DNA from: Candidatus Eisenbacteria bacterium
GTDB lineage: Bacteria; Eisenbacteria; RBG-16-71-46; JASEGR01
Reading direction: 5' to 3'
Length of the DNA: 40,893 nt
NCBI GenBank assembly: GCA_030017955.1
Contig: JASEGR010000020.1
Location: 1 to 40,893, forward strand
Positions 1 through 40,893 of this stretch are shown here, piece by piece. Both the position numbers and the translations under genes were made by a program. Within the stretch, counting starts at the first letter, position 1; each line of letters starts with the position of its first letter. Under the pieces are notes generated by a model, which had not been told where the DNA came from, searched no databases, and was given only the letters and a program-made list of their open reading frames with translations.

Positions 1-2
1 AC

Positions 3-470
3 CCGGTCCGATTGCTACACGGCATTCGAGAACTTCAGACGATGCTGTGTGCACTGGCAAGACAACCCGGTTCAGAGCACGGGCAAGTCCCAGCTTCCCA
101 GAGCCTGGACGCGTTCCTTGCGACTCTGCCACGTATGTGGCGAGACGGTGAGTCCCGGCCCACGCATAGAATCAAACCCACCCCACCGCGCACATGGCGG
201 ACGCGAGAAGACCCATTCAAAGACGTGTGGCCCGAAGTGCTGGGCTGGCTTCAAGACGAGCCGGACACCGCTGCCAAGGACCTCTTTGAGCAACTACAGC
301 AGGCTCATCCTAGTCGCTTCCAGTCGGGGCAGCTTCGCACACTTCAACGACGGGTCCGCCAGTGGCGGCAAGCGATCGCCAGAGAGCTTATCTATGCAGG
401 AGCGGCAAAGGCAACCACTGACTCAACAATACCGTCGCCAACAGTCACTCTGTCTGGTAACATTCTCTAA
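3..470 (+). CDS. Integrase-core transposase, C-terminal part (partial at left edge)
   Basis: The frame is open to the left edge, so the start lies outside the window. The visible C-terminal half contains a block of the type DPFxxVWPEVxxWLQ followed by a run ending in QLRTLQRRVRQWR. I recognise this from the region after the DDE/rve core in large integrase-type transposases (IS21/IS481-like families). None of the catalytic acidic residues are in the window, so activity cannot be judged. It lies next to a truncated ATPase gene, which fits a transposon end having replaced the 5' part of that gene. The family call rests on remembered sequence patterns. Confidence 0.5.
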   Translation, partial: PVRLLHGIRELQTMLCALARQPGSEHGQVPASQSLDAFLATLPRMWRDGESRPTHRIKPTPPRTWRTREDPFKDVWPEVLGWLQDEPDTAAKDLFEQLQQAHPSRFQSGQLRTLQRRVRQWRQAIARELIYAGAAKATTDSTIPSPTVTLSGNIL

Positions 471-517
471 TGAGGCAACACGCCGGGAATTCTAATTGTC
501 GCTGAACACCTGACCTC

Positions 518-1342
518 TTGCGTCAGGGATCCGAAACCCTTGCTGGCAGGATTGTCTATCACGAACTCGGGGGATTCTCCCTGGCCGAAGCGGGTGCTGA
601 AAATCTCCAGCGGTTGTTTCTGCGGGGAGGGTTCCCTCGCTCATACCTGGCTCAGTCGCATGCGGCAAGCGAAGAATGGCGTCATGGGTTCATCCGCACC
701 TTCCTCGAGCGAGACCTGCCCCAGTTGGGCATCACCATTCGCTCGACGACGCTCAGACGTTTCTGGACCATGCTTGCGCATTATCATGGACAGGTTTGGA
801 ATGCTTCGGAATTTGCGCGGTCTTTCGGGGTGGCTGACACGACGGTACGCCACTATCTGGACCTTCTGGCATCGGCGCTTGTTGTCCGCGAGCTGCAACC
901 GTGGCACGAGAACATTTCCAAGCGCCAGGTGAAGTCACCCAAGGTGTACATCAAGGACAGTGGAATACTTCATGCTCTATTGAGACTCAGGACTCTGACG
1001 GACTTGGAGAGCCATCCAAAAATCGGGGCGTCCTGGGAAGGTTTCGTAATTGAACAAGTTATCCATCAATTGGACGCCAAGTCCGAGGAATGCTTCTTCT
1101 GGGCGACGCATGGAGGCCTCGAGCTCGACCTTCTCGTGGTGAGGGGGCGCGAGCGGCTCGGATTCGAAGTCAAGCGCACCACATCACCGCAAGTCACTCC
1201 TTCCATGCGCAACGCTCTATCCGACCTGAGACTCCGGCGTCTGGATGTGATTCATGCGGGCTCAAGAACTTTCCCGTTGAGTAGCAACATTCGGGCAGTC
1301 GCCTTGTCGAGACTGCTTGTGGACCTGAAAGGCCTGAGGTAA
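518..1342 (+). pseudogene. DUF4143 ATPase lacking its AAA domain (5'-truncated)
   Basis: The protein begins with the motif LRQGSETLAGR. In intact members of this family that motif lies near the end of the AAA_14 ATPase domain, just after sensor 1, so about 120-150 N-terminal residues with Walker A and B are absent. The rest is a full DUF4143 domain: a winged-helix-like segment (FARSFGVADTTVRHYLDLL), the VYIKDSGILHALL block, and a C-terminal nuclease-like fold with ELDLLV and GFEVKR (the E-D...ExK arrangement). In frame, homology continues five codons upstream of the TTG start, to a stop at 503-505. The remnant transposase immediately upstream suggests transposon damage. An intact relative lies at 38357-39628. 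Confidence 0.8.
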
Positions 1343-1350
1343 GCCAGTTA

Positions 1351-1379
1351 TTGACGCAGGGAACTTGGGTTGCGAAGAT
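1351..1379 (+). promoter_or_regulatory. Possible host promoter of the interrupted tRNA-Thr gene
   Basis: TTGACG (1351-1356) is followed after 17 bp by GAAGAT (1374-1379), about 20 bp before the tRNA 5' end at 1400. The -35 is good and the -10 is weak (3 of 6). With the prophage in place this promoter drives only the severed 5' half of the tRNA. Confidence 0.35.
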
Positions 1380-1397
1380 TGGTTCATGAAGTACAAC

Positions 1398-1439
1398 GGG
1401 CTGGCGTAGCTCAACGGTAGAGCTCCTCACTTGTAATGA
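1398..1439 (+). repeat. attL: attL core: 5' half of tRNA-Thr
   Basis: These 42 bp are identical to 36756-36797 and cover the tRNA from its first base through the acceptor strand, D arm and anticodon loop into the 3' anticodon strand. From 1440 on the sequence no longer matches a tRNA. No T arm or 3' acceptor strand is present, so this copy is not a functional tRNA. It marks the left prophage junction. Confidence 0.92.
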
Positions 1440-1532
1440 CTCTGGAAGGATCCCCAGACTATATCCTCCGTTCTTAATTCATTACCACTACTTGTCAGAC
1501 CGCCACTCCGGAATCATCTATTTGGCCATGAA

Positions 1533-1555
1533 TAGCCGTCCTTTTCGCACGGCTA
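1533..1555 (+). other. Hairpin beside the attL arm site
   Basis: TAGCCGT (1533-1539) and ACGGCTA (1549-1555) form a perfect 7-bp inverted repeat with a 9-nt loop. It abuts the putative integrase arm site at 1555-1574. No T-run follows, so a terminator is unlikely. A protein site for recombination accessory factors is possible but unproven. The rest of 1440-1607 shows no gene. Confidence 0.4.
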
Positions 1556-1574
1556 CCGCACAAAAACCGCACAA
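1555..1574 (+). promoter_or_regulatory. Putative integrase arm-type site, P' side
   Basis: ACCGCACAAAAACCGCACAA consists of two ACCGCACAA units 11 bp apart. The identical 20-mer occurs at 36680-36699 on the other side of the attachment core. Tyrosine integrases of the lambda type use their N-terminal domain to bind short repeated arm sites on both sides of the core. This copy is 115 bp from the core end. Confidence 0.65.
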
Positions 1575-1607
1575 TTCATTTCTTGGGACCGACGAGCGGG
1601 AGGGGAA

Positions 1608-1886
1608 ATGAGGAAGAAGTTTCGTAAGTGGTTAGTGCATTTTGTCGGACAGTGCAAAGATTGCGACTGGTACTGTGATGATTATCTAATTGGACAAAAT
1701 AAGGCGAGAGAACACGCGAGAAAAACGGGTCATACCGTGGGTGCAGACCTGGGATATGCAGCAACCTATGGCGAAATGCAGAAGCAGAACCGAAAGAGGG
1801 CGCTATGGGAACATGCGGGATCGTGGGCTGACGGAGATAGGGGACCTGCTTTTGAAGGTCATGGAAGAAGACCACAACCAGATTGA
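1608..1886 (+). CDS. Small phage protein with Cys/His motif
   Basis: A 92-residue product starting at an ATG with a strong ribosome site (GGGAGGGG, 1597-1604). Residues 12-53 match a pattern I have often seen in small phage proteins: FVGQCKDCDW, then HARKTGHTVGADLGYAATYG. Two Cys in CKDC, one further Cys and two His could bind a metal, but this is not a complete classic zinc ribbon. The C-terminal 30 residues lie in a stretch that also encodes the next gene in another frame, so the functional part is probably the first 60 residues. First gene after attL. Function unknown. Confidence 0.6.
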   Translation: MRKKFRKWLVHFVGQCKDCDWYCDDYLIGQNKAREHARKTGHTVGADLGYAATYGEMQKQNRKRALWEHAGSWADGDRGPAFEGHGRRPQPD

Positions 1887-2070
1887 CAAGTGGGGATACC
1901 AAGATCATCCACCTGAAAAATGGCTAGTCATTCTTATTGAGGAAATTGGAGAACTGGCAAGGGCGATCCTTGAATGTGGAACCGCCGAGCAGATACAACG
2001 CGAAGCAATACAGGGGGCGACATTATGCTTAAAGATAGCCAATATGTCCGGGGCCGAGATTCATGATTAA
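1813..2070 (+). CDS. MazG-like nucleotide pyrophosphohydrolase family protein
   Basis: An 85-residue protein with the block EEDHNQIDKWGYQDHPPEKWLVILIEEIGELARAI, followed by a second helix with REAIQGATLCLKIA. The EExxE arrangement in IEEIGE and the conserved KWG and HPPEKW are typical of short phage MazG-like proteins, which hydrolyse NTPs to NMP and pyrophosphate using Mg ions held by acidic residues. The start at 1813 was chosen because upstream codons read through the preceding gene in another frame; ATG 1861 is an alternative. It overlaps the previous gene by 74 bp. Confidence 0.6.
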   Translation: MRDRGLTEIGDLLLKVMEEDHNQIDKWGYQDHPPEKWLVILIEEIGELARAILECGTAEQIQREAIQGATLCLKIANMSGAEIHD

Positions 2071-2079
2071 GGAACTACC

Positions 2080-2700
2080 ATGATACAGATACAGCTTCAA
2101 GGAGTAGAAGAAGCTCTCAAGGTCCTGAACTCATCCAGGGTGAGGAATATTGCAAAGACATCGATACGCCGGGCTGCCAACTCAGGGAAGACCATCATCT
2201 CAGCGCAGATTCGCGAACGATTCAATATCCAAAAGAAAGATGTAGACGAGAAACTCAGCGTCGATCTCAGGAATCTGGGAAATCTGCAAGTCATTCTTAC
2301 GGTACACAATCAGCCAATTTCCCTTACCCATTTCGAACCGCGGTCCGTTCGAGGAAAAACTCAACTCGCAGTGAAGCGGAACAAGATATACGGCTGGGGC
2401 ATCATGGGAAGGCAACTCTCGAGGGCTTCTGCTCAGGGGGTCTTTGCTAAGGTCGTTCGGGGAAAGGTCACCCAATTGCCCCATGCATTCATCGCTGCCG
2501 GAAAAGGCGGAGGCGTCCAGGTCTTCCAACGCAAAGGAAAGGACCGCCTTCCATTGATTGCGAGAAAAGTAATCGGATATGCAAGCATCGTCAAGAAGCC
2601 AGAAAACCTGAACGCTGTCACGGCACGAATTCAGGAGCAACTTGCAAAAGAATTCGCATCTCGAGTTAAGTTCTTCGCAGAAGGCGGAGGTGGCGAATGA
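2080..2700 (+). CDS. Minor tail protein, lambda gpZ-like
   Basis: 206 residues. The N-terminal half (SIRRAANSGKTIISAQIRERFNI followed by a KKDVDEKL segment) matches the prophage minor tail protein Z family, which in lambda helps complete the tail end that joins the head. The protein is basic. The start ATG has an AAGGA ribosome site. In lambda, gene Z sits in the head-tail joining region beside U. Here it lies upstream of the terminase genes, separated from the other tail genes by more than 13 kb. No membrane segment or signal peptide is seen. Confidence 0.75.
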   Translation: MIQIQLQGVEEALKVLNSSRVRNIAKTSIRRAANSGKTIISAQIRERFNIQKKDVDEKLSVDLRNLGNLQVILTVHNQPISLTHFEPRSVRGKTQLAVKRNKIYGWGIMGRQLSRASAQGVFAKVVRGKVTQLPHAFIAAGKGGGVQVFQRKGKDRLPLIARKVIGYASIVKKPENLNAVTARIQEQLAKEFASRVKFFAEGGGGE

Positions 2701-2751
2701 TGGGGGCGAGACATTCTCGAAATCTTTTGGGTCCTTCCAGGAGCTAACCCG

Positions 2752-2838
2752 ATGCGGATAGCAAAGCTGGCAAGGCTTCTCTCACCACAGACCTCTAAAC
2801 GAGGTTGCGAATTATCACGCAGGCTACAAGGTGAATGA
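2752..2838 (+). CDS. Possible 28-residue leader peptide before terminase
   Basis: A 28-codon frame, rich in Arg, Lys and Leu, begins at ATG 2752 behind an AGGAG ribosome site 8 nt away. It ends at 2838, three bases before the TTG start of the terminase small subunit. The spacing would allow translational coupling. I recognise no family, and a chance ORF is possible. Confidence 0.3.
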   Translation: MRIAKLARLLSPQTSKRGCELSRRLQGE

Positions 2839-2841
2839 TGT

Positions 2842-3387
2842 TTGAAAACAAAAAAACGAGCTCACATTCGTCATAGGAAAAGGCCGATTCTCCTTACTCT
2901 CTCGGCCTATGCAAAAAAGAGAGGCGTATCACATCAGGCTGTGAGCAAGGCCGTAAGAGAGGGGCGAATTACCCTTGTCAGGGGAAAGATCGACCCGAAG
3001 CGAGCTGACGCCGAGCTCAGGCTCAATCGGGATCCAGCCCGGGACCCATTCAGAAAGGGTCCTGGGCGTCCAGTAAAAGGGCCAAAAGTAAGCCGAAAGA
3101 AAGGCACCTACCTGGATGCCAGGATTCGGAAAGAGCATTACCAGGCTGAAATCGCAAGACTTGAATTCGAGACCCGGACCGGGAAACTCGTGGATACCGA
3201 GAAAGTCAAGAAGGCAGCATTCGATTCTGCCCGTCAGGTCAGGGATAACCTGCTCAACATCCCCGGCAGGATTTCCGCAAGCCTCGCGGCCAAGACCGAC
3301 AGCTTCGAAATCGAAATTATTCTGAAGAACGAGATTCGACTAGCTCTCGAGACACTGGTGAAGGGAAATGGGACTAACGGCAGCTGA
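2842..3387 (+). CDS. Terminase small subunit, Nu1-like
   Basis: 181 residues, the same length as lambda Nu1. Residues 15-45 form a DNA-binding helix-turn-helix (LTLSAYAKKRGVSHQAVSKAVREG followed by the wing), which in Nu1-type subunits binds cosB. A basic Pro/Lys linker (residues 60-90) leads to a helical C-terminal part (IRKEHYQAEIARLEFETRTGKLVDTEKV) typical of this family, which contacts the large subunit. The TTG start at 2842 has AAGGTGA upstream. The gene overlaps the large subunit by 20 bp, so the two are translationally coupled. A cos-type packaging mechanism is inferred. Confidence 0.85.
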   Translation: MKTKKRAHIRHRKRPILLTLSAYAKKRGVSHQAVSKAVREGRITLVRGKIDPKRADAELRLNRDPARDPFRKGPGRPVKGPKVSRKKGTYLDARIRKEHYQAEIARLEFETRTGKLVDTEKVKKAAFDSARQVRDNLLNIPGRISASLAAKTDSFEIEIILKNEIRLALETLVKGNGTNGS

Positions 3388-5200
3388 GATCTACGGCAAT
3401 TCGTTTGCTCGAGGTCTGATGCCTGACCCCGCGCTGACTATTAGCGAATGGGCGGATAAATTCCGGGTGGTCCCCAGCGAGTCATCTGCAGAACCTGGCC
3501 GATGGCGAACCTCAAGAGTGCCGTACCTTCGGGAGATCATGGATTGTCTCTCGCCGGCATCGCCGATCCAAAGGGTTGTTTTTCAGAAACCCCATCAGAT
3601 CGCCGGCACGGAAGCCGCAGAGAACCTCGTTGGCTATGTTATGCACCTGGCGCCTGGGCCCATCATGTTTGTGGAGCCCACCGTTGACGTGGCGAAGAAA
3701 GTCTCGCGGCAGCGTATTCAGCCAACGATAACTGACACGCCGGTCCTGAGAAATCTTGTCAAAGAATCGTGGCGCCGGGAGTCAGGCAATACAACGCTTC
3801 TCAAGGAATTTCAGGGCGGGATGCTGGTCTTAACGGGAGCAAACAGCGCCGCAGGACTGCGATTCATGGCGGTCAGGTTCTTAATCCTGGATGAGATCGA
3901 TGGCTATCCGCTTGACGTGGAAGGCGAGGGCGATCCAGTCACCCTGGCCATAAACCGGACAACAACGTTTGCCCGATGCAAGATCCTGATGCTCTCGACT
4001 CCCAAGATACGGGGGGCATCAAGGATCGAGCGAGCATATGAGAACAGCGATCAACGGGAATATCATGTCCCGTGTCCGCTTTGCTCGCACCTCCAGCCAT
4101 TGCGATTCAGTCAGCTGAGGGACAAGGACAAGCATGGCATTCATCATCCCGAGAAAACGAAATATGAATGCGAATCGTGTAGCAAGCTTATTCCCGAATT
4201 CCACAAGCCCTGGATGCTCGAGAATGGGAGATGGGTCCCGCAGGCGCCGCGCAACAAGATTGCCGGCTTCAAACTGTCTGGACTGTACCGGCCACTGGGA
4301 TGGGGATCCTGGGCGTCCATAATGGAGAAATACCTGGAAGCCAAAAAGGATCTCGCCCTGATGAAAACATTCACAAACACTGAGCTCGCGGAAACCTGGG
4401 AAGAAGAAGCCGAAAAGATAAGCCTGGGTACGCTCACACGAAGACGGGAGAAATATGGAGAGGTAGTTCCGGCCACAGCTGGACTTCTGACTGCGGGAGT
4501 TGATGTTCATGCCGATAGACTCGAGGTCTTGGTCGATGCCTGGGGTAGGGGTGAAGAGTCCTGGGACATGGACTGGAAGGCTTTCCAGGGGAATCCCACG
4601 CAGGAATCGACATGGCAGCTCTTGTGGGACTACCTGCAGAAAACATGGCAGCATGAATCGGGCGCAGCGCTCAGAATATTCTGCACCTGCATCGACTCGG
4701 GCGCATACACCAAACATGTCTACGGATTCGTCAAACCGCGTCAGGGGCAACGAATCTTTGCCACAAAGGGTTTGAGCTCGCCCGGAATGCCCCTGGTCGG
4801 CCGGCCTACGACAAGTAATCTCGCCAAGGTGAAACTCTTTCCAATCGGCGTTGATACTGCAAAAGACATTCTTTTCGCGCGATTGAAGATTGAAGAATCC
4901 GGTCCGGGATATATGCATTCGCCCGCCAGATTCGATGATGAGTTTTTCAAGCAACTCTCTGCCGAGAAGGCCGTGACCAAATATCGTCGCGGCTTTCCAT
5001 ACCGCGAGTATAGAAAGGTTACTCCGCAGGCACGCAATGAGGCGATTGATCTCAAAGTGCTCAACTTTGCAGCGTTGGCCATCTCGGGTGTGAATGTTGA
5101 CAAGATCGTTGATGCCCTGAGTTCCGGAAATCTCGACGTGACGGCGCCCGTCCGCCCACGGTGGCGAGTAATAAGCAGGGGCGTAGGAGACAAAGATTGA
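3368..5200 (+). CDS. Terminase large subunit, lambda gpA family
   Basis: 610 residues against 641 in lambda gpA. N-terminal packaging ATPase: the region QKPHQIAGTEAAENLVGY (residues 73-90) is the family's unusual Walker A area, and FLILDEID (171-178) is Walker B. Nuclease domain: AGVDVHADRLEVLVDAWG and later CIDSGAY supply the acidic residues expected for the metal-dependent endonuclease that cuts cos. The protein pumps DNA into the prohead through the portal. A CPLCSH...CESC pair near residues 236-268 could be a zinc-binding insertion. The start overlaps the small-subunit gene. Confidence 0.95.
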   Translation: MGLTAAEIYGNSFARGLMPDPALTISEWADKFRVVPSESSAEPGRWRTSRVPYLREIMDCLSPASPIQRVVFQKPHQIAGTEAAENLVGYVMHLAPGPIMFVEPTVDVAKKVSRQRIQPTITDTPVLRNLVKESWRRESGNTTLLKEFQGGMLVLTGANSAAGLRFMAVRFLILDEIDGYPLDVEGEGDPVTLAINRTTTFARCKILMLSTPKIRGASRIERAYENSDQREYHVPCPLCSHLQPLRFSQLRDKDKHGIHHPEKTKYECESCSKLIPEFHKPWMLENGRWVPQAPRNKIAGFKLSGLYRPLGWGSWASIMEKYLEAKKDLALMKTFTNTELAETWEEEAEKISLGTLTRRREKYGEVVPATAGLLTAGVDVHADRLEVLVDAWGRGEESWDMDWKAFQGNPTQESTWQLLWDYLQKTWQHESGAALRIFCTCIDSGAYTKHVYGFVKPRQGQRIFATKGLSSPGMPLVGRPTTSNLAKVKLFPIGVDTAKDILFARLKIEESGPGYMHSPARFDDEFFKQLSAEKAVTKYRRGFPYREYRKVTPQARNEAIDLKVLNFAALAISGVNVDKIVDALSSGNLDVTAPVRPRWRVISRGVGDKD

Positions 5201-5397
5201 AACCCCTTCTGTATCGAGTGACGACTGTCGCGCGGATGCTGGATATGAATCGCACCCAAGTTTACAAGCTCGTGAAAAGCGGACTGCTCAAGGCTGTGAA
5301 CACGCATCCTGGCGGCAGAGGAATGCGGATACTCGCGGCTTCAGTTGAGAACTTTGTGGAACGATCGACAATCTCTCCCGATTTCTGGCAGAAATAG
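5197..5397 (+). CDS. Small helix-turn-helix protein (excisionase/MerR-type fold)
   Basis: 66 residues. YRVTTVARMLDMNRTQVYKLVKSGLLKAV followed by a basic wing (HPGGRGMRI) is a winged helix-turn-helix of the HTH_17/excisionase type, which binds specific DNA. The TTG start at 5197 was chosen because TAGGAGA (5184-5190) stands 6 nt upstream and the TTG overlaps the terminase stop codon (TTGA). An upstream in-frame GTG at 5161 lacks such a site. Its place inside the packaging operon suggests a packaging or late-gene control role rather than excision. Confidence 0.7.
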   Translation: MKPLLYRVTTVARMLDMNRTQVYKLVKSGLLKAVNTHPGGRGMRILAASVENFVERSTISPDFWQK

Positions 5398-5434
5398 ATC
5401 TGGCGTTCGTTTTCCGGAATACCCCCAAAGATTT

Positions 5435-5466
5435 TGTCTCTATGCCTATCTAGATGTCTCTATGCC
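5435..5466 (+). repeat. 12-bp direct repeat, 20-bp period
   Basis: TGTCTCTATGCC occurs at 5435-5446 and again at 5455-5466, both in the 132-bp gap after the small HTH gene. A 20-bp period puts both copies on nearly the same face of the helix. This suggests a binding site, possibly for the HTH protein upstream. A run of C residues follows. Confidence 0.4.
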
Positions 5467-5529
5467 ATCTTGACGACCCCCCCACCCTTTCCGGCAAACT
5501 AAGGTAAGGAAGCTTATGGAGCAAAACTC

Positions 5530-5727
5530 ATGGCCCGAATAACTCTACCTGAACCGCAGGAACAACTTGGCGCACATCAGAAATCCGAAATGGACGTAGC
5601 AGCGCTCGAACTCGTGGTTTCAATGCTGCTCTCGAGCACGTCAACAGGAAGCTCCCTCGATCAGATACTCGCCGGACCGCGCACGCGCAAAGAAGACAAT
5701 CCCAGGGGGGATTCATGGCCGCTATAA
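5530..5727 (+). CDS. Small protein with gpW-like N-terminus
   Basis: 65 residues. The first 14 residues (MARITLPEPQEQLG) parallel those of the next gene (MAAITLPDAQAQLA), after which the proteins diverge. The remainder is a helix-rich segment followed by a charged tail. GGAG at 5517-5520 precedes ATG 5530 by 9 nt. It overlaps the next gene by 13 bp. It could be a degenerate duplicate of the connector gene downstream or an independent small head protein. I do not recognise a family for the C-terminal part. Confidence 0.5.
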   Translation: MARITLPEPQEQLGAHQKSEMDVAALELVVSMLLSSTSTGSSLDQILAGPRTRKEDNPRGDSWPL

Positions 5728-5963
5728 CACTGCCGGATGCTCAGGCACAGCTCGCAGCTTATCTCGCGGCAAGCACGGCGATAGCTGCAGGTCAGAGTTA
5801 CACGATCGCTACCGGGGCAGGAAACACGAGTTTGACGAGGGCAAATCTCGCCGAAGTGCTGGAAATGATTAAATTCTGGAGGGGAGAGGTAGAACGCATA
5901 GAAAGAGAAGCATCGGGGGGCGGCGGGATCCGCGTTCGCGCGGTGACGCCGACTGACGGATGA
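5715..5963 (+). CDS. Head-tail joining protein, gpW/DUF6148-like
   Basis: 82 residues with the pattern DAQAQLAAYLAASTAIAAGQSYTI, ANLAEVLEMIKFWRGEVERIER and a Gly-rich end. This matches the small lambda gpW-type joining proteins and the related DUF6148 family encoded directly before portal genes. gpW plugs the portal after DNA packaging and forms the surface for tail attachment. A GGGGGG-containing ribosome site precedes the ATG. The stop codon overlaps the portal start by 4 bp. Confidence 0.75.
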   Translation: MAAITLPDAQAQLAAYLAASTAIAAGQSYTIATGAGNTSLTRANLAEVLEMIKFWRGEVERIEREASGGGGIRVRAVTPTDG

Positions 5964-7555
5964 ACCTCAAACTCACAATTGGTGGCAAAGAGATTGAGGC
6001 GCGCGAGAACTTGCTCGATAGGGCAATCCGTTTTGTAGATCCCATCCTTGCTAACCAACGGTTACAAGCAAGGTTTTCCGCAGCTGCGGCAGGCAGCTAC
6101 TTTGGAGGTTCACGTTCTCGGCGAGCGATGAAGACATGGGGTCCGCCCGGAGGCGATGCAGATGCCGATCTTCTGCCTGATCTCTCAGCACTTCGGGAAC
6201 GCAGCAGGGACCTCGTTCGTAACGCCCCCATAGCGACTGGGGCAATCAACACGACCTGCACAAACGTGATCGGCACCGGTCTCATCATGCATTCGCAAAT
6301 TGACCCCGGTGTTCTCGGAATGACTGAAGCCGAGGCGGAAGAATGGGAGAAACGGGCGGATCTGGAATGGCAGCTATGGAGCGAATCGCCCGAATGTGAT
6401 TCAGAGAGAAAGTTGAATTTTGCCGGCATTCAAGAGCTCTGTTTTCGCCAAGTGTTGGAAAATGGAGATGTCCTTGTCAATATCCCTCGTTTCAAACGCG
6501 GCATATTTCCTTATTTCACCAAGCTGCAGGTAATTGAGGCCGACAGACTCTGTAATCCGGATGGGAAGACAGATACGGAAACAATAATGGCCGGGGTCGA
6601 AAAAGATGAGCATGGCGCGCCCAAGGCCTATCATATTTTGAAACAGCATCCCGGCGCAGCGATTATGCGAAAGCCCAGAGAATGGGATCATGTTGCAGCA
6701 TTCAGCAATAAATCCGAACTACCGAATATCCTCCATCTTTTCCGGGTCCTGCGCCCTGGCCAGACACGCGGCCTCCCGTTTCTGGCCCCAATCATCGAGC
6801 CACTCAAGCAGCTGGATAGATACACAGAAGCTGAAATCATGGCAGCCGTGGTTTCAAGCATGTTCACCGTCTTTGTAAAAACGGAAAGCGGCGAAACAGA
6901 ATTCGCGGAGATGGTTGGAACGAGTGGGAATGATACTCGAAAAGCGGGCGAGGAAGACTACAAACTTGGCAGTGGCACCATTGTAGGACTTACTCGCGAC
7001 CAGGATGTCGAGTTTGCAAATCCAGGAAGACCGAATCAGGCGTTCGAACCATTCATAACATCACTGATGAATCAGATGGGGATGTCCCTCGAGATTCCCC
7101 GCGAGATCCTCATGAAATGCTTCACGACCAGTTACACCGCAGCTCGAGCGGCATTCATTGAGGCTTGGAAATTCTTCAGCAGCAGACGCCAATGGACGGT
7201 TACCAGTCTGTGCGGGCCCATCTATGAGATTTTTCTCTATGAGGCGATCGCCTCTGGGCGCCTCCATGCCCCTGGGTTTTTCGCTGATCCATTGATCCGG
7301 AAAGCATATTGCGGTGCGACGTGGACGGGGCCGGCCAAGGGTATGATCCAAGAAGTGGATGAGATCGTCGCTGCCGGAAAAAGAATCGAGATCTCGCTTT
7401 CGACCCGGGAAAAAGAGACAGCAGAGCTCACCGGCGGAAGTTGGGAGAAGAATCTTGCTCAGCTCAAAAAGGAGCAGGTACAGCTGATAGACGCCAAGCT
7501 GCCAACATTCCAGGAGAAGACCGTCCTGAACCTTCCCGCTCCGACGAGGGATTGA
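5960..7555 (+). CDS. Portal protein, lambda gpB family
   Basis: 531 residues, close to lambda gpB (533). It has the hallmarks of the family: an N-terminal RSRRAMKTWGPPGGDADADLLPDL segment, LRERSRDLVRNAPIATGAI, GTGL, and a central VLENGDVLVNIPRF block, followed by IEADRL and the YTAARAAFIEAWKFFSSRRQW helix. Twelve copies form the ring through which DNA enters and leaves the capsid. It overlaps the gpW-like gene by 4 bp at the start and the protease gene by one base at the end, so the genes are translationally coupled. Confidence 0.93.
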   Translation: MNLKLTIGGKEIEARENLLDRAIRFVDPILANQRLQARFSAAAAGSYFGGSRSRRAMKTWGPPGGDADADLLPDLSALRERSRDLVRNAPIATGAINTTCTNVIGTGLIMHSQIDPGVLGMTEAEAEEWEKRADLEWQLWSESPECDSERKLNFAGIQELCFRQVLENGDVLVNIPRFKRGIFPYFTKLQVIEADRLCNPDGKTDTETIMAGVEKDEHGAPKAYHILKQHPGAAIMRKPREWDHVAAFSNKSELPNILHLFRVLRPGQTRGLPFLAPIIEPLKQLDRYTEAEIMAAVVSSMFTVFVKTESGETEFAEMVGTSGNDTRKAGEEDYKLGSGTIVGLTRDQDVEFANPGRPNQAFEPFITSLMNQMGMSLEIPREILMKCFTTSYTAARAAFIEAWKFFSSRRQWTVTSLCGPIYEIFLYEAIASGRLHAPGFFADPLIRKAYCGATWTGPAKGMIQEVDEIVAAGKRIEISLSTREKETAELTGGSWEKNLAQLKKEQVQLIDAKLPTFQEKTVLNLPAPTRD

Positions 7556-9279
7556 TGAGACTACTCGATGTGATAACAAGTCCATGGCTGATTCTGCCCG
7601 AGAAGCATCAGGAAATCATAGAGATTTATTGCCGCCATTTGCGCGGTGAGAAGATAGACATGCGGGAGATCCGGTCGCTGATTGGTGGACCTGCAAAGGA
7701 TGGGCCGGAGTCATATGAAGTTTTGAACGGAACGGCAATTATCCCTGTCGAGGGCGTCATTGCGAAAAAGATGAATATGTTGACCGAGATCAGCGATGGC
7801 ACGTCTACGGAACTTGTGGCCCGAGATCTCAAAGAAGCTGCCAAGCGAAAGGATATCAAGAGCATCGTGCTCAGGGTCGATAGCCCGGGCGGTACGGTGG
7901 ATGGGACACAGGAATTGGCGAAGTTGGTATTTTCGCTCCGCGCGGTGAAACCAATCATCGCCTATGCGGACGGAACATGCTGCAGTGCCGCCTACTGGAT
8001 CGCAGCTGCTGCCGACAAGGTCTTCATATCGAGCAATACTACGATGGTCGGATCAATCGGAGTCGTTGCCACTCATCTCGATGTCTCTAAGGCCCAAGAA
8101 ATGCGGGGATTGAAGACTACCGAAATTGCGGAGGGAAAGTATAAAGGGGCCGCATCGAGCTACAGACCTCTGTCAGAAGAAGGTGAGGCCGCTATTCGAC
8201 AAGTCACGAGGCCCACGTATTTAGCGTTTGTAGAGGACATCGCTAAGCTCCGGGATCGCCCCTTGGTGCACGTCATGGAAAATATGGCCGAGGGAAAGAT
8301 TTTCGTGGGGCGGGATGCGATCGAGGTCGGTCTTGCTGACGGCATCATTGGCTTTGATGACCTTCTTCGGGCGCTCTCTGGGAATGGCGAGTTGAGTGGA
8401 AACCATATCGGCGGAACAAGTCGAGAACGAGAAGGCGAGAATTTGTCGCAGGCCAGATGGATTACGCAAGGAGAGGCACTTATGCCTTATGCAGATGAAC
8501 ATTCATGCAGGCTCCATGATCCGGATGAATATCAGGACGGAAAAGAGAAATGGACCCGTGTCCCGCGGAAAAGCGCGAGCGTAGGCAAAATCTACGATGT
8601 TATACGCGGCACAAGAAAAGATACGGGCAAGATGGAAGATCAGGCATTTCGATACAAGGAGGACACTTGGTCAGAGGCCGAAGCGCGCGGCCATTGTGGG
8701 AGACATAACGGGCAGTTTGAGGCTGCGAAGAAGGATGAATCAAGGGCAGAGGGGGAAACTATGACGAAGGAAGAACTGAAGGAACAGTTTCCGGATGTGT
8801 TTGCGGCGATTGATAGCGAGGCTGAACTCCGCGGCCTCAATGTCGGGACCGAAGTCGGCCGGAAGGAAGGCCGTGAGCTTGGGGCAAGAGAAGAACGGGA
8901 GAGAATCAAAGGAGTAAGTGAGAAGGTGATGCCCGGGCATGAGGAGCTCATTAAGACGCTTATATACGACGGAAAGACAACGCCGGCGGAAGCGGCCGAG
9001 AAGGTTCTCGCCGCAGAACAGGTTGTCATAGGCAAGCGTCTGCAGGACTTCCGGGAGGATGGGCCATCGGTTACTCACGCCGATGCCCCCGAAGAAACGG
9101 GCAAGCCCGCTGCCGACGCCAGTGCCTCGGTTGAGGACAAGGCAAAGGCGGCATGGGACAAGGACGAGAACTTGCGCGCAGAGTTCGGTGGTGACTTTGG
9201 CGCATACAAGGCCTTCCGGAAGCATGAAGAGGCCGGGGATGTGAAAATTCATCATGGAGGCCAGATTCCCAAGTCCTGA
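7555..9279 (+). CDS. Capsid maturation protease (S49) fused to scaffold
   Basis: 574 residues. Residues 55-270 are an S49/SppA-type serine protease: IPVEGVIA, IVLRVDSPGGTV, then TCCSAAYWIAAAADKVF with nucleophile Ser144, and EGKYKGAA with the general-base Lys at 195-197. A middle block (about 305-395) has the EHSCRLHDPDEY and QAFRYKEDTWSEAEARGHC patterns seen in other phage head genes. Residues 403-574 are charged and coiled, as expected of a scaffold. Lambda gpC/Nu3 has this architecture. ATG 7555 overlaps the portal stop (TGATG). Two in-frame internal starts with strong ribosome sites are described separately. Confidence 0.88.
   Translation: MRLLDVITSPWLILPEKHQEIIEIYCRHLRGEKIDMREIRSLIGGPAKDGPESYEVLNGTAIIPVEGVIAKKMNMLTEISDGTSTELVARDLKEAAKRKDIKSIVLRVDSPGGTVDGTQELAKLVFSLRAVKPIIAYADGTCCSAAYWIAAAADKVFISSNTTMVGSIGVVATHLDVSKAQEMRGLKTTEIAEGKYKGAASSYRPLSEEGEAAIRQVTRPTYLAFVEDIAKLRDRPLVHVMENMAEGKIFVGRDAIEVGLADGIIGFDDLLRALSGNGELSGNHIGGTSREREGENLSQARWITQGEALMPYADEHSCRLHDPDEYQDGKEKWTRVPRKSASVGKIYDVIRGTRKDTGKMEDQAFRYKEDTWSEAEARGHCGRHNGQFEAAKKDESRAEGETMTKEELKEQFPDVFAAIDSEAELRGLNVGTEVGRKEGRELGAREERERIKGVSEKVMPGHEELIKTLIYDGKTTPAEAAEKVLAAEQVVIGKRLQDFREDGPSVTHADAPEETGKPAADASASVEDKAKAAWDKDENLRAEFGGDFGAYKAFRKHEEAGDVKIHHGGQIPKS
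8468..8484 (+). promoter_or_regulatory. Internal ribosome site and ATG within the protease gene
   Basis: AAGGAG (8468-8473) stands 8 nt before an in-frame ATG at 8482. Translation from here would give a 265-residue protein lacking the protease domain and beginning with MPYADEHSC. Its start matches the natural beginning of the middle domain. Confidence 0.5.
8761..9279 (+). CDS. Nested scaffolding protein (Nu3-like), in frame with the protease
   Basis: ATG 8761 is in frame with the protease-scaffold gene and preceded by GAGGGGG (8749-8755) at 5 nt, as good as any start in this operon. The 172-residue product (MTKEELKEQFPDVF...) is acidic and helix-rich, with EVGRKEGRELGAREERER as a charged helix and a basic, Gly-containing end. 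In lambda, Nu3 starts inside gene C in the same frame and supplies most of the scaffold, while the full-length protein carries the protease into the prohead. The same arrangement is inferred here. Confidence 0.65.
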   Translation: MTKEELKEQFPDVFAAIDSEAELRGLNVGTEVGRKEGRELGAREERERIKGVSEKVMPGHEELIKTLIYDGKTTPAEAAEKVLAAEQVVIGKRLQDFREDGPSVTHADAPEETGKPAADASASVEDKAKAAWDKDENLRAEFGGDFGAYKAFRKHEEAGDVKIHHGGQIPKS

Positions 9280-9338
9280 GAATTATTGAGGAAGAACGTT
9301 CAACATTCTGGATCACGTGAAAGAGAGAGGAGTGGCAG

Positions 9339-10328
9339 ATGGCTACATTAGCTGCGAATAAACCAAGGACAAAGGAAGTCGGTCCGATCAACGAAAAGCC
9401 GGTGATCGCAAACGACATTATCTACGAAGGGGCCTGCGTTGGCGACAATGCCGCGGGTTACATGCGCCCCCTTGTTGCCGGCGACAAATTCTGCGGGATC
9501 GCGGAAGACAAAGTCGACAATACGGGCGGCAGTGCGGGAGATAGGAACGTTCGCCTCGATGGGGATGGCTTGGTGATACTCCCCATAAGCGGACTGGCGA
9601 TCACGGACGAAGGGAAAGATGTATATGCCAGCGATGATGACACCTTCACGCTGGTTTCCGGTAGCAATAGCCGTATCGGCTATGTCTATCGGTATGTCTC
9701 AAGCGGCGTTGGCGTCGTGAAGTGCGAGGCAAAGAGAGAGGCCGAGAATCTCGGGGTATTTTCTTCCGTCACGGCGGGCTATGGAATCGCCCTCGGTGCG
9801 ACCAAAACCGCAGTGAAGAGGATCTATGCCGACGATGGTGGGGTGGCGCTCACGGCGCTGGCGCATAGGGCACAGGTGTCGCGTCTACTCATTACGACCA
9901 CGATCGGCGCTATCGACTGCTCGGCCTATGGCTTGCAGGGGCAGCTGAAGCTGGGCGCTGTCGCTGTCCAGTCCACGGGTATTCTCGGCGGTGTCTGGGG
10001 ATATGTGGAGACAGTCAATGGCGCGACCGTTTCCAATGCGGGTGCATTGGTCGGTCATGTTGACTTGCCTACCGGAGCAATCATCAGATCGGGATGCTAT
10101 CTGGCAGGTCTTCTCATCAAGTCGAATGACTTGAGCGGAACGCATACGGGCAAGGCGGTTGCGATTTACTGCCCGAATCCTGGCGCGGGGGCCTTCGATG
10201 CTTTCTTGGCCTTGGATGCGAGTTCAACGTTCATCGCAGACTCGGGTGCTGGTGGTGTAACCTCGAAGTATCTCAAGGTGCTCCTCGGTGGAACGGCATA
10301 CTCGATTCTCGTGAAGTCTGACGCATAA
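9339..10328 (+). CDS. Head decoration protein with extra C-terminal domain
   Basis: 329 residues. Residues 1-130 match the DUF2190-like capsid cement pattern: ANDIIYEGACVGDN, YMRPLVAGDKFCGIAEDKVDN, GDRNVRL, and VYASDDDTFTLVSGSNSRIGYV. Residues 145-329 form a second domain (AHRAQVSRLLITTTI, GQLKLGAVAVQ, GVWGYVETVNG, SNDLSGTHTGKAVAIYCPNP) that I have seen fused or adjacent in Mu-like phage head genes. Cement proteins bind the outer capsid surface at three-fold sites. The gene lies between scaffold and capsid, the usual place. AGAGAGGAG precedes the ATG. Confidence 0.75.
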   Translation: MATLAANKPRTKEVGPINEKPVIANDIIYEGACVGDNAAGYMRPLVAGDKFCGIAEDKVDNTGGSAGDRNVRLDGDGLVILPISGLAITDEGKDVYASDDDTFTLVSGSNSRIGYVYRYVSSGVGVVKCEAKREAENLGVFSSVTAGYGIALGATKTAVKRIYADDGGVALTALAHRAQVSRLLITTTIGAIDCSAYGLQGQLKLGAVAVQSTGILGGVWGYVETVNGATVSNAGALVGHVDLPTGAIIRSGCYLAGLLIKSNDLSGTHTGKAVAIYCPNPGAGAFDAFLALDASSTFIADSGAGGVTSKYLKVLLGGTAYSILVKSDA

Positions 10329-10359
10329 GACGTAAAGGAGGAACGAAAGGGGTTTGCGG

Positions 10360-10686
10360 ATGATTCTCTCCGTTCTTGATCGGGTTCTCTTGATAGACCT
10401 GCTGAGTCCACAGGGGAAGGGCAGCTTCATCGCTATGAAAACCCTGCGCGAGCTGCGGGAGACTCTATCTTTCACTCCCGAGGAAATTGAGGCAATGGGA
10501 ATGAATGAGGCTGAAGGACGGGTAACGTGGAATCCGGAACAGGCAACGGAGAAAGACATGCGAATCGACAAATTGGGAACGACAATCATCGCGGACCGCC
10601 TTCGGGAGGCAGATGCCAAGCAGCTCTTATTGGAACAGCATGTGCCCCTATATGAGAAGTTCGTGAAAACGGATTCGGAAAAATAG
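10360..10686 (+). CDS. Conserved phage head-region protein of unknown function
   Basis: 108 residues beginning MILSVLDRVLLIDLLSPQG. The pattern LRELRETLSFTPEEIEAMGM, a WNPEQ segment and a final LYEKF block belong to a small protein often found in early or head clusters of prophages. The ATG at 10360 has AAAGGGG 7 nt upstream and is preferred to TTG 10354. It lies between decoration and capsid genes in the same operon. No enzymatic motif is visible. Confidence 0.7.
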   Translation: MILSVLDRVLLIDLLSPQGKGSFIAMKTLRELRETLSFTPEEIEAMGMNEAEGRVTWNPEQATEKDMRIDKLGTTIIADRLREADAKQLLLEQHVPLYEKFVKTDSEK

Positions 10687-10699
10687 AGAGGAGAAGTCT

Positions 10700-11647
10700 A
10701 TGGCTGCAAGCGTGTTGTCTTCAAGAGCAGTAATCGGGATGTTTTATGAACGCCTGGAGCAAGGGATAGGCCTCGATTGGGCTGCGGATCTTTCCATGTT
10801 CTTCGACAAAAGCACCCAGGCGGAAGAGGAATACAAGTGGATTGGCCCGGCGCCCACCATGCGGGAATGGAAGGGCGGAAGACAGCCTGTTGGTCTCAGC
10901 GATGCTGGCCAGAAAATCAAGAACACGTTGTATGAAAGCACCCTGGAGATTGACATCTACGATCTACAGTTCGATCAGACAGGACAGCTGAAGGTCCGAA
11001 TTGACGAACATGCTGCACAGGCCAATACGCACTGGATAGAACTCTTGTCGGACAAGATTCTGAACGGCGCTGCTGGCGTGTGCTATGACAGCCATTACTT
11101 CTTTGATACGGACCACGAAGGGGGCGACTCCGGAGTTCAGAGCAATAAGGTTTCGGTTGACATCTCCGCTCTGCCCTGCAATCAGCATGGTTCCGTGACC
11201 GCGCCAAGCCCCGAAGAGATGGAACTCCTGATTCTTTATGCAATCCAGACAACGCTCGGTTTCAAAAACGAAAAGGGCAAACCCGCGAATCGTGGAGCGA
11301 AGAGCTTTAGGGTCATGGTGCCGGTGTCCCTGATGATGTCTGCAGCTGCGGCGATCGTAAACCCCGTTCTGACGAGCGGAAAAACCAACACCATCGTGAC
11401 CTCGGATTTCGAGATCAAGCTCATAACGAATGGGGATCTCACCTGGACGGATAGATTCTCCGTTTTCAGGGCTGACGGGTACACGAAGCCGTTCATCAGA
11501 CAGCAGCGAGAGGATGTCAAAGTCGCAGCCGTCGCTGAGGGCAGTGAGCTTGAGTTCTACCGTCATAAGCATCACTACGGCATCTCGGCCTACCGTGGAG
11601 TGGGTTACGGCCAGTGGCGGCATGCCTGCCAAATCATCTTGATCTAA
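10700..11647 (+). CDS. Major capsid protein, Mu gpT-like
   Basis: 315 residues, close to Mu gpT (305). Family features are the N-terminal helix with FYERLEQG, WIGPAPTMREWKGGRQ, YESTLEIDIYDLQFDQTGQLKVRIDEHA, the FFDTDH loop and the C-terminal QREDVKVAAVAEGSELEF...HHYGISAYRGVGYGQWR block. It builds the icosahedral shell around the scaffold. The portal and terminase are of lambda type, so the head module is a mosaic. A good GGAG site precedes the ATG. Confidence 0.9.
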   Translation: MAASVLSSRAVIGMFYERLEQGIGLDWAADLSMFFDKSTQAEEEYKWIGPAPTMREWKGGRQPVGLSDAGQKIKNTLYESTLEIDIYDLQFDQTGQLKVRIDEHAAQANTHWIELLSDKILNGAAGVCYDSHYFFDTDHEGGDSGVQSNKVSVDISALPCNQHGSVTAPSPEEMELLILYAIQTTLGFKNEKGKPANRGAKSFRVMVPVSLMMSAAAAIVNPVLTSGKTNTIVTSDFEIKLITNGDLTWTDRFSVFRADGYTKPFIRQQREDVKVAAVAEGSELEFYRHKHHYGISAYRGVGYGQWRHACQIILI

Positions 11648-11687
11648 GCAGTTCGGAAAAGCAGATCCGATATGACCTTATGACCTT

Positions 11688-11712
11688 GGGGCCGGTCAAA
11701 GCGGCCGGCCCC
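11688..11712 (+). other. GC-rich hairpin after the capsid gene
   Basis: GGGGCCGG (11688-11695) pairs with CCGGCCCC (11705-11712) across a 9-nt loop. No T-run follows, and the next gene's ribosome site begins within 10 nt. It is therefore more likely an mRNA-stabilising or attenuating structure that protects capsid mRNA than a full terminator. Confidence 0.55.
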
Positions 11713-11728
11713 ATATCGTGGAGGAATC

Positions 11729-12052
11729 ATGAACCAATTCAAAGTCCTTACAGCTCTAACCCTGCGCACGGGCGTGCTGGGTTTGTCGCCAGAGCAGGCA
11801 GATGCCCGAAGTCACTGTCTGAAGTCGGTGGGAAGAGGCCGATTCGAAATTAAGGATCCCGTGCAATTCAAGGCCGGAGAGGAAATCGGTTTTGACGGCG
11901 AGATCTCTCATGCTCTGGCCGAATGCCTTGAGCCTCTGGGGAAGGAGAATGACGCGGACTCGGAGAACGCGAGCATTTCCCCGGACATGGAAGCTGCTGC
12001 AGGCCTGAGGCAGTCAGCGAAGGACAAGAACAAGGGCAAGGGCAAGAAATGA
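11729..12052 (+). CDS. Hypothetical head-region protein with Lys-rich tail
   Basis: 107 residues. The N-terminal 60 residues form a compact segment (TGVLGLSPEQADARSHCLKSV, then PVQFKAGEEIGFDGEI) found in small proteins between capsid and connector genes of many prophages. The last 15 residues are mostly Lys and Gly. GGAGG stands before the ATG. Its stop overlaps the next start (ATGA). Function unknown; by position a head or connector accessory protein. Confidence 0.65.
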   Translation: MNQFKVLTALTLRTGVLGLSPEQADARSHCLKSVGRGRFEIKDPVQFKAGEEIGFDGEISHALAECLEPLGKENDADSENASISPDMEAAAGLRQSAKDKNKGKGKK

Positions 12053-12351
12053 GTTTCTTCGGTGATCCGCAGGTGACGGAAACGGACCTACTGAACATCC
12101 TGAAGGATTTTCATGAGGGTACGTTCAATGGTCAGACGATCAACGTAATCCTCGAGGATACTTTCTTGGCTGCGAATCCGCAAGAAGGTACTGTGGAGTC
12201 CACGCAGCCGGAGGCGCTATGCAGGACCGTTGACGTGGCCGGCGCTAAGCATGGGGATGTGATCGTGATCAAGGGAACGATCTATTACATCCGCGGCATC
12301 CAGCCTGACGGCGGCCATGGAAGGACGGTTTTGATTCTGAGCAAGGAATGA
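12049..12351 (+). CDS. Putative head-tail attachment protein (gpFII-like)
   Basis: 100 residues. The C-terminal half (CRTVDVAGAKHGDVIVIKGTIYYIRGIQPDGGHGRTVLIL) resembles the small beta-barrel end of lambda gpFII-type attachment proteins: Val-rich strand, GDxIxIxGxxYxV, then PDGxGxTxLxL. Such proteins form a ring below the portal to which the tail docks. Position after the capsid fits. The start overlaps the previous stop by 4 bp. The similarity is fold-pattern level, so moderate confidence. Confidence 0.6.
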   Translation: MSFFGDPQVTETDLLNILKDFHEGTFNGQTINVILEDTFLAANPQEGTVESTQPEALCRTVDVAGAKHGDVIVIKGTIYYIRGIQPDGGHGRTVLILSKE

Positions 12352-12355
12352 ACTC

Positions 12356-12646
12356 ATGACCGGAGGCGAAATTGCTATTGTTGGTGTGATTGCCGGTACC
12401 AGTCTCTTGGGGACACTTTTCACTGCGTTGGGTGTGAACAGTCGGCTGGCTGAGACACGGGAGAATATCAAGGATCTAAGTGAGAAGAAAGTGGACGTGA
12501 CGGCGTGTGGACCAACCCATAAAGGCGTTGATCGGCGGTTATGCAACATCGAAAAAAATCAGAGAACCAGTTTGAAAATGCTCAACGCATTGATAATCCA
12601 TGCCAACATCCCGGACCGGTTTGATGAACCGGAAAATGGAGAATAG
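12356..12646 (+). CDS. Small membrane protein, lysis-associated candidate
   Basis: 96 residues. Residues 5-26 (IAIVGVIAGTSLLGTLFTALGV) form one hydrophobic helix. The rest is polar and helical with a probable coiled coil (RLAETRENIKDLSEKK). It lies directly before the lysozyme gene, 2 bp away. A one-helix anchor with a periplasmic or cytoplasmic coil fits an antiholin, a spanin-like protein or a lysis regulator. No lipobox is seen. Confidence 0.55.
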   Translation: MTGGEIAIVGVIAGTSLLGTLFTALGVNSRLAETRENIKDLSEKKVDVTACGPTHKGVDRRLCNIEKNQRTSLKMLNALIIHANIPDRFDEPENGE

Positions 12647-12648
12647 AT

Positions 12649-13089
12649 ATGAGTGTGTTTTATGTCGTCTTTGAACAGCTCCAGCGGCATGAAGGATATC
12701 GCCAGAAACCTTACAGAGATTCAGTGGGGAAACTGACTATTGGTTTTGGCAGAAATCTTGATGATGTTGGCATTTCGAAAGATGAAGCAAATTTCCTTCT
12801 TAGAAGTGATGTATTTGTCGCAAGGAGGCAGGCTGAAAAATTCGTCTGGTTTGCCTCCTTGGATGAGCCGCGACAATCCGTGATCGTGAACATGATTTTC
12901 AACCTGGGTCTTGAGAAGTTCTCGCGATTCAAGAATACAATTAGGTTCATCGAATTCGGGAACTATGCCCTGGCAGCGAAAGAAATGCTCAACTCGAAGT
13001 GGGCTTCTCAAGTTGGAAATAGAGCGAAGGAATTAGCTCGGATCATGGAAACTGGCCAAATAACGGATACATCCCAACAGGGGGGATGA
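12649..13089 (+). CDS. Endolysin, T4-lysozyme type (GH24)
   Basis: 146 residues. The catalytic signature of glycoside hydrolase family 24 is complete: Glu15 in RHEG, Asp24 in YRDS and Thr30 in LTIGFG correspond to Glu11, Asp20 and Thr26 of T4 lysozyme. The helical lobe with MIFNLGLEKFSRFKNT and NSKWASQVGNRAKEL is normal. It cleaves the MurNAc-GlcNAc bond of peptidoglycan. There is no signal peptide, so it needs a holin to reach the wall. The neighbouring membrane proteins complete a lysis cassette that sits between head and tail genes. Confidence 0.93.
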   Translation: MSVFYVVFEQLQRHEGYRQKPYRDSVGKLTIGFGRNLDDVGISKDEANFLLRSDVFVARRQAEKFVWFASLDEPRQSVIVNMIFNLGLEKFSRFKNTIRFIEFGNYALAAKEMLNSKWASQVGNRAKELARIMETGQITDTSQQGG

Positions 13090-13149
13090 GCCGCTGTGCT
13101 TCGGTACTCCTGATAGAGGAGTCTCCGCCGTCGCACAATAGATGTAAAG

Positions 13150-13177
13150 GCGGGCGTCCGGCGGCAGGACAGCCCGC
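13150..13177 (+). other. Strong hairpin between lysozyme and holin candidate
   Basis: GCGGGC (13150-13155) and GTCC (13156-13159) pair with GGAC (13167-13170) and GCCCGC (13172-13177), with a 7-nt loop and a bulged A. A smaller hairpin, ACTCC/GGAGT, lies at 13106-13122. No T-run follows. The structure ends 9 nt before the holin ribosome site, so it may tune holin expression. Confidence 0.6.
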
Positions 13178-13199
13178 ATATCATATAAGGAGATCTGAC

Positions 13200-13526
13200 A
13201 TGGGAAAGCTAGTGAAGCTGGTAATACAAAATGCAAGGTTTCTACCGAGGGTTATTACCTACTTGCCAAAAATCCTCTTGTTCAAGAATGTGGCACGCGA
13301 ATTCGAGGTAAAGACGGGTGAGCCCCGCCCTGTCATCGCAACACGCAGGTGGAATGCGATCATCCTAGGGGCTATCAGTTTCGTGGTGCTCGTCAGGACC
13401 GGTATGACGTTGAGCCCCGAAATGCTGGATCAAATCCAGGCGCATGTTCAGAGCATCATAGCAGCCGTGACAGGACTCTGGGCGATCGCTCTATTCATCT
13501 ACGGGGTTTTCAAGAAAAACAAGTAG
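13200..13526 (+). CDS. Holin candidate, two membrane helices
   Basis: 108 residues from ATG 13200, chosen because AAGGAG (13187-13192) stands 7 nt upstream; frames running further upstream cross a hairpin and lack a ribosome site. Two hydrophobic segments are seen, about residues 52-68 (NAIILGAISFVVLVRTG) and 84-103 (IIAAVTGLWAIALFIYGVF), followed by a short KKNK tail. The N-terminal 45 residues are basic and amphipathic. Size, basic C-terminus and lysozyme linkage fit a class II-like holin that opens the inner membrane. No named family recognised. Confidence 0.55.
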   Translation: MGKLVKLVIQNARFLPRVITYLPKILLFKNVAREFEVKTGEPRPVIATRRWNAIILGAISFVVLVRTGMTLSPEMLDQIQAHVQSIIAAVTGLWAIALFIYGVFKKNK

Positions 13527-13541
13527 ATCCTGGGGGAACAA

Positions 13542-14039
13542 ATGAAAGAAACTCTCATATTAGTAGCGATCGTCACAATGCTCTCTCTGTGGTGCGCGTC
13601 AGCCTGGGCAGCGGCGGGCTACCCTAACACATGGCTGACACAGGTGATTAAGGACACCAACGATCGGGCAATTGTCAAACTGAGCGGGTTTTGGGCCACA
13701 AGTGACTCAGAATCAACCGTTGTGCGGATCGATTCTTTGGCCCCGGCTCCTGCGAGTGTCGCAATTGAGCGAATGTACTTTTCTGTGAATGGCCTAGTGC
13801 TAACGGGATGGTGGTCGGATAGGGACACTGTTGGGCTAAGAGTCGAACGCATATTTGATATCGGCGGGAGAACATTTGCGGCATCGGCCAGCGGGGCGAC
13901 TGGTGATTGGGATTTCAGTTCGATAGGCTGGTTGCGCCCGACGTCTTTCGTGACGGCAGGAAGTATAGTCTTGAAAAGCTATGGAGCGAGCAGCGGAAGC
14001 TCATTCACTCTAATTCTTGTGCTAAGAAAGTTCTACTGA
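13542..14039 (+). CDS. Predicted exported protein in the structural region
   Basis: 165 residues. MKETLILVAIVTMLSLWCASAWA followed by AAG is a clear Sec signal peptide with a likely AxA cleavage near residue 23. The mature part (WLTQVIKDTNDRAIVKLSGFWATSDSESTVVRIDSL, GLVLTGWWSDRD, RIFDIGGRTFAA) is beta-rich and resembles head-tail region phage proteins with a KITDT...V.KLDG pattern that normally lack a signal. GGGGGA precedes the ATG. If exported, it would act in the envelope of the infected cell or on the surface of a lysogen. Confidence 0.65.
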   Translation: MKETLILVAIVTMLSLWCASAWAAAGYPNTWLTQVIKDTNDRAIVKLSGFWATSDSESTVVRIDSLAPAPASVAIERMYFSVNGLVLTGWWSDRDTVGLRVERIFDIGGRTFAASASGATGDWDFSSIGWLRPTSFVTAGSIVLKSYGASSGSSFTLILVLRKFY

Positions 14040-14051
14040 GGGGAAACACTG

Positions 14052-14594
14052 ATGGCATTTCCTTATAGCGACCCGAAAGACGGATACATTGCCATGCCAT
14101 CTGAGTTTATTGATACCTTATCAACGGTCATGTTTTCTTACTATTTGAACAATGAAGAGGGAATGATCATGGAAGAAGACAGGGCGTTCTTCTTTTTTGA
14201 TACTTCCGGAGTGTCGGGAGCGATAGCGTCTGCGCTTTTGAAATTCAAAGTTTCTGAGGTATTTGGAACTATGGTTCATCAAGTCCATATATGTTCCGGG
14301 TGTTTTGGGGATTCTCTTGACCTAGCCGATTGGGATATTTCGATGAATCTCATAAGTGAGTTGAACATCAATTCGACGGGATGGAAGGGGGTTCCTGTCG
14401 GCGCTTCTGGAATCAACAAGGGGGGGTGGACGGATTTCAGATTGAGAGTAAAAACCCCACTTCCGCCGAATGTAGAACTGGGATGTTCGATTTATTCGGG
14501 AAATGCAATTGAAGCAAACCGGGCTCAATTGATCCTCTCAATGGCGGGTGGGGAAACACAACGCATCGAAGGCGTGAGCCTGGGAGAATTCTGA
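14052..14594 (+). CDS. Hypothetical virion-associated protein
   Basis: 180 residues, no recognised family. The middle contains many beta-type segments (FFFDTSGVSGAIASALLKFKVSEV) reminiscent of jelly-roll domains that hold cysteine-free beta sandwiches in phage adhesins. There is no signal peptide or membrane helix. GAGGGG precedes the ATG, and the stop lies one base before the next GTG start. By position it is a virion component or a neck/tail accessory protein. Confidence 0.55.
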   Translation: MAFPYSDPKDGYIAMPSEFIDTLSTVMFSYYLNNEEGMIMEEDRAFFFFDTSGVSGAIASALLKFKVSEVFGTMVHQVHICSGCFGDSLDLADWDISMNLISELNINSTGWKGVPVGASGINKGGWTDFRLRVKTPLPPNVELGCSIYSGNAIEANRAQLILSMAGGETQRIEGVSLGEF

Positions 14595-14595
14595 C

Positions 14596-15555
14596 GTGGC
14601 CTGGAAATGCAGAAGTCTAAACGCGAATTGGGTTCCCGTGAAACTAGTCAGTTCGGCGGACTTTACGACTCGGCTGACGTATGTGTTGTATTCGCAACTC
14701 ACAGTCAGATATGCAACTGGTAATAGCTTTCCTGCGGAGATTGGCTCGTGGACGATATTCACACCGACGACGGACGATTGGGTGGAACTAGGAGGCGGCA
14801 TCTACAAACTCCTCCTCCCCGCATCAGCTTTCCCGGGGACGGAACTCTATCAAGGCGTATACTACGTCCAGCGCACGAGCGGCTCTCCGTTGAGTCTTGG
14901 GTTTGATGGATCGTGGGAATGTCACGCGCCGCACGCGGTGAATGCTATCAACTTAATCAAATTGCAGACCGAAAAGCTCCTTTTCGACGGGGACAATTTC
15001 GTCAAAAGCGTCCAGCAGGGCGCTGTGGATATCCTGCAGGCAGGCGCGGATAAGGTCTGGCAGACGACCGAAAGGACGCTTACGGGATTCGATACATTGG
15101 TTGTATCCATTTGGTCCTATGTTGCCCGCAAGCTCACATCGCGAAATATCGCGGAAGGAGAGGACATCGCAAGGGAACAAACCATTACGGGTAACCTGGC
15201 CGCAGGGATCCTGCAGAACCTTGTTACGGTTTCTTCGATAGCAGAGCAGAAAATTAAGCGTGGCGATGTAAAGAGCTTCACCTTCAATCTTGGAACTCAA
15301 TGGAACCTTACAGACAAGAAGCCTTACTTCTGTGTCAAGGTCAGTCCTACGGACCCCAATGCGTCTGCCAAGGTTAACCGGGTATGTACGATCACAGATC
15401 CTGTCAATGGCGTTTGCACGATAACGCTCACGGCTGAGGAAACGGCCGTGATTGGATCCTATTCAGCCGAGATTGAGGTCCGGGACGCTGACGACACCAA
15501 TCCCAGGACCGCCCTGCAATTCACTCTCACCATTCAGCAGGACGTAAGGCAATGA
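14596..15555 (+). CDS. Structural protein with BppU-like Ig domain
   Basis: 319 residues from a GTG start. An N-terminal beta-rich part (residues 1-115) is followed by a helical linker (120-205, with LQTEKLLFDGDNFVKSVQQG) and a C-terminal domain (about 220-319) with RGDVKSFTFNL, VCTITDPVNGVCTITLTAEETAVIGSY and AEIEVRDADD. The last domain matches the Ig-like N-terminal fold of BppU baseplate proteins. In lactococcal phages BppU carries receptor-binding proteins on the baseplate. Here it lies upstream of the tail-terminator gene, so it may decorate the neck or upper tail. Its end overlaps the next start by 4 bp. Confidence 0.6.
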   Translation: MAWKCRSLNANWVPVKLVSSADFTTRLTYVLYSQLTVRYATGNSFPAEIGSWTIFTPTTDDWVELGGGIYKLLLPASAFPGTELYQGVYYVQRTSGSPLSLGFDGSWECHAPHAVNAINLIKLQTEKLLFDGDNFVKSVQQGAVDILQAGADKVWQTTERTLTGFDTLVVSIWSYVARKLTSRNIAEGEDIAREQTITGNLAAGILQNLVTVSSIAEQKIKRGDVKSFTFNLGTQWNLTDKKPYFCVKVSPTDPNASAKVNRVCTITDPVNGVCTITLTAEETAVIGSYSAEIEVRDADDTNPRTALQFTLTIQQDVRQ

Positions 15556-16025
15556 CAGACCAGATCCCGATTGACGAGCTCATCATGCGGGCCATACTCG
15601 CCGGCTTTGGCGGGATCCGGGTCGAGAATGGATACAATTCAGACCTCGGAGAACATGTTTTTGAATGGCGGGAAGAGGCCGTCCCGGAAACGTTGCTCCC
15701 TTGTATCAATTTTCAGGATACCAAACAAGGGACCTTTATTGCTGCCCAGGAACACGAGCATACGATGACAGTCGAGGGCGAGCTCCTGCTCGGTTCCAAG
15801 GAAACGAGTTTGCAGAAGATCGAACCGCCGCAAATGCTGAGGCTGATGTTGGCAGACATAACGAAGTGCCTTGGCGCAAATCTCACATGGGGCGGCTTGG
15901 CGGAGGATACTACCGTACCGTCCGAAGATAGCATTGTGATGCTGCATCAAGGCAAGAAGCTTGTTGGTGCGAAATTCAGTTTTCAGGTCACATATCTCAC
16001 CGAGCCTTTCAATCCCTATCAATAG
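15552..16025 (+). CDS. Putative tail terminator protein
   Basis: 157 residues. It has the size and position of lambda gpU-type proteins, which cap the tail tube: after head-joining genes and directly before the major tail protein. Its central segment alternates strands (TMTVEGELLLG, then MLRLMLADITKCLGANLTWGG, and KLVGAKFSFQVTYLTEPFNPYQ at the end). The final FQVTY..PFNPY motif is common in tail-completion proteins of this class. No catalytic motif seen. Confidence 0.65.
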   Translation: MTDQIPIDELIMRAILAGFGGIRVENGYNSDLGEHVFEWREEAVPETLLPCINFQDTKQGTFIAAQEHEHTMTVEGELLLGSKETSLQKIEPPQMLRLMLADITKCLGANLTWGGLAEDTTVPSEDSIVMLHQGKKLVGAKFSFQVTYLTEPFNPYQ

Positions 16026-16034
16026 GGGGAAATC

Positions 16035-16226
16035 ATGAAAGTCATATGCAAAGTTTCGCATGAAGAACCAGATCGCAAGGAACCCGGGAGATTCAAATCA
16101 TATAAGGCCAGGAAGATTTATGACCGGGATGAATGGTCGGATGCCTACTTTGAGCCCGCGAAGGAGAAGCAAAAAGCCGACGCAGAAAGCGCGGATACCA
16201 AGCCGAGGGGAGGGAAAAAGGAATGA
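16035..16226 (+). CDS. Small charged tail-region protein
   Basis: 63 residues, highly charged (Lys, Glu, Asp), with segment GRFKSYKARKIYDRDEWSDAYFEPAKE. A GGGGGA ribosome site precedes the ATG. The stop overlaps the major tail protein start by 4 bp, so it is translated with it. Similar tiny acidic-basic proteins often precede tail tube genes; their role is unknown. Confidence 0.6.
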   Translation: MKVICKVSHEEPDRKEPGRFKSYKARKIYDRDEWSDAYFEPAKEKQKADAESADTKPRGGKKE

Positions 16227-17290
16227 TAACCAAAAAAGGATGGGCCAGTAAGTTCATGATCAGCGCCTACAAGAAGGAAACGGCCTATGACGCCGGCGTG
16301 ACCATGAGCGCCGCGAACGCCTACAGCATGAAAGGATTCTCCGCCGAGGTCGACTGGGATGACAAGGTGGTGACCGACAAAGATGACATCACCGGAACTG
16401 AGGAAGGCACGGACCAGGAACTCGTCGAGCAGGGACTGAAGATCGCATACAAAGAGACAAATGCGAAACCCAATAGTGTGATAGCCATGGCCGGCCTGGT
16501 TGGGGGCAGCATAACAAGCACCCAGGATGGCGCACTGATTGCATACAAGCACAAGGTTGTCCGCGTTGCGCTCGGCACTGCCATACCGAGCATTCAGGCA
16601 GAAGCGTTAATCGGCGACCTCCAGTACGCCTTCAAGGGCGTCAAGGGATCCCGGTTCAAGCTCTCAGGCGAAGCCAGTGGAATGGTTTCACTCGAAGCAG
16701 ATCTCATAGGCTCTGGTACTCGGGCCATATCGACAACCAGTTTTGTAGCCGCGGTCACCGAAAGCTGGCTCAAGATGAGGGATTGCAAGGTCTGGATGGA
16801 AAGCGGAAATGCCATTTCTATAAGCCCGGCCCTAGTCCAGGCGGCTGAGGATATCTCGAGCGGCACTCCCAGGGCCCTGGGAGTCCGGCTTAAAAGCTTT
16901 TCCTTCGAATTTGACAACGCCGGTGAAAAACAGGTTGGCTCTGGCGGTGGTGGTGTTGGCCAGGACTATGACTATGGCCGGAGGAAGAGTGCTCTTGCCA
17001 TAAACCTTCTCTATAACGACTCCACCGAGCTAGGAGATTTCATAAACCAGAATCCTCTGGCCGTTGAGTTCGATCTCAAGGGAGCCGGACCCATCGCGCA
17101 GGGTGGAACGCTGTACTACGGCGTTCAGCTCATCATCCCGCGCACCAAACTAAAAAAGGCCCCATGGCCTAAGGGCGCTGCTAACGACATATTGACCTGC
17201 GACCTCGATATCGAGGTCTTTGAGGACGGGACGAATCCGCCATTTATTCTTGAAGGCTACAACGCGAAGGCGGCATATCTCGTCGCATAG
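16223..17290 (+). CDS. Major tail (tube) protein
   Basis: 355 residues. It carries features of major tail proteins of siphoviruses: the N-terminal SAYKKETAYDAGVTMSAANAY segment, a beta-rich body with FKLSGEASGMVSLEADLIGSG, and TLYYGVQLIIPRTKLKKAP near the end. Hexameric rings of such a protein stack to form the tail tube around the tape measure. It is followed by two chaperone frames and the tape measure, the canonical order. No separate Ig-like decoration domain is evident. Confidence 0.8.
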   Translation: MITKKGWASKFMISAYKKETAYDAGVTMSAANAYSMKGFSAEVDWDDKVVTDKDDITGTEEGTDQELVEQGLKIAYKETNAKPNSVIAMAGLVGGSITSTQDGALIAYKHKVVRVALGTAIPSIQAEALIGDLQYAFKGVKGSRFKLSGEASGMVSLEADLIGSGTRAISTTSFVAAVTESWLKMRDCKVWMESGNAISISPALVQAAEDISSGTPRALGVRLKSFSFEFDNAGEKQVGSGGGGVGQDYDYGRRKSALAINLLYNDSTELGDFINQNPLAVEFDLKGAGPIAQGGTLYYGVQLIIPRTKLKKAPWPKGAANDILTCDLDIEVFEDGTNPPFILEGYNAKAAYLVA

Positions 17291-17312
17291 CACAAAGGAA
17301 AGGGGACTCCCA

Positions 17313-17633
17313 GTGGCACAAATACCAAAATCATTAACTATCACGTTGGTGGTCGGCGATGAAGAAGTCACGTTTCAGTTCCGGCCGCCGACAAATCCAG
17401 AACTGAATCATTTCTTGGAAAGCCGGTTTGATATCGGGCGGCATGGCAAAGTAAAGGGACGGGCTCTTCAGGCGAGGATTGACTTTTTCGATCTGCTGCT
17501 TATCGGGGTGGACAATCTCAACGATGGAGACGATCCCATCACACCAGCACATGTTGATCGCATTCCCATGAACTGGAAAAACGATGTGATCTTCCGGTGC
17601 TTTGAAGACAATGAGGTCGACGTAAAAAACTGA
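17313..17633 (+). CDS. Tail assembly chaperone (G-type, upstream frame)
   Basis: 106 residues from GTG 17313, chosen for the AGGGGA site 7 nt upstream. The segment LTITLVVGDEEVTFQFRPPTNPELNHF is the usual beginning of tail assembly chaperones. It ends with an A AAA AAC slippery sequence (17624-17630) read in frame and immediately followed by TGA. As in lambda gpG, most ribosomes would stop here, and a fraction would shift -1 to make the longer GT-type protein. The chaperone coats the tape measure during tail assembly and is absent from the virion. Confidence 0.8.
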   Translation: MAQIPKSLTITLVVGDEEVTFQFRPPTNPELNHFLESRFDIGRHGKVKGRALQARIDFFDLLLIGVDNLNDGDDPITPAHVDRIPMNWKNDVIFRCFEDNEVDVKN

Positions 17634-17672
17634 AAAAGGATGTCCGCTTGCTTTGCGAGCGGGCGGACATCC
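17624..17672 (+). promoter_or_regulatory. Programmed -1 frameshift signal
   Basis: The slippery heptamer A AAA AAC (17624-17630) is in the correct reading phase. The zero-frame TGA follows directly. After a 7-nt spacer, a perfect 10-bp stem (17638-17647 with 17663-17672) encloses a further 4-bp stem with a TTT loop and a 4-nt bulge. Heptamer, spacer and structure are the three elements of a classic -1 frameshift site. Lambda uses the same device, with a different heptamer, between G and T. Confidence 0.85.
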
Positions 17673-17953
17673 CCGATTGTGATGAGTGCCAAGCTTTTCA
17701 GGAAAATCCTGCAGAGTTCGCGGAGAAGGAAATATGCCCAGATTGCGCATGGAGCCGGGACCCAGAAGAACCAATAATCTTCAAGCTCCTGGCATATCTT
17801 GATCTGCTTGATGCGGGATGTCCGGTGAGCCGCCATGAGTTAACCGATGAGGAATGGCGGCTCGTTGGTATTGTGAAGTCTGAACGAGAACGATTCGCAG
17901 TGGATAAGGCAAAGGAAGAGGCAGCGAAAAATGCCGGCGCAAGTCACGGATAA
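17630..17953 (+). CDS. Tail assembly chaperone extension (T-type, -1 frame)
   Basis: After a -1 slip at 17630 the frame is open to TAA 17953 and adds 107 residues, giving a GT-type product of about 213 residues. The extension has two Cys pairs (CDEC and CPDC) plus an upstream Cys, so it may bind zinc, a feature found in T domains of several phages. This frame has no convincing start of its own; its first TTG (17648) lies inside the stem. It ends just inside the tape-measure gene. The T part is expected to recruit the major tail protein. Confidence 0.8.
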   Translation: MKKDVRLLCERADIPDCDECQAFQENPAEFAEKEICPDCAWSRDPEEPIIFKLLAYLDLLDAGCPVSRHELTDEEWRLVGIVKSERERFAVDKAKEEAAKNAGASHG

Positions 17954-20474
17954 GATGCTCAGATTTGTAATCACGGCCGACGACCAGTCGAAGGCCGTTT
18001 TCGCACTTTCAAAACAGCATATGCAGGATCTCAAATCCACATCTGGTTCCATGAGCGCAAGTATGATGGCCGATATCCGGGCTCTAAGTCAGACATGGGT
18101 GGGAACAGCAGCTAAGATCTACGGAGCATACTACACAATCAAGAAGGGTTGGGACATGCTGAGCGAGGCCGCAGACTTTGAGGAACAGAAAGACCAATTG
18201 AACGCATTGGCCGGCCAGTATGGAATGACGGCCAACAGCATTATCAACGACATGGTCCGCGCCTCAAACGGGATGTTATCTATTTCAGATGCGGCAAAAA
18301 TAGCCGGTGAGGGACTGCAAAAGCATCTGACGCCGGACCAGCTTATAAAACTCGCCAAGGCCACCGTCACTCTGGCTGATTTCATGAAGACGAATGCGAA
18401 GGGTGGCTTTGATGAAGCCGGTGGCGCGGCTAATAACTACGCAGAAGCCCTTGATAGAATATTTCACGCCATCGTCCGGGGTTCGCCAAAGGGATTGAAG
18501 CAGGCCATTGGCGCGTTTGATCTGAAGGAAGAAGGCGAATACAACAAGACTCTCACGGCCCGGGAGAAGGTGCAGGGCTTACTGCAGATCGCCCTCAGTC
18601 GGACCGCTGAACTCGAGAAGAGTCTTGGGGTCCAGCAGATGAGTACGAAGGATAAGATGGAAATGGTTGAAGCCCAGGCAAAGAATCTGCGGCTTGAGCT
18701 TGGAACAAATCTCCTCGCTGCAGCTAAGTCCGCCTGGAGCATTTTGGGCCAAACGCCAACCGTTGTGATCGAGTATCTGCAGACGGTCAGGCAAGAAGTT
18801 GAGCAGACGCGAGAAGCGACTATGGATCCCGATCCGTTTATGCAATTCGGGATATTTTGTGGCATATGGGGCCAAAACATCGTCTCGATATTCAAGATGC
18901 TTGGCGTTGCAATTTCAGCGCTCTTGACGAACGCATTTCTCTTCCTCTATGCAAGCATAAGGTATTTGTGGGACATGCTCGTCGGCCTGGGGCAATTGAT
19001 AATTGGAGTCTTCACGCTTGATCTGGAGCGCATACGTTGGGCGAGTCAGAAGATGATAGAAGATGCACCGAAGGCATGGTATACGACCATGAGAGCCAGC
19101 GGAGATGCCCTTGTTGAGCATATGAGCAAAAGCTGGAAGAAGATGTGGCATGAGTTCAAGGTAGGTGTGCAGAAAGACACTCCCTCTATGATGACGATGG
19201 GCTCTAAGGACACCACACCAGCTCCTGCTTGGACTGACGAACTCAAAGGGCAAGCCATAATGGCGATCAAGGGGAGGTTGAAGCTCGAAGAGGCCGCGGT
19301 TGCATACGAGGAGAAGATCAATAAGGCCGCACTTGAGAGGTGTGAGATCGGCGAAGTAGAAGCGATACAAAGACGATTCGCCCAGGAAAAAAAACTTTAT
19401 GATGCCCATTTTCAAGCGGTGGCTGATCAGATCATGGTTGAAAAGCAGGGGAAGCAGAATCTTGAGAAAATAAAGGAGCTTGAGGGAGAGCTCCTATTCA
19501 TCGACAAGGAAAGAGGCCGGCTCGCGGAATATGAAGCCCTCGAAATTGAACTCCTGCAGATAGAAAACCTCAAGAAAATGAAAGAACTCGAAGAAGAACG
19601 CCTGAAAACGCAGATGGAGAGCTATTCCGCTGCATGGACCGCCATAGAAAAGACGAATGCGCTCATCGAAGGTGATCTCGGAGAATGGATGTCTCGTTTC
19701 AATGAGGCCGGAAAGACGCTCGCCGGGATCTGGACGAATACTGACGCTTATGCCGCTGAGGAGAAGGCATTGGCCGACCATTACAATGCCCGCCTTAACC
19801 TGGCTTGGCAGACAGGATTTCAGGAACAAGAGTTCTGGCAGATAATGAATGAATGGGAGCTCGCCGAGCACAAGCTAAAACACGAACGCATGGTACAGAT
19901 TGCGGCTGCCTACGCGCAGGCGGCCATGGCCCTCTATGGTGCTATCGAGGCATACCGGTCGCAGGCGCGTATAAAGGCAATAGCCGAAATGCAAGCCCGG
20001 AACAACGCAGCATCCGTGGCCGATCAGAAGCTCGTTCACAAGGGCGAGATGACCCAAAAGCAAGCCGACGAAAGGCAGTATGCCCGCGACGTGGCTCTAC
20101 ATCAAGCCAAGATTGCCCAGGAGAAAGAGGCATTCCAAATACAAAAAGCTTATGCCATGCTGAATGCCGCTATCAACACGGCAGTTGCTATTACAAAGGC
20201 GCTGCCAAACATCCCCCTTGCTATCGCCGTTGGGATCATGGGGGCGGCACAGATAGCTGCGATTGCCAGCCAGCAATATGTGGCTCCCGCCCCGCCCACG
20301 ATGCGGGAAACGGAAGTTGTTGAGCCGCCGATTCCGTCCACGACAGCGATCGGGACGACCACGCGTGAGATAACAGTGAACTATCATATTTACGGAAATG
20401 TGATTGACCACGATGCTTTTGCCCGCGAAACTGTGCCGAGTATCCTGAAGGCAATAAAAGATGGAGTCCACTAA
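17931..20474 (+). CDS. Tape measure protein
   Basis: 847 residues, the largest gene in the prophage. The N-terminus (DKMLRFVITADDQSKAVFALSKQHM) is a typical TMP beginning. Long helices follow; a hydrophobic region around residues 315-365 (FKMLGVAISALLTNAFLFLYASIRYLWDMLVGLGQLIIGVFTL) probably inserts into the host membrane at infection. Charged coils with EELEEERLK follow, and a hydrophobic segment near 755-785 (AINTAVAITKALPNIPLAIAVGIMGAAQIAAI). At about 0.15 nm per residue the tail would be near 125 nm. It overlaps the chaperone frame by 23 bp. Confidence 0.88.
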   Translation: MPAQVTDKMLRFVITADDQSKAVFALSKQHMQDLKSTSGSMSASMMADIRALSQTWVGTAAKIYGAYYTIKKGWDMLSEAADFEEQKDQLNALAGQYGMTANSIINDMVRASNGMLSISDAAKIAGEGLQKHLTPDQLIKLAKATVTLADFMKTNAKGGFDEAGGAANNYAEALDRIFHAIVRGSPKGLKQAIGAFDLKEEGEYNKTLTAREKVQGLLQIALSRTAELEKSLGVQQMSTKDKMEMVEAQAKNLRLELGTNLLAAAKSAWSILGQTPTVVIEYLQTVRQEVEQTREATMDPDPFMQFGIFCGIWGQNIVSIFKMLGVAISALLTNAFLFLYASIRYLWDMLVGLGQLIIGVFTLDLERIRWASQKMIEDAPKAWYTTMRASGDALVEHMSKSWKKMWHEFKVGVQKDTPSMMTMGSKDTTPAPAWTDELKGQAIMAIKGRLKLEEAAVAYEEKINKAALERCEIGEVEAIQRRFAQEKKLYDAHFQAVADQIMVEKQGKQNLEKIKELEGELLFIDKERGRLAEYEALEIELLQIENLKKMKELEEERLKTQMESYSAAWTAIEKTNALIEGDLGEWMSRFNEAGKTLAGIWTNTDAYAAEEKALADHYNARLNLAWQTGFQEQEFWQIMNEWELAEHKLKHERMVQIAAAYAQAAMALYGAIEAYRSQARIKAIAEMQARNNAASVADQKLVHKGEMTQKQADERQYARDVALHQAKIAQEKEAFQIQKAYAMLNAAINTAVAITKALPNIPLAIAVGIMGAAQIAAIASQQYVAPAPPTMRETEVVEPPIPSTTAIGTTTREITVNYHIYGNVIDHDAFARETVPSILKAIKDGVH

Positions 20475-21235
20475 TGGCAAAGCCTGCGATACTATGGCAG
20501 AACGCATACAACATGGGAACGATAACGATTCCAGTCGGCGGAACTGCCCCCGGGTATGACGTGCAGAACATAAAGGATTTCCGGCCGTACACGTGGTGGC
20601 AGGCTGACGCGCTTGGGCTACAGATCATAAGAGTCACGTTGGCCGCAGCACTGACCGCGGACACTGTGGCGATAATTGGACACAATCTGTTCAGTGCTGG
20701 CGGCACCTATGCAATTCAGACGAATGCGGGTGCCGGGACACATGATATGATAACGGCTCCGACCAGCGACAGGGCTTTCCTGCGGTCGTTTCCGAGCAGG
20801 ACAGCCACGGAGTTCAGCCTGTATCTTGCCGGAGGGAATACAGTGCCGTATCGCTTGGCAGTCGTGTTCATCGGGAAAAGACTTGAACTTGAACGTTTCT
20901 TGCTCAGCCCGTTCGACCCGCAGCCAGAGACGATAGAAGCTAATGATTCGACAAGTAAGACGGGGAACCTGCTGGGCGTGTCGGTGGACTATATTTCGCG
21001 CCCGATATCAGCTTCATGGAAAAACCTTACGCCAGCATGGGTAGCAAGTTACTTCAAGCCTGTTTGGGACGCGCACTTGGGTAAGTGCGTGCCGTTCTTT
21101 TGGGCTTGGGATATCGGAAACTTTGCTGACGAAGTGTACTATTGCAGAATACCGCCCAAGTTTTCCTTGAAGATGCCTTATGACCCGGTGAGGCGAAGCC
21201 TCACGTTATCAATGCAGTCGATAAAGGAGATGTAG
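20474..21235 (+). CDS. Distal tail-region protein
   Basis: 253 residues. The N-terminal half (WQADALGLQIIRVTLAAALTADTVAIIGHNLFSAGGTYAIQT) has the strand and turn pattern of galactose-binding jelly-roll domains in phage tails. The C-terminal part contains FFWAWDIGNFADEVYYCRIPPKFSLKMPYDPVRRSLTLSMQSI, similar to the end of tail proteins next to the tape measure. It overlaps the tape-measure stop by one base (TAATG). Likely a distal tail component connecting the tube and tip. Not assigned to a named family. Confidence 0.6.
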   Translation: MAKPAILWQNAYNMGTITIPVGGTAPGYDVQNIKDFRPYTWWQADALGLQIIRVTLAAALTADTVAIIGHNLFSAGGTYAIQTNAGAGTHDMITAPTSDRAFLRSFPSRTATEFSLYLAGGNTVPYRLAVVFIGKRLELERFLLSPFDPQPETIEANDSTSKTGNLLGVSVDYISRPISASWKNLTPAWVASYFKPVWDAHLGKCVPFFWAWDIGNFADEVYYCRIPPKFSLKMPYDPVRRSLTLSMQSIKEM

Positions 21236-21236
21236 C

Positions 21237-22298
21237 ATGGCCATATCCTATACGCCTAACAGGAATCTTGCGTTGCCTGACGATGGAAGCCCCGGGGCTA
21301 CATGGTCGGAAGCGTACCGCCAGAACTTCACGAAGATTGACAGCATCCTGAAGCCTCTGACGCTTGGCTCTGTGGTGTTTGCCGACCTGAACGGGTATGT
21401 CTCGCAGGACAACGCCAAGCTGTTTTGGGACAATACGAACAAGCGTCTTGGAATCGGCCTAAACGTCCCGCTGGCGGAAGAACATATCCTGGGATCGCTC
21501 GTGCTTGAACGCAGGTCGAACGTGCAAGCTGAGGCAAGCGTCGTCGACTTCTGCAGGGCGTCGGCAACTGTTGGGCTGGTGTCGCTGAATGACAGGCTTG
21601 GAACGATTGTATTCGCGGGACATGATGGGGTGGCGTACCGGGCGGCAGCGGCAATCCGGGCGGAGGTAGATGCCACGCCTGGAGTCGGGGACATGGGCGG
21701 GAGACTTGTTTTCCTGACCACGCCAGATGGGCATACCATGCCAGAAGAAGCCATGCGTATCTCGAACAATAAGTGGGTGGGCATTGGAGCCGTTGAGCCA
21801 GAGGCCAGCCTTCATGTTTTGACGGCCGCAATGGTCGCCAGAGAAGCATCGGACTACGATGCCACGCCAACCCTGACCTTGAGAAGGAGCAAGCCAAGCG
21901 GCGGCTTGCTTTTGGGAAACGACATAGCTGGCCTGATAGAGTTTACAAGCTTATACGGAAGCAACCGCCTTGGGAGTATCCGCGTAGAGGCACAGCTAAA
22001 CGAAGGGCTTGCGGCGGGCTACGGAAAAATGGTCTTCGCTGTGGCAAGCGGCTCATCTGCGGCAAATGACCTTTTGTATCTCACGACCCATGGATACGCA
22101 GGACTTGGGATAGAGCCTCAGTTTTCCAGCCCATACGGAGGATTGCATCTTGTGGGGAATACGCTACGCATTGACAGAAGCAGGACGATAGGGACTGGTG
22201 GAGATGTGGGCTATACCGGGGAGATTTGTTATGACGATACAAACGTGTATGTGAAGACATCGACAGTTTGGAAGAAGCTCGCGTTGCAAACGATTTGA
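21237..22298 (+). CDS. Tail fibre-like protein with repeated shaft motifs
   Basis: 353 residues. The motif LFWDNTNKRLGIGLNVP, later MRISNNKWVGIGAVEPEASLHVL and YLTTHGYAGLGIEPQ, is a repeating LGIG-type unit seen in phage and bacterial fibre shafts where trimeric beta strands intertwine. It ends with DIGYTGEICYDDTN-like wording followed by VYVKTSTVWKKLAL, a common knob in structural proteins. AAGGAG precedes the ATG. It is likely a fibre or tip protein that contacts the host surface. Confidence 0.65.
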   Translation: MAISYTPNRNLALPDDGSPGATWSEAYRQNFTKIDSILKPLTLGSVVFADLNGYVSQDNAKLFWDNTNKRLGIGLNVPLAEEHILGSLVLERRSNVQAEASVVDFCRASATVGLVSLNDRLGTIVFAGHDGVAYRAAAAIRAEVDATPGVGDMGGRLVFLTTPDGHTMPEEAMRISNNKWVGIGAVEPEASLHVLTAAMVAREASDYDATPTLTLRRSKPSGGLLLGNDIAGLIEFTSLYGSNRLGSIRVEAQLNEGLAAGYGKMVFAVASGSSAANDLLYLTTHGYAGLGIEPQFSSPYGGLHLVGNTLRIDRSRTIGTGGDVGYTGEICYDDTNVYVKTSTVWKKLALQTI

Positions 22299-22312
22299 TG
22301 GCAGGAGGGGCT

Positions 22313-22564
22313 ATGGAGCTTGAACGCTATGCAGAACTGAAGAAGAAGAAACTGATAAGCCTGAGGACTACGGAATCGTCTGACAGAATCCTCGTCACTG
22401 TGAAGCACTTTGACTCAGCCACGGGAGAGCCCCGGCCTGACCAAAGTGCTGTTTTGTCTGTGGCTGACCTCAGAGCCAAAAAGAAGGTGATTGAAAACGA
22501 ACTGGCCACAGCCACTGCGTTGTTGAGGGATTGCGAGAAGCTATGCCCTACACGGAAAAACTGA
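22313..22564 (+). CDS. Small tail-region protein
   Basis: 83 residues from ATG 22313, which has AGGAGGGG just upstream; an upstream TTG in frame lies inside the preceding gene. The sequence ELKKKKLISLRTTESSDRILVTVKHFDSATGEPRPDQ is charged and likely helical then beta. It overlaps the next gene by 22 bp in a different frame. Similar short proteins beside tail-tip genes may be chaperones or connectors. No family recognised. Confidence 0.6.
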   Translation: MELERYAELKKKKLISLRTTESSDRILVTVKHFDSATGEPRPDQSAVLSVADLRAKKKVIENELATATALLRDCEKLCPTRKN

Positions 22565-24336
22565 GCGCAATATCGCACATACGCATCACGATTGTGACGC
22601 TCGTTATGGACTGGTGCGGACGAACCTTTGGAAGCTCGCCATGCACAGGAACGGGCAGCCCTTGTTACAACACGTTTCCGACTTGTAAATCTCCGTCGGC
22701 TTTTGACAGGAAGGAGAAGGCCTACGACTTCTCAAGCGCGAAATCTCCGACAAGCGAGATTCAGACAGTGTTTCGTGATGGGAGCTACGGCGCGTCGCCC
22801 TACGGGAAGGCCAGATATGGCGTGGACAGCTGGGAAGATGTGGCTCGAATCGACCTCTCGACCCGGCCTTATGTTACCAGCGTGGAATACTTGCCGATTG
22901 AGATAAAGACGAACTTCACAATCCGGGGCAGAGTGAAGGTGGCCTTTTTCGATGAGCCAGATACGGATGTCGGCATAGACCCGTATCTCAGCACGCGTTT
23001 CACTGTGGAAGGCACGTTTTGGAAGAAGTGGCTTGCCCGCAATCAAAACTACAAGGGCAGAAAGATAATCGTGTCAGAGGGCTTTTTAGGGCTGCCACAG
23101 AACGAGTTTCGTCAGGTATGGCAGGGAACAATAGATGCCATCACAATATCGGGCGGGCAGGTGAAGCTGGAAGCTGCCGACTTTTTGGATGCTCTGGCTG
23201 ACGTGAAAGTACCGAAGGACATAAACTGCAAGCTGACGGCTGAGCTTGCGATTTATGCCGATCCCGTGAAGAAGACTGACGCGACAGCTCTCTTCGTAGA
23301 CGATGCTGCCGCGTTGACTGAGCCGACCGGGTACATTCGCGTAGGCGATGAAATCATGAGCTACGCCATCGAAGATGCCCAGTGGGGCAAGCTGGCGGTC
23401 GGGAGAGGTCAGTTCGAATCGGTCAGGGCAGAGCATAAGATGGGCGACAGCATTTCGCTTGTGCGCTACTTCGCCCCTGCGAACCCGTTTGACATCCTAC
23501 AAGAAATGCTGTCCAAGGACGGAGGCTTGCCAGCAAGTGCAATCGACAGCACTGCATTTGCCTACTGGAAGGGGTGGCCGGGAGGCGAGCTTCCGTTCCG
23601 GGCAGTTGTTTCCGAACAGCTACCTCTGAGCGACCTGTACTTTGAGCTTGTTGACTTGCTTAACTGCAAGAGCTGGATAACGGAGGGACAGCAGATAACG
23701 ATACGTCGAAACGTGCCGAATGAACCCGGCAGGGCTTATGTGACGCTGACTGACGCAGTTAATCTAGTGATACGCACGCCCAGCATTGATTTGAATCCTG
23801 GCTCCCGGGTAAGCAGAGTGCTTTTGTATTGGGATAAGGACGCTAGGTTGGATCTGTCAATAGACAAAGATGCAGAGTCCAAGCAGGGCTACGGAGAACC
23901 CGCAGAGAAGGTGTTTTATTGCCGATGGCTTGCCCCGGAGTGTGGCACGGAAAGCCAGCTAAGGGAGTTCATTGACGCGTTTTCGTTCAGACAGATATGG
24001 TACTTCCGAAATCCGCTGCCTCTGTTTACGTTTCGGGTGGAGCTTAAAGACAGGGATATCGCCGTTGGCGACTACGCCCGCTTTGCCACTGACGAGATTC
24101 CTACGCCAAGCGGAGCAATCGTTTTGGGCTACATTGGTCAGGTGGTGAAGAAGCAGGACAAGGACAGCCAGCTCGAGCTGACATGTCTCATGTTGCCAGT
24201 CCAGAGGGCGGCGTTTTACGCGCCCGACACTTGTGCCGACTACGCAACCGCCACTGACGCAGAGAAGGAGTACGCTTTTTTCTCTGATGACCTCAACATG
24301 GTAGCCGATGGAGTGGCCGGGTACTTTTTCTGGTAG
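22543..24336 (+). CDS. Tail tip/hub protein with Cys motif
   Basis: 597 residues from ATG 22543. Near the N-terminus, DWCGRTFGSSPCTGTGSPCYNTFPTC places four Cys in the pattern C-x9-C-x6-C-x6-C, widespread in phage tail-tip proteins and suited to a metal or Fe-S centre (lambda gpL carries an Fe-S cluster in its C-terminal domain). The middle and C-terminal parts (TRFTVEGTFWKKWL, ITISGGQVKLEAADFLDALADV, FTFRVELKDRDIAVGDYARFATDEI) are beta-rich like baseplate hub domains. It probably forms part of the host-contacting end of the tail. Confidence 0.65.
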   Translation: MPYTEKLSAISHIRITIVTLVMDWCGRTFGSSPCTGTGSPCYNTFPTCKSPSAFDRKEKAYDFSSAKSPTSEIQTVFRDGSYGASPYGKARYGVDSWEDVARIDLSTRPYVTSVEYLPIEIKTNFTIRGRVKVAFFDEPDTDVGIDPYLSTRFTVEGTFWKKWLARNQNYKGRKIIVSEGFLGLPQNEFRQVWQGTIDAITISGGQVKLEAADFLDALADVKVPKDINCKLTAELAIYADPVKKTDATALFVDDAAALTEPTGYIRVGDEIMSYAIEDAQWGKLAVGRGQFESVRAEHKMGDSISLVRYFAPANPFDILQEMLSKDGGLPASAIDSTAFAYWKGWPGGELPFRAVVSEQLPLSDLYFELVDLLNCKSWITEGQQITIRRNVPNEPGRAYVTLTDAVNLVIRTPSIDLNPGSRVSRVLLYWDKDARLDLSIDKDAESKQGYGEPAEKVFYCRWLAPECGTESQLREFIDAFSFRQIWYFRNPLPLFTFRVELKDRDIAVGDYARFATDEIPTPSGAIVLGYIGQVVKKQDKDSQLELTCLMLPVQRAAFYAPDTCADYATATDAEKEYAFFSDDLNMVADGVAGYFFW

Positions 24337-24344
24337 GAGAACGC

Positions 24345-25370
24345 ATGAGCTTTCGGACACTAACAGACGCAGAGCTTGCACAAGGAATACCAGTGGCGGG
24401 ACTGCGCTTCAAAGAGCGTGACGAATACCTCTTGGAGCTGATTTCGAAGGGGCAGACAATCGCGCAGGGCGTTCCGAACGGCGGCTTTGATTATGACGGG
24501 GACGAAGACGGACAGCCCGATTGGTGGGCGTTTGTTCCATATCCGGGCGGGTCAGGCACGCTCGTCGATACAGTGGCAGGCTATACGTGGCTTCAGGAAG
24601 GCAGCAAAAGCTACCAGATGACCAGCCCGGGAGACAACGCGACGAATGGCGGCGGTGTGCTGACAAGCTCCTACATTGAGCTTTCGCCACTGGTTGACTA
24701 TCTGCTCAGCGGAATCGTCCACAGCTCAAAGAGTGGGGCTGCCAGAGTGAAAGTGACGCTGGACTATTACGCGAGCGGGAAGACGTATGTCAGCACGGCT
24801 ACGCTACTTAACTATGTGCCAAACGTACAGACCGCCTTATGGTTTGCCCGGAGTTTCAGACCGCCAGCCACGGCTCGATACATAAGGATAAATCTTTGCG
24901 GAGGCGTGCCACACACGGTAAGCGTAGGGGCGGGTGCTACGCAGATAACTTGGGATGTGATTCAGTTGAACGAATCCTTGCGATGGCAGGCTCCGATGGG
25001 GCTAGATCAGCGGGCTACAGTGTCGGGAACTTGGTATGAGCGTTATCGCTATCCGTTAGCCTTTCCATATATGGACGGCGAACTTGTCATGGTCGCGATG
25101 CCGATTGAGCTTGCTTCGAACGGGTCAGCTACAGCTTATGCCCGCATGAGATTGAGTTGCGGGATTCCCGGCCAGCAGGGTGTCTCGAATGTGTTTGCTA
25201 CGACCAGCGCGACCTACAAGCGGGGAATCCTGACGGTCATAGGGCGAGCCAGGACGCTATATGGCATTGCTCATTTGTACGTTGATCTGATGAACAGCTC
25301 CGGGAGCATAGTGACCATGACCAGGTTGCCCTATCCGACAAACGCCAGCATAAGAATCCTGAGGGGATAA
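24345..25370 (+). CDS. Tail protein with carbohydrate-binding-like domain (paralogue 1)
   Basis: 341 residues and the first of three tandem paralogues. The N-terminal 35 residues (LTDAELAQGIPVAGLRFKERDEYLL) anchor it to the tail by inference. Next is a jelly-roll domain typical of CBM4/9-like modules (GVPNGGFDYDGDEDGQPDWWAFVPYPGGSG, GGGVLTSSYIEL, ARSFRPPATARYIRI), then a C-terminal beta-rich domain (about 225-341). Such proteins usually bind sugars on the host surface. TAGGAG precedes the ATG. It overlaps paralogue 2 by one base (TAATG). Confidence 0.65.
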   Translation: MSFRTLTDAELAQGIPVAGLRFKERDEYLLELISKGQTIAQGVPNGGFDYDGDEDGQPDWWAFVPYPGGSGTLVDTVAGYTWLQEGSKSYQMTSPGDNATNGGGVLTSSYIELSPLVDYLLSGIVHSSKSGAARVKVTLDYYASGKTYVSTATLLNYVPNVQTALWFARSFRPPATARYIRINLCGGVPHTVSVGAGATQITWDVIQLNESLRWQAPMGLDQRATVSGTWYERYRYPLAFPYMDGELVMVAMPIELASNGSATAYARMRLSCGIPGQQGVSNVFATTSATYKRGILTVIGRARTLYGIAHLYVDLMNSSGSIVTMTRLPYPTNASIRILRG

Positions 25371-26341
25371 TGGGTTTTGACGCAATAACGACAACCGAAT
25401 TAGCCAGAGGGAAACCGTTTAAGACCGGGCTGGCGAAGAAGTTTCGCAACCGGGACGATGCCCTGCTTGTCCTCGTCGATAGCGGAAATCTCTTAAGCCT
25501 AGGAGTGCCGAATCCGTCTTTTGAGATAGACACAGATGCGGATGGGAAGCCCAATTGCTGGACGTTTGCCGCATATCCGGGCGGGTCAGGAGTGCTTGTA
25601 TCGGATGGGATGCACGGAGCCAAAAGATTTCGCTTCACGCATCCGGGCGGAAGCGGAAACGGAGGAGGCACGCTAGTTAGCAACGTGGTTCCAGCGACAG
25701 AACTGACCCGGCAGTACGTCGGCTTTTGTATGTATGCTTCCGTGACCGGGATTGGGGTTGCCGTTCTGGTCAACTGCTATAATGCAAGTCTGAGCTTCAT
25801 CAGCGCAGCCAGCCTGTACGATACGACTGCCGTGCCTACGACAGCGACCCTGTTCATGCGTTCGTTTGTGCCGCCTGCCGGGACGCGGTTCATGGCGATT
25901 GTTTTAGTTGGAGGCAGGAATACGATTGACGTTGCGGGCTATGTGTATTTTGATTTTGTGTCCCTAAATGCCTTGCGGGAGAACGGGAGCGATTGGACGA
26001 TAGCGGAGGGGACCGGAACGGAAACGGATTGGACTGACAAAACTTCGACGACGCTTTATGTGCCTGACCTGAGCGGAGCCATTGTTCTTTTGACCTTCCC
26101 GGCCAGCGTGAAGACAAGCAATTCTGCCGTGACGGGCTACGTTCGTTTCCGGGTCGGGTCGAACTACAGCTCAGAAATCGCCGTCGCAGGATTGCCCTAT
26201 TCCGAGCAGATTTGTCAGATGGTTTTACCTCTAACCGGGGCTTCGGCCACAATAATGATGCAGATAAAGATTCCAGCAGGCGGGGCGACAGTGTACGGAA
26301 TCAAGAACATAGCCCGTTCGTCACTGATTATACTGCCATGA
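25370..26341 (+). CDS. Tail protein with carbohydrate-binding-like domain (paralogue 2)
   Basis: 323 residues. It follows the same plan as paralogue 1: LARGKPFKTGLAKKFRNRDD, then GVPNPSFEIDTDADGKPNCW, AAYPGGSG, GGGTLVSNVVP, MRSFVPPAGTRFMAIVL, and a C-terminal domain beginning near WTIAEGTGTETDW. A 19-bp stretch around YPGGSG is identical in DNA to the first gene, which argues for recent duplication or gene conversion. The C-terminal halves have diverged more, as expected if they contact different ligands. Confidence 0.65.
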   Translation: MGFDAITTTELARGKPFKTGLAKKFRNRDDALLVLVDSGNLLSLGVPNPSFEIDTDADGKPNCWTFAAYPGGSGVLVSDGMHGAKRFRFTHPGGSGNGGGTLVSNVVPATELTRQYVGFCMYASVTGIGVAVLVNCYNASLSFISAASLYDTTAVPTTATLFMRSFVPPAGTRFMAIVLVGGRNTIDVAGYVYFDFVSLNALRENGSDWTIAEGTGTETDWTDKTSTTLYVPDLSGAIVLLTFPASVKTSNSAVTGYVRFRVGSNYSSEIAVAGLPYSEQICQMVLPLTGASATIMMQIKIPAGGATVYGIKNIARSSLIILP

Positions 26342-27327
26342 GCTACAGCTACATCACGCCAGAGGAGATACTTTCAGGCAAAGGAGTCCGTTCGAGCCTG
26401 TGGCTTCGATATCGTGCCAATGACGAGTGGCTAAAGGCACAATCGGAAGCCGGGGAGCCGAGTGGGAATCTACTTTGGAATGGCTCTTTTGAACTTGACG
26501 CTGATGGCGAAACTGCGCCTCTTGGCTGGGCGTTCTCGGCATACGAAGGTGGCAGCGGTCAGGTCAAGATTTGCGCTGATGCCAGCCACGGAGCCAAGTG
26601 CTTCAAGATTGTACAGGTGGCCGGGGCAGGGAAGGGGGGCGGCATCCTCGTCAGCTCCCTCGTTCCAGTGACGCAGTTGCGGACGTATCTGTTGCAGTTT
26701 CATGTCCACTGTACCACAGGCGGGACGACTGGCCGGGTAAAGGCAAGCGTATGGCACTTTGATGGGGCGGGGAAGCCCATGGCACAGTATAGCCCCTATG
26801 TGTTGTGGGACGGCTTCGCCCCGGTTACGCCCACGCGGTATGCGAGAAGTTTCACGCCAAAGCCCGGCGCACGTTTCGTAGCCATCGTGTTCAGTGTGGC
26901 AGAGCCAATGTATCAGGGAAACGACAGCATCTTTTTGGACGCTATCGACATCAGGGATACAGTTGTCGAAGATGCCCCGGGAGCTATTACCGAAGGAAGT
27001 ACGGCGGCAACCTCTTGGACAAACTGCGGGAGTGCTCTTCTTGCTCTTCCGAACCTTGGAGCAGGCTATGCTTTGCTTTTAATTGAGGCCAGCGTAAAGA
27101 CTTCCGTGGCAACGAGTACGACCGCTTTTATTCGCTTCCGTGTCGGGAACGACTACTCGAACGAAGTCAGCGTGACGGCTAACATCTACGCCAGCTTTGG
27201 CTTCTTGCTACGAACAGAGTTAGGGGATTTCGCCACGCTTTCGCTTGTGATGGAGCTCAAAGCAGTAACCGGGACGGCTTCCGGAAAAAAGGATGTGGAG
27301 AAAACAGGACTCGTAATTATGCCATAA
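26338..27327 (+). CDS. Tail protein with carbohydrate-binding-like domain (paralogue 3)
   Basis: 329 residues from ATG 26338, whose ATGA overlaps the stop of paralogue 2; longer in-frame starts lie inside that gene. It shows LLWNGSFELDADGETAPLGW, SAYEGGSG, GGGILVSSLVP and ARSFTPKPGARFVAIVF. The C-terminal domain shares TEGSTAATSWTN and TAFIRFRVGNDYSNEVSV with paralogue 2 (VRFRVGSNYSSEIAV). It is the last gene of the late operon, followed by a weak hairpin. Confidence 0.65.
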   Translation: MSYSYITPEEILSGKGVRSSLWLRYRANDEWLKAQSEAGEPSGNLLWNGSFELDADGETAPLGWAFSAYEGGSGQVKICADASHGAKCFKIVQVAGAGKGGGILVSSLVPVTQLRTYLLQFHVHCTTGGTTGRVKASVWHFDGAGKPMAQYSPYVLWDGFAPVTPTRYARSFTPKPGARFVAIVFSVAEPMYQGNDSIFLDAIDIRDTVVEDAPGAITEGSTAATSWTNCGSALLALPNLGAGYALLLIEASVKTSVATSTTAFIRFRVGNDYSNEVSVTANIYASFGFLLRTELGDFATLSLVMELKAVTGTASGKKDVEKTGLVIMP

Positions 27328-27354
27328 CCTGCAGCTAGGGTGTTACCCTTCAGG
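27328..27354 (+). terminator. Weak hairpin at end of late operon
   Basis: CCTG (27328-27331) and AGGG (27337-27340) can pair with CCCT (27346-27349) and CAGG (27351-27354), separated by an internal loop. No T-run follows on the + strand. It lies between the last tail gene and a convergent minus-strand gene, where a terminator is expected. Confidence 0.3.
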
Positions 27355-27370
27355 TGATATTCTCGGAGAT

Positions 27371-27856
27371 TTAGCTCTCCCCTCCAATATGGCTTTCAAT
27401 TAGTTTCTTGACCTGATGGGCTGTCTTAATATAATTCCAACGAAGTTCGACGGCTCGCCCGCTCCCCGATGTGTCGATTAATAGTTGTCCACAACGAAAC
27501 ATTTTGCCCAGTATGTTTTCCTTTATCTCAATCGATGTTACATGTTTGAAGGGTACCGTTTTGACGCTAGTGGTGATGATTCCCGTTCTTGTCAACAATC
27601 CTCTATTTGATATGGCATAGCGCGTTGACAACTTGTTCAAGATGAAAAGAACGGCGGGCAATGCCAGAATAAAATATATGAGGGACATGAACACCATGCC
27701 GTTCTTCGCTATCATACCTGCGATGAATACGGATATACCAGTAATTATCATTAAACCGGCCCAGCCATAGGCGAAAACGCAACTTAGCATGCTCGGTCGG
27801 TCCACATATTCTATCGTCTCATCTTTCTGCAAATACTTTGGATCTATGTCCCACAT
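27371..27856 (-). CDS. PH-domain membrane protein (bPH2/DUF304-like)
   Basis: 161 residues. Two membrane helices (about residues 28-49, YGWAGLMIITGISVFIAGMIA, and 54-74, VFMSLIYFILALPAVLFIL) are followed by a bacterial PH-like domain: TRYAISNRGLLTRTGIITTSVKTVPFKHVTSIEIKENILGKMFRCGQLLIDTSG. This is the YdbT/bPH_2 pattern, in which the small beta domain sits on the cytoplasmic side. The gene opposes the late operon and has GAAGGAGG before its ATG. It looks like a moron or lysogenic-conversion gene of unknown effect on the host envelope. Confidence 0.8.
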   Translation of the reverse strand: MWDIDPKYLQKDETIEYVDRPSMLSCVFAYGWAGLMIITGISVFIAGMIAKNGMVFMSLIYFILALPAVLFILNKLSTRYAISNRGLLTRTGIITTSVKTVPFKHVTSIEIKENILGKMFRCGQLLIDTSGSGRAVELRWNYIKTAHQVKKLIESHIGGES

Positions 27857-27910
27857 GGCGAGATTCCCTCCTTCGGACTATTACAGATACTGCGAGTTGA
27901 TAGCCTTCTA

Positions 27911-28057
27911 TCATCTCCAAATGACGAGACTATCTTCATGCAGAACGATCGGCACAACATGCCTGGGCTGGCCTGGGCGGCTGCCATCATTGTAGGCGAT
28001 CGTTATTACCTTGCCCATGCCGGCAACAGCGCGAAGGAATTCTGCTATCGGATTCAT
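27911..28057 (-). CDS. 48-residue protein, KVITIAYNDGSRPG motif
   Basis: A short minus-strand frame starting at ATG 28057 behind AAAGGG. Residues 12-38 (GMGKVITIAYNDGSRPGQPRHVVPI) match a motif found in WYL-like and related phage proteins (KxxTIxYxGGSxPGxxRxVxP), usually followed by a longer C-terminal part. Here the frame stops after LVIWR, so the protein may be truncated or a natural single-strand minimal form. It lies downstream of the minus promoter at 28084-28113 and 54 bp upstream of the PH-domain gene, in the same direction. Confidence 0.5.
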   Translation of the reverse strand: MNPIAEFLRAVAGMGKVITIAYNDGSRPGQPRHVVPIVLHEDSLVIWR

Positions 28058-28083
28058 TGATGAACCCTTTTCTCCCAAAGAGA

Positions 28084-28113
28084 AGAATACCCGGTCGGTC
28101 TGGAATCAGTCAA
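28084..28113 (-). promoter_or_regulatory. Minus-strand sigma70-type promoter
   Basis: On the minus strand, TTGACT (28113-28108) is followed after 18 bp by TATTCT (28089-28084). Matches are 5/6 and 4/6. It is placed 27 bp before the 48-residue gene and would transcribe it and the PH-domain gene in a lysogen. Confidence 0.55.
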
Positions 28114-28189
28114 GTTTTTTCTAACGATGTCCCAGTTCCCGGGATGTGAACCGCGGTTTACGGCGGCCCCCGCAGGCTGCAAACTCCGG

Positions 28190-28218
28190 TTGACGCAAGA
28201 TACCGAAATCCGTATAAT
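28190..28218 (+). promoter_or_regulatory. Strong sigma70-type promoter before the RHH gene
   Basis: TTGACG (28190-28195), a 17-bp spacer, then a perfect TATAAT (28213-28218). It is the best promoter in the window. It fires rightward into the ribbon-helix-helix gene and lies back to back with the minus promoter at 28084-28113. Palindromes TCCCGGGA and ACCGCGGT lie between them, possible operators. Confidence 0.75.
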
Positions 28219-28270
28219 GGTACTGGGAGAAAAGAGCAGACCCACTAAGGCGTCCGCCCGTAACATCTTT

Positions 28271-28468
28271 ATGCCCAAGAGAACAAGAACGTCCCTTGTC
28301 CTTGATCGAGTTCAGTATAAAGAATTCAAGAAACTATGCATTGATCTCGATGTCTCGATGTCGGTTGCATTTGATTTTCTTCTGAAAGATGCTCTAAATC
28401 CTGCGCAATTTTCCAACCTAAAGAACCGCTTAATGCATTATCTGCAAACGACTTCAAAAAAAGATTAA
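28271..28468 (+). CDS. Ribbon-helix-helix DNA-binding protein, putative regulator
   Basis: 65 residues from ATG 28271. The pattern RTRTSLVLDRVQYKEFKKLCIDLDVSMSVAFDFLLKDAL is a ribbon-helix-helix fold: a beta strand with alternating residues, a helix, a turn and a second helix. Dimers insert the strand in the major groove. ATG 28217 in frame overlaps the -10 and is unlikely. No ribosome site is obvious, so the start is uncertain. Located at the divergent promoter pair, it is the best candidate for a lysogeny repressor; no cI-like HTH repressor was seen elsewhere. Confidence 0.65.
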   Translation: MPKRTRTSLVLDRVQYKEFKKLCIDLDVSMSVAFDFLLKDALNPAQFSNLKNRLMHYLQTTSKKD

Positions 28469-28486
28469 AACCGCTGCGCTTTTTTC

Positions 28487-28514
28487 TTGACAAAAGTTAC
28501 TACTTTACGATAAT
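28487..28514 (+). promoter_or_regulatory. Early promoter with overlapping inverted repeat
   Basis: TTGACA (28487-28492), 16-bp spacer, GATAAT (28509-28514). An interrupted inverted repeat, AGTTACTA (28495-28502) with TAGTAATAACT (28520-28530), covers the spacer and the start region. GGAGG follows at 28533 before ATG 28543. The repeat is a likely operator, perhaps for the RHH protein just upstream. Confidence 0.65.
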
Positions 28515-28542
28515 CGGTATAGTAATAACTTTGGAGGCGTCC

Positions 28543-28959
28543 ATGACTGAAAGAAAACATTTTCAAGTAGGTAGGAACCCGTTGGTTTTTGTTGGGGACG
28601 CTTCCACGGACCGGCGGGTTCTCCTACTTGCCGAAGAAAGTCAGGTCGATACGATCGGCGGCGGTAGGTCCACAGCCGTAAGATCGAAAGCTATCCGCTC
28701 CCCACTTCCTACGGAGCTCTTTTCTCCCAAGAATATCCTCCGCCAAACAAGTGGGGGGCGTGTTGCTATTTCCGGATTTTTGGAGAGGCAGGTCAATTGC
28801 ACATCTGTGCATGCGGGAAATGGGGCGCCCCTGAAGAATTCGGAGAGGGTAAGGCCAAGAGAGATACCCAAAATCGACCTAGGGCCTGCCAGGGGCATTA
28901 GAAAGGAAAATGTTGGCTCCGCGATGGTGCTTTTCTCGGAGGAGGAGATCGAATGGTGA
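28543..28959 (+). CDS. Hypothetical early protein
   Basis: 138 residues from ATG 28543 with GGAGG 5-9 nt upstream. No domain recognised. The protein is polar and Arg/Ser-rich with likely little compact structure until the C-terminus, which ends in VLFSEEEIEW, a segment I associate with small early phage proteins. The first gene after a strong promoter and operator, it is expected to be expressed early after induction. It overlaps the next gene by 7 bp. Confidence 0.55.
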   Translation: MTERKHFQVGRNPLVFVGDASTDRRVLLLAEESQVDTIGGGRSTAVRSKAIRSPLPTELFSPKNILRQTSGGRVAISGFLERQVNCTSVHAGNGAPLKNSERVRPREIPKIDLGPARGIRKENVGSAMVLFSEEEIEW

Positions 28960-29162
28960 CCCCCGAGGGTCTGCCGGTCATCGACGCTTTATGTCGGGTG
29001 CTTGAGGATGGCGGAATGGGGACCTATCGGGCGCTGCAAACGATGCTCGCAGGGCGCCCCGGGACCCGCGCGATAAGCCGTTCGGTAAAACCTGGCACAA
29101 AGCAAGAGAAGCCAAAGAATCAGATCGAGCCGGAGGAGATACCTCTGGCGCTGGCGTTCTAA
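28953..29162 (+). CDS. Small hypothetical early protein
   Basis: 69 residues. The ATG overlaps the previous gene and is preceded by the purine-rich GGAGGAGGAGATCG. N-terminal helix (GLPVIDALCRVLEDGGMGTYRALQTML), then a Lys/Pro/Glu-rich linker and a hydrophobic tail (IPLALAF). No recognised family. Confidence 0.5.
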   Translation: MVTPEGLPVIDALCRVLEDGGMGTYRALQTMLAGRPGTRAISRSVKPGTKQEKPKNQIEPEEIPLALAF

Positions 29163-29180
29163 TGCTGAGGGAAGAATATC

Positions 29181-29297
29181 ATGATGATCCTTGGAGTCTT
29201 GTTCGCTGTTCTTCTCCTTGCTCTCTTGGCCATCCGGGTATTGGGGGCCTTCGCGGAAATCTGCAAAGCACTCAGCCAGGAGGAAGCCAGTGAGTAG
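29181..29297 (+). CDS. 38-residue membrane peptide
   Basis: The frame from ATG 29181 to TAG 29297 encodes a single hydrophobic helix (MMILGVLFAVLLLALLAIRVLG) and a short polar tail rich in Glu. GAGGGAAG lies upstream. Too short for standard gene calling, but composition and spacing in an early gene cluster are those of a real membrane microprotein. Confidence 0.5.
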   Translation: MMILGVLFAVLLLALLAIRVLGAFAEICKALSQEEASE

Positions 29298-29322
29298 GCG
29301 GGGCAAGGCTAGAGGATACGCA

Positions 29323-29721
29323 TCATTGCGGGAGGGATTTCAAAATGGCCGGTAGATCTTTTAGGGAAAAATCCAATTGGATGCTGCATTTATGACAGAT
29401 ATAGGGAAAGTCACCCCCCAAAGAACTCAGGGGGCTTCTGCATCCCGGACAGAATACCGCCTCGTGATAACCGCCCGAAGGCTTCCGCTTGAAGAGAGCC
29501 CCTCTCTCTTCGACAAAATTATCTTTAGTCGCCCGAAGGGTCGCAAGTTCTTCTTGAAGTTTGCCTACTTCTTTAGACATCTCGGCATTTTTATTCTTCA
29601 GATCTATGTTTTCCTTCTCCAGCTGGGTTATCGATCGTTCAGTTATCGTCAATTTCTCTCGGAGAATATCGGACAAGGGAATTTCTTTAAGGATGGCCCT
29701 GATATCGGAGAGGATGCTCAT
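29323..29721 (-). CDS. Coiled-coil and zinc-ribbon protein
   Basis: 132 residues. Residues 25-75 form a coiled coil (TITERSITQLEKENIDLKNKNAEMSKEVGKLQEELATL). Residues 88-116 hold four Cys as CPGC and CHKC with 16 residues between, a zinc ribbon (FCPGCRSPL ... YICHKCSI). AAAGGAG precedes the ATG. Minus strand, diverging from the gene at 29826. Small phage zinc-ribbon coiled-coil proteins are often uncharacterised regulators or host-takeover factors. Confidence 0.7.
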   Translation of the reverse strand: MSILSDIRAILKEIPLSDILREKLTITERSITQLEKENIDLKNKNAEMSKEVGKLQEELATLRATKDNFVEERGALFKRKPSGGYHEAVFCPGCRSPLSSLGGDFPYICHKCSIQLDFSLKDLPAILKSLPQ

Positions 29722-29825
29722 GCCGACTCCTTTTCCGTTAACGCAGATTCCTCAGAACAAGACGTGATCGATTGCAAGGGTAGCCGGATCGTAGTCGATT
29801 TGAATCCCTATGGCAAAGGAAGACC

Positions 29826-30284
29826 ATGAACGATCGTGAGACTTTCCAAGAGTCCCTGGAAATCGATCGGGAACAATGCAAGCGGCGAGGCCTCCGGAAG
29901 GACAAGTTGAGGGCTGATGTTCTCGAGCTTCTCAGGACTCGGGGGCGGACCTTTGATGGATTTGTCCGGCAGTTTGGATATCGCCGGGCCCTCCCGGGGG
30001 TTGTAAAGGAGCTAATTGAGGCTGGCATTGTGAGTTACGAACCTCTCTACCGGAAGGTGGGGGGCTGGTCGGGCATGTTCCGTCTAACTGAAGCCGGGAA
30101 GAATGCTGTTGCTGAGATCATCCCCACGACAGCGGGGGATGCGGAGCCGCCGGCGGAGCGGGAGGAAACGACGTGCGGCGAGACACCTGCTCCGCCGGCC
30201 GGCTTCATTGAAGAATCAGAAACAGAGAGCGCGCCGGGTAGCCCGCTCGAGGAGCGGCCTGATGCCCCCGAGGATCCGCGATGA
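29826..30284 (+). CDS. Winged-helix protein with acidic/Pro-rich tail
   Basis: 152 residues. Residues 25-95 form a winged-helix: KLRADVLELLRTRGRTFDGFVRQFGYRRALPGVVKELIEAGIVSYEPLY, then RKVGGWSGMFRLTEAGKNAV. The C-terminal 50 residues are Glu, Pro and Ala-rich and probably disordered. Diverges from the coiled-coil zinc-ribbon gene across a 104-bp intergenic region. A DNA-binding regulator is likely. ATG overlaps a possible small upstream ORF by ATGA. Confidence 0.65.
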   Translation: MNDRETFQESLEIDREQCKRRGLRKDKLRADVLELLRTRGRTFDGFVRQFGYRRALPGVVKELIEAGIVSYEPLYRKVGGWSGMFRLTEAGKNAVAEIIPTTAGDAEPPAEREETTCGETPAPPAGFIEESETESAPGSPLEERPDAPEDPR

Positions 30285-30319
30285 GGCACGGGGGACAGTA
30301 CATCGGGCCGCTCTCATCT

Positions 30320-30475
30320 CTAAGAAACTACATTTAGAGATCGTCCTTGAGTCCGGTAAGACCACAAGGCAATCTTCCTCGCCTCGTCGTCGGTCACGGG
30401 GAAATAAGTGATGACTCTGAACTTGATGTTATTGATCAAAACGAGCCTGGGGTGGACGATCTTCGGCACTTCCAT
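30320..30475 (-). CDS. Small phage protein, NNxKFRVITYFP motif
   Basis: 51 residues from ATG 30475, which has GGGAG 8 nt upstream on the minus strand. The segment VPKIVHPRLVLINNIKFRVITYFPVTDDEARKIAL matches a short protein that I recall from many prophages (INNxxFRVxSYFxLTDxQAxxIA). Probably a small beta-helix-beta fold. It lies opposite in direction to its neighbours and downstream of an inverted repeat at 30502-30555. Confidence 0.6.
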   Translation of the reverse strand: MEVPKIVHPRLVLINNIKFRVITYFPVTDDEARKIALWSYRTQGRSLNVVS

Positions 30476-30501
30476 CTTATCGCTCCCGGGTGAGGGAATT
30501 G

Positions 30502-30555
30502 GTGACAACCCTGGTTCACAACGAGCTCGCCGGAATAGTAAACCCCGGTTGTCAC
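30502..30555 (+). promoter_or_regulatory. Perfect 9-bp inverted repeat, likely operator
   Basis: GTGACAACC (30502-30510) and GGTTGTCAC (30547-30555) form a perfect inverted repeat with 36 bp between. GGTTCAC (30513-30519) is a further half-site-like copy. It lies between divergent genes (minus 30475, plus 30600), the right place for a regulator binding two or three half-sites. Confidence 0.55.
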
Positions 30556-30599
30556 TCGAGCAAGGACGTTTCCAGTCGGGGAATGGGAAAGGATAAGCC

Positions 30600-31151
30600 A
30601 TGAGAATCAAGAAAGTGAAGGTAACCGGCGAGGACCGGGTTCACATCGCATATGAGACCATGAACAACGGGCAATGGGATGAGTTCTCCCTTACCTGCGC
30701 GCAGAAAGCAGCACCGGGCTTCTACGAGGCGCTGAAGGACCTGGTCCCGCACGTTGTCGAGATCTGCGAGCTTCCTAAGGAGTACTCGAGCCGGATCGCC
30801 GTCCAGGGAGTCTCGGCCTCTTATGCCGGGGAGAAGGAAGTCATGGGCGCCACCATTCTCGCGGCGCTTCTTCTTGATCATTCGAACTGCAATCTCAATC
30901 TCAATACGCCCTACAAGATCTCTGAATCGTATTCCGACGGTCCCGGGGATGAGAAGCAGCTCATGACTGATGAATGCTGCAAGGCTCTCGAGGAGCTCTA
31001 CGAGGAATGCGAGAAATACATTCGGGGATTGAGGGTGCAGATTGAGCTTTTCGCCGGAGACCCCCGCAAATCGCAAAAGGCGGCGGCATCAACCGGCAAG
31101 AAGAAATCCAAGAGGCTCTGTCACCCTACACCTCTGCGGCGATTGTGCTGA
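30600..31151 (+). CDS. Conserved phage protein of unknown function
   Basis: 183 residues. The block DEFSLTCAQKAAPGFYEALKDLVPHVVEICELPKEYSSRIAVQGVSASY, then EKEVMGATILAALLLDHSNCNLNLNTPYK and the acidic C-terminal helical region, match a protein found in the early regions of many Gram-positive and proteobacterial prophages. Homologues I recall end near IELF; the final 25 basic residues (KSQKAAASTGKKKSKRL...) overlap another frame and may be a shifted extension. No enzymatic motif. Confidence 0.7.
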   Translation: MRIKKVKVTGEDRVHIAYETMNNGQWDEFSLTCAQKAAPGFYEALKDLVPHVVEICELPKEYSSRIAVQGVSASYAGEKEVMGATILAALLLDHSNCNLNLNTPYKISESYSDGPGDEKQLMTDECCKALEELYEECEKYIRGLRVQIELFAGDPRKSQKAAASTGKKKSKRLCHPTPLRRLC

Positions 31152-31218
31152 GCGGCGTGAGGACGAAGCACTTGCCCGGCAGCAGAATATGGATCTGCAG
31201 CATGAAAGGACACCATGA
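31042..31218 (+). CDS. Possible overlapping 58-residue Cys protein
   Basis: In the +1 frame relative to the preceding gene, TTG 31042 (GAGGG just upstream) opens 58 codons ending in TGA 31218, which overlaps the next gene's ATG as ATGA. Residues 33-52 (VTLHLCGDCAERREDEALAR) carry a C-x2-C pair in a plausible helix-turn context. The overlap fits a coupled phage microprotein, yet the basic first half could equally be a chance reading. Confidence 0.35.
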   Translation: MSFSPETPANRKRRRHQPARRNPRGSVTLHLCGDCAERREDEALARQQNMDLQHERTP

Positions 31219-31469
31219 AGGCCAAGGAATACGCGGAGGAATACAAGAAGGATCCATCGCCGGATCGGCTGAAGAAGATTCTCGGTGAGTTTCTGGTGGA
31301 AGTTAAGACCATCGCGCAGCAGCGCCAGGTCAAGCGGACCGGTGCATTTGTTTCTGTTCTCAATGAGGTCAGTGACAAGTACCGGGCATTTGCCGTCTCC
31401 GCCGGAGATGGGATACGTCCGGATGGATTTGAGAGAGCTCTCGTTGTTTCCATATCGCCCAAGTGGTGA
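31215..31469 (+). CDS. Small hypothetical early protein
   Basis: 84 residues. Helical N-terminal part (KEYAEEYKKDPSPDRLKKILGEFLVEVKTIAQQRQ), then VLNEVSDKYRAFAV and a C-terminal segment. This helical layout is seen in phage proteins near replication genes. Start at ATG overlapping the previous frame. No motif of known function. Confidence 0.6.
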   Translation: MKAKEYAEEYKKDPSPDRLKKILGEFLVEVKTIAQQRQVKRTGAFVSVLNEVSDKYRAFAVSAGDGIRPDGFERALVVSISPKW

Positions 31470-31562
31470 CGCTAAGAAACGACACGGAAGCCAGGGCTAT
31501 GGAATAAAGACGGCCATAAGTATCTGCTCGCCTGGAACATTCAGAAGTATAAAGAGCCTTGA
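31465..31562 (+). other. Possible broken small ORF
   Basis: A frame without a start codon reads GLWNKDGHKYLLAWNIQKYKEP and stops at TGA 31562. A neighbouring frame starts at GTG 31465, overlapping the preceding stop, but ends after 13 codons. The coherent protein text suggests a real small gene disrupted by a frameshift or a sequencing error. The rest of the 31470-31615 gap shows nothing else. Confidence 0.3.
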
Positions 31563-31615
31563 ACTTCACATTGGCCAGATTATTCCAAACGCGGGTCCTC
31601 ATACAGGATAACGAT

Positions 31616-31738
31616 ATGGACGAAAGCGGACTGACAGTGTTGGTGCTCTGCTGCTGTGTTTTTGTCGCATGCTTCTTTCTCTTGGGTTTTCACATTGACA
31701 TAGCAGAATGGTGGTCCAATCGCAAGCAGAAAGATTAA
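31616..31738 (+). CDS. 40-residue membrane peptide
   Basis: ATG 31616 to TAA 31738. Residues 6-25 (LTVLVLCCCVFVACFFLLGF) form one hydrophobic helix containing a CCC cluster, and the tail is short and charged. AGGATAA is a moderate ribosome site. A second single-helix microprotein in this early region. Confidence 0.45.
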   Translation: MDESGLTVLVLCCCVFVACFFLLGFHIDIAEWWSNRKQKD

Positions 31739-31786
31739 ATCACGGTGGAGCTGACCTTGAACCATAGGCTCGGGGAACAAGATTAG

Positions 31787-32680
31787 ATGGCTAGTCCGCA
31801 AAAAGAAAATGGTCACGTCCAGGTAGCTAATGAACTCTTCGATGCCCTGGCCAGGATGAGGATCCCGGGAGAGCAGAGGCAGGTCCTCGACGTCATCATC
31901 AGACTCACCTACGGCTGGAATAAGAAAGACTCAAAGATTAGCTACGCCGAGTTCGTCGTCCGCACAGGTCTGCAGCAGGGACATGTTTTCCGCGCTCTGA
32001 AGGCTCTCGAGGAACATAACCTTGTCAAAAAATCTCTCACCGGTTACCGCATCCAAAAGGACTACGGGAAATGGCTTAGCTACTCCAAAAGTGGAGTATC
32101 CAAAGCTGGAGTAGCGCCTACTCCAAAAGTGGAGTATTCACCTACTCCAAAAGTGGAGTATCAGACCACCCCTAATTCCGCCTCTGACAATACATTGCAG
32201 CAGCCTAAAGACAGTATTAAAGACATATATGTCTCTCATACTAGTACCCTAGATAAGGTAGCACCGCAAGCTTCATGCCCACCGGATCTGAGAGAGAAAT
32301 TCGCTGCGCTCCTGAAAACAAGATTCAAGGCCGTGAATTTTATTCCTGAAATTATTCCCAAGGCCGTTCCCACCGAGAAGCTCGACTACTTCCTCTGGCT
32401 TCTAGAAACCGGCCGGGTGAGGGTGGAGAGCGTCCGGGATCCGGCCGCTTATCTCCGGGGGCTCACAATCACCCAGGTGTTCCCGTGCTACCGGGAGAGG
32501 CTAGAGATGCAGGCGGCCAGAGAGGCTCAAAGGCAGAAGAGGATGAAAGAAGAACTGGAAGCCCGGAAGGATGCGATGCCGCAGGAGGAAGTCGCCCGGC
32601 GGTGTCGAGCATTCATTTCGACGTTGTTACATGTCGGGAGGCCCAAAATCGATGCGTCACCGCAGACGGAATCTGTTTGA
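31787..32680 (+). CDS. Replication initiator, lambda O-like
   Basis: 297 residues. Residues 1-95 are the replication protein O N-terminal domain: NGHVQVANELFDALARMRIPGEQRQVLDVIIRLTYGWNKK, then ISYAEFVVRTGLQQGHVFRALKALEEHNLV, a winged helix. A low-complexity middle (residues 98-125) encodes repeated TPKVEY units from palindromic iterons. The C-terminal part (about 165-297) is helical and basic, the expected surface for the helicase or its loader. As with lambda O, the initiator should bind iterons inside its own gene to start replication. No separate lambda P-like gene was identified. Confidence 0.8.
   Translation: MASPQKENGHVQVANELFDALARMRIPGEQRQVLDVIIRLTYGWNKKDSKISYAEFVVRTGLQQGHVFRALKALEEHNLVKKSLTGYRIQKDYGKWLSYSKSGVSKAGVAPTPKVEYSPTPKVEYQTTPNSASDNTLQQPKDSIKDIYVSHTSTLDKVAPQASCPPDLREKFAALLKTRFKAVNFIPEIIPKAVPTEKLDYFLWLLETGRVRVESVRDPAAYLRGLTITQVFPCYRERLEMQAAREAQRQKRMKEELEARKDAMPQEEVARRCRAFISTLLHVGRPKIDASPQTESV
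32081..32160 (+). repeat. ori: Iterons within the initiator gene: putative origin
   Basis: TACTCCAAAAGTGGAGTA occurs perfectly at 32081-32098, 32119-32136 and 32143-32160; a degenerate copy lies at 32099-32113. Each unit is itself an inverted repeat (TACTCC/GGAGTA). A relatively AT-rich stretch follows, with the perfect palindrome AGACATATATGTCT at 32221-32234. This reproduces the lambda arrangement of iterons plus an AT-rich unwinding region inside gene O. Confidence 0.75.
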
Positions 32681-32810
32681 CCCAGATTGTGAGATTGATC
32701 TTGACGAAATCCCGTTCTTTCACGTCCAGGTAAGTACCATCGGATTGTGGCTGTCGGTCTCTGCAATTCTCTGTTTTGGCGCGCACCTGGTGATCTTTTG
32801 GTTGAGATAA
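32652..32810 (+). CDS. Small membrane protein
   Basis: 52 residues from ATG 32652 (GGGAGG upstream). Basic N-terminus (RHRRR), an acidic region, then one membrane helix near the C-terminus (STIGLWLSVSAILCFGAHLVIFWL). It starts inside the end of the initiator gene. Function unknown. Confidence 0.5.
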   Translation: MRHRRRNLFDPDCEIDLDEIPFFHVQVSTIGLWLSVSAILCFGAHLVIFWLR

Positions 32811-32812
32811 GA

Positions 32813-32917
32813 GTGGCAGGCCGGGAGGCCCCGGTTATCCCAAAACACCAATCCGGCGGCGCGGCACCCGGGGACCTCCGGCGGGGATCGGAGATTAACA
32901 ATGTCGGTACAAGATAA
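32813..32917 (+). CDS. Possible 34-residue ORF
   Basis: GTG 32813 follows the previous stop by 2 nt and the frame ends at 32917 inside the next gene. The translation has a mixed composition without a clear motif. Location in a chain of overlapping early genes favours coding, but it may be chance. The GC-rich stretch 32811-32900 otherwise has no gene. Confidence 0.25.
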   Translation: MAGREAPVIPKHQSGGAAPGDLRRGSEINNVGTR

Positions 32918-33107
32918 GATCGCTGAATTGCTGAAGGTAGTTGAGGGGATCGAAGAGGAAGCCCCCAAGATTCGAGAGGCGCAAAAGACCTTACGTGAGC
33001 GAGTGGATAGTGGACTCCAGCTGCTACCTCAAATTGAACATGACCTCCGGGCAGCAGCAGCTGTCGCCGGAATGGAACACGTCCGGTATCGGGAGGCCAA
33101 AGAGTGA
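32901..33107 (+). CDS. Small coiled-coil protein
   Basis: 68 residues, nearly all helical with heptad spacing (DKIAELLKVVEGIEEEAPKIREAQKTLRERVDSGLQLLPQIEHDLRAAA). No DNA-binding or catalytic motif. The ATG lies 9 nt after GGAGATTAAC. Unknown role in the early region. Confidence 0.55.
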   Translation: MSVQDKIAELLKVVEGIEEEAPKIREAQKTLRERVDSGLQLLPQIEHDLRAAAAVAGMEHVRYREAKE

Positions 33108-33110
33108 GGC

Positions 33111-33212
33111 ATGCTGCCAGGCTCGAGTTGTCTGGCAGACATTCAAGATTTTCTCTGCAGTCTTACCAAGTTGAAACGGAGTACTGTTCTGGCAGGGAGA
33201 GGTAAAGGATGA
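33111..33212 (+). CDS. Possible 33-residue coupled ORF
   Basis: ATG 33111 lies 3 nt after the previous stop, and its TGA overlaps the start of the zinc-finger gene (ATGA). The sequence CLADIQDFLCSLTKLKRSTVL is plausible for a helical peptide. Coupling on both sides is the main argument. No family recognised. Confidence 0.3.
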   Translation: MLPGSSCLADIQDFLCSLTKLKRSTVLAGRGKG

Positions 33213-33562
33213 GCTTCGAGATCCGCGTCGACCTAGATAAACGATGCACCCAATGCAGGAGGAAGGGTGCAACGCAGAATGGCCTATGTATCAGTTGCAT
33301 AATCAAGAATCTCAGCGCGGGCAAGTATGACCACATCCTTCATCCGAAAAGGGCAAAGCCTATGGACCCCGGCGGAAATATCTTACCAGCCGTTGGGTCA
33401 ATAATCTCGCCTGTTCGCCACTGCCGGATATGTGGATGCACCGATACCGATTGCTCCGGCTACATTGAACGGACCGGCGTCCCATGCCACTGGGTAGCCG
33501 AGGACCTATGCAGTGCTTGCGCGGGTGATGGTATCCAATCGGAGGATATCAGGAGAATATGA
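33209..33562 (+). CDS. Zinc-finger phage protein
   Basis: 117 residues with two Cys clusters. The first: CTQCRRKGATQNGLCISC (two C-x2-C pairs). The second: CRICGCTDTDC, then TGVPCHWVAEDLCSAC, a distinctive block common in phage early proteins, probably binding two metals. The region between is linker-like. GGAGAGG precedes the ATG. Role unknown; likely nucleic-acid or protein binding. Confidence 0.75.
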   Translation: MSFEIRVDLDKRCTQCRRKGATQNGLCISCIIKNLSAGKYDHILHPKRAKPMDPGGNILPAVGSIISPVRHCRICGCTDTDCSGYIERTGVPCHWVAEDLCSACAGDGIQSEDIRRI

Positions 33563-33894
33563 AAGCTGAGCTACATATAACGGACACCGACGACCTAGTC
33601 CGGGCAATCGCGGCCCAGGTGGTCAGTGAGATCAAGCCCTTTATGGCCAAGCTTGGTATGCCGGATGAGGATCCCATTTTCTCTGTGAAAGAAGTTGCCA
33701 AGTATCTGGGAGTGTCATCTCAATGGGTCTATCAACGAACATGCCAGAAGGAGATCCCCTTTATCAAAGTCGGGAAATTTCCCAGGTTCAAGAAATCTGA
33801 AATCGACCACTGGCTGAATACTCTCAAAGTTCCCGCAATTCATCGGCTGTCCAGTGGATCCGGAATCATCGGGCGCATACGGACTCGGAGGTAG
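33559..33894 (+). CDS. Excisionase-like HTH protein
   Basis: 111 residues. Residues 41-95 (PIFSVKEVAKYLGVSSQWVYQRTCQKEIPFIKVGKFPRFKKSEIDHWL) form a winged HTH of the HTH_17/Xis type, with the N-terminal region helical. Its place 2 kb before the integrase and in its operon direction makes it the best candidate for the recombination directionality factor. The start overlaps the zinc-finger gene by 4 bp. Confidence 0.7.
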   Translation: MKAELHITDTDDLVRAIAAQVVSEIKPFMAKLGMPDEDPIFSVKEVAKYLGVSSQWVYQRTCQKEIPFIKVGKFPRFKKSEIDHWLNTLKVPAIHRLSSGSGIIGRIRTRR

Positions 33895-33896
33895 TC

Positions 33897-35312
33897 ATGA
33901 ACATTGCATTGGCTAAGAATCTTTCTATTGAAACGATTGAGTATGCCTCGCAAGGGAATGCAATTCTTGGGATCCGGGACAGTGGGAAAAGCTATACCGC
34001 GACATACATTGCCGAGCAGCTGCTGCAGGCGAAAATACCCTTCATCGCTTTTGACCCGATCGGAGTATGGAAATATCTGAAACTGGGGAAGAACGGCAAC
34101 GGCTGCCAGGTTGTGGTCGCCGGGAGCGAGGGAGATCTCCCACTAACTCCGGAGTCTGCGCCGAACATTGTTCGCGCAGCAATGCAGGAGAATATCCCCC
34201 TGGTGCTGGATCTCTATTCAATCGAACTGACAAAAGCCGACTGGAAACGGATCGTGGAACAATCCATCCGGCTTCTGCTCTACGAGAACAAACAATGCGG
34301 CTTGAGGCACGTGTTTATTGAAGAGGCGGCTGAATTCGTGCCGCAGCGAGTCGGGCCAGATCAGGGGAAAGTCTACGCTGAAATTGAAAAACTTGCCCGG
34401 ATGGGCGGAAATGCCTCTCTCGGCTACACGCTGATTAACCAACGTGCCGAGGAAGTGAATAAGGCGGTGCTCGAACTCTGCGATTGCCTTATTCTTCACC
34501 GGCAGAAGGGCCGGCACTCACTCAATGCCCTGGGCAAATGGCTCGACGTGGCAGATGTGTCAACATCTAGGGAAATAATCAAGAGTCTGCCATCATTGGG
34601 GCAAGGAGAATGTTGGATTTGGAGACAAGGATCTCACGCTCCGACTAGGGTGAAGGTAAATGAGAAGAAAACCATTCATCCGGACCGGAGAAACCCGCTG
34701 AAGATCACCGGCCTGATTGCAGCAGACGTTTCCACTTTCATCCATCGGATGAAGACTTCGCTTGAGAAACAGATTCGGGGCAGAAGGCCGCAAACTGACC
34801 AGAAGGTAAGCGCAGAATTTGACGCCGTAATCGGCCGCGGCTTAAAATCTAGGGCCGCACTTGAATCAGAGGAGTCCCGTGGTGAAACTGATGGCATTCG
34901 GAATCTGACTGAGAAGCTTGGATTGGCACTTTGTGACATCGAGGGCCTGAAGAACTCCCTGGGAATAGAAAAAGCAAAACGTATTTCCCTCGAGAAGAAG
35001 CTTGCCAGCGTTCGAACCATGCTCGAGCCGCAATTCAAGCAGATGCAGAGTCTGTTCAGCGAAATCGGTGAGGCTGCTGCCGGCCCGGACGCCGAAGATG
35101 AAATGTGGGCAATCTGGCTCAATAAATTGAATGGAAAGAACCGGGAAATGCTGCGCATCTTGATTGAAAGAAAACGAGTGACCCGGCAACAGCTCGGGCT
35201 CCTGGTGGGAATGAGTCCATCGAGCGGGAGCTTTAATACTTATATCTCCAAGCTGAAGTCCCTCGGATTGATGAAGAGAGAAGGAGAAGAATTTGTATTA
35301 CAAGAGCCATGA
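33897..35312 (+). CDS. HerA/DUF87-type ATPase with C-terminal winged helix
   Basis: 471 residues. Walker A is GIRDSGKS (25-32) and Walker B is HVFIEEAAEF (138-147), both in the HerA/FtsK-like fold that also includes the YTLINQRAEEVNKAVLELCDCLILHR block, the characteristic sensor region of HerA. A linker (about 280-370) is coiled and charged. Residues 410-471 (MLRILIERKRVTRQQLGLLVGMSP...LKSLGLMKREGEEFVL) form a winged helix. HerA-type ATPases move DNA, often with NurA or other nucleases. No nuclease gene is adjacent, so a role in phage DNA movement, segregation or partner recruitment is inferred. It is translated right after the Xis-like gene. Confidence 0.8.
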   Translation: MNIALAKNLSIETIEYASQGNAILGIRDSGKSYTATYIAEQLLQAKIPFIAFDPIGVWKYLKLGKNGNGCQVVVAGSEGDLPLTPESAPNIVRAAMQENIPLVLDLYSIELTKADWKRIVEQSIRLLLYENKQCGLRHVFIEEAAEFVPQRVGPDQGKVYAEIEKLARMGGNASLGYTLINQRAEEVNKAVLELCDCLILHRQKGRHSLNALGKWLDVADVSTSREIIKSLPSLGQGECWIWRQGSHAPTRVKVNEKKTIHPDRRNPLKITGLIAADVSTFIHRMKTSLEKQIRGRRPQTDQKVSAEFDAVIGRGLKSRAALESEESRGETDGIRNLTEKLGLALCDIEGLKNSLGIEKAKRISLEKKLASVRTMLEPQFKQMQSLFSEIGEAAAGPDAEDEMWAIWLNKLNGKNREMLRILIERKRVTRQQLGLLVGMSPSSGSFNTYISKLKSLGLMKREGEEFVLQEP

Positions 35313-35332
35313 TTGTATTATTCTTGATACAA
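35293..35332 (+). promoter_or_regulatory. TTGTATTA repeats before an early gene, possible operator
   Basis: TTGTATTA occurs at 35293-35300 and 35313-35320; TTGTAT (35313-35318) pairs with ATACAA (35327-35332) as an inverted repeat. A further palindrome GACACTGTGTC lies at 35345-35355. They overlap the end of the ATPase gene and the 51-bp gap before 35364, the place expected for control of the integrase operon. Confidence 0.4.
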
Positions 35333-35363
35333 GCTCGGCGGAAAGACACTGTGTCATAATTCT

Positions 35364-35654
35364 ATGAAGCGAGACGAACAGGAGTTTTTGATCCAAGTCT
35401 ACACTCAATGTAAAGGCTTTTTTAGCACGGGTCGGAAGCTGCCGAGAGATCTGATAAACGAATCAACATTTCCGATTCACCATAAACGCGCATACTATCT
35501 GCTGGAGAAATGGATCGGTCGAGGATTCTACGAATATGGCGTTAGTCTCGATCTCGGATGGCTTACCCGAGAGGGAAAAGTAGAAGCGATCAGACTTATG
35601 GGGCAGATGGGGCCTTCATCGACGGAATTGGATAACCGGGGCGATAAGACATGA
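35364..35654 (+). CDS. Small protein upstream of integrase
   Basis: 96 residues: helix (DEQEFLIQVYTQCKGFF), a middle part with KRAYYLLEKWIGRGFYEYGVSLDLGWLTREGKVEAI that looks like a winged-helix core, and a polar tail. The stop overlaps the integrase start by 4 bp. A DNA-binding partner of integrase or a regulator is possible. No family assigned. Confidence 0.55.
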   Translation: MKRDEQEFLIQVYTQCKGFFSTGRKLPRDLINESTFPIHHKRAYYLLEKWIGRGFYEYGVSLDLGWLTREGKVEAIRLMGQMGPSSTELDNRGDKT

Positions 35655-36742
35655 GCAAGCATAAGGGCATATACAAGAGAGGCAATATTTGGTGGATAAA
35701 CTATGCCGGTCCAGATCACCGGGAGCGGAGGGAAAGCAGCCGATCGACTCGATTCAAGGACGCCGAGGAATTGCGCGTCCGCCGGAAACAGGAAGTTCTC
35801 GAGGGGATCGATCCCATTGCTGCCAGGAGGATGACGGATCATTGCTTCTTCGAGCTGGCCGGGCATTACCTTGAGTGGGCCCAAAAACAAAAAGCATTCG
35901 AGAGCAAGCGGGGATTCGTCAAACAATTCGCGGACGTTTTCGATAACTTTCCCCTGAGATATTTCACGACCAGGGCAATTGAGGAATGGCAAACGAGCAA
36001 ACTACTGACGAGCAAGCCGGCTACAGTAAACCGTATGCTTGCGACATTGAAACACATGTTCACCAAGGCCTCAGAGTGGGAAATGATCAACGATGAAATC
36101 CTGAGAAGGGTAAGAAGGGTGAAACTATTGCCCGTGAGCAATAGAAGGCTCAGATACCTGTCGAGTGAAGAATGCTCGGCTCTTATCCAGGCCTCGAGCC
36201 CTCACTTAAAGCCAATCATCATCGCGGCGCTGAACACCGGGATGCGGAAGGGCGAGATTCTCTCACTGCAATGGGACAAGCATGTCGACCTGAGGCATGG
36301 GTTCATCCTTCTGGACATAACCAAGAGCGGTGAGAGACGAGAGATCCCAATTAACGAGACGATGAGGGAAACACTGAGCGGGCTGATCAGGCATCTCAGC
36401 AGTCAATATGTCTTCACAGACATTGATGGAAATAGGTTCAAGGATGTGAAGACCGCTTTCAACGCTGCTTGCAGGAGGGCTGGGATAAAGGATCTGCGCT
36501 TCCATGACCTCCGACATACGTTTGCAAGTCATCTGATAATGGCTGGCGTGGATCTAACGACAGTCAAGGAGCTCTTGGGTCACAAGACGATCTCAATGAC
36601 TCTCCGGTATGCTCATCTTGCTCCGAGCCACAAGGTCAAAGCCATGGAGACCCTGGATAACATTCTGGGTGGAAAAGGAACCGCACAAAAACCGCACAAA
36701 AATGGCAGACGGGGAATGAACGGCGCAAACATAACTGATTGA
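35651..36742 (+). CDS. int: Tyrosine integrase
   Basis: 363 residues. N-terminal arm-binding-like part with GIYKRGNIWWINYAG (residues 6-20), core-binding domain about 60-160, catalytic domain about 165-340. The catalytic set is complete: Arg199 (TGMRKGE), Lys225 (TKSG), His285 and Arg288 (HDLRH), His311 (LLGHKT) and Tyr320 (LRYAHL). It joins phage and host DNA within the tRNA gene. The last 20 codons contain the 20-bp arm repeat, so coding and binding functions overlap. The gene reads toward the tRNA. Confidence 0.93.
   Translation: MSKHKGIYKRGNIWWINYAGPDHRERRESSRSTRFKDAEELRVRRKQEVLEGIDPIAARRMTDHCFFELAGHYLEWAQKQKAFESKRGFVKQFADVFDNFPLRYFTTRAIEEWQTSKLLTSKPATVNRMLATLKHMFTKASEWEMINDEILRRVRRVKLLPVSNRRLRYLSSEECSALIQASSPHLKPIIIAALNTGMRKGEILSLQWDKHVDLRHGFILLDITKSGERREIPINETMRETLSGLIRHLSSQYVFTDIDGNRFKDVKTAFNAACRRAGIKDLRFHDLRHTFASHLIMAGVDLTTVKELLGHKTISMTLRYAHLAPSHKVKAMETLDNILGGKGTAQKPHKNGRRGMNGANITD
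36680..36699 (+). promoter_or_regulatory. Putative integrase arm-type site, P side
   Basis: Identical 20-mer to 1555-1574, in the same orientation, 56 bp before the core. It lies inside the 3' end of the integrase gene (encoding part of GTAQKPHKNG). See the left copy. Confidence 0.65.
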
Positions 36743-36755
36743 AAGGTAACGAAAT

Positions 36756-36797
36756 GGGCTGGCGTAGCTCAACGGTAGAGCTCCTCACTTGTAATGA
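36756..36797 (+). repeat. attR: attR core
   Basis: 42 bp identical to 1398-1439. Downstream of it the host supplies the tRNA variable loop, T arm and 3' acceptor strand. The crossover took place within the anticodon-arm part of the core or upstream in it; the exact positions cannot be read from one sequence. Confidence 0.92.
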
Positions 36798-36832
36798 GGA
36801 GGTTGGGGGTTCGATTCCCTTCGCCAGCTCCA
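36758..36832 (+). tRNA. tRNA-Thr(TGT), rebuilt at attR
   Basis: Complete cloverleaf: acceptor GCTGGCG/CGCCAGC (7 bp), D arm GCTC/GAGC, anticodon stem CCTCA/TGAGG with loop CTTGTAA and anticodon TGT (36790-36792), variable AGGTT, T stem GGGGG/CCCTT with two G-T pairs and loop TTCGATT, discriminator T and encoded CCA. Anticodon TGT reads ACA and other Thr codons. Its 5' half is supplied by the phage-side repeat, so transcription must come from phage sequence. Confidence 0.95.
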
Positions 36833-36903
36833 AGTCTTTCTCCTGACGTAGCAGGGAGTCGAAGCCGACCCAGGCGCCCCCTGAGGAGGGCGAAGCGGGC
36901 AGC

Positions 36904-37728
36904 TCACGGCTCGTCGGAGAAATCGATGAAGTGATGGAACAAGGCGGTCGTGCGAATGGCATCCTTGTCGCCGCAACCGGGCCACTCGCCGGGGTGCCGT
37001 TTTTCGATGAGACCGAACTCTATCAGCGGGTTGAGAACGTAGCCGGCCAGAATCCAGGCGTCGGTGTCGTGAGGATAGGTTTGCACGGTGCGGAGTTCGG
37101 CGTACACAGACGGAATCAACACCTGTTCGGCCAGACCCTGCACGGGAGTCCACTTCCGCGCGACGCTGCCCAGGCGCCAGAGGATGACCGCCATGGTTTC
37201 CTGGATGCCGGGCACATCGCGGAAGGGGAACCGATAACCGAGGTTGAAGCGGCGGATGTACGCGACAAACAGATGCCGGTAAAGCGCGCCAGCTTGCTCA
37301 TCGGGGAGCAACGTCCGACCGCGGCGGGTGACGACGAATCGGCGGTGGCGCCTGGCCAGCAGCCGACCACATTCGCAAACGACGCGGGCGAAATGCAGCG
37401 CGGGCAGGTCTTGTTCGTTGAACGCCTTGCAGCGACCGTAGATGCTTCTGCGAAGGAGCTGTGGCATGATGACAAGATCAAACATGCTGCGGACGAAGCT
37501 GCGATTGAGGTTGCCGGCCACGGTGGCAGGGGTGCCGCCAGCGGCCTCGAGTGTTTTCAGGAGACACCGGGCGTCGTGGAAGAACGAGGCGTGGCCGAGT
37601 TCGGACAGCGGGAGGCGGTCGTTGAGCCGCATCACCCCGGCCGGGTCATTCCAATCTGCCACAAGCAGTTGCCCTACGAAACGCTGAACTGCGTTGTGGC
37701 GGTTGGATGGTGGAACGAACATGATCAT
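36904..37728 (-). CDS. Unrecognised host protein
   Basis: 274 residues. The C-terminal half contains a winged-helix-like segment (FARVVCECGRLLARRHRRFVVTRRGRTLL) and repeated FNLGYRFPFRD and IQETMAVILWRLG patterns that resemble the N-terminal extension of some pRiA4b ORF-3-like proteins of environmental bacteria. No ribosome site is evident at ATG 37728, so the true start may differ. It reads toward the tRNA. Function unknown. Confidence 0.6.
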   Translation of the reverse strand: MIMFVPPSNRHNAVQRFVGQLLVADWNDPAGVMRLNDRLPLSELGHASFFHDARCLLKTLEAAGGTPATVAGNLNRSFVRSMFDLVIMPQLLRRSIYGRCKAFNEQDLPALHFARVVCECGRLLARRHRRFVVTRRGRTLLPDEQAGALYRHLFVAYIRRFNLGYRFPFRDVPGIQETMAVILWRLGSVARKWTPVQGLAEQVLIPSVYAELRTVQTYPHDTDAWILAGYVLNPLIEFGLIEKRHPGEWPGCGDKDAIRTTALFHHFIDFSDEP

Positions 37729-37844
37729 GGATTTCTGCGATTGATGTGATCTACAAGTTTCTCATTACGGTTGTCGATGATGTCATGCACAAGCATATAG
37801 GGCGGTTCCCCGGATTCTCAGAACTTCCTGGACTCTTCCATACT

Positions 37845-38033
37845 TCAGGAGATATCCCATGCACGACGCCTGGTTATGCCGGTGGTCGCACGCATGTCGC
37901 TCGCCGTCGTCTGCAACTCAACCAGAATACGAATCTTTTCGTCAAAGGACAGTTTCGCCAGTGCTCGTCGTCTCGCTTGTTTTGCGCGAAATATGTCCTT
38001 AACCTTTTTTTGCACCCGACGCTTGTTCTCCAC
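37845..38033 (-). CDS. Small conserved protein, KARRRALAKLSFDEKIRIL motif
   Basis: 62 residues, mostly helical and basic at the start (RRVQKKVKDIFRAKQARRRALAKLSFDEKIRILVELQ). I recall this pattern as the N-terminal part of short proteins encoded beside toxin-antitoxin-like or nucleotidyltransferase genes in bacteria. No partner gene is seen downstream; 37745-37844 holds nothing recognisable. It might be an orphan antitoxin-like fragment. Confidence 0.5.
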   Translation of the reverse strand: MENKRRVQKKVKDIFRAKQARRRALAKLSFDEKIRILVELQTTASDMRATTGITRRRAWDIS

Positions 38034-38356
38034 AGAATCGCCCCTTGTTGAACGTTGCGAGCTGCAGCATAACCCAGCACGCGTAACAGTACAAATAGAG
38101 ATGAACTTGAGTCAACACTTTCAATCGGGCGAAATTTGAAGATCTGGGTTAATCTTTCAGGGCAATTCGGACTGAAGGAGAGCGACTACGGAGGTTCAAA
38201 CGCAACTTGTTGGAGGCGATTTCTCCGTTTTCAACATAACGCTTGAACCCGGGGAGGGAAGATGGGATTCCTCCTTTAGAAAACTTGCGCTTGCCCGAAT
38301 GATTCAATGACGATGCAATGTCATTGGATTACAAAACCAATTACATTGGAGTGACA
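38034..38356. other. Intergenic region of 323 bp
   Basis: No convincing gene. On the minus strand TTGACT lies at 38115-38110, a -35-like element for the small gene at 37845-38033, but its -10 is poor. A + strand frame near 38192-38307 reads VQTQLVGGDFSVFNITLEPG, faintly like an AIM24-family N-terminus, without a start. The last 15 bp hold GGAG for the ATPase. Confidence 0.4.
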
Positions 38357-39628
38357 ATGGAACTGCAAGATTTTAACCCCTGGTGGCGTGACGGAAAGGT
38401 CCCTCCCGGCCTGCTTGGAAGGAAAAGGAAGATATTCGGCGAGATCATGAAGTATCTGGACAAGCGGCAGATTGTACTGCTTACGGGATTAAGAAGAGTC
38501 GGCAAAACGACTCTTATGTACCAGATTATTAATAACCTTCTTAGAAAAGGGGTAAGTCCGTACAACATTTTGTATTTCTCATTCGACGAGATGAGGTATG
38601 ACATTGAGAGCATCGTTAAGCAATTCGAGGCAGACATACTCCGTGATGACATCTTGAAAAACAAGGTCTTCATATTCTTTGATGAGATACAGAAGTTGGA
38701 TGACTGGCCTTCAAAGGTGAAACTCCTTTACGATGCAAACCCGAAAGCGAAGATATTCCTAACGGGCTCAGCCCAGATAAGCATGTGGAGAGGAACAAGA
38801 GAGAGTCTGGCAGGGAGATTTTTCGATCTTGTGCTCAAACCTCTGGACTTCGAGGAGTATCTTGATTTCAAAGGGATAGAGATAGATAGAGACAGGGAGA
38901 AGGTGTTCGAGAAAGATTTGAAGCGCCATATGAATGGATTTCTGAAAACAGGAGGTTTCATTGAAGCCCTGGACCTGGATGAACATATGCTCAGAAAATA
39001 TCTCAAGGAAAGTCTGCTTGAGCGTGTCATCTTTGTTGACATACCCCAGACCTTCAAGCTTGATTTGCCGGAACTGCTTATGAAATTGTTTGCCATCACC
39101 GCATCTAGACCGGGGTTCTATCTTGATTACAGAAACCTCAGCGATGACCTGAAAGTGGACCAGAGAACGATTGCAAGCTATGTGTCATACCTTGAATACG
39201 CGCTGTTCCTGCAGAAACTCTACAACTATTCCCCAAACCTCCTTACCAGCGAGAAGAAAGTAAAGAAACTCTACCCCTCTAACACAGCCTTCACTTTGGC
39301 ATTGAACCCGCAGACTGACCTGGCATCTATTCTGGAGCAGTTCTTTGTGAACAATCTTGAAGCAAGATTCTTCTTGAAGACTCCGCAGAAAGAGGAGATC
39401 GACATAATCCATGTCCACGACAAGCATGTTCTGCCGGTTGAGATAGAGATAAAAGAGAAGATAGGCCGTGGGGACACCAAGGTCCTCTTCAGATTTCTGG
39501 AGAAAAATGGCCTCCAAAGAGCATTGCTTATCACACGTGACACTGAAACGAAATTTCAAGACGCGAAACTGGTGGTTGAAGCGATCCCTTATTGGAAGTA
39601 TTGGAGCATCAGGAAAAGAATTGGCTGA
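38357..39628 (+). CDS. DUF4143 family ATPase (AAA_14), intact
   Basis: 423 residues. N-terminal AAA domain: Walker A GLRRVGKT (44-51), Walker B FIFFDE (105-110), sensor region FLTGSAQISMWRGTRESLAGRF. DUF4143 follows (about 195-410), with a winged helix (LSDDLKVDQRTIASYVSYLEYALFLQKL) and a nuclease-like end including KEEIDIIHVHDKHVLPVEIEIK, the E...D...ExK signature. ATG 38357 with GGAG is preferred to the ATG at 38318. Family members are abundant in bacteria and archaea and poorly understood. A strong bidirectional terminator follows. Confidence 0.9.
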   Translation: MELQDFNPWWRDGKVPPGLLGRKRKIFGEIMKYLDKRQIVLLTGLRRVGKTTLMYQIINNLLRKGVSPYNILYFSFDEMRYDIESIVKQFEADILRDDILKNKVFIFFDEIQKLDDWPSKVKLLYDANPKAKIFLTGSAQISMWRGTRESLAGRFFDLVLKPLDFEEYLDFKGIEIDRDREKVFEKDLKRHMNGFLKTGGFIEALDLDEHMLRKYLKESLLERVIFVDIPQTFKLDLPELLMKLFAITASRPGFYLDYRNLSDDLKVDQRTIASYVSYLEYALFLQKLYNYSPNLLTSEKKVKKLYPSNTAFTLALNPQTDLASILEQFFVNNLEARFFLKTPQKEEIDIIHVHDKHVLPVEIEIKEKIGRGDTKVLFRFLEKNGLQRALLITRDTETKFQDAKLVVEAIPYWKYWSIRKRIG

Positions 39629-39713
39629 AAAGGGGTATCATTTCCATTTGCTGATGTGGAGGTGAAGATGTTTGAACATAGAGGTGAACCCTTGCTCCCG
39701 AGGCACCTTCCAT

Positions 39714-39748
39714 AAAGGGACTGGGTAGCAGCGCCACCCAGTCCCTTT
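39714..39748. terminator. Strong bidirectional terminator
   Basis: A perfect 13-bp stem (39714-39726 AAAGGGACTGGGT with 39736-39748) and a 9-nt loop. A T-run at the end on the + strand and, by symmetry, on the minus strand, serves two convergent genes: the ATPase and the beta-propeller-like gene. Confidence 0.9.
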
Positions 39749-39769
39749 TCACTCGAGAATCAAGCTTCG

Positions 39770-40141
39770 CTAGCGATACAGGCTCTTGATCCTTCCCCAA
39801 GAATTTGTCTTGACGGCCGTAGCATCATCCCGATCGCAAAGCGTCAAACCTGTTATGCCGTAGAATCCCGACGGACCGACCAAAGTGGCTTGGCCGGTGT
39901 TCGGATCGATCCGGTAGATGTTCCCTCCGTTCTGCTGGTTCCCGCCTCCATAGAGATTCCCGTCGGGACCGAATTCAAGACCTCCCAGAGCGCCCATAAT
40001 GCCGGTGGGGCCCACGGGGATGGCTTGCCCTGTCATTAAGTTGATGATGACAAGGTGGGATGGCATTCCCTGCACACATCCAGTCGTCCCGTACATGATC
40101 TCGTTGTTCGGATCCCATGCAAGACCCGAAATCGCCGGTGA
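39770..40141 (-). pseudogene. Beta-propeller-like protein, cut by the IS element
   Basis: The minus-strand frame shows NHL/SMP-like blade repeats: GLAWDPNNEIMYG, GGLEFGPDGNLYGGG, IYRIDPNTGQATLVGPSGFYGITGLTL. It ends after WGRIKSLYR. Upstream, the frame continues only to about 40141, where the IS256-family sequence begins, so at least the N-terminal part has been separated. Blades of this kind occur in extracellular or periplasmic propellers. The broken gene is likely inactive. Confidence 0.65.
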
Positions 40142-40893
40142 TGTCCTAGACTTCCTGTAAAAGAGGAGATGGTGTAACCTCCGAAAAAGGAGTTCGTTAA
40201 TCGGGGTCGTAAGTGGCCCCGAGGAAAGGAGGCTACACCGATGAGGAGATTAGCACCGAGTGAGAGGCTGGAGCAAGAGTTGTTTGGCGTGATGGCTACG
40301 AGCGGGGATCCTCTTGGTGAGGCGGCGCGTCGGGGAGCTCAGTTGATTTTGCAGAAGGTGCTGGAGATGGAGGTGGATGATTTTCTTGGCCGGGAGCGCT
40401 ATGAGCGGGTTGCTGAGGGTGCGGTGACTGGTTACCGGAACGGTTATGAGGCGAAGAGAGTGCATACGGCTGAGGGGACGGTGAGGCTTCAGGTGCCGCA
40501 GGTTCGGGAGAATCTCGAGCCGTTTGAGTCGATGTGGCTTCAAACGATCGGGAAGCGGTCGAAGAGGCTCATGGAGCTTGTGCCGATGCTGTACGTCAAG
40601 GGGATGAGTCAGCGAGACATCGAGGATGCATTGATCGAGGCGCTGGGAGTCGAAGGCACCGGTCGCAGCGTTATCACGGAGGTATGCAAGAGTCTGCGGG
40701 TTGATTTTGAGAGGTGGCAGAGCAGGGATCTGAGCGGGCACAGGGTGTTGTACATGTTTCTGGATGGGATTTATCTCAAGCTTCGTCCGGAGGACAAGCG
40801 AGCGATCGCGGTTTTGTGTGCCTATGGGATACAGTGGGATGGCGGGAAGGTACTGTTGCACCTGGCGATTGGAGACAAGGAGAGTGGAGCTTG
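40141..40893 (+). mobile_element. IS256-family insertion sequence, left part
   Basis: The element includes a non-coding leader and the start of a Mutator/IS256-type transposase running off the window. The terminal repeat is inferred to begin near 40145-40170 from the point where the beta-propeller frame ends; its right partner is outside. No target duplication can be checked. Confidence 0.8.
40241..40893 (+). CDS. IS256-family (Mutator) transposase, first 217 codons
   Basis: AGGAGG (40227-40232) precedes ATG 40241. The product shows the family order: LILQKVLEMEVDDFLGRERYER, the GYRNGYEAKRVHTAEGTVRLQVPQVR region, LVPMLYVKGMSQRDIEDAL and VLYMFLDGIYLKLRPEDKRAIAVLCAYG, where the Asp in FLDG is the first catalytic aspartate of the DDE triad. 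The gene is cut by the right edge, so the other catalytic residues are not seen. The long minus-strand ORF over it is a shadow. Confidence 0.92.
   Translation, partial: MRRLAPSERLEQELFGVMATSGDPLGEAARRGAQLILQKVLEMEVDDFLGRERYERVAEGAVTGYRNGYEAKRVHTAEGTVRLQVPQVRENLEPFESMWLQTIGKRSKRLMELVPMLYVKGMSQRDIEDALIEALGVEGTGRSVITEVCKSLRVDFERWQSRDLSGHRVLYMFLDGIYLKLRPEDKRAIAVLCAYGIQWDGGKVLLHLAIGDKESGA

Follow-up and report, generated by a model that had tools for sequence, protein, structure and literature searches.

The window, meaning the whole 40,893-nt stretch of DNA analysed here, very probably carries a programmed -1 ribosomal frameshift of the lambda G/GT type, judging by its sequence. A slip between two tail-chaperone frames had been proposed in a preliminary description, and the proposal is supported by the position of the frames between a tail tube gene and a probable tape measure gene, by a slippery heptamer in phase with the first frame, by a hairpin at the classical distance and by recurrence of the junction in highly diverged relatives, with relatives of both halves matching tail-assembly-chaperone families.

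Candidate slip site, predicted hairpin and surrounding genes

The gene order around the site is tail tube, G, T and tape measure (Table 1), the last being recognised by its position and size; its ORF has no Pfam match and a single match to phrog_26705, a family of unknown function. The heptamer stands in phase just before the TGA of G, as had been described, and the -1 frame runs open for the 107 codons claimed for it without a credible start of its own. The single start-like codon in the early part of this frame, TTG at 17648, lies within the predicted hairpin and has no Shine-Dalgarno sequence, and the next, a GTG, is found about 80 codons into the frame.

Table 1. Features around the candidate slip site, numbered from the first nucleotide of the window.
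Feature	Position	Strand	Remarks
Likely prophage, 35.4 kb	1395-36797	+	Between 45-bp att-like repeats in tRNA-Thr
Tail tube protein	16223-17290	+	PF18906 (Phage_tube_2), E 3.5e-11, over the Pfam cut-off
G-type tail assembly chaperone ORF	17313-17633	+	GTG start at 17313; 106 aa; TGA stop 17631-17633
Slippery heptamer A_AAA_AAC	17624-17630	+	In phase (GTA AAA AAC TGA); abuts the TGA of G
Spacer	17631-17637	+	7 nt; first three nt are the 0-frame stop TGA
T extension, -1 frame	17630-17953	+	107 codons open to 17950; stop 17951-17953
Predicted stimulatory hairpin	17638-17672	+	16 bp: 10 perfect and 6 inner pairs (3 G-U); 3-nt loop
Probable tape measure protein, 847 aa	17931-20474	+	Overlaps the end of T; assigned from gene order, position and size

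By itself the heptamer is not rare, as A_AAA_AAC occurs four times in the window against 6.2 expected, and a relaxed scan of both strands for a heptamer near a stop with an open -1 frame returned one additional place, at 28456. This stretch (28456-28960), with an A7 heptamer and an open -1 frame, was rejected as a frameshift and reads more naturally as a promoter (TTGACA ... GATAAT) preceding a new gene that has a Shine-Dalgarno sequence and start codon (GGAGG-ATG). Since the heptamer alone is not rare and the second place is apparently spurious, the case rests on the whole combination of features and on its recurrence in relatives. An internal Shine-Dalgarno-like stimulator, GAGG at 17614-17617, was set aside because it fell short of significance in the window (p 0.14); across the set of loci described below, upstream stimulators of this kind are weakly enriched (p 0.004), a figure confounded by Glu codons.

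The 7-nt gap, the perfect 10-bp stem and the small second stem that had been described downstream of the heptamer are all present, and the second stem stacks on the first to give one predicted hairpin of 16 bp. Its perfect arms are GGATGTCCGC (17638-17647) and GCGGACATCC (17663-17672). The segment 17624-17700 has a minimum free energy of -32.2 kcal/mol, with a z-score of -4.9 relative to dinucleotide shuffles, none of 200 being as good, and the hairpin itself, at -27.5 kcal/mol, is stronger than those at all 100 control positions of the G/T gene pair. Stimulators usually follow the heptamer at a spacing of 5-9 nt (PMC5009743), a range within which the spacing in the window falls.

The tail genes lie between two direct repeats of 45 bp (1395-1439 and 36753-36797, 98% alike) that carry the 5′ half of tRNA-Thr. 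An intact tRNA-Thr (36758-36832) is located beside an integrase gene (35651-36742), and the repeats are likely the att sites that bound a 35.4-kb prophage, beyond which host DNA lies at either end. The window also contains an 80-nt repeat whose copies, 71% alike, occupy positions 24486-24565 and 25520-25599 in adjacent ORFs (24345-25370 and 25370-26341), which suggests a duplicated gene.

Recurrence of the junction in distant relatives

Direct protein searches with G-T gave no match in phages, viral contigs, the 146 nearest genomes (its own excepted) or genome contigs. Relatives were reached through the tail tube, through the gene after the tape measure (a neighbouring tail gene) and later through T proteins and a T profile. 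They comprise genomes of other bacterial families and the cultured phages Alteromonas P24, Rhodobacter RcZahn, Agrobacterium JP1 and Microcystis Mae-JY22, with about 12-28% identity to T or G of the window. Among 20 loci including the window, the G/T junction carries an in-phase A_AAA_AAC in 16 and A_AAA_AAA in four, and the 0-frame stop is the codon right after the heptamer in 12. In genome G051 (28% identity in G), G ends CTA AAA AAC TGA, and a 7-nt spacer leads to a perfect 10-bp stem whose sequence is wholly different from that of the window. For tube loci L013-L015 and several others, no slip junction between G and T could be recognised in the downstream sequence examined, and these loci were left out of the set. 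One prophage-like region, represented by L034 and L013 (G096 C5:46977-48829), holds a tandem pair of tail tube genes.

The first loci were gathered by a scan that demanded some XXXYYYZ heptamer and no particular one, so the presence of a heptamer in them is partly the result of selection; heptamers of other kinds would have passed the scan, and yet all G/T junctions found by it have A6. A less biased test of recurrence is provided by the T profile, A3, which begins after the heptamer and so excludes it. A search of 385 genomes with A3 found five new true T loci (G334, G383, G361, G081 and G303, the last weak at E 0.0056), and all five have an in-phase A_AAA_AA(C/A) just before T; another match to the T profile, at L065, was judged false. 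Phages P24, RcZahn and JP1, found through similarity of the T protein, each have A_AAA_AAC at the junction, and Mae-JY22 combines the same heptamer with a Cys-rich T that precedes the tape measure. The Cys-rich T domain of P24 (L041, 2854-3156) is unannotated, with A_AAA_AAC adjoining the TAA of the G gene, and near-identical copies of this locus are found in seven IMG/VR contigs. The more distant Marinomonas P12026 and Alteromonas XX1924 have an in-phase A_AAA_AAG in the corresponding gene and a different T.

To assess hairpins at each of the 20 loci, the best one with its start 4-9 nt past the heptamer was set against values obtained in the same way at control positions within that gene pair. 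The hairpin had p < 0.05, beating about 95% or more of the controls, at 13 of the 20, and the combined Fisher p was about 4e-11 for all loci and 3e-9 once the window and one member of a related pair were taken out. Shuffling of the downstream sequence, carried out for the first 11 loci, agrees with this test. Most of the relatives have a stable hairpin, unrelated in sequence to that of the window and separated from the heptamer by a spacer of 4-8 nt. Over the 20 loci, the test found no convincing hairpin in genomes G072, G383 and G119 or in phage Mae-JY22.

The sole exception to the recurrence of the heptamer bears on the proposal that T is a separate protein, made where G ends through re-initiation or coupled initiation, with the heptamer incidental. 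In G003, a genome of the same class as the window, a Cys-rich T of the same type follows the tail tube and G (L030, 589-942; GAG GAG GAA TAA). Its G/T junction has no slippery heptamer, the -1 frame is open after the G stop, and AGGAGG precedes a GTG of the T frame, so that T may be made separately here; the missing heptamer and possible own start suggest that a frameshift is not the only way in which T can be produced. For the window such separate synthesis is highly improbable, as the lone candidate start before the Cys region is the TTG enclosed in the 16-bp hairpin, and 20 loci have the heptamer in phase where T begins.

A single gene split by an assembly error or by a recent indel in the A run would look much the same, the window being drawn from an assembly of 248 contigs in which a change of one homopolymer base would give such a break. 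This is extremely improbable, as unrelated assemblies and complete phage genomes show a break of this kind at the same base, often with a stop directly behind it. Transcriptional slippage, in which RNA polymerase and not the ribosome would generate the extra product, can be provoked by A runs, and a review describes it in bacteria on runs of nine A or T (PMC5009743). For the window it has an equally slight probability, since the run here is of only six A, all 20 loci keep the X_XXY_YYZ phase, and the distance of the hairpin is that of a ribosomal stimulator.

The cysteine-rich T domain

The domain that the predicted ribosomal frameshift would add to G contains the two Cys pairs ascribed to it in the preliminary description, namely C17DEC20 and C36PDC39 of the -1 domain. 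The layout of T consists of a short helix-like stretch, a Cx2C motif, usually a second Cys pair ending in CP (CPx2C in the window) and a helical C-terminal part. In 18 of the 20 loci a Cx2C motif is found no more than 45 aa from the shift, as against 1.7 expected after shuffling, and Cys accounts for 4.6% of the residues of T and 0.8% of those of G. In profile A3, whose members were picked from Cys-bearing T domains, three Cys columns are invariant and a fourth reaches 90% or more; Cys is absent from the T of G051 and G303. From this pattern, T probably has a metal site of four Cys, round which it folds, and helices after it; zinc binding by the Cys pairs, in the manner of a zinc ribbon-like domain, is plausible. 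An AlphaFold model of T is confident in the C-terminal helices only and has no Foldseek match, and the structure model of G, of low confidence, gave no useful fold matches.

Neither G nor T of the window matches a chaperone family above the cut-off in Pfam or phrog, including phrog_313 (tail assembly chaperone) for G and Phage_TAC_18 (PF23812), at the Pfam cut-off, for T; because they fall below every cut-off, the proteins of the window are not filed in these families. Relatives come closer. The T of one (L027) reaches Phage_TAC_18 at E 7e-4, below the cut-off, and that of another matches phrog_3914, a tail assembly chaperone family. Three of the 10 members of the G alignment match phrog_313 (best E 4e-9), and relatives of G also match phrog_8233, again a tail assembly chaperone family.

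No paper describing a Cys-rich T domain was found in the open-access literature, and this piece, common to very distant phages, seems undescribed so far. Taken together, the observations raise the tentative but quite conceivable proposal that the frameshift delivers a four-Cys, metal-binding T and that such proteins form an undescribed chaperone class, spread across phages of many bacterial groups, often with tubes of the Phage_tube_2 type, and relying almost wholly on A_AAA_AA(C/A), heptamers that slip poorly in E. coli. If this is true, such phages would need the rare G-T form to be loaded with metal in order to assemble their tails.

Known frameshifts and proposed mechanism

The heptamer of lambda is GGGAAAG. 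The window resembles lambda G/G-T (Levin 1993; Xu 2004; as reviewed in PMC5009743) in gene order, in the -1 direction, in a slip near the 3′ end of G and in a T that lies in the -1 frame before the tape measure gene; it differs in having A_AAA_AAC, a stop directly after the heptamer, a strong hairpin and Cys pairs in T. The preliminary description had set the heptamer apart from that of lambda, and the difference is true, but it is neither unusual nor new because A_AAA_AAC has already been reported for the tail chaperones of Loki, phiCbK, Dragolir and HCTV-2. The predicted slip of the window is thus a further case of a kind of tail-chaperone frameshift that tailed phages have long been known to use.

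In Acinetobacter phage Loki, AAAAAAC next to the stop of gp12 is annotated as a frameshift (PMC5313236). Loki gp12/gp13 is also a tail chaperone with the heptamer directly before the G stop and a similar hairpin geometry, a stable hairpin starting 8 nt downstream, whereas its T is a Phage_TAC_18 domain (PF23812, E 3e-24) without Cys pairs. Caulobacter phage phiCbK has an AAAAAAC slip site at gp93/gp94, with the fusion upstream of the tape measure (PMC3556154). There, as in the window, the heptamer is directly before the stop (TAA), but the T of phiCbK has no Cys and the phage is much larger. A_AAA_AAC is also placed at the g-t junction of Paenibacillus phage Dragolir, tentatively in the paper concerned (PMC6003738), and of haloarchaeal virus HCTV-2 (PMC5009743), where the comparison with the window covers the heptamer. 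P24, RcZahn, JP1 and Mae-JY22 share both the A_AAA_AAC junction and a Cys-rich T before the tape measure; their T domains have 16-21% identity to that of the window, and the frameshift is unannotated in their records, in which the T of P24 has no gene and that of RcZahn is a separate 'tail assembly chaperone'.

From the sequence we infer ribosomal slipping, its rate and the binding partners of the products along the following lines. Most ribosomes would stop at the TGA and release the short chaperone G. A few would stall with the hairpin at the mRNA entrance and with AAA and AAC in the P and A sites, where the P-site tRNA-Lys and A-site tRNA-Asn could slip in tandem one base back, from A AAA AAC to AAA AAA, so that CTG would be read next. 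The product would be a 213-aa G-T fusion (...DVKN-LKKDVR...), giving a little G-T beside much G. The predicted junction (...DVKNLKKD...) would be cut to pieces by trypsin, and VKN-L and VKK-L versions of it are both conceivable.

In lambda, G outnumbers G-T by a molar ratio of about 30:1; the binding partner of G is the tape measure protein, and that of the T part is the tail tube subunit (PMC5009743). By analogy, G in the prophage would coat the tape measure protein and G-T would recruit tail tube subunits through its T part, and both proteins would depart before the tail is complete, with the slip setting the ratio of G to G-T. Constructs assayed in E. coli slip far less on A_AAA_AAC than on A_AAA_AAG (PMC5009743), so either a low proportion of G-T or help from the strong hairpin is to be expected.

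These findings extend a textbook recoding event to a prophage without near relatives in the collections searched. The signal, made up of an A6 heptamer, an often adjacent stop and a hairpin at a fixed distance, survives near-complete divergence of the protein and stem sequences, and owing to this persistence it can be used for finding unannotated T domains. The Cys-rich T offers a testable point for the recognition of tail tube subunits by G-T.
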